Shown here piece after piece: positions 1 through 64,000 of a stretch of 64,000 nt of DNA (its first letter is position 1; every line of letters begins with the position of its first letter). Both the position numbers and the translations under genes were made by a program. The DNA lies in NCBI GenBank assembly GCA_030272585.1, contig BSYQ01000003.1, forward strand, positions 5,456,001 to 5,520,000. The letters are read 5' to 3'. The notes beneath the pieces were generated by a model that saw nothing but the letters and a program-made list of their open reading frames with translations, did no database searches and was not told the origin of the DNA. The stretch comes from Bryopsis sp. KO-2023 (taxonomy: Eukaryota; Chlorophyta; Ulvophyceae; Bryopsidales; Bryopsidaceae).

Positions 1-3000
1 GTGTTTGTTTTCTTTTCTCTTCATCCTAAGCTTGTTAAGGTGACAAAATGCTTATGGAGAAATACAGTAGAATAAATACCAATCCAATCTATTGATTTCA
101 GTCCAGATTGATGGGACGTCTAAGTGAGTGCGTGGATCTACCTTACTCATACAAGAAGCAAAAGACAAATCACCTTGTGATGGTCAAGTACGTGACTTCT
201 ATTGCAGACAAGGTTTGTGCGATGACCATCCCCCATTTTTCATCCAACCAATCGTCAGCGGTTCTGGCGGGCACCATGAACCCCATAGCATCCAATCCTC
301 TGGTGAGGATTCGTCGAAAGTTTCCAGGAGGGCTTCTTTTCTTGTGAATGTTTCTTATTGCACCGGTGTATCGAATGTGATAGACAAGGTATTTCAGAAA
401 TGCCTGCGAAAAGTAAAAAAAATTGTCAACAATATTTTGTGGTCATGGTTCTTTCTTGGTGAGGTAGTGGTAGTGGAGGAGAAATCTATTGTGATCAACT
501 TCAATTGGAAAAATAAACGAACAAAAAATAAGCCACACTCCCAACAAAAGTTGCATGTACGACCGAAAAAACCCAACCAAAAAAGTTCTAAAAAAATAGA
601 GGATGCCAAATGAAAATCGGTCACTGGCTTGAACAAACAAGCAGCCAAAAGCAGTGTCGATGAAATCTTACAATGGCTGATAAGAGAATGGGCAGCAGAA
701 GCTGAACGATAAAATTGCTCCGGAAGCTCCACTGTGGCCAAATGCAAGATGGCTCCACAGCATCCGTATCAAAATCCAATATCGAGGCAACATCAAAAGC
801 CTTTTGGGGGAAAAGAAAAGGTCAGTCAATCTCCTCATAGCAACATCTTGACTGTGGTTATGCCTATTCATGCAGCCTGGTTGGATCACTTTATCCTACT
901 TTTCTGCTTATCGAACCATAAAACTTCTTCCCAGAGCTTGCCCTCCTATACAAAACAAAGGATGGAAAAAATAACGGATATAAACACAAAAAGCATTGAA
1001 CCTGTAAAACAGAGCCACTCACGCTGACAAGGCTGGACGGCCAATTGAGATCGAGGCTTCCGACAATGCTGACCAGTTGAATTTGATTGAGCACCATCTC
1101 GAAAGTATCCACTCTTGTGGAAACCACCGAATTCACAAAATACCAAACCGACAACAGAAGCACCACGAGGGCCAATGTCGCACCAGTGGATCTGCAAGTG
1201 TAGTCAGTCATAAGAATCAAAACCAGTGGATCTGCAAATACAGTCAGTCATAAGGATCAAAACCGACACAGTTTCAGCAAAAAATGAGGCAGAAACACTC
1301 CTGAACAAGACCCCTGTTTTGCTTACACGCATTTTCTGCATTTCTCCATGGCGGTGAAATATCCATCAGCACAATCTTCGCACAGCCTCCCTTCAAATTT
1401 GGGCTTTCCACTGGAATCGACAGCGCATTCAAACCCTGCTGGGCATTTCTCCACAACGTCGCATTCATGAACCTCCTCTGGTTTTTCCGGATCGGCCCAG
1501 AAGCCTTCCATCGGCACTGGGGTGCTGTTTGACCCATTGCATGTTGCTCCTATTGGACATTTCGTGCAGTTCAGGGGTGCATCGACATCATCGTCCAGCA
1601 GAGCCCAATTGAAGTAGCTTGGTCGACACTGGCATTCATCGATCGAGCTGGCCCCCTGTGCAGGAGTGTATGCATTCTCTGCATAGACCCACATACGCTA
1701 ATCACGTTTCATTCACCGTTGAAAATCGATTGGCGGAACACCCAGGAAAACCTGATCAAAAAAATTGGAAGTCTTCCCTCTTTCTTTTTGCTCAAACCTC
1801 AAAATCCATCCAGAAAAAAAGGGAAAAAATGAAAAACAAAAGGACCTACTTGGACAAGGAACACAGCTGGTGGAATATTCTGTGGCTGTCGAATTTTGCG
1901 AGCAAACTGTGCATTGTGGGCTGTCAGGAAGTTTGCTGACGCTCCCCTTGGGGCAGGGTTTGCAGGGCTCAAATTGATCAGTGGATTTGAATTCTCCGGG
2001 TGCACACACCAAAGGCTTGAAAGGATTCCTAACCGGAAGCGTGAATTGGGCCGACGAGTAAAGGGAAGGGGACACCACTCGAGGAACCAAATCATCCAAC
2101 CCCACCTTTGTTGCATTCCAAGGGAAAAAAATTATGAGCAGGTGACACACTTTTTTATTTGGCGATGAAAAAACTACCTGGAAAAGGCACCACGGCCAGT
2201 GGGACTTTGACTACCATGGACGATTGGTAGCACAGGGAGCAGCTTTTGACACTCACTTGCGTTATAAGGGAGGAATAGCTTCTGCGGATGTTCTGATTGA
2301 ATTTGTTGAACTCTATCGGCCCCAAAATGGAAGTGGGGATGCTCAAGAACCGAAGCGACAGACGAATCCTCTCGTAGCCAGAGTTTTTATAATCTGGGCA
2401 GCTGCAGCAAACGAAGAACATTCCCCAACCCCTTTTAAATTCCTGTTCGTCCTATAGTTTTCAATTGTGAACTGTCCAAGAAGTAGAAACAAGAAACAAA
2501 TGGGAAAAAAAGCACCACACGTGAGGTGATTACACTCTCCTTTTCATTGCCGAATTTTTTAAAAATGCTTCGAACATCAAAAGGTACAATGAATGAGTCT
2601 GATTGACACACAACATATTAGTCCAGACAAGAATTCTGCAAGGAAATAAGTTTCATGGTCCATCAAACATCGGTTTGGGTGATGTGTTTTGGCAAAAGAA
2701 AAGCAGAATGACTGGTACCTTATGCTGCCCTCTTCAAACAGTAATCTGTCAGTATCCCCGTTCGCGCCAGAAATGTCACAGTCCATGAATGCATCTTTGA
2801 TGGCCAACATCAAAACATAAAACGATGCTGCAGCCTCAGGAACCCCATACAGAACATCTCCATCCACACCAATCCTGCACGAAAAAGAAACTTAATAGAC
2901 TAAATTCTGCATGGTTTTACTTCAGAAGCATACCAGAAAATTGCATTCCACGTGTAATATACAACATGCAACAGAGCACCGAACATACTTTTCTGCAAAG

Positions 3001-4465
3001 GTCTGAGGGGTGCCGAAGAAACCATCATCAGCAAATTTCGCTGTGCTGTGGAAGGTTTCGATCCCCATGACCCCCCTGACTCTTTCCCCAAGCTTTTGGA
3101 CGAACGCATTGTTTGCAGGTCCTGAAGTGTAAGCTTGGCCTTTCAGACCGTAGCGCCTCTTCCAAAACCCATTTATGATATTCTCCGTCTCAACTTCACT
3201 TGTGCAGCCTGCATCAGGCAGAAAATTTGTTTTCACCATTTTCGGAAGTGAAATCTCCAACATGAACTGCTCCAGTGAATTATCAGCCAGCAAAACAATC
3301 GACAGTTTGTACTTTATCAGTATTTTCTGCAGCCGTGATCTTTCAAAGTGCATTTTTTTCAACTGAAAACCCACGATACGATTACTCTCCTGACATTGGA
3401 GGGCATCAAATAAATCAGTCAAACAGCAGACAAGACAATCTAATACATACCAATTATGGCTGCTGGTTCCTGGGCAATCATCTCATCAACTATGGACTGC
3501 GCAGTCTCGGGGTCAGCGAGGGCTGCCCCGGTGGACTTATGATTGAACACCACATCGATGGTAGTCAGATTCATGGTTTGAGCGATCACATATTCACATG
3601 CAGCTTTGAAAAACGGCACCGATTCATCATACACCACAGCCACTGTGCCTATGTCCTGGAAGAACACACACAATTGGTGGCAAATGAAGAAACTGTTGAT
3701 TGTACAATTGGACATCTGTTGAACGACAGGGTATTGATCCCATTGGATGCATACATCCGGGTTGGGAGGTTGGAATATATCCTGGGTATGTCAAAATGTG
3801 ACTACGTGCGAGAAGCGAGGGCGTCTGGTTTATCGGGATATACTAGGTCAAAACAACATATGTGGGAATATATATCCTTACGATACGCGCTCGTTCGAAA
3901 TGATTATGAGCACCTCGACGACTAAACCATCCACGAGCTCGAGTGAAGCCTGCTCGTATGGCGGGATCATGGTGAAAAAGTATTCCCAGCGACGCTCGGC
4001 GGCGGCGAACACGTTATCTTCCGCGCAGCAATGCAGCATGACCCTCTTTTTCCGTTCGGCGAATTCCCCACTCCTCAAGGCCAGCTCGGCATCGTATTCG
4101 ACCCCAAACAGGAAATGGACTCCTGTGTCGGCGTTTCTTGTGGTGGAACTCGTGGCGACCAAATCTGAGAGCTGGTCCTCCGTTCGGCTGGGCAAGACCT
4201 CGGTGATCGCCTCGAACGAAAAATTGAATCGAAAATCGCCGCCTTTGCCCAGTGGCATCCCATCCGGGAAGATTCGGGCGAACTCGGACAAGAACAGGCT
4301 GTATCCCCGCAACCTTTCGAAGGACAAGTCGTTGGATGCATTCAACACCAATCCAGTGCGAAACTCGGACGGCGCGGCGACCGTAAGGACACATAGGGTC
4401 GAGAATATGGTCGTCAAAAGCAGGGAAGAGCGCCCCCATGCATATTTCCAGAAATGCACCGCCAT
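1..4465 (-). CDS. receptor-like membrane protein, PBP1/ANF ligand-binding fold plus Cys-rich region (3' end outside window)
   Basis: The start chosen is the ATG at 4465, followed by a hydrophobic signal peptide (about 25 residues, ending near TVAAPSEF). Exons near 4465-3920, 3665-3445, 3290-3000 and 2875-2720 encode a type-I periplasmic-binding-like domain; segments such as DIGTVAVVYDES and EAAASFYVLMLAIKDA fit that fold. Exons near 2420-2160, 2110-1890 and 1678-1327 give a cysteine-rich region with CxxCPxG motifs (GCC2/GCC3 or TNFR-like). The exon 1191-1023 encodes a transmembrane helix (ATLALVVLLLSVWYF), 800-672 another (VQLLLPILLSAI), and 403-174 continues the frame. The last four exons have matching intron phases. 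The order extracellular sensor, Cys-rich stalk, several membrane helices resembles class C receptors and stramenopile or algal receptor-like proteins, but no output domain is visible before the window edge. Ligand unknown. Exon borders upstream of 1678 are approximate. Confidence 0.65.
1183..1262. repeat. two 40-bp tandem copies duplicating a splice acceptor
   Basis: Two copies with a 40-bp period differ at a few positions. Each contains, on the minus strand, TTGCAG followed by ATCCACTGG, that is, the 3' splice site and first bases of the receptor exon 1191-1023. The downstream copy keeps the reading frame. The upstream copy would lead to a stop within ten codons. Confidence 0.9.
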
Positions 4466-6223
4466 CTGGCTGCCAGAAATATCTATTGCAACAGCCCTCA
4501 CATTCGACCACCAGTGAAACGAGGACGAAAACGAGATAGGAGTCGGGCTTGGGAGTGTGTCGTTGTGGTGCGAGAATTACTGATGGGACTGGGCCAGTTC
4601 TTACATGGTTCGTATTGCCAACACAGTGTGTTGGATAGCAAACGTAAAGCGGTGTGTGGATCACCAGCCCACAGGAGCCTCCTGAGGTGAAAACAGAATG
4701 GATGGCAGAAAGTCTGACACAGGAAAGTCACAGCAGCCCAGCCCAACCACGGGCCCAGCCAAAACATGTTTTTGATTTCCATGTGGCTCTGGACTCCGTT
4801 ACGAAGACATTCTCATCCCAATGGGTACAGCAGCCTCTTATTTTTCAATGTTCCAACCGTTTGTCCCTTCTTGAAAGAAGGGTAGACCGTGCCTTTTGCT
4901 CATCGATTGATAGAAGCGAGAAAGCGAGGAACAATCACAAAACACCGGGAAGTTTGTCGTGGTTCGTGTGCGGCAGGGATGTTGGGAAAGAATATTCTTG
5001 TGTGAGTCGTTCCGCTTCATCAACGAAGTAGATTGGATCGATCTGATATGGAAGATGCTGGATCTGAAAGGATAAAACCAGTTGGATGTACAGGGTCGTA
5101 GGAAGTTTTCTGTTCCAAGAAATACCAGACCCCCCCCCCCCAAAAAAAAAACCAACTGAATACTGAAAGAAAAGAGCAAAGTGAGATGGTTGGTTGTACT
5201 TTTCCTTGCCATCCATCCTTCTTCCTCCTCCTAATAACTCCAGGCATTTTTCTGCATTTTTGATCAGACGACCATACAAATTGTCAGAGAAGAAAGGAAA
5301 ACTGAGCCACCAGTGAGGGAAAGGTGCTCCTCAAGTTTGCATTTGGCAAAACCTCCCAAGCTGCCTCAACATCGATGTTCCGCCTGTTGGAGCAAATATC
5401 CATGGAACTGATCCTAGTTTACATATCTCTCCTATTTTGGAGACAGAAAAAAAGAAGCAAGGGAACCTTTCGAATTGTTCGTCACATCCTGCTAAAAATG
5501 ACACTGGATCTCTAAAAATCCATTACCTCCTCCACAACAATGACTTGGGAGGTATCACCCCTCCATAATTTACAGACCGTAATGATACACCTCAAATTTG
5601 ACAAAGATGCAATCCCAAGCAAAGTTGCCACCGCAACACTCCCCGCTTTCGTTGCAACATATATTTCTCGAATCTCAAACTCCCGAAATGCAGCCCCAAA
5701 TCCCCAATCTAATGTCCAAAAATAGATATCATTCCATGTCAAATAGCAGCAAATCTGGGAGGTTGGACAAAAAAAATGCCCTAAAAGACAAAGCAGTCAG
5801 ACAAAACCAACAAAAGAAAAACGAGAAACCAAACGAGGAGTAATAGGAGGTCCCCCCCCCCCCTGTTTGAAATTTTAAAAGTGAAGACTGGCAAACTTAG
5901 CTACATTCACCATTCTTAAACCACATTTTATTGGTAGGGGAAAAACAAATAACACGTAGATACGCTCCTGATTAGTAAGATTTTGGCTCAACGATCCAGC
6001 CTTTACCTAACCCCTCACATAAAGAAAGAGCAACGAAACCTACAATTTCCACCAAGAAAGCAAATCCACAGATTGTAGAGATAAACAAACCATTTTTTTT
6101 TCTTTTTTTCGTCATTCCCCCAACCCCCCCCCCCCCCCAAAAAAAAAAAAAAAAAAAAAAAAAGCCCAAAAAACTATCCCTCACACCGTAACAGAAGAAA
6201 ACACTTTTTTTTGGATTTTTTAT
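4466..6223. other. 1.7-kb stretch between receptor and bZIP; possible unresolved minus-strand exons
   Basis: No complete gene could be assembled here. On the minus strand, 5718-5533 reads as a possible exon (LRCIITVCKLWRGD, with a good GTAATG donor) that could splice at 5495 to a short tail. A segment at 4790-4700 encodes MEIKNMFWLGP, resembling MEIKNMCWYRL in the 14.2-15.4 kb gene. The stretch also holds two composite homopolymers (C12A10 near 5130 and C15A25 near 6124). It could be a decayed or poorly resolved small gene, or only promoter and intergenic sequence. Confidence 0.3.
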
Positions 6224-9200
6224 TCATTCAACTGGCTTGTGTGGGGACCGTCCTCCTTCAAGTTCTGCTGATCCCAGTGCATCCAAATTCAAGACGCCCC
6301 CCTTGGACATCGACAAAGTGTTTGCAAATGCCAAAGCATCCAGGAAATCGGGGTGCCAATGCACAAGCAACTGCGCTGACTGCACAGGGTTCAATATACA
6401 CTGCAACAGTGAGACTTGCAGCTCCATGTAGCTGGCTTGCTCGGCGTGAAGATTTTCCTTTATTTCGTCGAGAAGGGTGTTCAGCATTTGTTCGGCTTTG
6501 TTGCAATCCGCGAAACCCCCGTTCGTGATGCAATCCATTTTTCCACTCACGCTGCGATCGAGGGGACCCCCTTTGTGGTGCGACGGATGGGGAAGCATCA
6601 AAGCCATCGCCTGAGAGGATTCATGTCCAGCAGCATTAGCCCCCACCCCCACCCCCAATCGCTTTAATTCAAATTGAAGATTACTGCCAATTTTTTAAAT
6701 TCAAATCGAGGATTACTTCCAATTTTTTTAATTCAAATTGAGGATTACTGGACATGCCTAGCCTCAATCCAATTTCTCTCTTCGATTCAAATGTAAGGCT
6801 TGGAATACAAAATACGGCAAATATTCAACAAAAGCACAAGGGAAGCCGATGGGCTAAAAAAATTATTGTCAAACTTTAGAAATGACTTTTAAGTCATTTT
6901 TTTTCTGCGAAAAAGTGAGGCTGACCTTCATGTTGAGCTTTTGTCGAGCAGTGTATAGTCTCCTCATTCTTGTCAGGTGATCTGCCCTCATATCCATAAT
7001 GGCCGTCGTTTGCTTTTCATTCAAATTCATCGACTGAATGCAAGGCAGCAGATGCTCCACATGCTGCTTCTTGATTTCGTGGATGTCCCTGTCGACCAGC
7101 TGTTCGCACAATAACCAATGGAAAAAAAAAAACACTCAACACAAACAAGGGATTAAAAAGCATCATCCTGTCAGGGGTACCTAAACAACACACTTATTCC
7201 ACATTTCAAAGAAAATATGACCATGGTTCCTGGGTTTTTTCACTGAGTAGTAGTAGTTTCGATTCTTACCTCTCCAGCTGCAAGGGATGTCAATCGAGCC
7301 GTAGCTTCACAAGCCACCGACACGATTTTCGAAACGAGCTGACGAGACTGCTCAGGAATCTGATCGTCCCCCTTTTCCACTTGATTCGCCTCCAAGAATT
7401 GTTTCAAAGCACGAACTTGAGTGTCCAGCTCTTGCCGTAAGGTGTCCGACGATTTTGGACCTGATATTGTTTCCGAGGATTCTACATTCCAGGGGGGAAA
7501 AAACACAAACAAAAAAACCTCAATATCAGATATCTGACATATCAATATCCGATATCTGACATATCGATGTCAGATATATGTTTTTCTCTTCACTCATTTC
7601 TGAAAGAAATGAGCCCTTTAAATATATGAAAATGTATATTTTAATATTAAAATGTTAATATTCTTTACCTCATGAGCCCTTTTTAACGGAGTAATTTTTC
7701 TATTTTAATATTATCACCTGTGTCCCCGACCCCCTTGAACTGGCTGAAAATCTGTGCTTTCAAAACTCTGACTTCCTCCTGCTGCAGTCCAACCATTTTT
7801 TCGAGAAACTTGTTCCGTCTCACCAATTCAACGTTACGCGATTCAACCTGGGAAAATAAAAAAAGGGGCAAAAACAATTTTTTCAATACAAAAAAATTGA
7901 TAATTTATTGAATTGAGATAAATAATATAAATAATATATATTGTGATTCACAATTCCAGCAAACGCGGGCTCAATTCTAAAAACTCTATACATATCAGAC
8001 CACCGTTTGGAGTTCCATGCTGAACTGAAAGGGACACTAGTACTTTATTTGAAGGGGAGCACAGGGGAAGCTGAGGGGAAGCTGGCCCCTCATGAATTTT
8101 CGCCTCCTTTTTTTAACTACCTGTTCGTAGCTGTTAACTTTGGCTCTCAGTCTTTCAACCTCAGTTTCAAGCTCCGAATGTTTTTGCTTTCTCCTCTCCC
8201 TATTACAGCAACCATTCCTTTTAGTTGTTGCAGATTTTCTTTTTTACTCTGTATTCAGTCCAATGACACCGATTTCAAAACGATCCCTCAAGGAAGCTTC
8301 CTACCACCGGATAACTAACACAACGAAGCATGAAGTCATACGAGACTGACCGGAGAGCATTAATACCTGTATCGCTGCTGCGCAAGTTTATTCATCTCCT
8401 GCTGTTGTGGAGTTCTCAGCCTTTTTTTCTTTTTCGATTCTCCGGATGCCTCGTCCGAAGCAACCGACACTGCAGCCGTTGCTGGGTGAGCATCGAAAGT
8501 GAATCCTTCCAAGGGTAATTCCTGATCCAAGAAGTCCAATGAAAGCTCCATGCTGTGTTCCAGAAAACCAACATAATCAATGGATGTAGATCACCAACCA
8601 TCGGGATTTCTTTGCATTTTTATTGGACTGTTTCTCAAATTGCTCAGTTCTCTTGTTTATCCCCCTCAGAACAGATTTCACGCCCCCGCATGGAATTAAG
8701 CAGTTCCGAAATCGGCTGGGCTCGATTTAGCATCCGTACTGTACGACGCCACGCCGAAACAATGCTCTTGTTTCGCTGCTAAATCAGCACCCTGTGAAAC
8801 AAGGCCGGTTTCGAGCAGAAAAAGAAACGGATTCTGACCTGTCTGTTATCGGCGGAAGAGTTGTTTGTGGCACAGCTCCAGCTGGGGGATAAAGCGTCGG
8901 CGTGGGCTCGTTTCCCCACGCCGGCATCGCCGCTGGAGCGAGTGCGCTGGGGGGTACATACGGGGCATCTGCGCGGAACAGCAAAAAGCATGCATTCGTA
9001 GAGCCGTCACTTTTCACCGAAAAAAGCACAGGAGAAAACGTCACGTCGCGCGCGCACTTTACAGAATCCTACCAGGTCGTGTCCGTCCGCGCAGCTCCTC
9101 TATGTAGGCGTCGAAGAATCCTTCGTTCACCGTGGGGGCGAGGTGCGCATCGACGGCGGACATAGGCTCCCGTGATGAGAACGTCTCCATTTCGCGCAAC

Positions 9201-9328
9201 TCCCGCAGGGTGGCTTCGTCGATGCCGAACGAGGCGGGGGTCCCGGACACGTACGGGGATGACGACGGGTGCATCACGACCGTCTCGATCAGCTCTGCTA
9301 AAGCGGACGACGGCGAACGCAAGGGCAC
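6224..9328 (-). CDS. bZIP transcription factor, 8 exons, 517 aa
   Basis: Exons: 9328-9073, 8968-8839, 8552-8367, 8199-8121, 7847-7718, 7481-7270, 7099-6926, 6610-6224. All introns are GT-AG with matching phases, and the stop is TGA. Residues 1-130 are Pro/Ser/Ala-rich and probably disordered. The basic region (EMNKLAQQRYRERRKQKH, about residues 178-196) carries the bZIP DNA-contact pattern with N, A and R at the expected spacing. Heptad leucines and a coiled coil follow to about residue 260. The C-terminal 250 residues are helical. The last exon (LLQCILNPVQSAQLLVHWHP) resembles the region after the zipper in green-algal bZIP proteins with an ILTPxQ motif. A DNA-binding nuclear regulator; its targets are unknown. 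A shorter protein could begin at the ATG inside exon 3 (8551). Single-family assignment is secure; subgroup is inferred. Confidence 0.88.
6667..6762. repeat. three tandem 32-bp units in bZIP intron 7
   Basis: The units start at 6667, 6699 and 6731 with ATTCAAAT and share GATTACT; a few substitutions separate them. They lie just upstream of the last exon in the sense of transcription. Confidence 0.85.
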
Positions 9329-10023
9329 CTACAGGAGTCGAAAAGGAGGCCTAGATATTGCTTTCGAAATCAAACTGTTGATCACTGCAAGTAACGGTGA
9401 CATAATATCACCTTAGGAAGCTTCCGACAAATTTCCTGTTTGTCGATTTCTCGTAAAACGCAACATTCTACTGGCACCCTTGAGTTCCATCGGGCAGAGA
9501 GGAGTGCTGTAAATTTCAGCAGGAATATGGAAGAAAAAGAAAAACTGGTGGATTTGGATTTTTGTTTTACTTGCGGTTGGCTGGGATTTTTGTCTGTGGC
9601 CGTTGGATTCTGGAAGTCCGAAACTTTCCTGAGAAACCACACACTGTCGAAAGAAAACAACGAAAAACGACACTGTAAGGAAGTTCAGGATCTTACAACA
9701 CCAACTCTGATTGAAATCGATTTTGAAACTGGCGAGTGAGTTCTCGAAATCCCTTCAAAGGATGGGAATTGATGCGACCCGTCTTGCGTGGCCGCAACAA
9801 CCTGCAGCAAAGCGCGGGTGTTTTTTGCCCAACGTCCAATCCACTTCACTGCTGCCAAAGAACAACAGTTCTACCTCTAGTGGGCAGTTGCTGTTTCGAT
9901 CACGCAACTCTGCGCCGCCATATTAGGCAAGCTGCGATCTTCTGGGGAAACCTAGTGCTTAGCCAAGGATTCGGCGCAACGCGCGACGGGGTACTAGCGA
10001 CAAAGGATCTGCCCCGTGTAACG
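9329..10023. other. intergenic region between divergent bZIP and secreted-protein genes
   Basis: This stretch separates the bZIP start (minus strand) from the secreted-protein start (plus strand) and should hold both promoters. Short open frames exist but none shows a signal peptide, domain or plausible splice structure. No recognisable TATA box was confirmed. Confidence 0.5.
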
Positions 10024-11475
10024 ATGAAGTCGACCCTTCAATTGATTCTTTTGTCGGGAGCCTTGTTTTTTCATTGTGCTGAAGCCGCCCGCCACGAATT
10101 TTTCACAATCCATTCGAATGTACGCAGAGGGCCTGGTCGCAGTCTTACGGAGGTAGGATTTGAACGATGGTTCATCTAATTTTGAACCGAATTCCCCGTT
10201 CTGGCAGTCGCGTATGCAAAAGCTTCTTCCTTGTGGATCTTTTTTCCTTTTTCCTTTTTCCATCTAATTTTTAAAACGTATCGCATTGGAATGAAAATCT
10301 CTTGAATTGTATGAATCAGTGTGGAAAGTGGGCCCTTTCTGAACCTTTGTTCATCATCTCTTGCATTTACTGCATTTCCTTTATTTTTATTTTATTTTTA
10401 TTTTTTTTGGGGGGGGATGGTGAAACTGAACGCTGTGGATGAGTTTCTCAATTGCATGTGTGTTCCTTTTTTTTTTTTGTTCCTCCAGCTTGAAGTTCCT
10501 CAAAATTGCGACGGTGAGCATCTCGTACATGTTTGGTGCCTCCTTTCTAAACTCAAACCCTTAAATTGTCCTGTAATTGAAAAAAAGTCCCTTGATTCTG
10601 CTTCTCAGTTTTTAAACTGAACGCCGCTTTTTTCATTGCAGAGCTGTGCAACTCCATGCAGTACCCCACAGAGATAGTCTCAATGGTGGATGCATTCTTG
10701 GTCAGCAGTTGTTTCTTCTATGGAGCGGGTAAGAAGACGCCCCCTTTCTATGAAACAGGTTTACACATGCAATCACCTCCTCCAGACAATATTCCTGGTC
10801 AAAGCTTTTTTCTCCCCACAAACATCAATCTAATTCTGTTTATTTCTAAACAGCTTTTTTTCGGGGGAAAAAGAAACGAAAAATGAAGCACAAATATCGA
10901 GACCTTCCTGTTGGGGGGGGGGGGGGTTCTTATATCCAATATTTATTTATTTATATTTATTAATTTATTTTTTTGGATCAGATAAAGAATGCTGTGATGG
11001 TCTCGAAAGGAGTGGAGGGACTTTTGCAAACGAATGCGAATGGTGAGTGCAGACAGGGTCGAAATGCTTGATGTTCGATATCAATTGTTGTGCAAGCCAA
11101 TAGTGAGGTTTGACCTAAACAACTGCCAGATATGGCAGGCTTGCTGAAGATGCTGCGGAACGCAGTTCTATGAAATGGCCTGGTTTGAGTGGAAAGAACT
11201 GTACAATCCCCGTACAGGCAAACGAAAAGAATGCAGCCATGCAGCTATGTAACGAAAAAATACTTGAGATCCCAAGGAATCTTTACTGTTTATTCTTGTC
11301 GCTATCGAATATTCTTGTTGCTTTCCAGAAAATTTATTTCAGCGATGTTCATGTTTTTTTTGGTACAGCGCTGAGTCCATTTCGTGCAATCTCGATCCTT
11401 TCGATGGCCGATCCGTCTTTTCAGACTGTGGCATTGATTTGCCCGAATGTGGTTTTGGAGTTGCACCGGGTATTA
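10024..11475 (+). CDS. predicted secreted Cys-containing protein, small exons (3' end unresolved)
   Basis: The ATG at 10024 opens a clear signal peptide (STLQLILLSGALFFHCAEA). Exons 10024-10152, 10489-10513, 10642-10728, 10982-11042 and one starting at 11139 join with consistent phases. The mature part is rich in cysteine (ELCNSM, SSCFFYGAGDKECCDG, ANECEW). A further exon near 11385-11470 fits the pattern (SCNLDPFDGRSVFSDCG) if the acceptor at 11384 is used. More distal possible exons occur near 12532-12631 and 12990-13035, so the gene may extend towards 13.5 kb. I recognise no named domain. It is probably extracellular or in the secretory pathway. The 3' end and stop are not determined. Confidence 0.5.
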
Positions 11476-14173
11476 TCTCAGGCTGACAGCTGGGGAAAAA
11501 AAGGAAGGGAAAAAATCAAGACAATATACAGAGATGCTCGAATTATCCACCATCTCAGCATAATGTACCATTGGGCTTAAAAACGCAACCAAAAGAATTT
11601 TTGTTTTTCCTTGCTGTAGTGTCGAATGATAGAGTCCCAGGGGTAAGTGATATAGGGAACAAGAAAGAATATATATATATATATATATATATAAAAACAC
11701 CTGCTGAAATCGAAACTTGGGAAAGAAAAAGAGTGAAGTCGAAACTTGCGTGAATCTGTGTGTATACGTATGGAGTGGGATTGGCATGCTCTGGCCTGGA
11801 GTTAGAAAGAAAAAAAAACCTTTCGAAAAACAAACGCACGCAAACTTATGTCTATGCATCTTTTTGCATGAAAGGGTGGATACCATATTAATACAAGTCG
11901 CAAAACTGGGTGGGTAATTTTTCTTTTTCAAGGTTTGATTGGTTTTTTTGAAATGGGTAGGGCTGTGGAAAGCATGGATAGTTGAAAACGTATGCATTCT
12001 TTTTGAGAGTGTGCGTTAACCGATGAATTTTCATTACATTTTTTTTTCGAAGGGAAAAAAAAACATGCGCAAGAAATAAAGATATGTTTTTTTATTGAGA
12101 GCTGTTTGAATTTGATCCTAGATATGTTGTGATTCAGGGATCGGTGGTAATGATTGGGTTGGGTTTGATTTAGGTGTGTAAGATGTCTCTTTTGTTTGAA
12201 GACGTCAGCGATTTGCAAAGAAAGGGTTTCTGTGTAAACGGATTGCAAGGGATTTAAGGGGTTTTTTCTGACCAGGATTGACTCCTTGTGCGGAAAAATG
12301 CTGGTCCAGTTTTGTCGATCTGTTGGAAAAAATAAGTTGGGTGGTGTGTATTTACACTCAGCCACCTGGAAGAAGGGAAAATTATAAATCTGACCTAATT
12401 TTACTGCTGCACATTTCACCACCCAAAAAAAAAAAGAGGAGATGTGTAGTAGCTACTTAATACATGAGGAAATTCTTCAATATCGTTGGATTGATCCTTA
12501 CTATGAAGCTCAATTTTGACAATTCTCCAGGTAGAATTCCAAAATCAGACGTTCATGCAAACAGTCTCAAAACGCATGTTCTGTGTGGAAAGCATCCATC
12601 CCCCCAAAACCATTACAAAGATGAGTCATCCAGGTAGTGCCAACAACAGCGTTGTTTTGCCATCAGACTCTTCAACCACCTATCCTGTTTGGACAGTGGT
12701 GGTGGAAAACCGGAAACCCAAAAAAAAAAAATGAAAAAAAAATTGGACCATCTCCGAAGCAAACTCACGGCCCTTGGTTTTGGAAAATCCACCATGAATT
12801 CGCTCAGGTTTTCCACACAGGGCTGCAAACTTCCAAAGCAATGCAACATAGCTGGTTCGCCCAAGCCCAATTATCTTTTTACCCCTCCCCTTTAAAGAAT
12901 ACTTCCAAAAGAAAAATACACACCGCTAGAAAAGGTCTGTACAGTAGGGCTTGATGGGGAGCAGCAACTTTTTTTTTTTTTCGATTTCAAGTTCACGCTT
13001 GCAGGCACCCATCCCTGGAATAACAAGGGCACGAAAAAATACATATATAAATAAAATAACCTATGTTTTTTTGGTTCATCGACCAGTTTTTCCTTGTGCT
13101 GCTTTCCTTGGATTCGATTTTTTTCTTCTTCTATTTTTCTGTTTTTTTTTTCTTTTTTGTCCTTTCCTTTTCTTTTCCTTTTTGCTTTTCTTTTTCTCCA
13201 TCCATTCTCCAGCAACAAATAACCTCAAAATCCATAAATCAAATCCGCGTCATCCCTGTTCTCCACTAGAATCCCCTTTTCTCCCCACTCCATTTTTTAA
13301 ATATTTTCTTTCCGCATTAATCCCCAGATCCCATTCTCTACCTTGTTTTTTTTTTTTTTTTTCTGTTTATAAATCTCAGCTGTTCCGAAACTTCCAATCC
13401 CAGACTAAAAATATTCTCAGTATTCACCTGCATACTGATTTTCTTCCACAGATTTTCTTGGACTGCCCGGAATTAAACGAACAAAAAAAATCTCTCAACT
13501 GACTCCAAATCTAAATTAAGAATAGCGGGAAGAGGGGCTTAAAAAAAACAGTCCGATATTTTTTTTGTTTTCACCTGCAGGTTACCCCCAGATAATCCTT
13601 TTCGAATGCCCTTTTTTTTCTATATATCGAATCGAAACACTGAGGCTATGCTATCTTTTTTTACAAAAATTTTTATCGGGGGGGAGAGGGCAAATGAAAT
13701 CAAAGATAAAAAAACCCGGGAAAAAAAACTCCCTTGACTCTTTTTTTTTTTTCCACTCGGATTTTTTTTCCTCCCCCACACCCAACAGCAAACCTGACAA
13801 ATATCTCTCTCTCTATATATATATATAATCTAAAACATAATCCCCCTCTCATTATTCAAAAAAAAAAATAGTACAAAAAAAAGAAGATAAAAAAACATTC
13901 CCTCATATCATATATTATTAGTGTTTTTTTTTCCATTTTCTGAGTAAAAAGCTTTCTTTTTCCCCCTCCTGACACAAATTTTCTTCCTCCCTTTAAACCC
14001 AAATTCTCCTCGGATTTAACTTTAAAAAAAACACCGTCCCTTCTTCAAACTTTTCAACAAAAAAAAGAACCATACAATGCAAAACGACGACTACCCTTTC
14101 CAAATAGATAAATACTCAGATATACATTTCTTTTTTTCTGGAAGGGGGCTTTTTTTTGCATTTTTTTTTCTTT
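11476..14173. other. AT-rich, low-complexity stretch with uncertain exons
   Basis: Long A and T runs dominate. An (AT)n microsatellite lies at 11669-11692 and T/C-rich tracts fill 13060-14160. Two exon-like pieces on the plus strand (12532-12631 and about 12990-13035), each flanked by plausible AG and GT signals, could belong to the upstream secreted protein. Otherwise I see no gene. Confidence 0.4.
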
Positions 14174-15425
14174 TCAGATAGGCACCCATCGCATGGAGGC
14201 CACCTTGTGGCCGATCAACGAAATCACCCATGCCAAAGGCATGGTCATCAACAGCACAATAACATGCTCCCAACAGGGTTTCACGCTTATTGGCATATCC
14301 TGCTCCAAATCCCTGTGGCAAGATCGAACAAACTGAATCCTGGCCTCCCTTTCCATCATCCACATCAAATAAACCAACACGAAAAACCCCCAAAAGATGT
14401 GGCTAAACGTGAACACCGCATTGCATGCAGACTCCTCCACCAGCCAATCGTTCATGCCGACCCCCTTCCCCACTCGAAACGGACCTCCGCTCGTGATGAA
14501 ATCCAAAAACCCGGCAAATTCCTTCAGGGAATTTGCGAAATCTTTGTTGATTACGGAACAGACGGGGTTTTCCAGGTAGAGGCAGCATATCACCGTGGTC
14601 AGGAAAGACAGGACGAGGTGGTGCTTGAATCTGAGCCTGTACCAGCACATGTTTTTGATTTCCATCAACGGCATGCAGCTCACTGCAACCCTCAATCCTA
14701 TTAAGGAATTCTCGGAGGTGGCCATTCTGGCTTGCATGTTCAGCAAGGTGCACAAGGTCAGCGTTTGGATCACCCTGCAAACAAAAAAGAAAGGCAAAAA
14801 CTTGACAAAAATGAAAAAAAAAACACTCCCTTTTGGATATGTCTACAGGAAATGCATCTGTTCGTGAAAATTGGCGACGGGTGCAGTTTTCCTGAGGATG
14901 TCATCCCGCTGTCTGCTTTACTAAAAGAAAAAGCAATCAGTGATTGCTCGCAATAAACACGCTGGACACAATTTCCGGGTGTGCGGCTCGTGTGTTGCGG
15001 ACCGCGGCTGGCGTTACGTCAGCATCCCAACGGTCGAGATTCGCAGAAAATCAGGGGGAGCGCAAAATGTGGTCTGCTCACCCAGTCAACATGAGCACCG
15101 TTTCTCCATGCTTCAGAAACCAATTTTCCACCATGTGTTTTCTCGACAACAGTTCCACGAGTGGCGGCGCCCAGAGCAGCGCGACGAGAACCAACGTGAA
15201 AGCGTTCAGCGGAAGGCCCTGCTGTAAGAATCTGTAAACGATCGCCGATCTCAGCGAGATGCAAGCCGAACAGGCCAAGCGTTGGTGTGATCTCAGTCGT
15301 CTGAAAACGTGAAGGGCGAAGTGCTTTTCCACGCTCGTCGCGGGGAAGGTTAAAAACAAAGAGTCCATCGTCGAAAGATCCTCTTGTTTTTCCTCTACGC
15401 GTTTGTTGGGCCCCCACCACCCCAC
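14174..15425 (-). CDS. multipass membrane protein of unknown function, 2 exons, 314 aa
   Basis: Exon 1 is 15425-15082 and exon 2 is 14774-14174. The intron is GT-AG and the phase fits, giving 314 residues and a TGA stop. Several hydrophobic stretches suggest membrane helices: AFTLVLVALLWAPPLVELL, LVLSFLTTVICCLYL, HIFWGFFVLVYLMWM and VIVLLMTMPLAWVISLIG. The N-terminal part before the first helix is basic. I do not recognise the family. The segment MEIKNMCW has a near match (MEIKNMFW) in the unresolved region near 4.76 kb, suggesting a related exon there. It is transcribed away from the DUF506 gene, 0.9 kb apart. Membrane location is inferred only from hydrophobicity. Confidence 0.65.
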
Positions 15426-16344
15426 GACCTGAGCGCTGAGAGTGGCGTCGCGATTTTCAAAAGTGAGGATTTCGTGGACGGGTGGAAAACACGTAGTGAT
15501 GGTGCGTTGTGGTCAGGACGTCTTTTAAAACGACGTACGTGAACCATCGTGCAGTTTTCACCGAATCTGCGAACCACCAGGACGATTTGCATGCCTGACG
15601 AGAAAAGCAGAGTCTGAAAACGTTTTGTCCAGTTTCCGTAATGGCTTATCACTCAAAATTACGTCATCGGGTATGTTGGAGGGGCGTTTTGGTTTCCAAC
15701 GCTAGACGTTACAGGGGTATGTTGGAGGGGCGTTTCGGTTCCAACGCTCGACGTTACAGAGGTGGGGTTTTCCACAAGAAGGTTTTCCTCCTGCTGGAAC
15801 GCCCCAAACAAGCAACGTGAATGCATGCGAAGATGCTGCCCGGTGAACAGAAACCGGGTTTGGCGCGGAATGGCGATGTGGCATGCGGCTTAGTCATTCA
15901 TCATGACTGGAGGGGGGAAACGCTCTGGATACAGCCCAGCAGGACAACCTGATGTTTGTTCGTGTGCTGCTTTGAAAACAGTCCGCAGCCTGACTGACTG
16001 TTCCTGGATCCAAGAATGGTGGACTGTATAACTGATGCCCTCCAGTACTACCCGACTCCTTCGTTCTCCCCCCCCAGCGGAGTGCGAAAGAAACAACTCC
16101 GGTTCGCGTTTGGTTGGGTTGGAATTTTGGCAACGCGCATCGTTTTGGTCGTCTTTCTTTGCGCGCGTGCGGTTGTTTGTCCCGTTCCTTTTTTCTTGTC
16201 ATTTTATTGCGGGAAGCCTGGTGCTCTTCGTGTCAGCGTCCACGCACACGCACACCACCCTGAGGCGATCTAGCTGCGTAACGCTGGGCGTTATTCTGCC
16301 CCCCACCCTCAAAGATCTGCGAGGAGTTGGCGGTTCGTCGAAAG
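15426..16344. promoter_or_regulatory. shared intergenic region between divergent genes
   Basis: This 0.9-kb stretch lies between two head-to-head starts (15425 on minus, 16345 on plus) and is more GC-rich than its surroundings. It contains a 46-bp tandem duplication from 15671. It is the likely location of both promoters; no core element was identified with confidence. Confidence 0.4.
15671..15762. repeat. two 46-bp tandem units containing an ACGTTA core
   Basis: Units start at 15671 and 15717 (GTATGTTGGAGGGGCGTTT...GACGTTACAG) with a few substitutions. They sit in the shared upstream region of two divergent genes, so they could be duplicated regulatory sites. Confidence 0.8.
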
Positions 16345-18006
16345 ATGGAGGAGTGTGATCTGATTTTCGACCTTGAGGTGAGCAGTCGTCGAAATGGTGG
16401 ATACAACGAAATCCTGCTTGATCGAGTTCAGGTGGCAGTGTTGATAACGCCAAAGCCAGTTTCGAGTTTCGAGAGTTGCTGGAAGTGTCAGCCGCGGCCG
16501 TGAAAGTTATTCGTCAAGTGACGTCGGCGCGTGTCTAAATTCAGCTATCCAACGAGGACGACCAGCGTCTGGAAAGTGGCGTCAATGCCCAGACGGCGCT
16601 GGACGGGTCGCTCGTCGAGTTGGCACGCATGCAACAGAGGCCGTTCGTCAAAAAAGTGAGTTGGGCCTCCCGTGAAATTCGAACTACGTGCAGTGAAGCG
16701 AGATCGCTCGGAAATCGACGATGTTTACGAAAACGTCAAATTTTCAATGTCATTAAAGGAAAGGCAGTGTCGATCGGTCGAGGGAGTCTGGAATACTGTC
16801 TTGCATTCTGTACCTGTACCTGTACCATGTTTACTAAGCACTGGGGAACTGATTTCTGTACAGCTGCCCTTCACTTCCACTAGCACATTTTGATATTTCA
16901 GGATTGCATTTCCACAGTTGACTAATCTTATCCAGCAAAGTTTTGTAGTGATTCTTGACTCAGTTCCCCAAGGCTGGGGGCATCCAGCTCAAAGCCGAAC
17001 AGATTTGAACTGCACTACAGGATGGGATGTGTTGGCTCAAAACACGTCCCAGGTTAGATCAAGGTTATACGAATATTTCTAACGTCAAAATGTCATGGTT
17101 TTTTGTCTGTGCAAACACAGCTCCTGGAGCAAGTGAAAAATCACAACAGCTTCCTCATGGAATCCAACTTCCCTCGGCGCCTGGTGAAACTGGGGCAAAG
17201 CCTGTCCACGGCAGGATATCATGTTGTTCTCAGGTCGAGGCATGGGGGTGGGGAAACCAGAAGAGATTGTTTAAAAAACGTCCCCCACGTACACCTAGTC
17301 GTCAAGGAGCGCCCTTCGCACGGAGAGATCATCGTTGAAACGGCTTTCCGCAGTCATTTCTCGATTCCGTGGGCTTCGGAGGCCTACAATGAGACTCTTC
17401 GGAAAATTCCGGAGGTTTTTGTTGGTGATAGGGGGGTGCTGGGGGAGATTGCGAAATTCATGAATGATGAGATGGCCAAGATGTTCACGAAAATGAAAAG
17501 AATCATTCCTCCGTGGCGCTGCAAAGAGAGCATTTTGTTGAAGTGGGCTGTTCAGGTGGGGGGGCTTCAGAAAAGGATTTAAAAGGGGGGAAATATGTAT
17601 ATATACGTATTTATATTATTGTTTTTTTTGTATGTGTGATAAAAAAAATGTCATCTCATAATGTATTGGCGTGGAATTTTTTCTCGAGGGTTCGTGGACT
17701 GAAAGCGTTTTCTGTAGGAAACATCAGAAAAGCACAGAGCTCCAGTAAGTGGCTGAGTCACTGAGTTATTTGAATGAAAGTTCAAAAAAAATGAAAAAAA
17801 TGCTTCAATGTTTCTTTTCTTATTCTGTTTTTTTTTATTTATTGAATGCTCCACAGGGATCCTATGACAAGGAGCTCAAAGATCTGGCTTTTTGCCATAA
17901 CTCCAAAGTGCCTGATCCCAAGTGCTCCAGCCATTGGACTTGGCCAGAGTTTCATCATGGTCGGTTGATTCCTGCAGGCATAAACCCGATAGTAGGGTTC
18001 TTTTGA
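16345..18006 (+). CDS. DUF506 (PDDEXK_6-like) family protein, plant type
   Basis: The main exon 17121-17555 holds the diagnostic DUF506 pattern: AGYHVVLRSRH, then EIIVETAFRSHFSIP, IPEVFVGDRGVL and a C-terminal PPWRCKESILLKW. Exons 17718-17744 and 17857-18006 follow with phase 0 junctions and a TGA stop. Upstream, an ATG at 16345 (MEECDLIFDLE, donor GTGAGC) and exon-like pieces near 16430-16525, 16545-16655 and 16688-16795 probably make the N-terminal half, but their joins are not settled. DUF506 is described from land plants and green algae and is related in fold to PD-(D/E)XK nucleases; its biochemical activity is not established. This gene is one of the strongest indicators of a green-lineage host. 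Confidence 0.8.
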
Positions 18007-20199
18007 AAAAAAGAAAGAAAGAAAGTCGACAACAATATAGAGCACCAGAACAATATATTTTTTCATTTTTAAAATAAAATAAAATGAAGCGTCATCGTCG
18101 TCGTGTGCATGTCTGTCAACAATGGCATGCCAGTTTTCAATTTTGAAAATCTGAAAAACGAAAAAAAAAAAAGGGGGGGGGGGGGAGGACAAAAATCAAG
18201 TTGGGCGAGACGCTGGTTACTTTTTTTTTCCCTCATTTTTTTTTCTGAGAAGAGGGGGAATTTCCAACAGCCAAGCATTGGGTGGGTGATATCGAGAGGA
18301 TGGGGGGGGAGGCGTTCAGGGAGGCATTGGATTCAGGTCAGAGCCTGTCCTGATATTATCTTCTTTTTTCTTTTTTTTTTTTGGGAAGGTGCAAGAGGTT
18401 AAATTCGAAGTTAGTGTTAGGGGGGAAAGCGAGGGAAGGGGGGGGGTGTTAAAAATTGGGGATTGAAGTAGAAAAATAAAACAAAAAAAAACAAAAAAAA
18501 TGTGACGAAAAAAAACCAAACAAGTTATGGATGCATTTGATGATTTTATGAACAAGACTGAAAAATCGAAAAACAGAAAAACAAAAAAAAGAGGGAGGGA
18601 GGGTTGGAAAAAGAGTGGGGAAGGGCAATGGATTCGAGGGTTGCATTTCTTGGGTGCTAAAAATGGGTATTCGATTTGGAAAGAATAGTGGGAAGTTTGA
18701 AAGTTGTCTTGGTGGGGGTTGAAATGGGTTGAAAGATAGTTTCAATGATTTGATTGAGGAAAGTGGAAAAATTCGGAAGTGGATTCGGACATTGTCAACA
18801 GGAGTGGAGTACAGTGGATTGCGGATATATTGTGGAGTTTTTGCATTGAGAGAGAAAAACAAAAGATATGCTTTTTACCTAGCCATCGATTTTCATGAAG
18901 GAAAGGAAATCAGTGGACAAGGGAGGAAAAAGCATAAAAGAAAGCATTCAAGAAAGAGTGAAAGAGTAAGAAAGAGAGAGAGAAAAGAGTGAGAAAATAA
19001 GTGCGAAAGATTGGCTTGTGCCGGCAGATTTCACACAGCTTTGAAAATGGGGAAGAATCTGCAATTATTTGGTTTGAAAAAAAACGAAAACAAATGGACG
19101 GCACCAAGCATGTATGGAGCATCAGATGCCATGGGATGTTAAGAGAAAAAAAACAAACAAACGTATGTTGGCTTTTTTTCCCCTTTAAATTGTGAATTGT
19201 GAATTGTGTGATATGGGGTTTTGTCACAAGACTTAGAGCATGCAATCTGCTGGATCTCTGAACTGTGTCTATCATATTGTGGTTCTGATTTTTTTCATGA
19301 CCTGTTTCAACACCCCTTCGATCAATCCACCAAATAAGCTTCACCAAATGAGGCAATTGTGCGAAGAATATGATAATAACTACCCAGCAGCCTCAAATTT
19401 TACCGAAAAAATTGGGAGGTCAGGAGTGGACGTTCAATTTAGATTTAAACTTCCTGCTGGGCTGGAGTGATTTCAATTAATTGTTTATTGGTACATGGTA
19501 TCAGGCTCGAGACGAGAGGGAGTACAATGAAAAGTTCCCCACCAGGAACTTTCAAAGCCTTTTAAGACATAGACGACCTGCTGAAAATTGGATGTTAAGA
19601 TTTGAAAAAGCCTGGGCCAGGCTGCATGAGATCATAGTACAGATTGGATCTTGGTAGCAAGGATATATCATCATCTTCTCGATTTTTTTGGAGGCTGGGA
19701 AGTATCAGGACTAGCCAATGGATGAGTTGGAGATTGAGAAAAATCACACATTCTACTTTCAACAGCATTCATCTTTTCTGGCTTTCGTTACATTCAAACT
19801 GGCCTTCGGACAAGATCTGCACCACACCAGCAGAATCCCTCCAACACATGCGCTCTTAAAAAAGCATAAACGTTACAAGACCCAACCCTCCCCCCCCCAA
19901 ATGAGTTATATAAGCATATCAGACTCTTCTCCTTTTCTTTTAAAACCAGCCCACAATCTCTCTACCTAGAATAACATCCAACCCCAAGTTCCTCTCACGT
20001 TAAAAACAGTTTCACTCGTTAGTTGAAAAGTCCATCGAAGCTCAAAAAAGATGGCAAAAACGGTCGCACAATCCCAATACTTGGGGCGGACACATCCAGC
20101 AAACAAAAACATATAATACCCTGGGCAATAAACGCAATGTTCCAGGGATGTCGTGTGAATAAAGACCATCCTCCCCACACAAGCTAGCCGAATTTCAGT
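18007..20199. other. AT-rich stretch without a confident gene
   Basis: Homopolymers (for example A12G13 near 18161) and T-rich tracts dominate, and the long open frames are low-complexity. A frame at 19240-19470 encodes one hydrophobic segment but has no supported splice structure. The 3' ends of the DUF506 and rhodanese genes converge here. Confidence 0.45.
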
Positions 20200-22025
20200 T
20201 TAGTTATCCATCATGTACTTGATTTGCTCATAACCGAAGACCAGCAAATCCAGAACAACAATTGTGGCAGCCTGCAATGCACAAACAGAGATATCATTCA
20301 GATCACCTGACAAGATCCTTGATCCCAGGGAAAAATAAAAACAATTTCCGATGGTCTGTCTGCGGTGGAAGGCAAAAAACCTACCTCCAACTTAGGAAAA
20401 GAAGAGTATCTTTTCCCATGTCTATTCCAACTGATGAATTCAATGAGCAAAACCATGTTCATACCATTGGGAGGTCACCACATGTCCAACTTCCCCCCAT
20501 AAGAAAAAGATCCAGTTATCAGAGAGAAAAAAACAAACACCACGGGCTGCAGCAAGGTCTGTCAGGATTACAACATCTTGCCCCATCGGTTCCTGGGGAA
20601 TTGGTGTCCAGCAATTCTGTGTGAAACATCTCTACACTTACAACTTTCAGAAGTTGTTGGCCACCGGTTGGCTCATCTGGCTGCGATACAGCTTGCTGTG
20701 GGGTCATTCCCAGCGCAGCGGACACACCACCAACACCAGCAAGGCGAAGATCGGCTCCATCCTTGGTGGGCAAATCACCAGGGACGGCGGTGTCGAATCC
20801 TCCATTAACCCAGGCAAGGGTCTGGTAGCCAGCTCGTGAAAGTTGCTCACAGGCAGCCAATGACCTTTTCCAACAACACAGTGCAATCAAATATTATCCT
20901 GAAAACGTTTTTTTGGGAAAACTTGCATACCAGGACCTTTACACCCAGTATAATCCTTTCATAAACTCAATGGTGTAGCGTTTCATCATGCCGACTAATG
21001 CGCATGTGAATCTGTGATAGATCTCATGGGATTGCTGTAGGAGTTTTGTTGGTGGGATATTCTACCTGAGACCCTTCTGGCAGCCAATCACCACCTTGGC
21101 ATCCTTGGGGACCGCACTTTGGACCTCCGCCAGAAAGTTGGGGTTTGGCTCCATGTGCATGCCACCCAACCACCAGCCACCCATACCGAAAGCAGACATC
21201 TGCTTCAACAAACTGGATGGGTCCAAACCCTTGTCAGGGATGAACAGGGGTACCTCGGTGGCTCCCTCAATGGATCCCTGAAACAAGCCACATCATCAAA
21301 CCACCTACCTCAGATATTGTGTCAGATCCTATCCCCCCCCAAAATCCACACATATTTGAAAGCACAGATTCTTAGAATCTGTTTTTGAGGTGTGGTAAAT
21401 TTACGATCGATCTGGATCGGGAGCAGGGGGTGGTGGTGTTTACCTTCTTGATCTCGTTCGAAGGTCTGACGTCAAGAACCACCCATCCTTCCTGCACCAC
21501 GAAAGAGCGTCAGTGGCTGAAAATCGCGCGTACGCGTTTTTGCAAGGACAAGACTCACAGCATCTTTAAACTCACTTTCAAGAGATCTCCAGCGCCTTTG
21601 CAAGTGACGTTCCTGACCTTTCCCTCCTTGATCTGTCGGAAAAAAATACACGTGTTGAACAAGCAAGCTGGCAACAAAAGCATCATCATTGCTACTTTCA
21701 CGGAAAATTAAAAACCTGGCTCTCCCAGCGCTTCTCGGCAGCAGCCATGTCACTGGCGTTTGCCTTGCAAGCGACATTAGGACGAACGGTTCTGAAAGTC
21801 TCGAGCCTGGGCAAGCAAATGCCTGCTGCTTCGGGTCCTGCGCGCAAGGTCACTCTTTCAGCGCTCGGAGCAATCAGGCAAAGCCAAGTTCAGCCGTGTC
21901 CTGTCAAAAATCTCTACTTCGACAGGACAACGAAAGGATGCAACGGGCTTACTCGCAGAGGCTCGCGCCCTGGAGGCGGGAGGGGCTGCAACAGGGGTGC
22001 TGGCGACGAGTCCGCGAGTTGCCAT
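20200..22025 (-). CDS. plastid-type rhodanese-like (sulfurtransferase) protein, 8 exons, 299 aa
   Basis: Exons: 22025-21953, 21852-21716, 21632-21576, 21491-21444, 21277-21066, 20864-20642, 20616-20539, 20271-20200. All are GT-AG with matching phases and a TAA stop. The first 55 or so residues are rich in Ala, Arg, Ser and Thr with few acids, as in chloroplast transit peptides. The rhodanese core follows: WVVLDVRPSNE (CH2A-like), GATEVPLFIP, and the active-site loop CQKGLRS with the catalytic cysteine at about residue 171. RSLAACEQLSRAGY and GGFDT complete the fold. The arrangement matches plant single-domain STR proteins of the thylakoid or stroma. The C-terminus (AATIVVLDLLVFGYEQ) could be a membrane anchor. 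Expected chemistry is sulfane-sulfur transfer or a redox-scaffold role; the substrate is unknown. Its start is 1.06 kb from the divergent SPT6 start. Confidence 0.87.
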
Positions 22026-23083
22026 CCTGTTTGCGCTGTTGGTAGACGAAATACGTGAAAATGGAGGAGGAGGTCGAGGGAATCGTCGAGCGCGCAGCTA
22101 ATCGGGCAAGATGAGAAGAAGAGAATCGCCCGACTTTATTGTCACCAACGTGTCAGCATGTGTCCAATCGACGCACCCTCCTGCTCGCAGCGTCCAATCT
22201 TTGGACAAGCAACAAAATCTTTTTTCTCCCTCCCCCTTGCCTCCAAAACGCTTTTTCGACACTGTGGGGCGCCACTGGCCCGCACCAAGGAGCGACAAAC
22301 GATTGCCGGTTGAAGAGCGCCATCGATATGCACTCAATCGGGCTCGACTGATTCCTTTGTTCCGCCATCTGAGGATTTGATTTCCGCTATGTCGCCAGGG
22401 TGAATTTTCTAATTTTCTGGGGTCCAAATCGAGAAAAAGGGCTTGCCCCAATCCAGATTGGCTATTGGGGGGTGTCTGCCTTGAACCCCCCAACAGACAC
22501 AATAGCCACCCTTGCAAGGACCACTGAACGTTAAACTTCAGTTTTTTTTGCCACCTGCTCTTGCACACTGCTGCGGGCATCAAGCCACAAACAGCCATAT
22601 AACTGATAACATCAATAGCCTGCTCAGTACCTATGTTTGGATAATCCAAACACAAGATTGGGAGTTGCTACCTGGATGTGCAGCTACTCGTAATTAAAAC
22701 CATCGGCAGCCAGAACAGGTTGGACAAAATAGAGGAACACCCAGTGTTGTGGTGTAATGTTTTTTTGGGACATGATCGACAGCTACTGTTTTGGGGACAG
22801 TCTTGGCCGTGATTGGGTGATTGCGTTTTTTGGCTGTTTGAGCCTGTGGCATGCTTCGTTGCTAAGTTGGTTGAGGTTGAGGGCGATCTCTTGAATAAAA
22901 GTTTGGTGGTGCCTTGGTGTTGTTGCGGGTCTAAAATGGGCCAATCTATGGTTAAATTTCCAATGAATTTGAAACCTGGAGCGAAGCAGGTGAAGTGTGT
23001 CGGTGTCGTACTGTAGGAAGGGGTGACGAGGTATTTAATCCCCGCCCTGTCGAGCTTCTTCCGCGCGAACAAACTGCGTTGCG
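22026..23083. promoter_or_regulatory. intergenic region between divergent rhodanese and SPT6 genes
   Basis: This stretch contains the 5' flanks of both genes. Long open frames exist on both strands but none has protein-like composition or splice support. No core promoter element was identified with confidence. Confidence 0.4.
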
Positions 23084-26000
23084 ATGGGTATTGCAGACTT
23101 TCCCCCAGACGAGGCGTCGGAGGACGCTTCGCCCGACCACGACGTCGGAGATCTTTTTGGGGACGGCCCCCAGGCTAACAACGAGGAGGAAGAGGTCGAG
23201 GGGGAAAACATCGTCGACGATAATTCAGACAGCGAAGAAGAGGAAGGAGAGGATGTGGCTGCGTATGTGGACGATGGTTTCGTCGTGGATGAGGAGGAGG
23301 ACGAGGCAGATTTCGACGGAAACGCTTTGCTGGATTCGGAAGAGGAGGAGAAAAGGAAGAAAAAGCGCAAGCGGAAAAAGTCGAAAGACTACGAGCTCGA
23401 CGACGACGACTTTGATCTCCTGGAGGAAGCTGGAGAAGTGAGTTGCTAGAAATGTCGGGCTGGAAATTTGGAAAAAGGTGGACCTTTGTTTCGACGTCTC
23501 TACGACTGTCAACTGATTGACTTTCAATTTGGGTTCTGCAGCTTTTCAAACGGAGTGTGTGTGTCGTCCTCGTTCAAAAAGTTTTTTGGTGATTGGAGTT
23601 TTTCTTTTTGTCGATTGTAGCGGTTTCAACGACCCCACCCCAGTCGCAAACGTCGCCTGAAAAAGAGAGGTGGTGACGAGGGGCTTGAAAATCCAGCGGA
23701 CGCAACCCAGCTGCACGAGCACTTGTTTGGTGAAGATTATGAAGGTGTGTGGCGGGGATAGGACCTCTTATTGTACTTTGGACGTGAACAACGCTTCGCC
23801 TCGGAAAAAACTGAGAAAAAAAACACATGAATTAGAGAGTGAAATTGTTGCTTTCCTTGTAGAACTTGGGGGTTGAATTTCTGATTTGAGTTGCATTGAT
23901 AAACATCTCACAAGCATATCAAAGCACGATGAACATGATATGTGGTCGATCGATTGACGATTTGCCAACCGGTGGAACGAAAAAAGAAAAAAAATGTGCT
24001 GAAAATGTATTTAATTTTCTTGGGGCTGCGTTTATATGTAGTTCTGGAGGATGAACTTGGGGATGACCAGCAGTTGGACGAGTACGATCCGCAGCAGCCG
24101 GCCGACGATGAAATGATCGACCATGATGGATTGGATGATTTTATCGTGAGGGATGGTCAAGACCAAGGGCGAAGCATGAGCATGTTCTCTGGGCAAAATG
24201 AAAGAGCTATGCAAGTGGGTGACTTAGGGTTAAAAAAAAATCAGAAAAAATCAGAAAAAAATCGAAACGTTCGGCTTCACATCGACCTTCCCTCCTCGTT
24301 TTCTTCTTTCTTTCGATGTTCAATTCACGACAGTGCAGTGGGAGATTTTGGAGAATGTTGTTCAGAATGGGATATCTGTGGGTTGTTTTTTTTTCCAACT
24401 GTTTTAATATTTTCTGTGTTTGTGTCTTAGGAAGTGTGTTCGATCTTCGGTGACTATGAGCATCTCATTGATCTTTTCGATCGGGCCAAGCAGCAGGGGC
24501 GAGAGGATGAAGAAATGGTATGATATCCGGGGCGGACTCCACAGCTTTTTCCTGAAGGCATTCACTCATATCCCCTCATTTTCTTGAGAAATTGATTGGC
24601 CGACTCTGACATCATTTTCACCTCTGGCTAGGGGAAAGAGGTGAAAATAATAATTTTTAATCTCCACAATTCCTGCAGTGCCATATTTTTGTTAAAGAAC
24701 AAGGATTTTCCAAAAAAATCATGCTTTAGAGATCGTTAGGCTGGTTAGCTGTGACTCTAGTGAATTGATTGGACGATCCATTTTTGTGATTTTTTGTGCA
24801 GGGGTCTGACGTAGACGAAGAGGGGCGGGCAAGGAGGAGAAGTTCCATTTCGAAGGCAGGACTCGATCCTGCGGAATTGAAATTGCATGGGCTGTTGCCC
24901 GAGGACGATTTGATTCGAAAAACCGATATTCCGGAGCGATTTCAAAAGAGATTGGGGCTTGGACCTTCGGTAAGATCTGATCAAATTGATTCTGATGCAG
25001 AATAAAATTAAGATAAAATCAGAATAGTATCACGTGCCTGGAAGTTTACAAATCAATCTCCGATCAGAAATGGGATGCCTTACACTGTTGTGGTTTCCTG
25101 CTAAAATCCCTGTGATGATTTCTTAGTCGGGTGCATAGTTGGTTGATAACGCCGGTCTGTGTGTCGAAACTGCAGCACATGGATTTCGGAAAGGCGGCTG
25201 AGTGGATCTATGACAAGGTCTTCTCAGAAAGCTCCCAGATGCGCCTGGAAAAATTTACCATTTTTACCACTGGGATGAGGGAAATCGACGGACCAACCGA
25301 GCACGACACATACAATGGAAAAACAGAGGATGCGCCGTGCAGCGGACACAGGTAGTCCATTTTCATTTTTTTTGCTGATGCGCAGATGAGCTGAGGGAGT
25401 GGCTTGCTCATTGCTGAATTGGTTGTTTGACTTTTTGGTGGTGGTGGTTTATGATTGGCAGGGTATTATGCGAAAGGGACGACGAGGGGGAAAGCGTGGT
25501 TGCTCAGGATGAGTTGCGAGCGTCCATCCAGAGCGTTCTGGAGCATATTTTCAAAAAGAATGAGGAAGTGCCCTACATCGGGACGTACTGCAAAGACATC
25601 TGTGGCGATCTGCTGTGTTTGGAAAGGAACGAGAAACCCGGATTCACCACGTTGGAAGACTACAAGTGAGGGCCCAACCATTTTGCCAATGAAAACATCT
25701 CAAGAGAATCGACACCACCTTGCGTTAAGAAATCAGCAAGATCACCAGTTCAAAAAAACTCGGTGTTTTTAAACTGGGCTGCTAATTTATTTATTTATTT
25801 TTGTTTTTCCAGTCGGCATCGCAACGATGGGATACCCTGGTTTCCTCCTGGTGCAATCCAAGCTAAGCATGAGATTCTTCGACAATGGCTCCTGCTGTGG
25901 GCTGTTTACGAATGGTATGGTTGCCTGGTTTCTCCATTTTTCTCATTTGGACAGGATGAAAAGAAACAGGTCTTGACCTTTTCACAGAGAAAAACTGCTG

Positions 26001-29000
26001 ATCTAAAGGTCAGCTCCAGTAACCTAGGAACGCTGCTTGGAGGTGGTTATTACGACTCGGTGGTTTTCTTGGTGTGTTTGAGAATGAATCGAGGTTCACT
26101 GCAAATGTGTGTGTGGAATTTGAGTAAAGGGGTTTGAAGTGGAGGAGGTTTGCCCATCGAGTGGAGAAACGAGCGGAAGTCTTCCAGCAAGCTCTGGACA
26201 AATGCATCGATCCGAGCATTCAACAGAAAATAGAGTGGTGTGTGGAAAACGTTCACCAAGCCCAAACCATGGAGGTGAATAAGCACCCAGATAACGCTCT
26301 TTTCCTTTACTTATCTCGTCAAATTTTCCTTCATTGGAAATGTTGATTTTTTCTGCTCAAATCTGATATTATTTAAGGATTTTTTCTTTTTTTTATGCTG
26401 AGATTTTTCCATGTTGGGGTTGTTTCAGGATGTGGACGATATCGACAGGATGTTCGAAATGCTCATCAACGTTTCGGACGCCGCATCGTCGAAAGGGGCG
26501 AAAAAGAAGAGCTCAAAAATTTTGAGTTATTGTCGATACAACACGTTGGGATTGTCGAAAATCTTGTCGGAACTGGTAGGTCGATGGGTTTTCAATTGGG
26601 TTTTCTGGCGGTGCGATGCCATTCTGAGGGGTTTGTTTGAAACGAAAGAACGTTGATCAAATCACCCAAGGAATTAGTGTTGAGTTTGAGTTGTTTGTTT
26701 TGGAATCAAGGATTTTACATACAGAGCATGGATATGGATTCCTCACTCTTTTTTTTTTGTTTTTTTTTGTTTTGTTTTTTTTCGGCAGGGTCTCCAAGAC
26801 AGGCTGTTTAAAGACGAGGGAGCCCCTCAACGCAGTCACCATTGGTCGGTAGGCATCAGCGATTTTGTCTCGAATTTCAAAACCACCGGGGGTTTGGATA
26901 ACACCAAGAATATCCTTACGGCTGCCAGGCAAATGGCTGCAACGGAGCTTGCATGCACTCCTGCTATTCGACGGAGGTTGAGGGATTTGTACATGAAACA
27001 TGCAGTAGTGAACACCGAGCCGACCGAGTCTGGGGAGCAGGTGGGAAAGCAATGACTGAACGAACAAGCGAACAGAACAGTGGTGGTAGGAATCATGATT
27101 CTCATCCTTGCCCGTACAGCAAACAAACAAATCAGCAAATTGTACTGGAAATCTAAAACGTCGATATCTTTGACACCGCCTCCGACCATGGAGTCAGTGT
27201 TGCGGTGAGAAGATTTCCCTGCATGTCTGTCATGTCAACAAAAAAAACGAGGGGGAGGGTGGGGGGGGCATCTCCTCGAAACTGATTATTGCTGTGCATG
27301 AAATGGTAGGCTTTGGACCCCTTCCATGTGTATGGAGTGATCAAGAGGCTGCGACACAAACCCATAGTCACGTTTGACGACACAGATTTGTACTTGAAGA
27401 TCGTTGGAGCGTCCACTGATGGTTTGATCAAGTACAAGTTTGGAGTGCCCTCGGACGTTTTTGAGGTACGTTCTCAAGCAATCGCGGTGGTCTTTTTTTT
27501 GGCAATCGATATGAGGATTGGCGACCTGAGGGGGGGGGGGGGGGATAATATTAAAATTATAGATATGAAGGAATGTTTACTCTACATTAGGCAAACTTGC
27601 CCAACGAAGGCCGTCCACAACGAGGTGATTTAGCCCATAGATATATATATGTGAAACGGAGAAGTACAAGTTAGGACAAAGCAGCCAGATCATTAGCCAC
27701 GACAAGGATTTTGTTTTTTTGTGTTGATTCCGTCCCAACAAAAGAGAGGAAAGAAAAATATGAAGCCATGTTTTTTTTTCCTGTGTTATGCATAGACAGT
27801 CCTGCTTCGTGAATTGAAATCTGAGCTGTTGCTGGACGCGTTCGGTGAGAGCATCCACCCTGAATGGGCGAAATTTCGAGAGGATGTGATCAGGGAGCTG
27901 GCCTTGGGGCATCTGTTTCCCAGCCTGGAGAGAGAATTCAAGCAGAAACTGGCGGAGGGTGCCCGGGAATTTATCAAACAACAGATGGCCAAGAGCCTTT
28001 GGTCAATCGCCACGAAATCTCCCTTCAAGGTGTTAATATGAGTCCTCTAAAATTCTCCAGCAAATTGACGAAATCGGGGACAAAAAACAAATATGTGATT
28101 CAGCAGAAATGAACTCATTTATATTTATACAGAAATATACGAATAAAAAAATTACCCTGTGTTCATTGTGAAAGCTGAAAACATGCCTGTCGCAACGATA
28201 GGGGGAGGGGAAAAAACAAGACTGTTTTTTTACTCTTCTTAATGCTGAAATTCGGTGTTCTGTTGAAGGCTACCACGTCAGGAGAGGATGGCGAAGAAGA
28301 GACGGTGGAGGCGACCAGGGTTTGCGCTTGTTGCTGGGGGCCCGGTGTTCCCAGCACAGTGCTCGTCATGCTGGATTCCCATGGCCAGCTGGTGGATGTG
28401 CTTCATGTTAAACAGTTCAGTGGAGAAGTTCCGAGAGCAAAATGGGGCGAGACGGAACCCCTGGACGTGTTTGAAGACGATGCCAAGGTGAGGGAGAAAT
28501 AGTTTGATAATCGTATTTGAAAATTTAACGAATCTCGAGCTCCAATCGATTTCAGGAATTTAGATATGCATATTTTGAATAAAACGAATGTATGAGTGTT
28601 TAATTTTCACATTAGGCAAACTTGCCCAACGAAGGCCGTCCACAGCGAGGTGTTTTAGCCCAAGCCCTCGAATAAAATATTCGAATATGTATTAAGTCTA
28701 TTTTTGAAAAATGATGTATGTGTGTGTGTCGAGTTGAGATAAAATCACAAAAAACAAGAGCTTGAGCAAAATTAGTCAACAATTAGTCATATAATTGTTT
28801 TTTTCTTCGCTGTTCGGTTGGTTAGGCCCAGGATGCTGCTCAAGTCCGTGATTTCTTGATGGAGCACAAACCCCACGTGATTGCTGTGGGGGCCACCAAC
28901 CTGGCTTGCAGACAATTGCTGGCCGACATGAAGTCCATTCGAGATCATTTTCTTTCGGAGCACGCCAGGTTCATGGTCAGCATCCAGGGAAACATGGAGG

Positions 29001-32000
29001 TGGTTTTCGCGAACGAAAGCGTGGCTGTGTTGTGGGAAAACAGCAACTCTGCAAAAACAGAGCTCCCGGACCACCCAGGGATCGTGAAGAGAGCAGTGGC
29101 GCTGGGAAGGACTTTGATCGACCCGTTGGCGGTGTTGGCTTCTTTGAGAGGTGAGAATTTATGGCTGTGGAGCAGCCACAGCCTGATGGGGGTCAAAGAC
29201 ATGCATGCATGTATGTGATCGACATGATGTATGTCAGCCTGCTTTTCTGCTGAATGTTTTTCACGCAGCAATTTAAGATTCAGGGAGGAATTCAGACATC
29301 CTTTTTGTATCAAGGTTTTTTTTTTTGAAAATGGGTTAGTGATTTTTTGGTGGATCGAATTTTCTAGACTGTCATGGCAACATATCTTTTGGTTTTTTCC
29401 CACCCTTAGTATATGTGTGTGTGTGTTTGTGTGGCTTTTAGATCATAATGACACCATTACATCGTTGCATCTGTACGACATGCAAAAAATGATCAGTCGA
29501 GAGGAGCACATCTTTACTATCGACCAGGTTCAGTCACAACCTCTTGATTGTTTGGAAAATCAGAAAACACCGTCCCGTCGGTTTGATTTCTCTTGAACCT
29601 TTTTGCAGAATGGCCGAATTCACTTCACGTTCATTATTCATGCGATGCTGACTTGGGATGGGCTTTTTTTTACTTCATTGTCTGTATCATATTTTGGCTT
29701 GAAGAGGGAAAAAATTAAATAATAAATAAATAAGTTTCATGGGGGGCTGGCTCTGTGAAGCTTCCAGCTCTGATATGACACAATTTAAGGAAAAAACAAA
29801 AAAAAAGCCAGGGTAGGTTTCTGAAGTAAAAAGAGGTTTACTTACAACTTACAACTTGGTTTTTGTTTTGTTTTCTTTTTTGAATTCCAGGTCATGGTAT
29901 CGGCTGTGAATCAGATGGGTGCAGAGTTGAACATAATGGCCAACGTGACTTGGAGGGCACCTTCCCTTCAGTTTCTGGCAGGGTTGGGCCCTCGGAAAGC
30001 CCAAGGCTTGCTGAGTGCTTTGCAAAGGAACGGAAATCGAGTGGAGTCGAGATGGGAACTCATGCAACTGAATGTCCTTGGGAAAAGAGTTGCCAGGTGA
30101 TAACAAGAAGCTTCCTGGCTGCCTGTTCAAGATGTGGAGTGTTGTATGTGCTGGGGGTTGGCTGGGAGGGTTAGAAATAGAATCACAAGGAGGAGAGTTC
30201 GTTGTTTGAAATTGTTTTTTGAAGTTGTACGGGGCATCTGTGCCCAAAAAAGGAAAAAAGTTTAAACCTCGGAACGCAAGATTGAAAAGCTGTGGTGTTA
30301 AACAGAAATTGCACAGGTTTTCTGAGGATCGACAGTGGGAATTTGAAGGGCCTGGACAACATGAGTTTTGACATCCTGGATAACACTCGAATTCACCCTG
30401 AGCATTACGAGACTGCGAAAAGCATGGCCATGGCTGTGGTGGGGGAAGATGACGGGGAGGCTGCCATCAAGACGGTGTCGATACGGCCCAGAGAGGTTGA
30501 AGGATTTGATTTGATGGAATTCAATTCGCACTTGATGGAGGATGGGAAAGGCAGCCGATTGTCGTTGCTGATTGATGTTCAGGTAAGTTCCGTTTTTGGG
30601 AAAAAACCTACAAGAAAAAGAAAACTTGAAAAATGGAACTTAAAACTTAATTGATAATCCTATATGAACAGCAATGGGGGGAAAAAACCTTCAAGAGAAA
30701 GAAAGTTCCATTTTTTTAAGTTTTATTTTCTTGGGAGCTTTTCCCCCCCCCCATTGCTGTTCATATACGCAGATGGTTTTGAAGAAAGTTCCATTTTATT
30801 AAGTTTTATTTTCTTGGGAGCTTTTTTTCCCCCCATTGCTGTTCATATACGCAGATGGTTTTTAACAAAAACTTATTGTTTCCTCTCTGAAACAAAACAC
30901 AGACCTGCTGATGATTATTTGGGTGTTTTTTTTTCTTTGAATTAATTTTTGTTGAAAAATATTGCAGATGGAACTTATCGCTCCTTACCATGACCGCCGC
31001 GAAGGTTATCAAATCCCGAAAGACACCGACGTTTTCCATTGGCTTGCGAACGAAACTCCGCAAGTGCTGAAACCCGGCTACTTGACAGAAGCCGTGGTCA
31101 GAAGGGTGGAGCCCGATCAAGTTTACTGCAACTTGACCGACAGTCGATTGGATGGAATCATCAAAAAGGAAAATTTCTCCAGCGCCAATGAACCTTACCT
31201 CGATTTGAAGGCCAGGACGAAACCCGGGATGGTGATTCATGCGAGGTGGGGTAAAAAAATAAATAAATCCAAAACTCAGAAACAAAATACCCTGTTTCTT
31301 TGGGGGTTTTGTTTTAAGATTTCAGATTTCTAAATCAGATCATGTGTTAATTTGTTTATTTCGTTTAACGTGTGAATTTGCGCAACACTTTCGCAGCAAA
31401 ATGGAAGTGGAAAGTAATAATAAATAAATACAATATGTCTGTTAACAAAAATGATAAATCATAATATTAAATCATAAATCATGATCCCCATGTCCGTGTT
31501 CAATGACACTTGCATTTTTATCTTTTCTATTTTTATTCCTGTGTGTGTATTTTTTATTTTTTTATTTTTTTTGGAATTGTGTTTTGTGGTTCCATAGGAT
31601 CCGGAGCATCGACTACAAGAATATGAGTGTGGAGCTGACTTCTCGAAAAAATGATCTGAACGATATGAGGCACTGGGAGAAGACGTATTATGTGGAAGTG
31701 GGCGTGATGCAGTACTACGATTTCGAATTCCAAGAAAATCAGAACGAAAAATCAGCCAAAGCAAAGAAAAGTGGAGCAAAGGTATCTGAGCATATATATT
31801 TTTTTTTTTCTCCTACCCAAAGAATTACGAAAAAAAATATGGTGGTGGGTTTGAACACACCGCGAAATTGTTTTTTATTTTCATTATTTTTGTTGGGAAG
31901 GGGGGTCGGTAGGATCTATGTATATATATAAATAAAGAATTATCGTTGCTGTATTGCTATGTGGGAAGGGAAAAAAAGAAAGTTGTGCTTTCTGCCTATT

Positions 32001-34796
32001 TCTGTGTTTTCACTGTTTGATGCTGAAAAAAAAATACCCGTACATACCGTACAAGTTTCAGCCGATGGGATCCTCAGACTTCCAACTGTCAAATTCTTAC
32101 TGCATGTTTTTTTCCTCCTCCTGTTGTTTCTTGGGGTCATCAGTGTCTTTGTGCTGTTTTTGTGGAAGTTTTTTTTCAATCAAATATTTGTTTCGAGCAC
32201 CACCTCCCTCCCTTACGAGTTCGTTTGCGATTTTTCTCGACAGTTGTTCACCCCTCGCTTGATCGATCACCCGCTGTTCAAAAACATATCGTATGCCGAT
32301 GCCACGGCGGAGCTGAAGGATGCGCAACCGGGGACTTGCATTTTGAGGCCAAGCGCAAAAAGCATCAATTACATTTGCTTGAGCACCAAATTGTTCGACG
32401 GTCACCTCAAAATTGGGGGCGTCGTCGAGCACAGAGACTTGATGGAAGGCGAAAAGGTGTGTGTCTTTTTTAATTTGTTCTCGATTTGCTCACGCATGAC
32501 AGACGCACACAGCCCCGTTCAAAATGTCATGGCTGAGCGACTTGATAAAACTTCTAAAACCAACATTTTTGATTGCTTTGCTGATATTAGGGGCGGTCAG
32601 AATTTTGGGTTAATTTGTATTATTATTATTAAATGCCATGTATCCAGTTTCAGCAATTCAAAGATTGTGTTGGTTTGATAAGGGAGGTCATGATGCTTTT
32701 TTCCCTTTCTTTGTTTAAATGAAAGCACATTGGTTTACCATATATAGGGACAAGGCAAAGGTGCTCACCTGAAACTCGGACTTCCTCTCACCATGAATTT
32801 GACCTCCAGTCTTACATTGACTTTCGACGATTTGGACGAAGTGATTGCCCATTTCGTGGAGCCGTACATGGAAAAAGTCGCAGAAGTGTTGAAACACAGA
32901 AAGTTCAATAAGAATGAGGAGGACGAAATCAAACACCAGCTGCTGGACGAAAAACGGAAGCTGGGGCGAGAATGGGCTGTTTATTGCCTCGGAGCGGATT
33001 ACAAGCGTCCTGGGATGTTCTATGTTGGATCGATTTTATGTAAGCTAAAAAAATGCAGGCAAAAACGATATTGCGCAGCCAAATATAAGCACAGATGGTC
33101 CTTCCAGATATGTCAAAAAGAAACAATAAATAATATATCTATATATAAATTTTTTTGGTGCATGTGCACAAGTGTTTTATCTCTTCTTCACAACCTGTTG
33201 CTCAGAAAATTTTGGTCGAGAAAATTAAATAGCAACATCGCAGGCCGATTTTCCTCCTTGTTCCAAGACAGCTGTTTGATTGCAATTTTTTTTTTCCCCA
33301 TTCGACAGCCTCCAGTTTGAACCAGGAGAGGTTCACTGTGCTGCATGATGGCTTTTATTTCCGACGAAATGTGTACAAGACTGTGGAGCATGTCATCCAG
33401 GTTTTCAAAAAGGCGCCCTACTTGAGCTCCGCACAGGTACGCCTCTTCGAATGGATACACATATTCTTTCATAAAAATATATATCAAGTGTTGTTATGTT
33501 TCTGTATAGCATCCTCCATTCATCGTCATTAAACGCATTTCCTATTGTTGCTCAAATCATTGTGTTGGCAACTTCCAACAGAGGGCTGCTCCATCTCAAT
33601 CCAATGGCGGTGGCCACAGACCAGGTCAGCAACCATATGGAGGGGGTGGCCACAGAGGAGGCAGAGGAGGTGCTTCTTTTGGAGGATACCCAGGTAGCTA
33701 TTGTTGGAAGCCTCACAAAAAATCTGTACAAGACGCTAAACCCATCGACAATACATTCGAGCTGCTCATGGCGCTGCTTTGTTTCGTTTAGTTGTGGGGG
33801 CAAAATCTATGCTGCACCGGCATTCCAGCATGTATTGAAGAGGTGTTTTTTGTTCTTTAATTCGTATAGATAGATTTTAAAAGTATATATTTCCCTGGTT
33901 AATACATACATAATTTAAATTAAAAGAACTGAGGAAGAAATTTTAATTTGGGTGAATGGGGCATGTTTTCCCTGGAAAGAGCTGGTGATGCCTGTTGTTT
34001 GACCTTGGCTGTTTTTCGCAGGTCAAGCCCATGGGTTCAACTCTGAAGGTGGTGGATTCCGTGGAAGAGGTGGCCGAGGTGGATGGGGCGATCACAGAGG
34101 TGGCGGTAGAGGAGGAGGAGGAGGATGGTTTGATAATCATGAAAGGGAAAGGCCTGGACCGAGCAATACAGGGAACTCTTTCCCGAGCGACAGGAGGTGG
34201 AATTCTGGAGGGCGATTTGGTGGTGGTGGAGGTGGAGGTGGAGGAGGAGGAGGTCGTGGTGGAATGCCTTCACCCTACAGAGGGGGACCTCGACCGGGGC
34301 CAGGCGCACAGGTTAGTTGTCCAACGTGGAGCTCTCTGATTCATGATTTTTTTTGTTTGAAAGGGAGAATCCCGTAGATTGTGCCTAAACATAACCATGT
34401 TGTATTCCTAAGATGTCTGGACCTGTTGTTTTTTGTTTGTGCTGCATGCCAACTTTTTTCCCATTTTGTTGAGATTGTGTACTGATGGGGTGGGGGTGTC
34501 GTCAGGATACTGGTATGAGTTTCGGGGCACCAGGAGGGATGAACTCGATGCGACAAGACCCGTACCCCGCCCCGCCTGCAGGAGGTGGTCCCGGCTCTCC
34601 CAGAGCTCCTCAGCATGATTCGGATTCAGACTCGGGCATGGGCTTTGGACCAAAACCGCCACCCCCCCCACCGCTTCCAGATCCTCCAAAACCATTACCC
34701 ACGATAAAAAGGAGTCCAGGGCCAGACCCGGGGCCGGGGCCAGTGCCTGGGCCACCACCACCCCAACCTCCCGACAGCCCTGGAATGCAATTTTGA
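23084..34796 (+). CDS. SPT6: transcription elongation factor SPT6, 26 exons, 1735 aa
   Basis: Exon ends were placed by GT-AG signals and all 26 phases agree: 23084-23437, 23621-23744, 24042-24214, 24431-24517, 24802-24969, 25176-25351, 25462-25665, 25813-25914, 26145-26274, 26429-26575, 26789-27040, 27310-27465, 27796-28029, 28269-28487, 28826-29150, 29442-29527, 29891-30096, 30306-30582, 30968-31245, 31598-31781, 32244-32456, 32748-33039, 33309-33436, 33582-33693, 34022-34311, 34506-34796. Domains in order: very acidic N-terminus (1-200), DIPERFQKRLG, helix-turn-helix core, YqgF-like (770-950), helix-hairpin-helix (980-1140, LGPRKAQGL), S1 (1141-1294), tandem SH2 (1295-1505, CILRPSAKSINYI) and a Gly/Arg/Trp then Pro-rich tail. 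SPT6 is a histone chaperone riding with RNA polymerase II. The WG-containing tail resembles plant SPT6-like proteins. Confidence 0.95.
27586..27637. repeat. 52-bp dispersed repeat, copy 1 (SPT6 intron 12)
   Basis: It begins ATTAGGCAAACTTGCCCAAC and ends TTTAGCCCA. About 50 of 52 positions match a second copy one kilobase downstream in another SPT6 intron. The start can fold as a short hairpin (GGCAA/TTGCC). Confidence 0.9.
28611..28662. repeat. 52-bp dispersed repeat, copy 2 (SPT6 intron 14)
   Basis: Same orientation as the copy at 27586-27637, with about two substitutions. The flanking intron sequence is not shared, so this is a discrete unit rather than an intron duplication. Confidence 0.9.
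30627..30862. repeat. 83-bp tandem duplication plus inverted copy in SPT6 intron 18
   Basis: Two direct copies start near 30702 and 30785 (AAAGTTCCATTTT ... CATATACGCAGATGG). Upstream, 30627-30690 is an imperfect inverted copy: TATATGAACAGCAATGGGGG pairs with the CCCCATTGCTGTTCATATA of either direct copy. The transcript could fold into alternative long hairpins within the intron. Confidence 0.85.
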
Positions 34797-35968
34797 AAGA
34801 TCTTGGTTCTGCTAGAAATGAGCTTCAGTTGGGGGGGGGGAGGGGGAATGCATGTGAGCTTTTTATTTGGGGATATCTGTAGAGAACGCAATTGTGTTCT
34901 TGTGTGAGTCCAGGAATTTGGTTGTGGAACAGTTTTGGACTGCTGGTGGGGTTGAATGATGTGGGGAAAAAAAATGCGAGGTGTAGATTGAGAATTGGAA
35001 AGTTTCCACACGACTGTGTTTGTGTGTGTGTTGGGGGGGGGGGGGAGTGCTCGATAATAACGATGGGATGCAAATCCTCGGCATAACTTTGTACGCTTTA
35101 ATACGCCAGGAATGTCACTGAAGCATAATATTCACAGAAAGCCTTCGTTCAGCAGACCCTTCATTTCGAATGTCGGGTTGACAAAGAAAGTCTGGTGCTT
35201 CAGAACTCGTTCAATGAGTGTTGTACAAGCTGCAACTGGTAAGCAGAGAGGCAAGCTGAATGACCAAGCATTCATACAATCCAGGATAATGGTGATTGAT
35301 TGATCGATTAACAAGCCAGGATGCGGCTTTATTTTTCCTCTGACACACTTTAAGGAGGCGAATCCCACGTCCACCTTAGCCTCCAATTTTTTGTTGTGTT
35401 TTGGAGTGTCTTCCTTAAGAAACATCCCAAACCTTCAAAGCCTTCGATTCCCCTTCGCCCAAAATATCAAAACTCTTGATAATAAACTAACTCTCTTAAA
35501 CTCTTGCAATTATTCTTGCTGTGGAAAGAAGACTTGTGGATGGCGGCTGACTCAGGGTTAAATTGATGTTGTTATGTTTCGTTTGGCAGTGCAGTGAGAT
35601 TGCTGTTCTCAGTTGGTACTGGAGGGACTCCACCCGTGAATTCTATACATATTGTGTGTATCTGTAATGTATATGTATTGGGATTTTGCACATTCAACAA
35701 TGTGAACAAGTGGTGTGGGAAATGTAGGCAACAATAAAGGCATACTCACATTGATTAACCCCCCCCCCAAATAAAAATAGGAAGAAACAGAAAAGAAAAT
35801 TTTGTGAACTCTCCTCTGGCCAGCCGATCAATCATCACATTCCTTCAGTGTTGACGGCCTCGAATGCATTGGGTTGATGCTTTGGAGTGCTTCAGACGTT
35901 CCACACTTCTGCAGTGTTGATGTGAAACACAGCCTCCTTATCTTGCCACCACCACAAAGTATACTATT
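34797..35968. other. intergenic region between convergent SPT6 and VAS1-like 3' ends
   Basis: The two genes converge here. AATAAA-type sequences occur near 35460-35770, as expected for 3' ends. Open frames present are short and show no domain or signal peptide. I see no additional gene. Confidence 0.5.
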
Positions 35969-38900
35969 CTATTCGTTGAGCGCATCCATCCCCTTGTCCA
36001 CCAATTCAGTCAATCCTTTTTTTAATCTTCCAGCAGCTTCTTTGCAATTTTCTGGCGTCAAATTAGCAAAAGATGCCCTGATGTAGCCTGCGGAGAACAC
36101 AGTAGAAAGTTGGGTGGGAAAAAACAGTATCGCAGAACAAAAGGGCACCTTTGCAGTCAGACATCTAGCTATTGGGGAGCAAAAACAGCCAACAGTTCGG
36201 AGGAAGCTCCGGAGTGCTTGCGAAACAGGATTAAGAAAGAAACAACCAATCTTTACCTGGCATTCCGCACGGGGTCCCCGTTATCATGCACACTCCATGT
36301 TTCTTCACCAGCCACTCTCCGATCTTTTCGTCGTCGTCGCATCCATCTGGAAGCTTCGCCTAAAGGTAAATCGCCCCTTCGCCTCCTGCTACTCCGTTCC
36401 CGAGGTTTCCCAACGGGGACAGTGCATCCAGCACCAACCGTCGATTTTCTACAAAAGAAAAAGTCGATGACAAACATCTTTCATTTCGTTTCGTTCCACA
36501 TTCCAAATCCTAAACCCAGTTTCAATATCCATGCATTCACCATCCTCGATTGATGGGAAATATGCATTTTCCTTGTTGAAATTGGCAGTGCATCATGAAG
36601 ATTCACTCCAAGGTGGTTGAATCAGCTAAAGACCACAGCGCTCCCACCTGCTAGCCCTTGAACTCTGGATTGGACCCATTCCAGCCCTGCATCCATGGCC
36701 CCGACGGCGACATGCTGACTAAGCTGGGCTGGGCAGATAGGAATCGTATCCTGGATTTTCCCCAGCTCAAAACCCAGCCGATCGCAGCCATCGAAGTCAG
36801 GGTATGCTAAATACCCAACCCTCCAGCCCATCATTCCATACGCCTAGAAACCAGATGCACACAGCACAGGTAGGTCGATAGGAAATCAATGATCAGATCA
36901 GATTCAATGTCCCCATGACTAATAAAAAACCCCCACCATCAACTGACTAAAAAGGAACGCATTCCTGACGGGCATCACATGGCAGTCCTACCTGCGATTG
37001 GATGAAAAAAACAGACTTCCACAGCCTGGAAGTGATGGTTGGCTGGACTCAGCTGACCTTGGAAAAGGAGAAAATGTGAATGACGTGCGGCCCGGAAACG
37101 CAAAAGTGTTCCCTTCCGTCATAGACAAAGTATTCGTAAGTGTTGTCCATGACCAGCCACACTCCAGCCTTCTCGCAAATTGAACTCAACCGCTCCAGCT
37201 CTTCCTTAGTCAGAAGGACACCTGTGGTTGCAAGAAAAAACACCAAGGAAAGACTGATGGGTTGATTCCAGTTGGGTCTGGGTGCTGCATAGTTTTCACA
37301 CTGAAGGTGTAACTACACTGTGAATATTACATAGCAGCAAACGAATCGCAGGGGGCATAATGCAACATATATTTATATATTACGGACATACTTTTCAAGT
37401 TTTTTGCATTAAATTTCTAGTATTTTTGGCATTGAGTATCAAACAGCTGGTGGATGTGCAGTTTTCGGATAATTTTTTCATGCCATATGGAAAATATTAC
37501 AAAATTTTAATACGTTGATTGATCAACTTAAACAACCCGAACGAATCAGCGATAAATATATTTTTTTAAATTCTGCATATTTAACATGCAATAAAAATTT
37601 GTGGTGGTCTTGTTTGGTCACAGAACTTTTGCAAAGCGATCACACCACCTGTAGGATTGTTTGGGTTGACCACCACCACCATTCTCGGCTTCTTCGGCCC
37701 GGACAGGGTTTTTTCCAGCCAATCCAAATCGGGGTGGAGAGTGTGAGGGTCCGATTCACCGAAAATGACGCCGGCAGCCCCTCCGGTCATTTGGACAGCC
37801 ATCAAGTGATTGAAATAATAAGGCTTGAAAAGCACCACCCCGTCGGAATCGTCGCACAGAGTGAGCACCACGTTTGTGAAGGCTTGGTTGGCTCCAGAGG
37901 TGACCATCACATTGTACTGTAGAATTATGACGTGAAAAAAAAACTGGGGTGTTGGAAAAGTGAATAGATTTCATCACGTTCACCCAAACATGTTTGGAAA
38001 GCATTTCCAAATTTTTAATTTTTTTTTTAATTTTTTTGTCATGGTTTTGAATCACATGTTGAGTTTTCTGCTCTGTTTCAGAAAACTTTGCAGGAACATC
38101 CAAATCCCAAATTGTGATCAAGGCTAGAAAATCTACCCCCCCCAAAAAAAAAGAAAGAAGTGGAAGTGCTTACTCCAGCTAAACCGTTTTCCTTCTCCAG
38201 TTTCTCTTTGAGCTTTTCCGTGAGGGCAGGCAATCCTGCACTCGCGCCGTAGGCGTTCACTGCTCCATTCTGCGTCACGAGGCGAGCCGCTTTTTCTAAT
38301 GCCTCCGTGGGGGGGCTCCAGTGCACGACGCCTTGCGCGAGAGACACCGCGCCAGGGCTGCTCGCCAGCAATCGTTTCGTTTTCACCACGCAGGGCGCGT
38401 CCGTGCCTCGCACACGTTCGGAAACCTTTTCGACAGTTGCGGAAAAAACTGTCTCAGCGATAGTGCAACACACACACAAGGCGAAACGAAACGAAACGAA
38501 ACGAATCGATAGAGTGGCGCGCAACCAAGCTGGATCGTTATGATTCACGCAAGGTCCGCTCCGACGTCCGAAACCGATACCTTGGGCTCCGATTCGGACA
38601 CCGAAGCGACGGTCGCGCTCATTCTCATGTTTTTCCAAACGAGCGCCTTCGAAACGCGGAGCGCCCGTGCGAGCAAAGCGTGGCGTGGCGATGTCGCGAC
38701 CGAATTCGCCCACATTCTGTCCAATCCCCCTCTCCCCTCGTTTGCTCGCAGATTTCACGCAATCGTTGACTTTCGTCCGTCCTGACGTTGGGTCATACCA
38801 CGTCAGCCATTCGACAGCGAACGCAAACCGAGAGGGAGCACCAAGACTTTGCCTTCTCGCCCCCGCGTATCTCGTTTCAAACCCTAGCCGGCTGACGACA

Positions 38901-38983
38901 GGCTCTTCTGCGTCGTCGAAACTCCCCTGGGTTCCTATCGCGGTCCATCGCAAACATTCCTTGAGCCCGGAAGCACCCCCCAC
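35969..38983 (-). CDS. VAS1/ISS1-type aromatic aminotransferase with in-frame TAG
   Basis: Exons: (38983 or later)-38174, 37916-37649, 37221-37058, 36843-36648, 36448-36257, 36087-35969. All phases agree. This is a fold-type I PLP enzyme: SLAQGVVHWSPP, VTSGANQAFTNVVLTLCD, NPNNPTG, the PLP-lysine motif HIFSFSK at the end of the third exon, YGMMGWRVGYLAYP and the C-terminal GYIRASF. These match Arabidopsis VAS1/ISS1, which transfers amino groups from methionine and aromatic amino acids and thereby tunes auxin and ethylene levels. A TAG stop at 36360-36362 interrupts the conserved block GEGAIYL-AKLP, exactly where plant enzymes have Trp. Sequence on both sides stays in frame and conserved, so this is a recent nonsense change, a polymorphism, a sequencing error or readthrough. 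The only ATG in the first exon frame is at 38983; the real start may lie in an upstream exon. Confidence 0.85.
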
Positions 38984-39403
38984 GGTGGAGTGGAGTTAGT
39001 GTTCAGCGCGCCCTCGTTCGTTTGGCCCACTGGGACTGATTCTCTTCACCTAGTTATCTCACCCCGATGAAGGTATTGCGTTTCGACGCGGACTTGTCGC
39101 AGTCGCAGCAGCGTTAAGCCGAGTGGACGAAGGCTGACACGAAAAGAGCACTCCCACACGCAATGTTTTTCCTCGTTGAAGTAATCAAGCCTGACGCCCC
39201 CCTTTAAGAAAGTGTAAAAGAGAGCAGAAAAAACGAGTTGAAAGGCGGGGCAAAACGCGCGAGACGGAACTGCTGGTTGACTTTTCCACTCTTTCACTGA
39301 TGGCAGTTGGAATCTGAAAAAAGCTAAAGAAATCAGTGTAACCCAAGCTGTTCACCAGCATATCAGCAAATCTCAGGATGGGTTTTCGGCATGGTGCATC
39401 GTT

Positions 39404-42105
39404 TTGGTGGTGTTCTCTGGATTGTGTTCAAATGCCCTTCACTCATTGTTAATCGAAATCCGACCCTGCTGTCAGCTTCTCCGTGAAATGGTGGCTCCGT
39501 GGCTTGGAGCCAAATCCGCCAATTCCGCCAGCTCCAGTCCGGAAAATATGGCCTCCGTGAGTGTCTCTCAGCAGCCGCTCAGAAATCCAATGGTCAGAAT
39601 GTCTGGGATCGTCCCAAATCTGATGTACAGAGCCTTGACCATCAGCGACACTCGAGACTTGGCAGCCGTGCAGGCCCCATGGCTCGGAGCTCGAGATCTG
39701 GTCTCCCGGGTGAGATTGAACTGTTCTGGATTTGAGCAAATAAGGAAAACCACCCATGGATCGATAAGATCAAGCATGGTCGTTAATAAATAAAAAAAAT
39801 CTTATCGTATCAACGGATAGAAGTTGTATTCTGTTCCGGCACGCAGTGATTTTCCCAGTTTACAGAACAGTTGGACTTATGGTATCTGGATGGATCAGCT
39901 GAGACTGTTGAGAAATGATTTTTTTTTCTTTCCTTTTTTAACAATGGCGGTGAGCATTGTAGTGTTTGTTTTGATTGTGGTTTTGTTTTTGTTTGGGGCC
40001 AGGCACTAAATGGGGGCATTCACCAAGCGTTCACTAATTTTGTACATCGGGGCCCTTTGCAAGACGAAACCACCATGAAGGCCAGATCAAGTGGGAGAAG
40101 GAGGGGGTATGTCGCCGAAGTCGCAGACAGAGTCAAATCTTATATTTACCACTTCACCCAGCTGTACATTTGTACATATGTGTAACGTGTGTGTGTGTAG
40201 CTACCAATTGTTTCCGCTGTTTTAAAAGGGCACAACCTAAGCATCTAGAAATCTGCAAAGCAGAAGGAATCCTTCGTACTTGATTTCTCCGTACACAACA
40301 TGTTTTCTTTCTCAAAGCAATGATGGCAAATTCATGTGGACCTTTTACCTTTTTTGGGGGGTTTCTTTGTTCATCTTGCAGGAATAGCAGACGAGAAGCC
40401 AGGCTAGCGTGGGAGGACGGTCTAGAATACGAACGGGCGCTAGACTTGGAAGGTGCGATCGAATCCATGAGTCGAGCGATGGAGCTCTCCCCTGATGATG
40501 TCATGTACGTCGCTCGGCTTTCGAAACAGTATTCGGACATGAGTTATGTGGACGGCGTCAAATACGAAGATGCCAAAACTGCTAACAAAAAAGCATTGGA
40601 TTTGGCTGAAAAGGTGCAGTGGAAAAAAAAAGAAGAAGAAGTGTAATTGTAAAAAACCAAATATTACGACTGGAAAAGAGCGGTGATTGAGGGTACAATT
40701 CTTTTTGCATGTGTTTCGACAAATTGGTTTGGGTGGGTTTTTGCATCGACCCGAAGACACTGGGTTGCAGGTTGGGATGTTGATTTTTCGATACATTGAG
40801 TGTTGTTCTCCTTAGCTGGACCATCCCATAAAAAAAGTATGCAAGAAAATGGTAGTGGACATGGAAAAATGCAAAGAAGCCAAACCAGATAAACTAGATT
40901 TCTGCGCCAACCTTTCACCATTCGTCTTCAACGTCTGGAAATCAACCAAAAATTAAAAAAATTAATTTTAACCAAAAAAACTCTTTTTGGTGTTTATTTC
41001 CGCTGCAATATGACTATATAGACCGAAAAACGATTTGATTTTCAGGCGTTGGCTTGCGATCCCAACCATGTCTTGGGGCACATCGCCATGTGCGTAAGCA
41101 AAGGCCGTTTGGCAACTTTCTGCGATAACCGAACCAAAGTGCATTTGGCTAGAGAAGCGGAAGACTCCGTCAAAGAAGCTTTGCAAATCGACCCCAAATG
41201 CGATATCGCCCATCACCTCATGGGGCGGTGGAATTATGAAATGGCCGGTGCGAGTTCTTTACACCGTTGTATTGAGGTGATTTAGATTCCTTTCGATTTA
41301 GCCTCTCTTTTTTTTTCTTTTCTTTTTTTGGGGTACTTGAGGTATTTTTTTAATTATCATCTTGCAGCTTAAAAAAAAGAAAGTTATGTGCTGAATATTC
41401 TCCAAAAATAAACGTTTCAGAGGGATCGCATTGTTGTGTTTATTTTCTTTGGAAAAAAAAGAACTATTGGCTTTCCTGCCCCCCTGCCCCCCTCCCCCCC
41501 CAAATAAATAAATAAATAAATAAGTGTTAATGATTGGTTGAATGGCATATTCCAGGTCTAAATGCTTTGGCCCGTACGTTCGTACGGATTGTGTATGGAA
41601 CGACGCTCAGTACTGGGTCCTATTCGGGGGCTTTGGATTGCTTCTTGGAAGCTAGCCAACTGGCACCACAAAGAATCATTCACAAGGTCCAACTTGGAAA
41701 AACTTACCAGAAGTTGGGCGACAAGGAGAAAGCAGTGCAGCACCTCGAGGTGAGGTTTTCTTTTTGTTTTCCATATAAATTTCACCGATATCTGCTCCTG
41801 CAAATTTTAAGAATTCTTTTCTTTTCTTTTCCTGTTTTTCGCATGAGGTCAAGTTAGTCAAGTTCACCCCCTTTTGTCATGGTGATTTGTTTCTGGGGCT
41901 GTATCCATGTCAGAATTTTTGTTAGCACTGATTTTAATGGCGCTGTAACCGTGTTTTCTGGAAAACGTCACAGGAAGCAATGTCGTTGGAAATGCAAGAT
42001 ATCAACGATTATTTGGAGCAAAGGGAAGCAGGGAGGATGCTGGAGCGACTGAAAGGCACTCGAAAAATGCCCTGGCGAAAACCTGCCCCCTTGTCTGTTG
42101 CATGA
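39404..42105 (+). CDS. RMDN-type TPR protein (regulator of microtubule dynamics family)
   Basis: Well-supported exons: about 40003-40110 (ALNGGIHQAF...), 40383-40613, 41046-41277, 41557-41749 and 41973-42105 (TGA). Phases at the 40110/40383 and 40613/41046 joins fit. The protein shows the RMDN/FAM82 pattern: TPR-like helices (LDLEGAIESMSRAMELSPDD, NKKALDLAEK, EALQIDPKCDIAHHLMGRWNYEMA), then LNALARTFVRIVYGTTL and a short basic C-terminus (RKMPWRKPAPLSVA). Animal members bind microtubules or sit at mitochondria; plant and algal homologues are uncharacterised. The N-terminal exons between 39404 and 39980 are uncertain; a frame beginning at 39488 (MVAPWLGAK) and one after the acceptor at 39860 are candidates. 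The gene is divergent from the VAS1-like gene, whose start lies at or before 38983. Confidence 0.75.
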
Positions 42106-43451
42106 GTTAACAGACAAAAAAAAAGCAAAACACAAGGAAAAGCAAAAAAAAAATATATATATACATAATATCACGTCTCACCGCTTACATCAAATCTTGC
42201 TTTTGCATTTGGGGTGGAATTCGGGAAAGAGGGGGGGGATGGTTTTTTTGAGCTCCCCTCCTCCCCTAACAAGATCAAATTTGAAATGAAAAAAAGTAAG
42301 GGAAAAAAATCCTCAAGAAAAAAAGCAGACTCATTATGGATAAGTTATCAAGTAGAGGAAGGAATCTGGCACAAAAATCTAAGCATTTGGGGAGGAAAAC
42401 AAAAAAAAATTAGAGTGTAAGCAGATAAGCAGGGGGACGAAAAACAGAAAATTGAAGGAAGAACAGACAAGAAGCCAGTTCAGGTTTAAAAAAAACATTG
42501 TTGCCTTTATCGTTTATTATGATTGGGGTATTCTTCGGGATTTTACTGGGTAAAATTCGGTGGTTCGATTTTTGATTGACAGAAACAGTTGGAAAGAGGT
42601 TAAAAAAGACAAACCGAAAAAAAAAAAAGATCACCCTCCGCTTCTGTATTTGTTGTTGCTCGAATTCTTCATGGGGGAAAAAAAATCCAAAAAGAAAGGG
42701 CGGTGGTTGGTCGGGGGTTTTTTTCTTTTTTTTTTTTTTTTCGATTTGTATTCAGGATGGGGGGTAGGGGGGGGGGAAGGAACCTGGAAAGCTGTTTTGC
42801 TTGCCAGAGGGATTTCTTGCGCCTTTGACAATAGATTGAGGTGAAAAAAGTGAATTGAAAATTGAAGGGATGAAAAAACAGTTATGCGTATCGAGAGAGA
42901 AAAAAAAAAATCGAAATGAAACCTAGCGCAGTCAAAAAACCACATGCAAGGTAAGTCGAAAAAAAGGGCCCCAAGATTTTTACTTCGGATTGCTCATATG
43001 AAGGAGATGCAGATTTCTGTGGAGGGTTTCCCTTTTTTTGTCGTCACATCGTCATGGATATATATTCCCTGGTTTCTACCACACGCGCGTGTTACATATT
43101 CGGGTATGTGCATATGTGTGGATCTGAACCATGTGTGACGTTTGGGGTGGATGAAAGAAAAGATGGTGTGGTGTTTCGAGTGGGCAAAATTTCTGAGAAA
43201 CGGTCGATGCTAACAAGATGACTAAAGGTCAGTACCCATCCCTGTGGGTTTTTTTATTTTTGGGGGTCGGTACGACGGGGTAGATGTGTAGATGGTCATT
43301 TTTTTTGTTTATTTTGTGGATTGTGCCTTTTTTTTCACGGGGGGGAGTTTTAAAAGAAGGGATTTGGGAGGAAAAAAAAAGTGGGGTTCATTGTTGGTGT
43401 GAGAGAGAAAGGAGAATTTTTGCGATCGGGTAGCTCCTGCCCTGTTGATTA

Positions 43452-43487
<36 letters not shown>

Positions 43488-44396
43488 TGTATCTTTTGTT
43501 GAGCGACGGACGAGTGAACTTCTTTTTTTATTTTTGCAACACGTTTTTTTTTCACCTGTTTAGTTTGATGTTGTTGCTGCCACTAACATGAAACAGAACA
43601 TGACTACAACAGTGTGTGGATTATTGGGTTTATATGCGGGTGTGGATTACTTGCTGGGTTGTACTCGGACTGTATGTAACCACCTTAACAATGATCATCA
43701 TTTCATAGCTGTTGAATTCACATTCTCAAATTTACCAAATCCAGCCAAAAAAATTGGCACTGCAAGCGGTAACGCCCCTGTTCCAACCAAAGTCCCTTCA
43801 AATACCACAACCTAACTGAGTCCTAACTGTACAAACTGCAAGCAACTACCCAACTGAATTACTCCTTCCCATATACTATTAAGCAAGCAAGCTAACCAAC
43901 AAATCAACAGAACTAAAAGATGATATTTTGAGCAAAAATCCAAAGGTGAACCTAAACAATAAGATCATCTCAACACCAGATGATAAATCAACAATCCCAA
44001 AAACAGAGCATGCATGTCCCCTCTGTTGTGTAAAGTTTGAACTGTACACGATAATAGAACAAAACGTTCGCAGACGAAGTCACTCCGTAAACTCAAAACA
44101 AATAAGGCATCTCTTACAACAACAACAGCCCCTATAAGTATCGCCCCTTTCACTTTCCGACCACAAACGTTCAACACACCACAACCACAAGTTCCTCCCG
44201 TCATCACAACTCGGCCATTCAGCCGCAAACACCCACGCGTCTCATTTCGTCCCAATTCCCCTTCTCATCTAACTATCGACTCTCCTTTTTCACCACACCT
44301 CCTTCGCTTTTTTTGACACACGTTTGCACGGTATATTCTCGAGGCCCATGCTTGAAATCATCCATGCATGCAGTTGCTACCAACAAGCACTTATTA
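42106..44396. other. low-complexity and repeat-bearing intergenic stretch
   Basis: A-rich and T-rich tracts occupy 42110-43350, and a (GT)n microsatellite lies at 43453-43484. From about 43700 the sequence belongs to a dispersed repeat that recurs inverted near 51.9 kb. No gene could be supported. Confidence 0.5.
43710..43875 (-). repeat. dispersed repeat, inverted partner of 51875-52010
   Basis: The reverse complement (TTCAGTTGGGTAGTTG..., TTGTGGTATTTGAAGG, ATGTGAATTCAAC) aligns along its length with 51875-52010, with scattered differences. The two copies are opposite in orientation and flank the Mpo1 gene and the transposon stack. Confidence 0.7.
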
Positions 44397-44744
44397 TTAT
44401 TCTTCGTGTTTTTCGCTCAAAGGGTTCCCGCAGATCATGTCCACCGCCATCCTGAAATCCCCCAGCAGACTGTAAACTGGCGCTTTGAACGTGGCGGGCT
44501 TGTTTTTCTCGAAGAACGCATGTCCGACCCACGAAAACCCATATCCGATCAGCGGGACGCCCCATAGCATCCTCCATTGCTCGGTCGCGATCGAGACCAC
44601 CGCCAAAAACATCGCACCCAGGGTTCCAATGAAGTGGAGGGCGCGACAAGTGCGGTCACGGTGCTGGGACAAATAAAAGGGGTAGAACTCCTGGAACGTT
44701 TTCCATTCGGATACCTCGAGGGGTGGCACAGATTCGCGCGTCAT
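44397..44744 (-). CDS. Mpo1-like (DUF962) 2-hydroxy fatty acid dioxygenase, 115 aa
   Basis: This is a single uninterrupted exon ending in TGA. The ATG at 44744 was chosen because it gives the usual plant/fungal length (about 115 aa) and starts just before the conserved FQEFYPFYLSQHRD block; an upstream in-frame ATG at 44846 would add 34 residues. Conserved motifs include YLSQHRDRTCRALHFIGT, the helices GAMFLAVVSIA and LIGYGFSWVGHAFFEKNKPAT, and LLGDFRMAVDMI. The histidines in LSQH, ALHF and VGHA fit the Fe(II)-binding set of yeast Mpo1, which carries out alpha-oxidation of 2-hydroxy fatty acids from phytosphingosine breakdown in the ER. It is the only clearly intronless host gene in the window. 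Confidence 0.88.
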   Translation of the reverse strand: MTRESVPPLEVSEWKTFQEFYPFYLSQHRDRTCRALHFIGTLGAMFLAVVSIATEQWRMLWGVPLIGYGFSWVGHAFFEKNKPATFKAPVYSLLGDFRMAVDMICGNPLSEKHEE

Positions 44745-45162
44745 GCGAATCGTCGAGGAGATCTGAAACCTAACGGAATGCTCTGACTGCACCACAACGA
44801 AAAACCAACTCCCCAATCTCAATAAAGGGAGGCGGTTTGGTGGCAAATCCTCTGAGATAACAGTTCTTCACTCCCTCTTGTGATTAGGCTGATTCGATTT
44901 GAATTATGTTGTCGTACGCTATTTAAGCTTTACTTATGTTCAGACCGCCAGTCGGTTCGGTGGAGGACACACACATTCCAGTCATTCAACAAATGTTACA
45001 GAGACAATCTCCAACCTGTCTTTCCCGTTAAGATACCAAGGCAAATTACAGCCGTCACAACTGGAAACCGAATTTTCTCACGAACACAAACATAATTGCC
45101 ATCGGTTTCCAACCTCCCTTCTTCAACTTCCTTTTCGGGTCCACAACAATTAGGAGGGGATA

Positions 45163-45577
45163 CTGTAATACGCAAATCTTTCACATTGCTTTAGGATCGC
45201 TGGTCTTTTTTTTCGCCTACCTTATTTTCGTTTCCAAAGATGGGCACGAAAGTAACGCAGGCGCGAAAATAAAGTAGGCGCGAAAGAAATGCATGTGATC
45301 GACGCATGTGATCCTACCGTCAAGTCGATGGACGCGACATCAACGGTGCTTTTGCGTTGAATCGATACTTTGGGTTTTCTTGTGCTCGAGGGGTACTTTT
45401 GCGTCAAGTCCACACGCGCGTGATTGGGTAATCTGTAGCAACATGCTTGCGTTCCTGAACAGCCTTTTTTTTTTCGCCTACTCTAATTTCGTTCCTGCTC
45501 TTTTTTCGCCTACCTTGTTTTCGTGCTTTGGTCCGCGCGCGAAAATAAGGTAGCGCGAAAAGATTTGCGTATTACAG
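45163..45577. mobile_element. TA-flanked MITE (Tc1/mariner-like), 415 bp
   Basis: Terminal inverted repeats of about 20 bp (CTGTAATACGCAAATCTTT at the left, its reverse complement at the right) are flanked by TA at 45161-45162 and 45578-45579. Inside are several copies of TTTTTCGCCTAC(C)TTATTTTCG in both orientations. There is no coding capacity. TA duplication and short TIRs suggest a non-autonomous Tc1/mariner relative; the family is inferred. Confidence 0.8.
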
Positions 45578-45796
45578 TATTTGCCCGATTGTTCTGTCAA
45601 ATGAGGCTCGATTGATTACATTAATCATGCCAGGAAGTGGAACAGGACTTGAGGGGTTGTCGCTGTATGAACATTGGCGCAGCCAGGATGGTGAAATTGG
45701 GGGGTGGCAAACAAAATTTTACGGTGGGGCACTAAAAAAAACAAAGTAAAGTTTACACGTAAACAGGCAGTCCTCAATTTTTTAGCGATACGCCAC

Positions 45797-46039
45797 TGTG
45801 CAACCATTCGAGAATCACTTCGAAGAAATCATATTACAAGTCTTACTGTTTCCCTTGTCCTCTTTAAACCCTAAGACAAGTAGTGCCTGAAACAGTACTG
45901 CCCTTAATTCACTTGCTTCTTACAGGGAACTTCCTTCTTCCCTGTACAAGTGCTGACTAACCCCAAACAGAAATGGACCAACAGCCCATTTAACTCAAAG
46001 AACCTCCACACAGCCCATTTATCTCAAAGAAACTCCACA
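45797..46039 (-). repeat. 3' LTR
   Basis: 243 bp. In element sense it starts TGTGGAGTTTC and ends GGTTGCACA. It follows the pol stop directly; a weak purine stretch (GTGGAAGCG) precedes it as a candidate polypurine tract. Confidence 0.95.
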
Positions 46040-46056
46040 CGCTTCCACTGCTTAAC

Positions 46057-48957
46057 TCATAACGCATAAGAACGAAATAACCCTTGATGCACTACCCGAA
46101 TATCTCGACTATCCACACGAACTTTCCAAACATGTTGTGAACAGCGCTGTACTATTTGACATGGCCCCAACCAGCGCGGGTGCAATTTGGTGCGACCAGT
46201 ATCTACCGATTTTTGATCATACAACCAAACGAACTGTCCCACAGCCCATTGACGATCATCATTCTGGCGAGTTTGATTCACCTTCTCTCGAACTGCAGCC
46301 ATCCGTTGTCGAGAGAGCATCCACGCCTCGGATCCCCCATGAAATACCTCCATCGGGGTAGCTTGCAGCAACGAATGTGGCGTGTCATTGTAATAAGTAA
46401 TGACACGATCCAACAAAAGCCACCAGTCCGTTTCTGGTTCGTCAGACGCCATTTTTCGCAACTTCTGGAGCAGGGACGAATTAGCACGTTCAACCATCCC
46501 GTTGGTGCGATGCAAATATGGAATTGCGAACGACCAGCGAGATCCTCGTTCCTTCATCCACTGCCGCATGTACTGTGACTTGAATGCACTGGCGTTATCA
46601 CTGACGAATTCCGATACTCGGCCAAAACGTTTCTCCCAACTGCGAATCCCTTCCATCACAGCGAAACCATCCACTCGATAAAACCAATCAGCCCATAGCA
46701 CACGCGACACAAGGTCAACCATAACCAATATGTGTCGGCGTTTCCCATCGGTGCACATGATGGGGCCGATAAAATCAAGTGCCACAGTCTCTGACGGACG
46801 CACTGGATCTCGAAATACTCCATATCGATATTGTCGAGGGGGAGGGAAAAACTGTTGGCACGGAACACAGCGATTAATGCACTCTTGAATCGCAGACTTG
46901 GAAAACATATACCCCGCCTTTTTTGCTCGTCCCCACGTTCCATTGACTCCAGGGTGTCCTCCATGGATTTCAGCCCAAATCTTTGGAGTAATCACGGGTG
47001 GGGCGACGTCTTCGCGCGATTTTATCGCTGAACAACCATCTGATAGCAACATTCCTCGACGTGACAAAAAGTCAGGAAAGAGATTAGTCTTTCCTGGTAA
47101 ATAGCGGAGCCGTGGGCAATATTCCATCACTTCATGTAACCTCCTTTTAACGAACCCTGAGCAGTTTGCCGGATTCGAAAAACTGGCGGTGCTTGCGTTG
47201 TCAGTGTAGATAACAACATCGCCTGCGAATATCCATGGGCGGAACGCTCGAATCACTTTCACGAGTGCTTCTGCTTCGAGATCATTGCTCTTGAAGTGTT
47301 TCCATTGCGCAGACCATGTACCAGAGATGCATGACACGATCTTTTCGCGCTGCACCAATATCCCACCCCATCCATGCTCGCTCGCGTCAACGGCGATACT
47401 GAATTGCGTATCTGTGGACGCTGGCATCAATCGCACCATGTGTCGTTCCAGCCCTCGTAAAAATTCCGTCCACTGAGAAGTATCGCCTGTCACTTCCATT
47501 TTTCGAAGCAAGGTCATCAGCAAATCCCCTCGAAACGTAAAACGAATCACCTGCAACAACCATCCTCGTAAGCGACGCCAATCGCTGCGTGATGCTGGCG
47601 GCGCCAAACTGCGCAGGTCGTCAAGCGTTCCTTCTGTAGGCGACCATCCCTCCCGAGTCAATCGATAACCAAGAAACTCCGCCCCTGGTCGAAAAAACGA
47701 ACACTTGGATGCTCGCATGCGCCAGGAGTCTTCGTTAAACGCTGCCAGAGTGATTCTGACGTCTTCCAAATGTGTGACCGGATCCGAGGAAAGGACGAGG
47801 ATGTCGTCCATGTACGCCAGGATCTGGCATGTCGGGGAGGCGCGGGAGCGCGCTTTGTTGAGCGTGGGGGTGACGGCGCGAAGGAACTCCGCAGGTGAGT
47901 TGGAATAGCCTTGGGGGAGGCGCTGGTAAACATAGAAGCGATTTCGGAGAACGAATCCGAAATGAGGTTGGATGGTCGGGTGGATTTTCACCTGATGGAA
48001 CGCATCCCTCAAATCCAATGTTGATCCCACATTGAACTTCCGTACTTCGGCGAAAAGGTGGTCTCGGTTCACTCTAGTAAAGCTCTGGAGCTTGGCACAG
48101 GAGTTTAGGGCTCTGAAGTCCACGACAGTCCGAGCTCCACCATCTTTTTTTGGAACTGCGAACACAGGGCTGCAGAAGGGCTCTTGGGTAACTTCGCGGA
48201 CGACGCCATCCTCGATCAAGGATTGGAGCTCCTTGAAAATCGCGTTTTCCTCAGCGGGTCCAGAGAGAGGCGATTTTTGGATCGACTTGAACGGAATCGG
48301 ACAGCGAGCTGGAAACGCTTGGGTCTGATAGGTCGAACATCCTGGAAACGACGGTCCAAAAAGCGCCGGGAATTCATGGGCGAATTGCTGTCCCCATGTC
48401 TGTAGGGTCTGCTGACGAATTCTGGGTCGATCTCGAAATGCTTGAGGCTTGTCTGGCAGAGGTATCCAACCATGATCCGGAAGGTAAACATGATCCCAGT
48501 TAGTTTTCAGAGAAAAACAAATCATCCTGTAAGTGAAAACCTTTGGCTGATCTCCCTTATTAGTGAGTACTCCCCATAACTGTGTTCCAGAAAACTTAAC
48601 TGCAAATTCAGTCTGAGTAATCTGCAGCCCATCTAAAACATCACCAAAACTAGCATCATCAATGGTGATACCCAATCTAAGGGATTTGGATTCACCAGGA
48701 CCTAAAACAAAAGAACGATTCAAAGGAAAATACACCCGGTTATTGCGTCTATAAGGTAGAAAAAAAGGGATTTCTGCAAATCTAATCCCCTGCTGACTAG
48801 CATCCACTAAGTCAGGCCTGACCTCAGTTTTTTTATCCAGTTCTGATATCCCTTTTTTATTACTGGACTGTAATGTGTCAGCCACCCTTATTTTTGCCTG
48901 ATTTGTCCCATTCTTATTCACTATTGTTTTATTTGTTTTTTTATTTTTTCCTAATCG
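46057..48957 (-). CDS. pol: pol of the Ty3/gypsy element (RT, RNase H, integrase)
   Basis: The frame is intact over about 960 codons and is entered by minus-one frameshifting at 48957. Reverse transcriptase: VVDFRALN, STLDLRDAFHQVKI, LPQGYSNSPAEF and the catalytic YMDD near 47803-47814. RNase H: AVDASEHGWGG, EAEALVKVI and YTDNAS. Integrase: a zinc-binding region (HGGHPGVNGT ... CVPCQQF), the DDE residues in ALDFIGPI, FVSDNASAF and MVERANSSL, and a C-terminal LHPRWLGPCQIV that fits the GPY/F module. No internal stop or frameshift was found, so pol itself may still be functional. The N-terminal part before RT is not assigned. Confidence 0.93.
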   Translation of the reverse strand, partial: RLGKNKKTNKTIVNKNGTNQAKIRVADTLQSSNKKGISELDKKTEVRPDLVDASQQGIRFAEIPFFLPYRRNNRVYFPLNRSFVLGPGESKSLRLGITIDDASFGDVLDGLQITQTEFAVKFSGTQLWGVLTNKGDQPKVFTYRMICFSLKTNWDHVYLPDHGWIPLPDKPQAFRDRPRIRQQTLQTWGQQFAHEFPALFGPSFPGCSTYQTQAFPARCPIPFKSIQKSPLSGPAEENAIFKELQSLIEDGVVREVTQEPFCSPVFAVPKKDGGARTVVDFRALNSCAKLQSFTRVNRDHLFAEVRKFNVGSTLDLRDAFHQVKIHPTIQPHFGFVLRNRFYVYQRLPQGYSNSPAEFLRAVTPTLNKARSRASPTCQILAYMDDILVLSSDPVTHLEDVRITLAAFNEDSWRMRASKCSFFRPGAEFLGYRLTREGWSPTEGTLDDLRSLAPPASRSDWRRLRGWLLQVIRFTFRGDLLMTLLRKMEVTGDTSQWTEFLRGLERHMVRLMPASTDTQFSIAVDASEHGWGGILVQREKIVSCISGTWSAQWKHFKSNDLEAEALVKVIRAFRPWIFAGDVVIYTDNASTASFSNPANCSGFVKRRLHEVMEYCPRLRYLPGKTNLFPDFLSRRGMLLSDGCSAIKSREDVAPPVITPKIWAEIHGGHPGVNGTWGRAKKAGYMFSKSAIQECINRCVPCQQFFPPPRQYRYGVFRDPVRPSETVALDFIGPIMCTDGKRRHILVMVDLVSRVLWADWFYRVDGFAVMEGIRSWEKRFGRVSEFVSDNASAFKSQYMRQWMKERGSRWSFAIPYLHRTNGMVERANSSLLQKLRKMASDEPETDWWLLLDRVITYYNDTPHSLLQATPMEVFHGGSEAWMLSRQRMAAVREKVNQTRQNDDRQWAVGQFVWLYDQKSVDTGRTKLHPRWLGPCQIVQRCSQHVWKVRVDSRDIRVVHQGLFRSYAL

Positions 48958-48963
48958 TTTTTT
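48957..48963 (-). promoter_or_regulatory. minus-one frameshift slippery heptamer A AAA AAC
   Basis: In the gag-pro frame the codons are GAA AAA AAC GAT TAG, so the heptamer is in the exact register for slippage. Reading on from C48957 in the minus-one frame gives 12 open codons into the pol frame. The stop TAG is only one codon beyond the site. Confidence 0.85.
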
Positions 48964-49925
48964 TCAACGGTTGCTTTGATGGAATGCAGCAACTCTTCGA
49001 CCCTTCTGAGCAGGGTTCGAATTCCAACAGGAAAATCAGGGATCTCATGCATGTAACATTCTAACAACCGACCGCTATTGCGAACAAAGAGTTGCTTCTG
49101 CTGGCAATCCACTAATAACCCGTGATGGGCCAAAAAAGGAAAACCCAATATTAATGGAGGCCCCTTGGAATTCATAACAAAAGCAGTGATTTTGATTGGT
49201 TTCTTATTCAAGAACAGCTCCAGTTCTACACTCCCTAACAACTCAGTTCTATGACCATCACCCAAAATCACATGCCTTGAACACTTTTCCACCTTCTCTT
49301 GTAATTTGAGCTTTTTAATCGTTTGAAACTGAATGAAATTGTTAGTAGCTCCAGTATCAATCAAACCACTGATTCGGACATCATTGATGCGAATCGGTAA
49401 GTGTAAACTCGGCTTGGTCGTCCGACTGTGCGCCGCAGTACACCTTTCTTCAGGTATCTCCAGATTCAAACAAATATCTTCCGCTGCGTCATAGAAAACA
49501 TCGTCGTCGTCGATTACTCGTCGCTCAGTCCGTCCTAGTCCAAGAAACATCGGTAGCGCTTGATCATCAGACGAGGTGGGTGAGTCTGCCTGGTCGAAAG
49601 TATCTTGAGCGCCTGTGAGTAGTGGCGCGGATGACTCAGCCTCCAGCGCTTCCGCGTATTCGTCGTCCACACACTGACTCCAGCGAACAGTTTTTTTCGG
49701 TGGAACTCGACCTCGTTGGCTGCCATTCCCCTTGAGATATCGCTCTGCCTCAGTGCGAAAAGAAGCCTCCTTCATCAACACTTTCCACGCTATCATTAGC
49801 GAGTTTTTTCCTGTGACTTGGGAGAAGTCGATTCGACCTCCTGGGACCACCTTGTCGCGCATGCCACCGAGATACTCCCCTCTCATCTGCCCAAGGTCCA
49901 TAGCATCGCCGGGGGTGGTCGTAGT

Positions 49926-50391
49926 CAGAGATAGGACTTTCCGGTTACGGTACCGTAAACCGTACCGTAACCCCACTCCGGTCACTTACGGTTACGGTAG
50001 TTACGGTCCGGACCGGAGTGGTTTTCGTGCTCGGAACCGGACCACCGTACCACTCCGTACTACTCCGGTACCGGACCGTACCGACCGTAACCACCGTACC
50101 AACCGTAAACCGTAAATAGTAACCCCCGCAAGGTCCCGAGAACCCAAAGGAACCCAAGGGGATTCGAACCCACGACCTTACAGACTACAGCCTAACGCTT
50201 TAGCACTGAACCACACTACTTCACGATGATTTAGGGGCTACCGTAGCTATACCGTACCTGTTCCGTACCGTAAAAACAACATATTACTCCGGTTACGGTA
50301 CGGAGTTACGGCCGTAATACGGAACCGTAAACCGACCGTAACCGGACCGGACCGTAGCCGGACCAAAAATTTGGCCCAAGTCCTATCTCTG
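49926..50391. mobile_element. hAT-like non-autonomous element, 466 bp, inserted in gag-pro
   Basis: Perfect 14-bp inverted repeats (CAGAGATAGGACTT) bound the element. A perfect 8-bp duplication, GTCGTAGT, flanks it (49918-49925 and 50392-50399). The interior is dense in short CCGTA/CGGTAC repeats in both orientations, like transposase-binding subterminal repeats, and could form strong secondary structure. It carries a tRNA-like region. CAGAG-type ends plus 8-bp duplications are typical of hAT elements. Confidence 0.93.
50150..50225 (-). other. tRNA-like segment with Pol III A and B boxes
   Basis: On the minus strand a B box GGTTCGAATCC (50160-50170) follows an A-box-like TGGTTCAGTGC (50203-50213) at tRNA-like spacing. 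A loop reading CTGTAGT resembles a tRNA-Tyr anticodon loop, but the stems pair poorly, so this looks like a degenerate tRNA-derived sequence rather than a working tRNA gene. Confidence 0.55.
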
Positions 50392-51002
50392 GTCGTAGTG
50401 GGGTGCTTCCCCAGAGTTCCCATTCCCTGCCAGTACGCCCACTTGGAGATAGAAGTCGTCATGTCGTTCAAGGTGCAGTCAGAAGCCAGCTGAGAAAGCG
50501 CGCCTTGCAAGGGTTTAGGTAGCTTAGCGAAAAGGAGTCTTTTTTTATCTGACTCGCTTACTGATTCACTTAGCTCGCACTCCAGAATATATCGCTCCAA
50601 AAACTGCTGCAGCGACTCTTCTCGCCGAGGTGTTACTTTTGTCAAACGGTCTGCATCGTTTTCAGCGGTGTTAGGAACGCGAGCTTCCATAAGCGCTTGA
50701 AATAACTGCCACTGTAGCTGATTCCGAACTTCGTCAGGGTCGCCTTCGAGTACCAACGCTCCATCCGGTAAGAGGGGGGCGTACTGCGCCATGGTCGCAG
50801 GAGTATTCGCCGCCAAACACTTTCGATATGTCTGTATCGCCAACAACGCTGCAGGACTTCCAGGTTTCATTAGTCGAACGAATTCTTGTGCTTTTGCGAT
50901 AAACGAATCTTCACCTGCCATGAGTTCGGCGTGGGTTGTAGCCCAGCGAGACACCTCACGAGTCCAAACCGTTATTTTCCTTTTGTCCCCAGTTTCCGAA
51001 GT

Positions 51003-51029
51003 CGGCCCTGGGTTGCTTTCCACGCAACC
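51003..51029 (-). other. 2A-like ribosome-skipping motif in Gag
   Basis: The nine codons read GCVESNPGP, matching the core D/G-x-V/I-E-x-N-P-G-P of 2A-like sequences. A leucine-rich stretch (LLILLLLMI) precedes it directly. In known cases translation separates between the final Gly and Pro. Confidence 0.85.
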
Positions 51030-51248
51030 GATCATAAGCAAAAGGAGTATCAACAACCGGGAGAGCGTAGTCCTTGGCTTGACAAGTGCTGGTCCAGAGT
51101 CTGGCTCTGAGTGTCGCCATATTGCGCGTCTCTCCTTCGCTCGTAAGTATGTTTCTCGAGTAAGTGTGATTCCAGCTTGGTGTGGAGAGGAGAGATAAAA
51201 CCACAGTAAAAGTTCGAGCCACCAGAGATGGAAGAGGTGGCGACAAGG

Positions 51249-51266
51249 AGCCGGGCTCCGAAACCA
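51249..51266 (-). other. primer binding site of the retrotransposon
   Basis: Immediately after the 5' LTR, in element sense, the sequence is TGGTTTCGGAGCCCGGCT. The TGG fits pairing with the CCA end of a tRNA. I could not assign the tRNA. The segment also lies inside the gag reading frame. Confidence 0.6.
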
Positions 51267-51510
51267 TGTGAAAACCATTCGAGAATCACTTCGAAGAAAT
51301 CATATTACAAGTCTTACTGTTTCCCTTGTCCTCTTTAAACCCTAAGACAAGTAGTGCCTGAAACAGTACTGCCCTTAATTCACTTGCTTCTTACAGGGAA
51401 CTTCCTTCTTCCCTGTACAAGTGCTGACTAACCCCAAACAGAAATGGACCAACAGCCCATTTAACTCAAAGAACCTCCACACAGCCCATTTATCTCAAAG
51501 AAACTCCACA
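51267..51510 (-). repeat. 5' LTR
   Basis: 244 bp, matching the 3' LTR except for one substitution and one inserted A near its end (GGTTTTCACA). The adjacent host duplication GCCAC lies at 51511-51515. Confidence 0.95.
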
Positions 51511-51596
51511 GCCACCAACTCTTGGGGGACCAGAAAATTTTTTACGGGGGCCAGGCCCCCTCAGGCCCCCCTCCTGGTTGCGCCTATGTGTATGAA

Positions 51597-52358
51597 CACT
51601 GTCCGTTGCAAGGCTTGTAAGACACCAACAGTCTCACATAGGCGTGTGCGAAGTCGGGGGGGTAAGCACACCCAGACTGCCAGACCCCTCGGATCTCTGT
51701 GACCATCAACCTGATCCGACCGCGATCTCCACGGATCAGCAGAAATAGATATGAGGTTGTACTTAGGATAACTTCACAAAATACAATGATTAAAAAGGGA
51801 GCAAGGAGATGGATTGCACTGTTTTCGTATGTTAGTAATGAGTGGAGGGAAGAAGGACCTTGTCTCTGAACTATACGGAAAGGGCTATTTCAGTTGGGTA
51901 GTTGTTGTGCAGGCTGTACAGTTCAGAATCTTGGTTGTGGTATTTGAAGGGGCTTTGCTTAGAACAGGGGTCGTACTTTTCACTGTAAAAATGTGAATTC
52001 AACTGTACAGATTTTTCGCAAGTGTAAGTTACAGAGTTTTATCAACGAATAAATATTAGTCGAGCAATCAAGCAATGATTGCACCTTTTCCACTCACTTC
52101 TTGTTCCAAACCAACAAAAATGGATCCACCCTAGATTCCCTGTCACACCAAGCAGGTGTCAAGTCGTGACCTGGGTAGTATAACGTACAGCTGTATCGGC
52201 TTTTCGTGCAAGTTCGTATCAGAATTCCTATCGTCACCGGCCATCCAAATGCGTCTTAACTGCCACTGGTGGGTTGAGGGTGCAAACGTCGGGATCACTT
52301 CTGCCCTCAGCAAACTGCCCTGAAACTCCTTTCTCGAAAAAGCAGAGTGCGATCAACA
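51597..52358. other. intergenic stretch with dispersed repeat
   Basis: Contains the repeat copy at 51875-52010 and the upstream region of the Cys-rich secreted protein gene. No supported coding sequence. Confidence 0.5.
51875..52010 (+). repeat. dispersed repeat, partner of 43710-43875
   Basis: Shares TTCAGTTGGGTAGTTG, TTGTGGTATTTGAAGG and ATGTGAATTCAAC with the reverse complement of 43710-43875. Similarity is interrupted by substitutions and small indels, suggesting an older family. Confidence 0.7.
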
Positions 52359-53078
52359 ATGATGCTGAAGCTTTCCATCTTCGCAGTTTTTCTGGTGGCC
52401 GGGGCTTCGGCGGGTGAGACCCTCAGCCTCGATCAGTTTATTTCCTCTTTGAACTCCCAAATCCCAACCAACCCCTTTCAGAACACTCGTTAGGCCATCC
52501 TCTGGCTGGTTTATGCATCGTAACGTTTCGAGATCGCTGAGGAAGTTTAGGTTTGCGTGTTAGGCTTGTCGGTGTTGGTTTTTGTGCCGTCATTGCGTTG
52601 CAAAGTTTAATTGTGTGTGTAGTTGCTTGGATTTGTGTGTTACGGCGCTCTTGCGCGAGTCATTGTGGGTTTTATATTTCTTCACCCGCGGGTTCCTGTC
52701 TTCTTTGGAAAAGTGCATTGAATTCTCTGCCCGATGCCCAATGCAGCACTCCCTTGTCCTCTTGGGGTTCCACTGGTACTGTGCGTAGCCAACCCATGCG
52801 ATGTGGTCGAGTGTCCCGCATTTCCAAATGCAAACTGCATTCCCAACTTCTGCGGAGGATGCAAAGCCGATTTCCTCGTTGACGGAAACAAGGTGGATTG
52901 CAACTCAAGCTGCCCGCCAGACCAACCTCTAGTGGCGTGCGTCAGAAACCCATGCGATGTGATCGAGTGCCCTGCATTTCCAAATGCAACATGCGTTGCC
53001 AACTTCTGTGGAGGATGCAATGCTGATTTCTTCGTCTCCGGAACGGAGGTGGATTGTGGCCAAGGCTCTCTGAACTGA
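52359..53078 (+). CDS. small secreted protein with two tandem Cys-rich repeats, 128 aa
   Basis: Exon 1 (52359-52413) encodes a classical signal peptide (MMLKLSIFAVFLVAGASA). Exon 2 (52747-53078, TGA) encodes the mature protein; the phases match. Two repeats of about 53 residues follow the pattern NPCDVxECPAFPNAxC, then NFCGGCxADFxVxGxxVDC. Each repeat has seven or eight cysteines, so disulfides are likely. I do not recognise a named family. The compact, secreted, disulfide-rich form could suit a cell-wall, adhesion or extracellular role, but no function can be claimed. Confidence 0.8.
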
Positions 53079-54195
53079 TTTTTCCGGGTGTATGGCTGTG
53101 TCGCTTTCGTCAGCGTCTGCCAGGCGCCGCACCCACATTCGTGCATCAAGGGTTGAGCAACACGGAGTGGTGTGTGGGTCAGACATGCACGTATGCTGTT
53201 GTGGGGCCTCAAGGCAGGCATGGTACTTAGGAAAAACCTGTTCTCTGCCCTCACGAGAACTATGTTGTAACGTGTGCTTTAACCAACTCCGTCTCGGACT
53301 GTCAGGCATTCGAACTCTCCCTCTCGAATTTCAATCTGACATCGGAGAAGTGTTTCTCCAAAATAAAAACCGCATCAGAACTGGAAACTTTCATTTCGCA
53401 CCAACAACCTCCAGATCCGAACTGCACATTGTATCGCGTGATGGGGGTCTGTTACATTTTTTTGCTACTTTGGGATGTTAGGGATGCAAGAACATTGAGG
53501 GGTCACAGGGCAATTGGAAATGAGTTCCTGGGATCACATGCTCGCCCTGCTTCTATATTGTATGCATCTGGGATTTATATTTGTGAATAAAAACGGACAT
53601 GTGTAATCAGCTTCTATATTCCCTTTCTTATAATCAAGCTGGGTTAACTTGGATTCCTGAATGGAAAGCACATCAATTATTTCATGTGAATGAGAACACG
53701 GGACTGAATTTCTTGTGAAGACAGACATGTGATCAACACATGCGCAATTCATTGATCATGAATTCGAATAGATAATGAGCCAAAACCATTCATTACAAAC
53801 ACAGGAACAAGGGATAAGAAGTATGAATCGAACCGTGCCTTGAAACTGTTCCAACAGGAACACTTCCAAGAAGCTTCTCAATGAATGAATGAGGAACATT
53901 AGTTTGCTGCCTTGCGGTCGTTCGACATCGTTGGGGTTGCTACTCTCTTTTTGCTGCCTTTTCCTATCATGTTCCTCATTCGTTATTGCCCGGCTGATTG
54001 CTGGTAGAACTTTGGAAACCTGATAAAAAGTTTGATGTGATTGAGGAGAATGGGGATGGAAAAGGGTCTGCTGCCAGCCCAGATCGTCATATCTTTCGAC
54101 ACGAACTGTTTCTCGCCACAAGTCTTCATAATCAACACCTTTCGTGCAAAACAAAACAGCACTTCGCAAGTCGAGACAAAAAAAACAGAAGAAGG
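53079..54195. other. intergenic stretch between two small secreted-protein genes
   Basis: Probably holds the 3' untranslated region of the Cys-rich gene (AATAAA near 53586) and the promoter of the next gene. An open frame of 137 codons on the minus strand at 53756-54169 lacks a domain or supported splice sites and is not called. Confidence 0.5.
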
Positions 54196-54789
54196 ATGGT
54201 CAAAGCGGCCCTTTGTGTTTTCTATGCTTTGCTGGTTGTGTCACTGTGTGTGCGCGCCTCAGAGATTCCAGTCACGGATTCTACGATCGTCAGTAAGTGC
54301 AGTTCTGGTCAGGGTTAAGACTTCTCGAGGAGTGGAGAAATACCACCCCTACGCGTCGCGAGTCGCGACAAGGCTCTAGTGGAGGTTGTCAAGATTCCAC
54401 AGTTCCTCTCCCATGGTCATAGCTTGTTATGCGTGTGTGGACGTCGCGATAGAAGTTCGGAAAAAAGGGCGGGAAACACATCCACTGGAGTGGGGCGGCC
54501 ACGGGAGAATGACTCGTCAGTTTTTTTGTGTTCGCTCACTTTCGTTTGGTTTTTTGCAGGTGCAGAGAATGGCTTGACTGCACTCATGAGGAGCATGCAC
54601 TTTGGACGGGTGCTGTTGACGAAGAAGAAGTCTTCCAAAAACAGGAAACGTTCACGCCGTTCGCGTTCATGCAATGGAAGCAAGAGAATTCGCAATAGAA
54701 CAACGACCGGCGGCGGCGGAGCGGGCGGTGCTCTTGGTGGGGGTGGGGGTGGTGCTGGTGGGACGTCGAACGTCAGGACGAGTGAGTGA
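54196..54789 (+). CDS. small secreted basic, Gly-rich protein, 108 aa
   Basis: Exon 1 (54196-54292) encodes a signal peptide (AALCVFYALLVVSLCVRAS). Exon 2 (54560-54789) joins in phase. The mature part starts with a short amphipathic segment (ENGLTALMRSMHFGRVLL), continues with a very basic run (KKKSSKNRKRSRRSR) and ends in a glycine-rich tail. An alternative donor at 54780 (GTGAGT) could replace the last codons with a further exon at 54821. No family recognised. The basic run could also be a processing or heparin-like binding site; this is speculation. Confidence 0.6.
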
Positions 54790-55698
54790 CATGGGCTGGA
54801 CCTTGTTTTTTTTCCGTAGGCAATGTTGGGATGACACGTTAACTGGACAACCCAACGACGATGCATCTTGGTGTTGCGAGCCCACCAAAAAAACAGATAA
54901 ATGAATCTGGGAGTATGACCTGACAATCGAATTGGTTTCCGCTCTTTTGTTTTTTGTCTCCGTCGATCGTGCAGCTGTACGTGAGGCACGGGAGGATCAA
55001 CTTGTGTCATAATGTGCAATTTTTTATGAACGCTATGCGCCGTGCCCTTTTGCGGTTCCATACATGTGGACAAAATACACTCAGAACTTTTTGTGTTTGT
55101 TGTCTGCAGACAACTTGAACCTGTGTGTCTCTGGGAACTCACGATCGAGGAGAAACAATCAGAGAGTTAATGTCCGCGTGGGATAAGGCATTAGCCCCGG
55201 ACTAAACGTTGCTAGGAAGACCCGTGACGCTGTACACAGTTTTTTTTTCCTGATTTTTCGGTGGATACAAATCCACACCTGCATGTATACAGATCCTTTT
55301 TTGAGTTTGGTAGGCAAGAAGCCTGAGTTGATGCCACATATTTCCAATGTTTCCCAATGTTTTCGGAAGAAAGGATTCGATTTTTGTTGTCTTTTTCTAT
55401 TCTGTTTCTCAACAGCACACGTTTTTTTGGGCTCCTCTATCTTTTGTGATAAGAGGCAAAACATTTTTGTATTTGGATACGTTCAGGACGTATTTAAAGT
55501 TTGACTTTAACCAAAATTTTCGCATGCAACAAAAGTCAAGAACAAGACATTTCCACCTCTTCTAGCAACACTGAACTGGATACAGTAAAACTGAGCCATC
55601 CATCTCACCACCATCCGCTTGCTTCTAGAAAAACACTCACCTCTCATCAAAGGCAACAATCTAGCACAAGATATCATCCTTTCTAACTCAAGAACTTA
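54790..55698. other. intergenic stretch
   Basis: No supported gene. Short T-rich tracts and open frames without domains. It ends at the TTA target duplication (55696-55698) of the Tourist-like element. Confidence 0.5.
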
Positions 55699-56442
55699 GA
55701 GCATCTCCACCGCTATACTGCAAACGGTACTGTAAACGCTATTTTGCCGTAATTTCGAAAAATGAACCCCCACCGGCATACTGTAAACTGTAAACGCTAT
55801 CGCAAATTAGTAAGCGCTACTGCAAAATACGCAAGGAAAACTGCAAATCCGGCCGTTTTACCGTATACGCTAAAAAGTGCGGGAAGGCGGGAAAGACGGA
55901 AACAGGACTTCGCTAGGGTAAAAAGACGCCGCTCTTTCTGTTGTCGGTTGTCAAGATCTGAAGACCTGTGTTTTGTGGACTTTTAACAACATGGAATCGT
56001 TTTGGTCCTGGCCCTTGGCGGTTTCCACACCCACCCACGCCCGAATTTCGACAGATCCTTGCGCCTATCGAGACTGCCGAACCCAACTGACTTCCTAGTA
56101 TGTTTTTAAACGACTCCCAAGCTCCCTTTGAACACGAATGTCCTTTCGAAACATTGAGAATATTTTGCATAAGGTCGCAACGGCCATCCGATACTCGGAG
56201 ATGCCTTTTCACGACAGAGTTCCCTCAAAAAACACTATTATAAGGTGCCGCGCTCCGCGCGCCGGCCTGCGCAACTCCTTTGCGAGCCAGAACACTCGAA
56301 ACCTATTTTACAGTACGTGTTTACAGTATCGCCGGTGGGGGTAGGTCGACTTTTACAGTGCCACGTCGTTTTTGCGTGCTCGGGGTGCCACTGTATATTA
56401 GTAATTTACAGTGTCGTTTGCAGTGCAGCGGTGGAGATGCTC
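55699..56442. mobile_element. Tourist-like (PIF/Harbinger) MITE, 744 bp
   Basis: Terminal inverted repeats of about 38 bp start GAGCATCTCCACCGC, with a few mismatches further in. They are flanked by the 3-bp duplication TTA (55696-55698 and 56443-56445). Subterminal copies of ACTGTAAACGCTAT and ACTGCAAA occur near both ends. No transposase is encoded. The TTA duplication and the GAGCATCTCC end are typical of PIF/Harbinger elements in green plants. Confidence 0.9.
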
Positions 56443-56591
56443 TTAGCCCCAAAGCCAGGAAACAATCAAGACCCTGGGGGCCGCAATTCTGCGAGATGGA
56501 TGAGCATGTGAGAAACGGGAATTCCACGGTTTGTGCAGGGATAAAGATGTGCAGATGCAGTTGACATCGTGCTCTTAAAACACTGCCAGCA

Positions 56592-59500
56592 ATGCCAGAA
56601 CAAACAATAGGGATGGACGCTCCTCGACCTGCTAGAAAGGATATTGTCGAGGTAAGCTTCAGGGCTGAAAGTTGAGGTTGCAAAAAACGGAAACCAAGCA
56701 GAGTGGCTCGCTGAAGGACGTCGGTTGGCTGATTACGGGCTCCAATACTCAGGCCTTGATCAGGGAGTTCCTCAAGGGCGACGGCTGCTCGAGCGCATAC
56801 GATGCGTTCGAAGCAACCCATGTGAGTGCTCTTGGGCGTCTCCTGGCTCTTTTCCAGCGATACATAACTTCTCGATCGGGATCCCCTAGGGTTTTATTCC
56901 GATCGGACGTCACAAATCGCGTATTCTGTTTGTACTTCAATCGCAGCCTCGACGCTCCACCAGTATCACGCAACGTGGAGCCTTGTGCGAGCTTCTGGGA
57001 ATCGAAAGCTCGTGGAAAGAGCTCAGAAAGAGAAGTCCCCGCGTGACGGTTCTGGAGACCTTGGTTCACCACCGCACTGAAAAACGCAGAAGCAAGAAGG
57101 TGAGCACGGATATTGTGTAACACTTACCATCACGTAATCACGACAAAGAGCTTGACGACGACATCCAACAAGTTTGGTTTCAGTTTCCAACACCCAAACA
57201 AGTCGAGCCGCTTTTCCCAGCCTGCTGTTTGCTCAATCAATCGTCGCAACAAGAACACTCTGTTGGGTTGTGTTCCAACAGGACAAACATTCTGCCAAGC
57301 CTATGGATGGAGAAACAAAAGATGCACACAATGAAAATGACTGGACCATCAAGACTGCCAAACACACACCCATGGATCGAGATTCACCATCCCCACCTTC
57401 CACGGCCCATGGAAAGCCGTCCTCTCGAGTGCTGGCAACATCCCCAGCAGGCCATCGATCCAGCCATGCTCACAGAGACCTGATATCTGATTCTGGAACA
57501 GCCAGTTTTAAGGGGTGCAACGACTGTTATCTTGACTTTGCATCCAGCCGGCCGACATCAAGGGACCTTGATGAAGGCACTGCTACCAGGGATGTTTCAG
57601 ACATATCCAGGAATCCTGATCGGCGTTCATCAAGACAGAGCTTTGGGGAAGAGAGTGAGATGGCCAGTGGAGCACATCGATCCAAGGTTTCGGCTGGGGG
57701 CTGGACTCAAGACAATCAGACTGTGGATGCAGTCAGTCGTAACGTTCACGAAAGGAACCTCTTCTCGAAACCACAGGGGATGGAGAGCAGGCAGTCTGGA
57801 CATTTGGAGGTGAGGGGTCTCTCTCTTGTCCTAGGAAAGAGCTTCCATCAAATACACATTGTCACTCATCTAGAGGGACCAGTATGATTTCCTGAGGGTA
57901 TTCGGGGGCCCTTTCCTCAGATGGAACTGGCTGATGTCGACGAGTTCGATGAATTGGATCTTCCCTCATCACTCCATTCTCGGCCTCAAGTGGGGAATTC
58001 CATGAAAAGGACAGCATCCCTATTGGGAGAGTCGATCAGTGTGGATCTGGCCCAGAGCATGCACAAGCTATTGTGGGGTTCACAATGTCGACCATCGGAC
58101 ACATGGAAACAGGGATTCTATTTCAATGATCGCCCAGGTTTGAGTTTTGGGCTGGTGCAAAGGCAAGGGGGGCCATGTGGTGTGCTGGCAGCAGTTCAAG
58201 GACACATTCTGGGCGAGAGGTGGTTTCATGTGAGTAATCTGACAGTCTGACAGGGCTCGTCAAAAAGATTAAAAACCAAGGAATAAGACTCAACCAGATT
58301 AGTAGATATTGATATTATCCACAGCACATTTCCTTAAAAAGAGCGGGTCTGACTGGCTTGATGTCATGCCGAACATTTCAAAAATTAGGAACAAACTCGA
58401 CAAGAAAAGAATTACAGAAAATATCAGCAATCAGATTTGTGAGGTGGTTTGTGCTCTAAAATCTTCAATCAAATATTGCAGTGTCGGGCGATGGGATCAT
58501 TCGAATTTACGAGAAAGCAGCAAGAGGAAGCTCTATTGGATGGGATGGCGGCTGCATTGGTGCTGGTGGCTGCGGGTGGTCCCGTGAAAATCATTCAGTG
58601 TTTCGATGGAGACATTGAAACCCTGACCTACAAGCAACTGAGCCGGAATTGTAAATCTTGGACGGCAATGGGTCATGCGGAAACAAAGGTTGTCAGACTT
58701 TCGAATCGGGGCCAACTTATTTTATCCCCTTGAATTTGTTCTGTCACATTTCGACTTGGTCGGAAGCGACCAAATTGTTTTTTTCCTAGTCTCATTTTTT
58801 TTGTCGACTGGTTCACTTTTTTTTTTGGGGGGGGGGGGGGAGGGAGAAAGAAAGAAAGAAAACAGAGTGTGTGTGGGGGGGGGTCGGGGGCAGGGGTTTG
58901 AAGGGTTGTCAGAATTCTGAAATTGAAACCTGTATGTTTTTATTCAGGAGAAACTTGCCAACAGAATTTCACATTACGTCGATCACGATGGATGGGGGAT
59001 CGTACTGTTCCTGTTCTCCGTTATTTTGACCAAAGGTGTCGACAACGTGAGTGTCATGGATTGATTTTCAGCGACACGAATGCTAAATCTGCCTGCTTCC
59101 TGGTTGCCCCTCGGAATAAGAAGAAGACTCAAATTGAAAGAAAATTTGAAAACATCCCCCCCCCCCCTTCCCCCGACTTAAAGTAACTTCCAAATATCCT
59201 CTTTGATTTCCCTGTGGCAAAGACAGGGAAAATCTTTGCACGAATCAAAGAGCTAAATCGATGCTGATATGAATGCGATGTTTGGATTGACAGATCAAGT
59301 CTGAAATGGACGATGCTGGTGTTTGTCTGACTGGGGAGCACGGCTACTGCAGTCAAGAGCTTGTGAATTTGCTTTTGACAGGCACTGCCGCAACGAACGT
59401 TTTCGATGGGCAGCAAGATTGCGGTGGGACCATTTTGAGAGGAATCGAGAGGAGGCCGGGATTGGGCTTGCTGACTTTGCTGGAGTGGTACAGGTCAGAT

Positions 59501-60070
59501 CACCCCCCAAAAATCATGAAGCATAAGCAAGTAAAAGAAATAATTTTACCAACAAATACTGGTCAAATTGGCATATATTAAAAATTAAATGTGGCAGCGG
59601 TGCTGTTTTTTCCCAGCAGTGCAGTTCATCAAACTGTGTTTTTTACTTCTTATTATTATCGATCTGTTATGGTTATCATTCTGGGAGTGCGATTTTTTCC
59701 ATCGATGTTAAATATTTGAAGGTACCTTGAAGTGGGGGACTTCCTGAAGAGGCCTGAGCTTCCCATATGGGTGGTATGCTCCGAAAGCCATTTCACTGTG
59801 TTGTTCGCCACCGAGGACGAGCAACCCAGCCTGTCCACCGGTTGCTTCGATTTGATGTATTACGATGGTTTGGCCAACCAGGAAGACGTCATCAGACTGA
59901 CAGTATTGAAATGCTCTGAGGGGGGCTTGTCCAGAAGAATAGGGGATTCTTTCAGCGAGCGGGCCAATGCTGATGAGCATGGGAATTTGATCCCTCCTCT
60001 GGAATGTGTTATTGAAACCAGATGGAGAGGATCTATCGTCCACTGGAATGGGTGCGAACCGATCCTGTGA
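56592..60070 (+). CDS. MINDY-4-like deubiquitinase, 9 exons, 674 aa
   Basis: Exons with matching phases: 56592-56651, 56702-56821, 56947-57099, 57282-57809, 57921-58229, 58482-58688, 58948-59046, 59294-59493, 59722-60070 (TGA). Residues 21-60 form a LisH-like element (NTQALIREFLKGDGCSSAYDAFE). Residues 112-287 are Ser/Arg/Asp-rich and probably disordered. The MINDY catalytic domain begins near 345: SFGLVQRQGGPCGVLAAVQGHIL holds the catalytic cysteine at about 373, and PIWVVCSESHFTVLF holds the histidine at about 582. The C-terminus IVHWNGCEPIL matches the family end. MINDY enzymes are cysteine proteases that trim K48-linked ubiquitin chains. A second in-frame ATG lies at 56613. The N-terminal LisH-like region supports MINDY-4 over MINDY-3. 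Confidence 0.92.
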
Positions 60071-61067
60071 CAGACTGGCAGCGAAAGGTGTTCATCTGTT
60101 GTGTAATGAAGCTGTTGGTTTACTGCTACAGGAGATTGTGGTATTTGGGATCAAATTACGGGCTCTTGTTCTCAGTTCCCCCGAAGAATTGTGTCTGGTC
60201 AATAATCGGTATGCATTCTTGAGGACCCCTTTAAAAAAATCTTTAAATCGTATATCCGAACCCCATAGGGCATTCACCCAGAAAACAAGAAGTGGACAGA
60301 CGAGCTGTCAGAATGTACCAGCTATCCAGTAATATCTCAACGCTCGAACAGATCCAGTAATGGCAGGCTCTAAGGAGGACAAGAACAGTTTATGAGAAAC
60401 CACCCCCCACATTCCACCCTTTCTATCATCTGATAATCGACTCAAAAAAAAGATATAATTCTAGTGCCGAGCTTGATGCTAGCAACCCCTGTACCCAAAA
60501 GAAAAAAAACAAGACAGCAGAATATATACAGATTAAAAAAAACACAAAAATCAATCAAGACATCATCCACCCAAAACACTTAATTTCTCGCCCTTTTTTT
60601 TTAAAAGACATACAGACACATCGACACCCCTGAATATTGGTTTTTATATACCCTCAATGACAACATCACAAAAGACCAGTCAATCGAACAAGGGAGAGTT
60701 CTCTGCGAATTTCTTCACCCTGTTGATCATGATAGGACCTGGTTCGTTCGGGGTCAGCAAAAGCAAAATGACCATTTCCATCCCCATGCATATCACCTTG
60801 GTTCTTTTTCTTTTAAATACTGGTCAACATGTTCTCTTCCATTGATACAATTTCTTGGGTTTTTTCCTTTCTTAAAAATGAACAGCGACTTGCACCAACA
60901 TTCCCCCCTCCAATAAAAAACCCTCCCTCTGAAAAAATACAGAGATATATCCCCATAGCTAACCCGACCCTCGATATAGTCTCGCCATTTTCTTTCCCTC
61001 CGACTAAGACTGACTACCCCCACATCACATTGAAAATGAAGAAAAAAAACACAACTTTTTCCCCTGT
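60071..61067. other. intergenic region between convergent MINDY-4-like and LMBR1-like genes
   Basis: Both 3' ends face this stretch. It is A-rich with several C and A runs. Open frames are short and unsupported. Confidence 0.5.
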
Positions 61068-64000
61068 TTAGAAAGAGTACGTTTCCTCCTTTTTCTTCTT
61101 GGATTTTCTGCTGGCCGGGCCTTGCACCAAAAGCAGCAGCACCCCCAGAGCGGCGAAACCCAGGAAGCAGTAAAGAAAAACGTTTTTTCTGTAGAGGTAC
61201 TTGATCCCGATCAGATTTTCGATATCGTTGCCGAATATCTCCTCAATTGCGGTGTTTGCGGCGTACAGTGGGAAAGCAGATGCGCAGAATTGAATCACGG
61301 CCGTGGAGCTCAGGAGAACGAGAGCTGTGTTGACCAGCATGCTGTTCATCATCGTGCCGTTCGGTTTGACTGGGTAGAGATCGAGGAAACCAAAATCCAG
61401 TCCAAGCTTCATGTGTCCCTTGATGGTCACAGCTGCAAAGATGGAAAAAACAAGAGTTATTAGCAAGAGTTGCTAGTTTTTATGAATTTCTTTTATTTGT
61501 ATTATATTTTGCTTTCTTCCTTCAAAAAAAAATAAAATAATAGAGGATTGATTGTTTTCAAAAAAAATATTTAGGCATGTTAGTATGTGAGACAAAAAAA
61601 ATTGCCGAAATAAAAATGAGTAATGGTCACACACTTCGACTCATCCTTGAAAGTGTATTTGATATCTGTATATGATTTTATTCCAACGATATTCTGTTAA
61701 GAATTTTGAAGCAAAATGGATATTGAGGCATTTTTTGTTGGTTGAAACATTTTGTCCCATGAGACATCAACACACAATCATGCCCATCAATTATTAATAC
61801 ACTTCTGGGAGAAAACCATCCAATGATATTACTGGATCGTTACCCACCAGTGAGATACAAGCAAAACAGCCCGAAAGCCAAGGTCCCAAAAAGAGGGAAG
61901 ACGTCGTCCAGCTCGATGAAAACGTCGTTCAAAAATGGACTGAGGGGGGGATCCACGAGCATGTAAATAACTATGTGAATGAGCCACACTGTCGAAACGA
62001 GAATGCCAATGATGCCGATGAACAGTTTCAAAAAGAAACCGAGTTGAAATAGCACCCATCGAGTCTCTCCATCCTCCCCCTGCATCAATAACACCGACCC
62101 CACCACCACACACACACAGGACAACAAAAAAAAGAGATTTTCATGGCCAGAATTAAGAATGGGAACCAAGCGTTGAACAAAAAGGATTGTGCGGTGCTGA
62201 TTAATGTAATTGCAACAGGAGTGGAGAGAAAAAAAAGAGGGAAAAAAAGAGAAAAGACAAACCTGCGGAAATTTGGACTCCAGCTCTTCGTGATCTTCTT
62301 CGAGCATCATCAATTCTTTGTTCAGGTCTTTGAAATTTCTTTTCCATTTTCTGGTGCGTCCGTTTGCCCTCTCTTCTTTTCGAATTTCCTCACCCAGTTC
62401 CTGGCAGTTTGAAACGAGCGACAGCAAAATATTATCAGCTCTTTTTCAAATAACTTTCCAAGATGAAAACAGCAAATCTTTCTGATTGTCCTGCATTTCA
62501 TTCCATTTTTTTCCCTCTCTCCCAAAAATCCAAATTCAAACTTTTGAAAGATGCTTTCACTTAAGGCAAGCCGACCTTGATTTCTCGGGCCCTTCCAGCC
62601 AAACCTCTAGCAATTTTGATGTACTCTGATCTGGTGATTGTTGAAAGGGGCCGGGACAGGAAAGATCGAATTAAATCCACAGGCAATGCAGCCACCCCGA
62701 TGCCTCCGAACACGATGAACATTACCCATCCTGATTGCAGAACACAAAATTACCATTTTTCAGTATCTTCTTTTTTTTCACATGTCTATGCAGCTTGTCG
62801 ACTAATGCTAATGAGTAATATGAGCCCTCAAATTCTCTTTGAATATGAAAATCTTCCAAATTGTTTGCCCTGTGTTTGTTCTGCTAGCCCCAAAAAGTAA
62901 TTCTACCTCAATGGCATTGTATTTTTAACTTTAAAAAAACCTGATGGATTGTTTGCTGGAAAAGCTGGAGTCGATAGGAAACAGCACAGCAGCAAAAGTA
63001 AACTGAAGCTCTAAACTGAACTCCCCACCCCGCCCCGCCCCCAAAATGGTGCAGAGTATTTACCTATAGCTGACGATATTGCCACAACGTAGATAGGAAA
63101 GCTGGTTCGAATTTTCCAAGTTTCCTTTTCGAAAACTCCTTCGGTTGCATCACACTGAACATCACAAACACACAAAAATCAGCACACACACCCCTCAAAA
63201 AAAAATACCACCAGCCATCAGCACTACATTCTCGACTCCTACACATTCGTCAGTTGACAAGGAGATACAGGCGAGAGGGGACTTGCCTCATCCCCCTCAA
63301 AAGCTGTTGCTGTTGTGTTGGGATTTATGCATTGGCTGATTTGATTGCCTGGTGCCAGAACATCCTCCAAAGTGCCCATGCCAGACTGAAGCCGCTGAGT
63401 TGGAAACTCCACATAGCCAATCAGACCTATCGCCGCCACAAAAAGGTTGACAAGGCCAAAAACTCAGCACAATATCCTCGATAAAACGAGACTGGGGGGG
63501 GAGGAGTTTGGAAAGAAGTACGTGAGAAACAAAAATCAAAATTATTAGATGGAACAGCATTGCCAGAACGATTTTTTTCGAAAAATGGATCTGGGAGGTT
63601 GATGCCAGTTTTGTTTCTGGACGATGAAAATTTCTTGCAGTGTTTTTTCTCAACACCAGAAGCAAGATTCCCTCCCCTTTCCCATGATGCTGCACGACTC
63701 AGAATAATGTACTGTACCGTATAATATTCCAAAGATAAGTCCCAGCACAACTGCTGATGCAGCCACCCATCCCATGGCACCGAATATTCGGCGAGCAAAC
63801 GTCCTGTGAAATCAGCAAGATGCTTCAGTCTACCAAAATGAAACACAGCCCCATTAATTCCAAAACAGAAAAGGTTTCCCCCCATACTAACTTTTTTTTG
63901 GGGGATCTGGAAATGGTTTTTCAAGTCTGGTGAATTTTTGCAGAATCAAAGCAAACCTTCCACCTCTGAAACGAAAGGTCTTAATTTCTTTCCAAGAACA
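61068..64000 (-). CDS. LMBR1-like (LIMR family) membrane protein, 5' part outside window
   Basis: Exons in coding order: one ending near 63892, then 63803-63718, 63462-63287, 63154-63064, 62730-62576, 62400-62263, 62079-61848 and 61432-61068 (TAG). Internal phases agree from 63803 on. The protein matches plant LMBR1-like proteins block by block: TWKIRTSFPIYVVAISS, VMFIVFGGIGVAALPVDLI, TITRSEYIKIARGLAGRA, a coiled segment (EERANGRTRKWKRN ... ESKFPQGE), IVIYMLVDPPLSPFLNDVF, AVIQFCASAFPLYAANTAIEEIFG and GIKYLYRKNVF. A Lys-rich tail ends it. LMBR1/LIMR proteins have about nine membrane helices and are linked to endocytic or lysosomal receptor traffic; the role in algae is unknown. The intron 63286-63155 starts with GC rather than GT. 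The junction before 63803 does not fit in phase across an 8-A run. Confidence 0.9.

Follow-up and report, generated by a model that had tools for sequence, protein, structure and literature searches.

The 64,000-nucleotide stretch of the Bryopsis sp. KO-2023 genome analysed here (the window) contains a retrotransposon whose Gag frame carries the peptide GCVESNPGP near its N-terminus, and the question raised by this locus is whether that peptide acts as a 2A (StopGo) sequence. The preliminary description of the locus had placed the motif between 51003 and 51278, and it lies exactly there, on the minus strand, in a leader-Gag frame that opens MVFTWF and continues through SRLLILLLLMIGCVESNPG to a proline (M1 to P92, 51278-51003), of which GCVESNPGP forms residues 84-92 (51029-51003). 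The two hydrophobic stretches that were also pointed out appear within M1-P92 as Kyte-Doolittle 15-mer peaks at residues 15 (1.43) and 72 (2.57). A plus-strand reading of 51003-51278 is ruled out by three stops. With a probability of roughly 0.8, the features described below point to a functional 2A/StopGo segment that would separate a leader of 82-186 residues from Gag in this element and its relatives.

The window element is a young Ty3-type LTR element, encoded on the minus strand, with a 5' LTR (TG...CACA, 51267-51510) and a 3' LTR (45797-46039) that are identical over 238 nt (51273-51510 versus 45802-46039) and are flanked on both sides by the 5-bp target duplication GTGGC (at 51511-51515 outside the 5' LTR). 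The 3' LTR of this copy ends in GCACA (45797-45801) and its 5' LTR in TTCACA (51267-51272); in three further copies the 3' LTR terminates in TTTTCACA. A tRNA primer binding site (TGGTTTCGGAGC, 51255-51266) follows the 5' LTR directly, and the end of a polypurine tract (GGAAGCG, 46040-46046) stands before the 3' LTR. Pfam domains of RT, RNase H and integrase occur in pol (46060-48963), and the frame with the remainder of gag and an aspartic protease is found at 48951-49917, the protease domain being shown on the homologous frame of another copy (L006). The order protease-RT-RNase H-integrase, read by Pfam from the window pol and, for the protease, from the frames of L006 and of families B and C described below, thus identifies a Ty3-type (Metaviridae) element, and the initial assignment to Ty3/gypsy agrees with the LTRs, the primer binding site, the polypurine tract, this domain order and the capsid fold. 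The pol frame lies at -1, and an A AAA AAC heptamer (48957-48963) is located in the gag-pro/pol overlap, as it is in families B and C. In the window copy, a transposon-like insert of 466 bp (49926-50391) splits the gag gene; it has 14-bp terminal inverted repeats (CAGAGATAGGACTT) and an 8-bp target duplication (GTCGTAGT) and is presumably a hAT-like non-autonomous element. Its translated end sequence, VTGVGLRYGLRYRNRKVLSL, also appears in a frame of the family F pol region (L088), which shows that inserts of this family recur in the genome. No Rfam match was obtained within the window at gathering thresholds. PsaB encoded on plastid contig C28 scores highest against chain 6igz_B (1672 bits, against 1548 for the next chain); 6IGZ is the photosystem I of Bryopsis corticulans, which points to a Bryopsis as the probable host.

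The in-frame ATG of the leader-Gag frame (51276-51278) lies in the U5 part of the LTR; a second ATG follows 11 nt further on, at the LTR/primer binding site junction. The leader of 91 residues (51006-51278) comprises a hydrophobic segment at about residues 15-30, a basic KERRxIW segment at residues 48-54 and then the leucine-rich 2A/StopGo-like segment (SRLLILLLLMIGCVESNPG plus proline, residues 73-92, 51003-51062), with a predicted break between G91 and P92. The capsid part of Gag extends from P92 up to the insert (50392-51005). An AlphaFold model built from six sequences (mean pLDDT 51.7 overall, better in the capsid part; an earlier model from two sequences was poor, with a mean pLDDT of 50.1) matches the C-terminal domains of capsid proteins at Gag residues 203-287 and the Ty3 capsid at residues 101-286 by structural alignment. 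On this model, Gag has a fold of the retroviral capsid type, which would start soon after the predicted break.

Comparison with other elements of the genome indicates how widely this arrangement is distributed. The leader region (276 bp) occurs four times, three of the occurrences (that of the window included) being identical and one 94% identical, and of the 78 candidates from a search of the genome with the Gag protein, 56 matched at E <= 0.001. Those matches whose N-termini were examined were sorted by them into families A to H, four of which carry a candidate 2A: family A, that of the window element (N-terminus SRLLILLLLMIGCVESNPGP, core CVESNPGP); family B (42% identity in the search match, N-terminus SRALLLLLLQMGCVEVNPGP, core CVEVNPGP); family C (about 30% over the full match, N-terminus SRALLLTLLQIGGVEQHPGP, core GVEQHPGP), the most abundant of the 2A-bearing families; and family E1, a single copy (N-terminus SRRLLRILLCVGNIERNPGP, core NIERNPGP). 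Families F and G have an N-terminal leader without a 2A, and Gag of these families apparently functions with its leader uncut or cut in some other way. Families D and H have no leader; D starts with MVSELGKTKFSTWTREV, so its Gag begins where a post-2A product would. All eight families share the 12-nt primer binding site. Translation in families B, C and D starts at an ATG whose A closes the LTR and whose TG belongs to the primer binding site (L044 780; L045 1222; L046 1240), and thus the tRNA primer site encodes MVSE; families E1, F and G, with unmapped LTR ends, have the same context of ATG and primer binding site. Family G (L071 1251-2300; L070) has a long repetitive insert with repeats of the SGFSNVAEGF type at the place of the 2A.

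Relatives outside the genome were sought in three protein searches, the queries being A, B and C together, nine Gags, and residues 1-330 of C. The first returned one protein, P0001, which begins within the MVSE/leader stretch (MYARW) and may therefore have an incomplete N-terminus. The second returned 16 proteins, the last four being only distant or matching outside Gag; among the 15 examined (all except P0008), P0002, P0003, P0004, P0005 and P0010 have MVSE directly before Gag, with neither leader nor 2A, P0003 having ten extra residues ahead of MVSE. The third returned P0017 (45% identity), with GGVEQNPGP, and P0018 (24 members), with GGVEPNPGP after a 186-residue leader that opens MVSERG. 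The MVSE start of P0002-P0005, P0010 and P0018 is known at the protein level only. The putative 2A of P0017 and P0018 is at the same place as that of A, B, C and E1: in all six 2A families, 7-12 residues separate PGP from the tryptophan that opens the W(S/T)R(E/D) motif of Gag. P0017 (GVEQNPGP) may represent an earlier state of the family C core (GVEQHPGP). P0018 is a Gag-protease relative that has an arginine-rich leader and, close to its C-terminus, a dUTPase domain. No relative was confirmed among the viral contigs and prokaryotic genome contigs scanned.

A chance origin of the motif is ruled out by a genome-wide scan for codon patterns of (V/I)Ex(N/H)PGP, which found 39 sites (35 + 4), versus one (1 + 0) for a reversed-pattern control. 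Judged by motif and location, 29 of these sites are equivalent positions in the leaders of four Gag families (four in A, five in B, 19 in C and one in E1). The other ten are five copies of one VEGHPGP repeat and five singles; all eight of those examined are in short or unrelated frames, and none resembles a 2A of the Gag-leader kind.

Conservation of the segment is stronger than that of its surroundings. The 20-column window of the 2A ranks first of 432 windows over the six families (0.593; mean 0.199, sd 0.137; the best window elsewhere, in the capsid, scores 0.473) and first again over the four families of the genome (0.642; mean 0.239, sd 0.100). Gag identity between families drops to 17-18%; A and E1 have 17% identity in Gag, yet their 2A segments agree at 11 of 20 positions. 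The motif is therefore kept across families while leader and Gag diverge, as would be expected from the 2A reading of the preliminary description. That reading had also been made to depend on other copies retaining the NPGP core, which is intact in five of the six families. Family C has HPGP, which would look like a refutation, but H at p16 is a natural variant more than 95% active in reticulocyte lysate (PMC12846837), and in family C the H is held by selection.

Selection was examined in family C with 17 of its 19 copies (15 haplotypes, 126 codons), one copy having no fetched locus and L031 being excluded for want of a start codon. The 2A codons (66-85) have nine columns of synonymous variation and none of amino-acid variation out of 20, and the eight columns of the core octamer include five that are variable synonymously and none that are variable in amino acid; taken alone, the contrast of 9:0 in the 2A with 44:21 gives Fisher p = 0.053. 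The pN/pS ratio is 0.11 for codons 1-50, 0.27 for codons 51-65 and 0.12 for the 41 Gag codons 86-126; purifying selection thus acts on the protein sequence of the leader, and more strictly on the 2A. Such figures bear on two other accounts of the conservation. The first attributes it to RNA, in the form of a packaging or dimerisation signal between the LTR and gag, the peptide being incidental: since coding starts at the LTR/primer binding site junction, any RNA signals have to share the leader sequence, and pS is low (0.07) in codons 51-65, just before the 2A. In the 2A itself, however, pS is 0.23, the same value as in leader codons 1-50 and close to the 0.28 of Gag, with the amino acids fixed, which tells against RNA-level conservation of the 2A codons, and the codons for VE-x-(N/H)-PGP differ among families; this is the least credible of the accounts considered here. 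The second takes the segment to be an ancestral 2A in decay and out of use, of which the HPGP of family C and the 2A-less families F and G could be signs. The family C element L045 is young, however, with LTRs identical over a 286-nt repeat, the H is fixed through a synonymous CAC/CAT change, and NPGP is intact in the other families, so that decay is very improbable.

The available text of PMC12846837 gives an expanded StopGo core of (D/G/C/N)(V/I)ExNPGP, with G as prevalent as D at p12, and lists natural variants (C, N or V at p12, G at p13, H at p14 and H at p16) that were more than 95% active in reticulocyte lysate, although H at p16 showed no more than modest activity when placed in a foreign context. 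The six cores (CVESNPGP, CVEVNPGP, GVEQHPGP and NIERNPGP in the genome; GVEQNPGP and GVEPNPGP in P0017 and P0018) match the expanded core in five families, and family C matches by way of H at p16. The view that C at p12 or H at p16 is disabling was rejected, these being among the active variants reported in that part of PMC12846837. According to the same text, replacing residues typical of the upstream motifs left hardly any activity in nearly every case tested, and 28% of the sequences in that study were left unclassified by upstream motif. The upstream hexamers here (LLLMIG, LLLQMG, TLLQIG, ILLCVG, ILLLIG and QLLLIG, compared by eye and without a motif score) are leucine-rich and have G at p11, as do motifs 2 and 6 of PMC12846837 in the text available, but carry I, M or V at p10 in place of the A, S or C of those motifs; motifs 2 and 6 are paired there with D at p12, which is found in none of the six families. 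The upstream stretch thus appears to fit known StopGo motifs only in part.

This partial fit is one of several observations that could instead be accommodated by a two-pass leader, in which the segment would be a second membrane segment or a protease or signal-peptidase site and a fusion Gag would be cut by enzymes. Families A and C have two hydrophobic segments in a hydropathy scan, the leaders of F and G do without a 2A, and a signal-peptidase site is predicted in the sea-urchin 2A signal, as given in the available part of PMC4981915. Conservation nevertheless runs through the non-hydrophobic core G-x-(V/I)-E-x-(N/H)-PGP, which membrane insertion would not need, the changes at p12, p15 and p16 are those that StopGo tolerates, and the core octamer of family C varies only synonymously. 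Enzymatic cutting of a fusion Gag is for these reasons considered unlikely. The StopGo reading draws on conservation and selection at the protein level, on the position of the segment, on its core match and on the leaderless relatives that start at the start of the predicted product.

If StopGo operates here, the leucine-rich stretch and the (C/G/N)(V/I)Ex(N/H)PG core would act in the ribosome exit tunnel to leave the Gly-Pro bond unformed, and the leader would be let go as a separate small protein. The same ribosome would continue to make Gag (or Gag-protease) starting with proline just before the capsid domain, and a -1 frameshift would then yield Gag-protease-pol. The skipping, its efficiency and the frameshift are all inferred.

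The plan of the leader in A, B, C, F, G, P0017 and P0018 is an N-terminal conserved W among large hydrophobic residues, a basic segment resembling (K/R)xRRx(I/V/L/F)W (a variant of it in B) and a variable linker; the leader of E1 keeps the first segment, has a weak basic segment and is less similar overall. In a hydropathy scan of A, B, C, E1, F and G, the first segment exceeds 1.3 in A, C, E1 and G and is below this value in B and F. The distance from the W to the break is 65 residues in A, 62 in B, 65 in C, 63 in E1, 79 in P0017 (of which the start is unsure) and 145 in P0018; a constant spacing between hydrophobic segment and break, suggested by the 62-65 residues of four families, was dropped in view of P0017 and P0018. 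The ribosome tunnel hides about 35-40 residues of the nascent chain, and with at least 62 residues from W to break, the first segment could be outside the tunnel before the break. The leader may target membranes, and its role would most likely be to bring some of the Gag, or the RNA under translation, into contact with a membrane. The suggestions in the preliminary description of a signal-like leader, and of Gag reaching a membrane when skipping fails, would draw on this hydropathy scan and on the Roulston 2016 precedent.

A precedent is Ty1 Gag, which is translated with SRP at the ER and proposed to nucleate assembly sites there (PMC3945221, in the part available). The ER co-translational route of Ty1 Gag serves as a model for the leader role, and no 2A is mentioned in that part of PMC3945221. 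Together with the distance from W to break, the Ty1 precedent suggests docking of translating RNA and release of Gag, which we offer tentatively and regard as rather doubtful in its full form: the hydrophobic segment, encoded near the primer binding site, would leave the ribosome at least 62 residues ahead of the 2A and recruit SRP, bringing the translating genomic RNA to the ER, where StopGo would leave the leader at the membrane. Capsid-bearing Gag would then be made free on the cytosolic side, beside its own RNA, so that assembly would be nucleated there and Gag spared passage through the ER. Recoding would thereby solve here a problem for which retrotranslocation is the proposed solution in Ty1.

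Among retroelements, 2A sequences reportedly occur in APE-type and trypanosome non-LTR retrotransposons (Odon 2013; Heras 2006), which are alike the present families in encoding a 2A and differ from them as non-LTR elements with no LTR capsid gene. Among retrotransposons with a 2A, the available part of the review PMC5972666 names only non-LTR elements, and in the literature on 2A in retroelements and LTR Gags, judged from titles and abstract openings among the matches listed (Rao 2025, Cell Rep 44, 115822 not being covered), no LTR Gag with a 2A was found. The likeness to the 2A/StopGo of RNA viruses consists in the core octamer, the leucine-rich hexamer with G at p11 and the allowed variants at p12 and p16 (PMC12846837, as far as its available text extends); the differences are the location in an LTR Gag, the I, M or V at p10 and the absence of D at p12. 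The sea-urchin SpNLR2A, as presented in the available part of PMC4981915, is similarly N-terminal and hydrophobic with a 2A core, and its full-length form enters the secretory route when recoding fails; its 26-residue signal is itself the 2A, whereas in the present families a separate W-bearing segment lies 62-145 residues before the break, and the downstream protein is Gag-protease, not an NLR. In PMC12846837, no evidence was found that plant viruses make natural use of StopGo, and its use in cells is described as rare. If the StopGo reading is correct, the range of this form of recoding would come to include green algae and the LTR-retrotransposon capsid gene, and two recoding events, StopGo and a -1 frameshift, would occur in one retrotransposon message. 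The families constitute a natural test set, with leader and 2A, leader without 2A, or no leader, and with a fixed HPGP variant beside a GVEQNPGP relative; what selection favours in an N-terminal 2A, and how Gag comes to stay on or off membranes, can thus be tested directly.

The 2A label is not monophyletic in either the RT or the Gag trees. In the RT trees, F and G group with C (95/98 and 96/96), the leaderless P0005 is near the A/B and C/F/G groups, and E1, H and D are long branches; the Gag tree has A with B (98/98), C with E1 (83/91) and F with G (99/98). The 2A has likely been lost in F and G, and the combination of leader and 2A may have been gained once and then lost, gained twice or exchanged, any of which fits the trees. 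Families E1 and H (L087, L090) have Gags related to those of the group but very divergent RTs (17-28% identity to the rest), which may reflect old divergence or gag-pol exchange.
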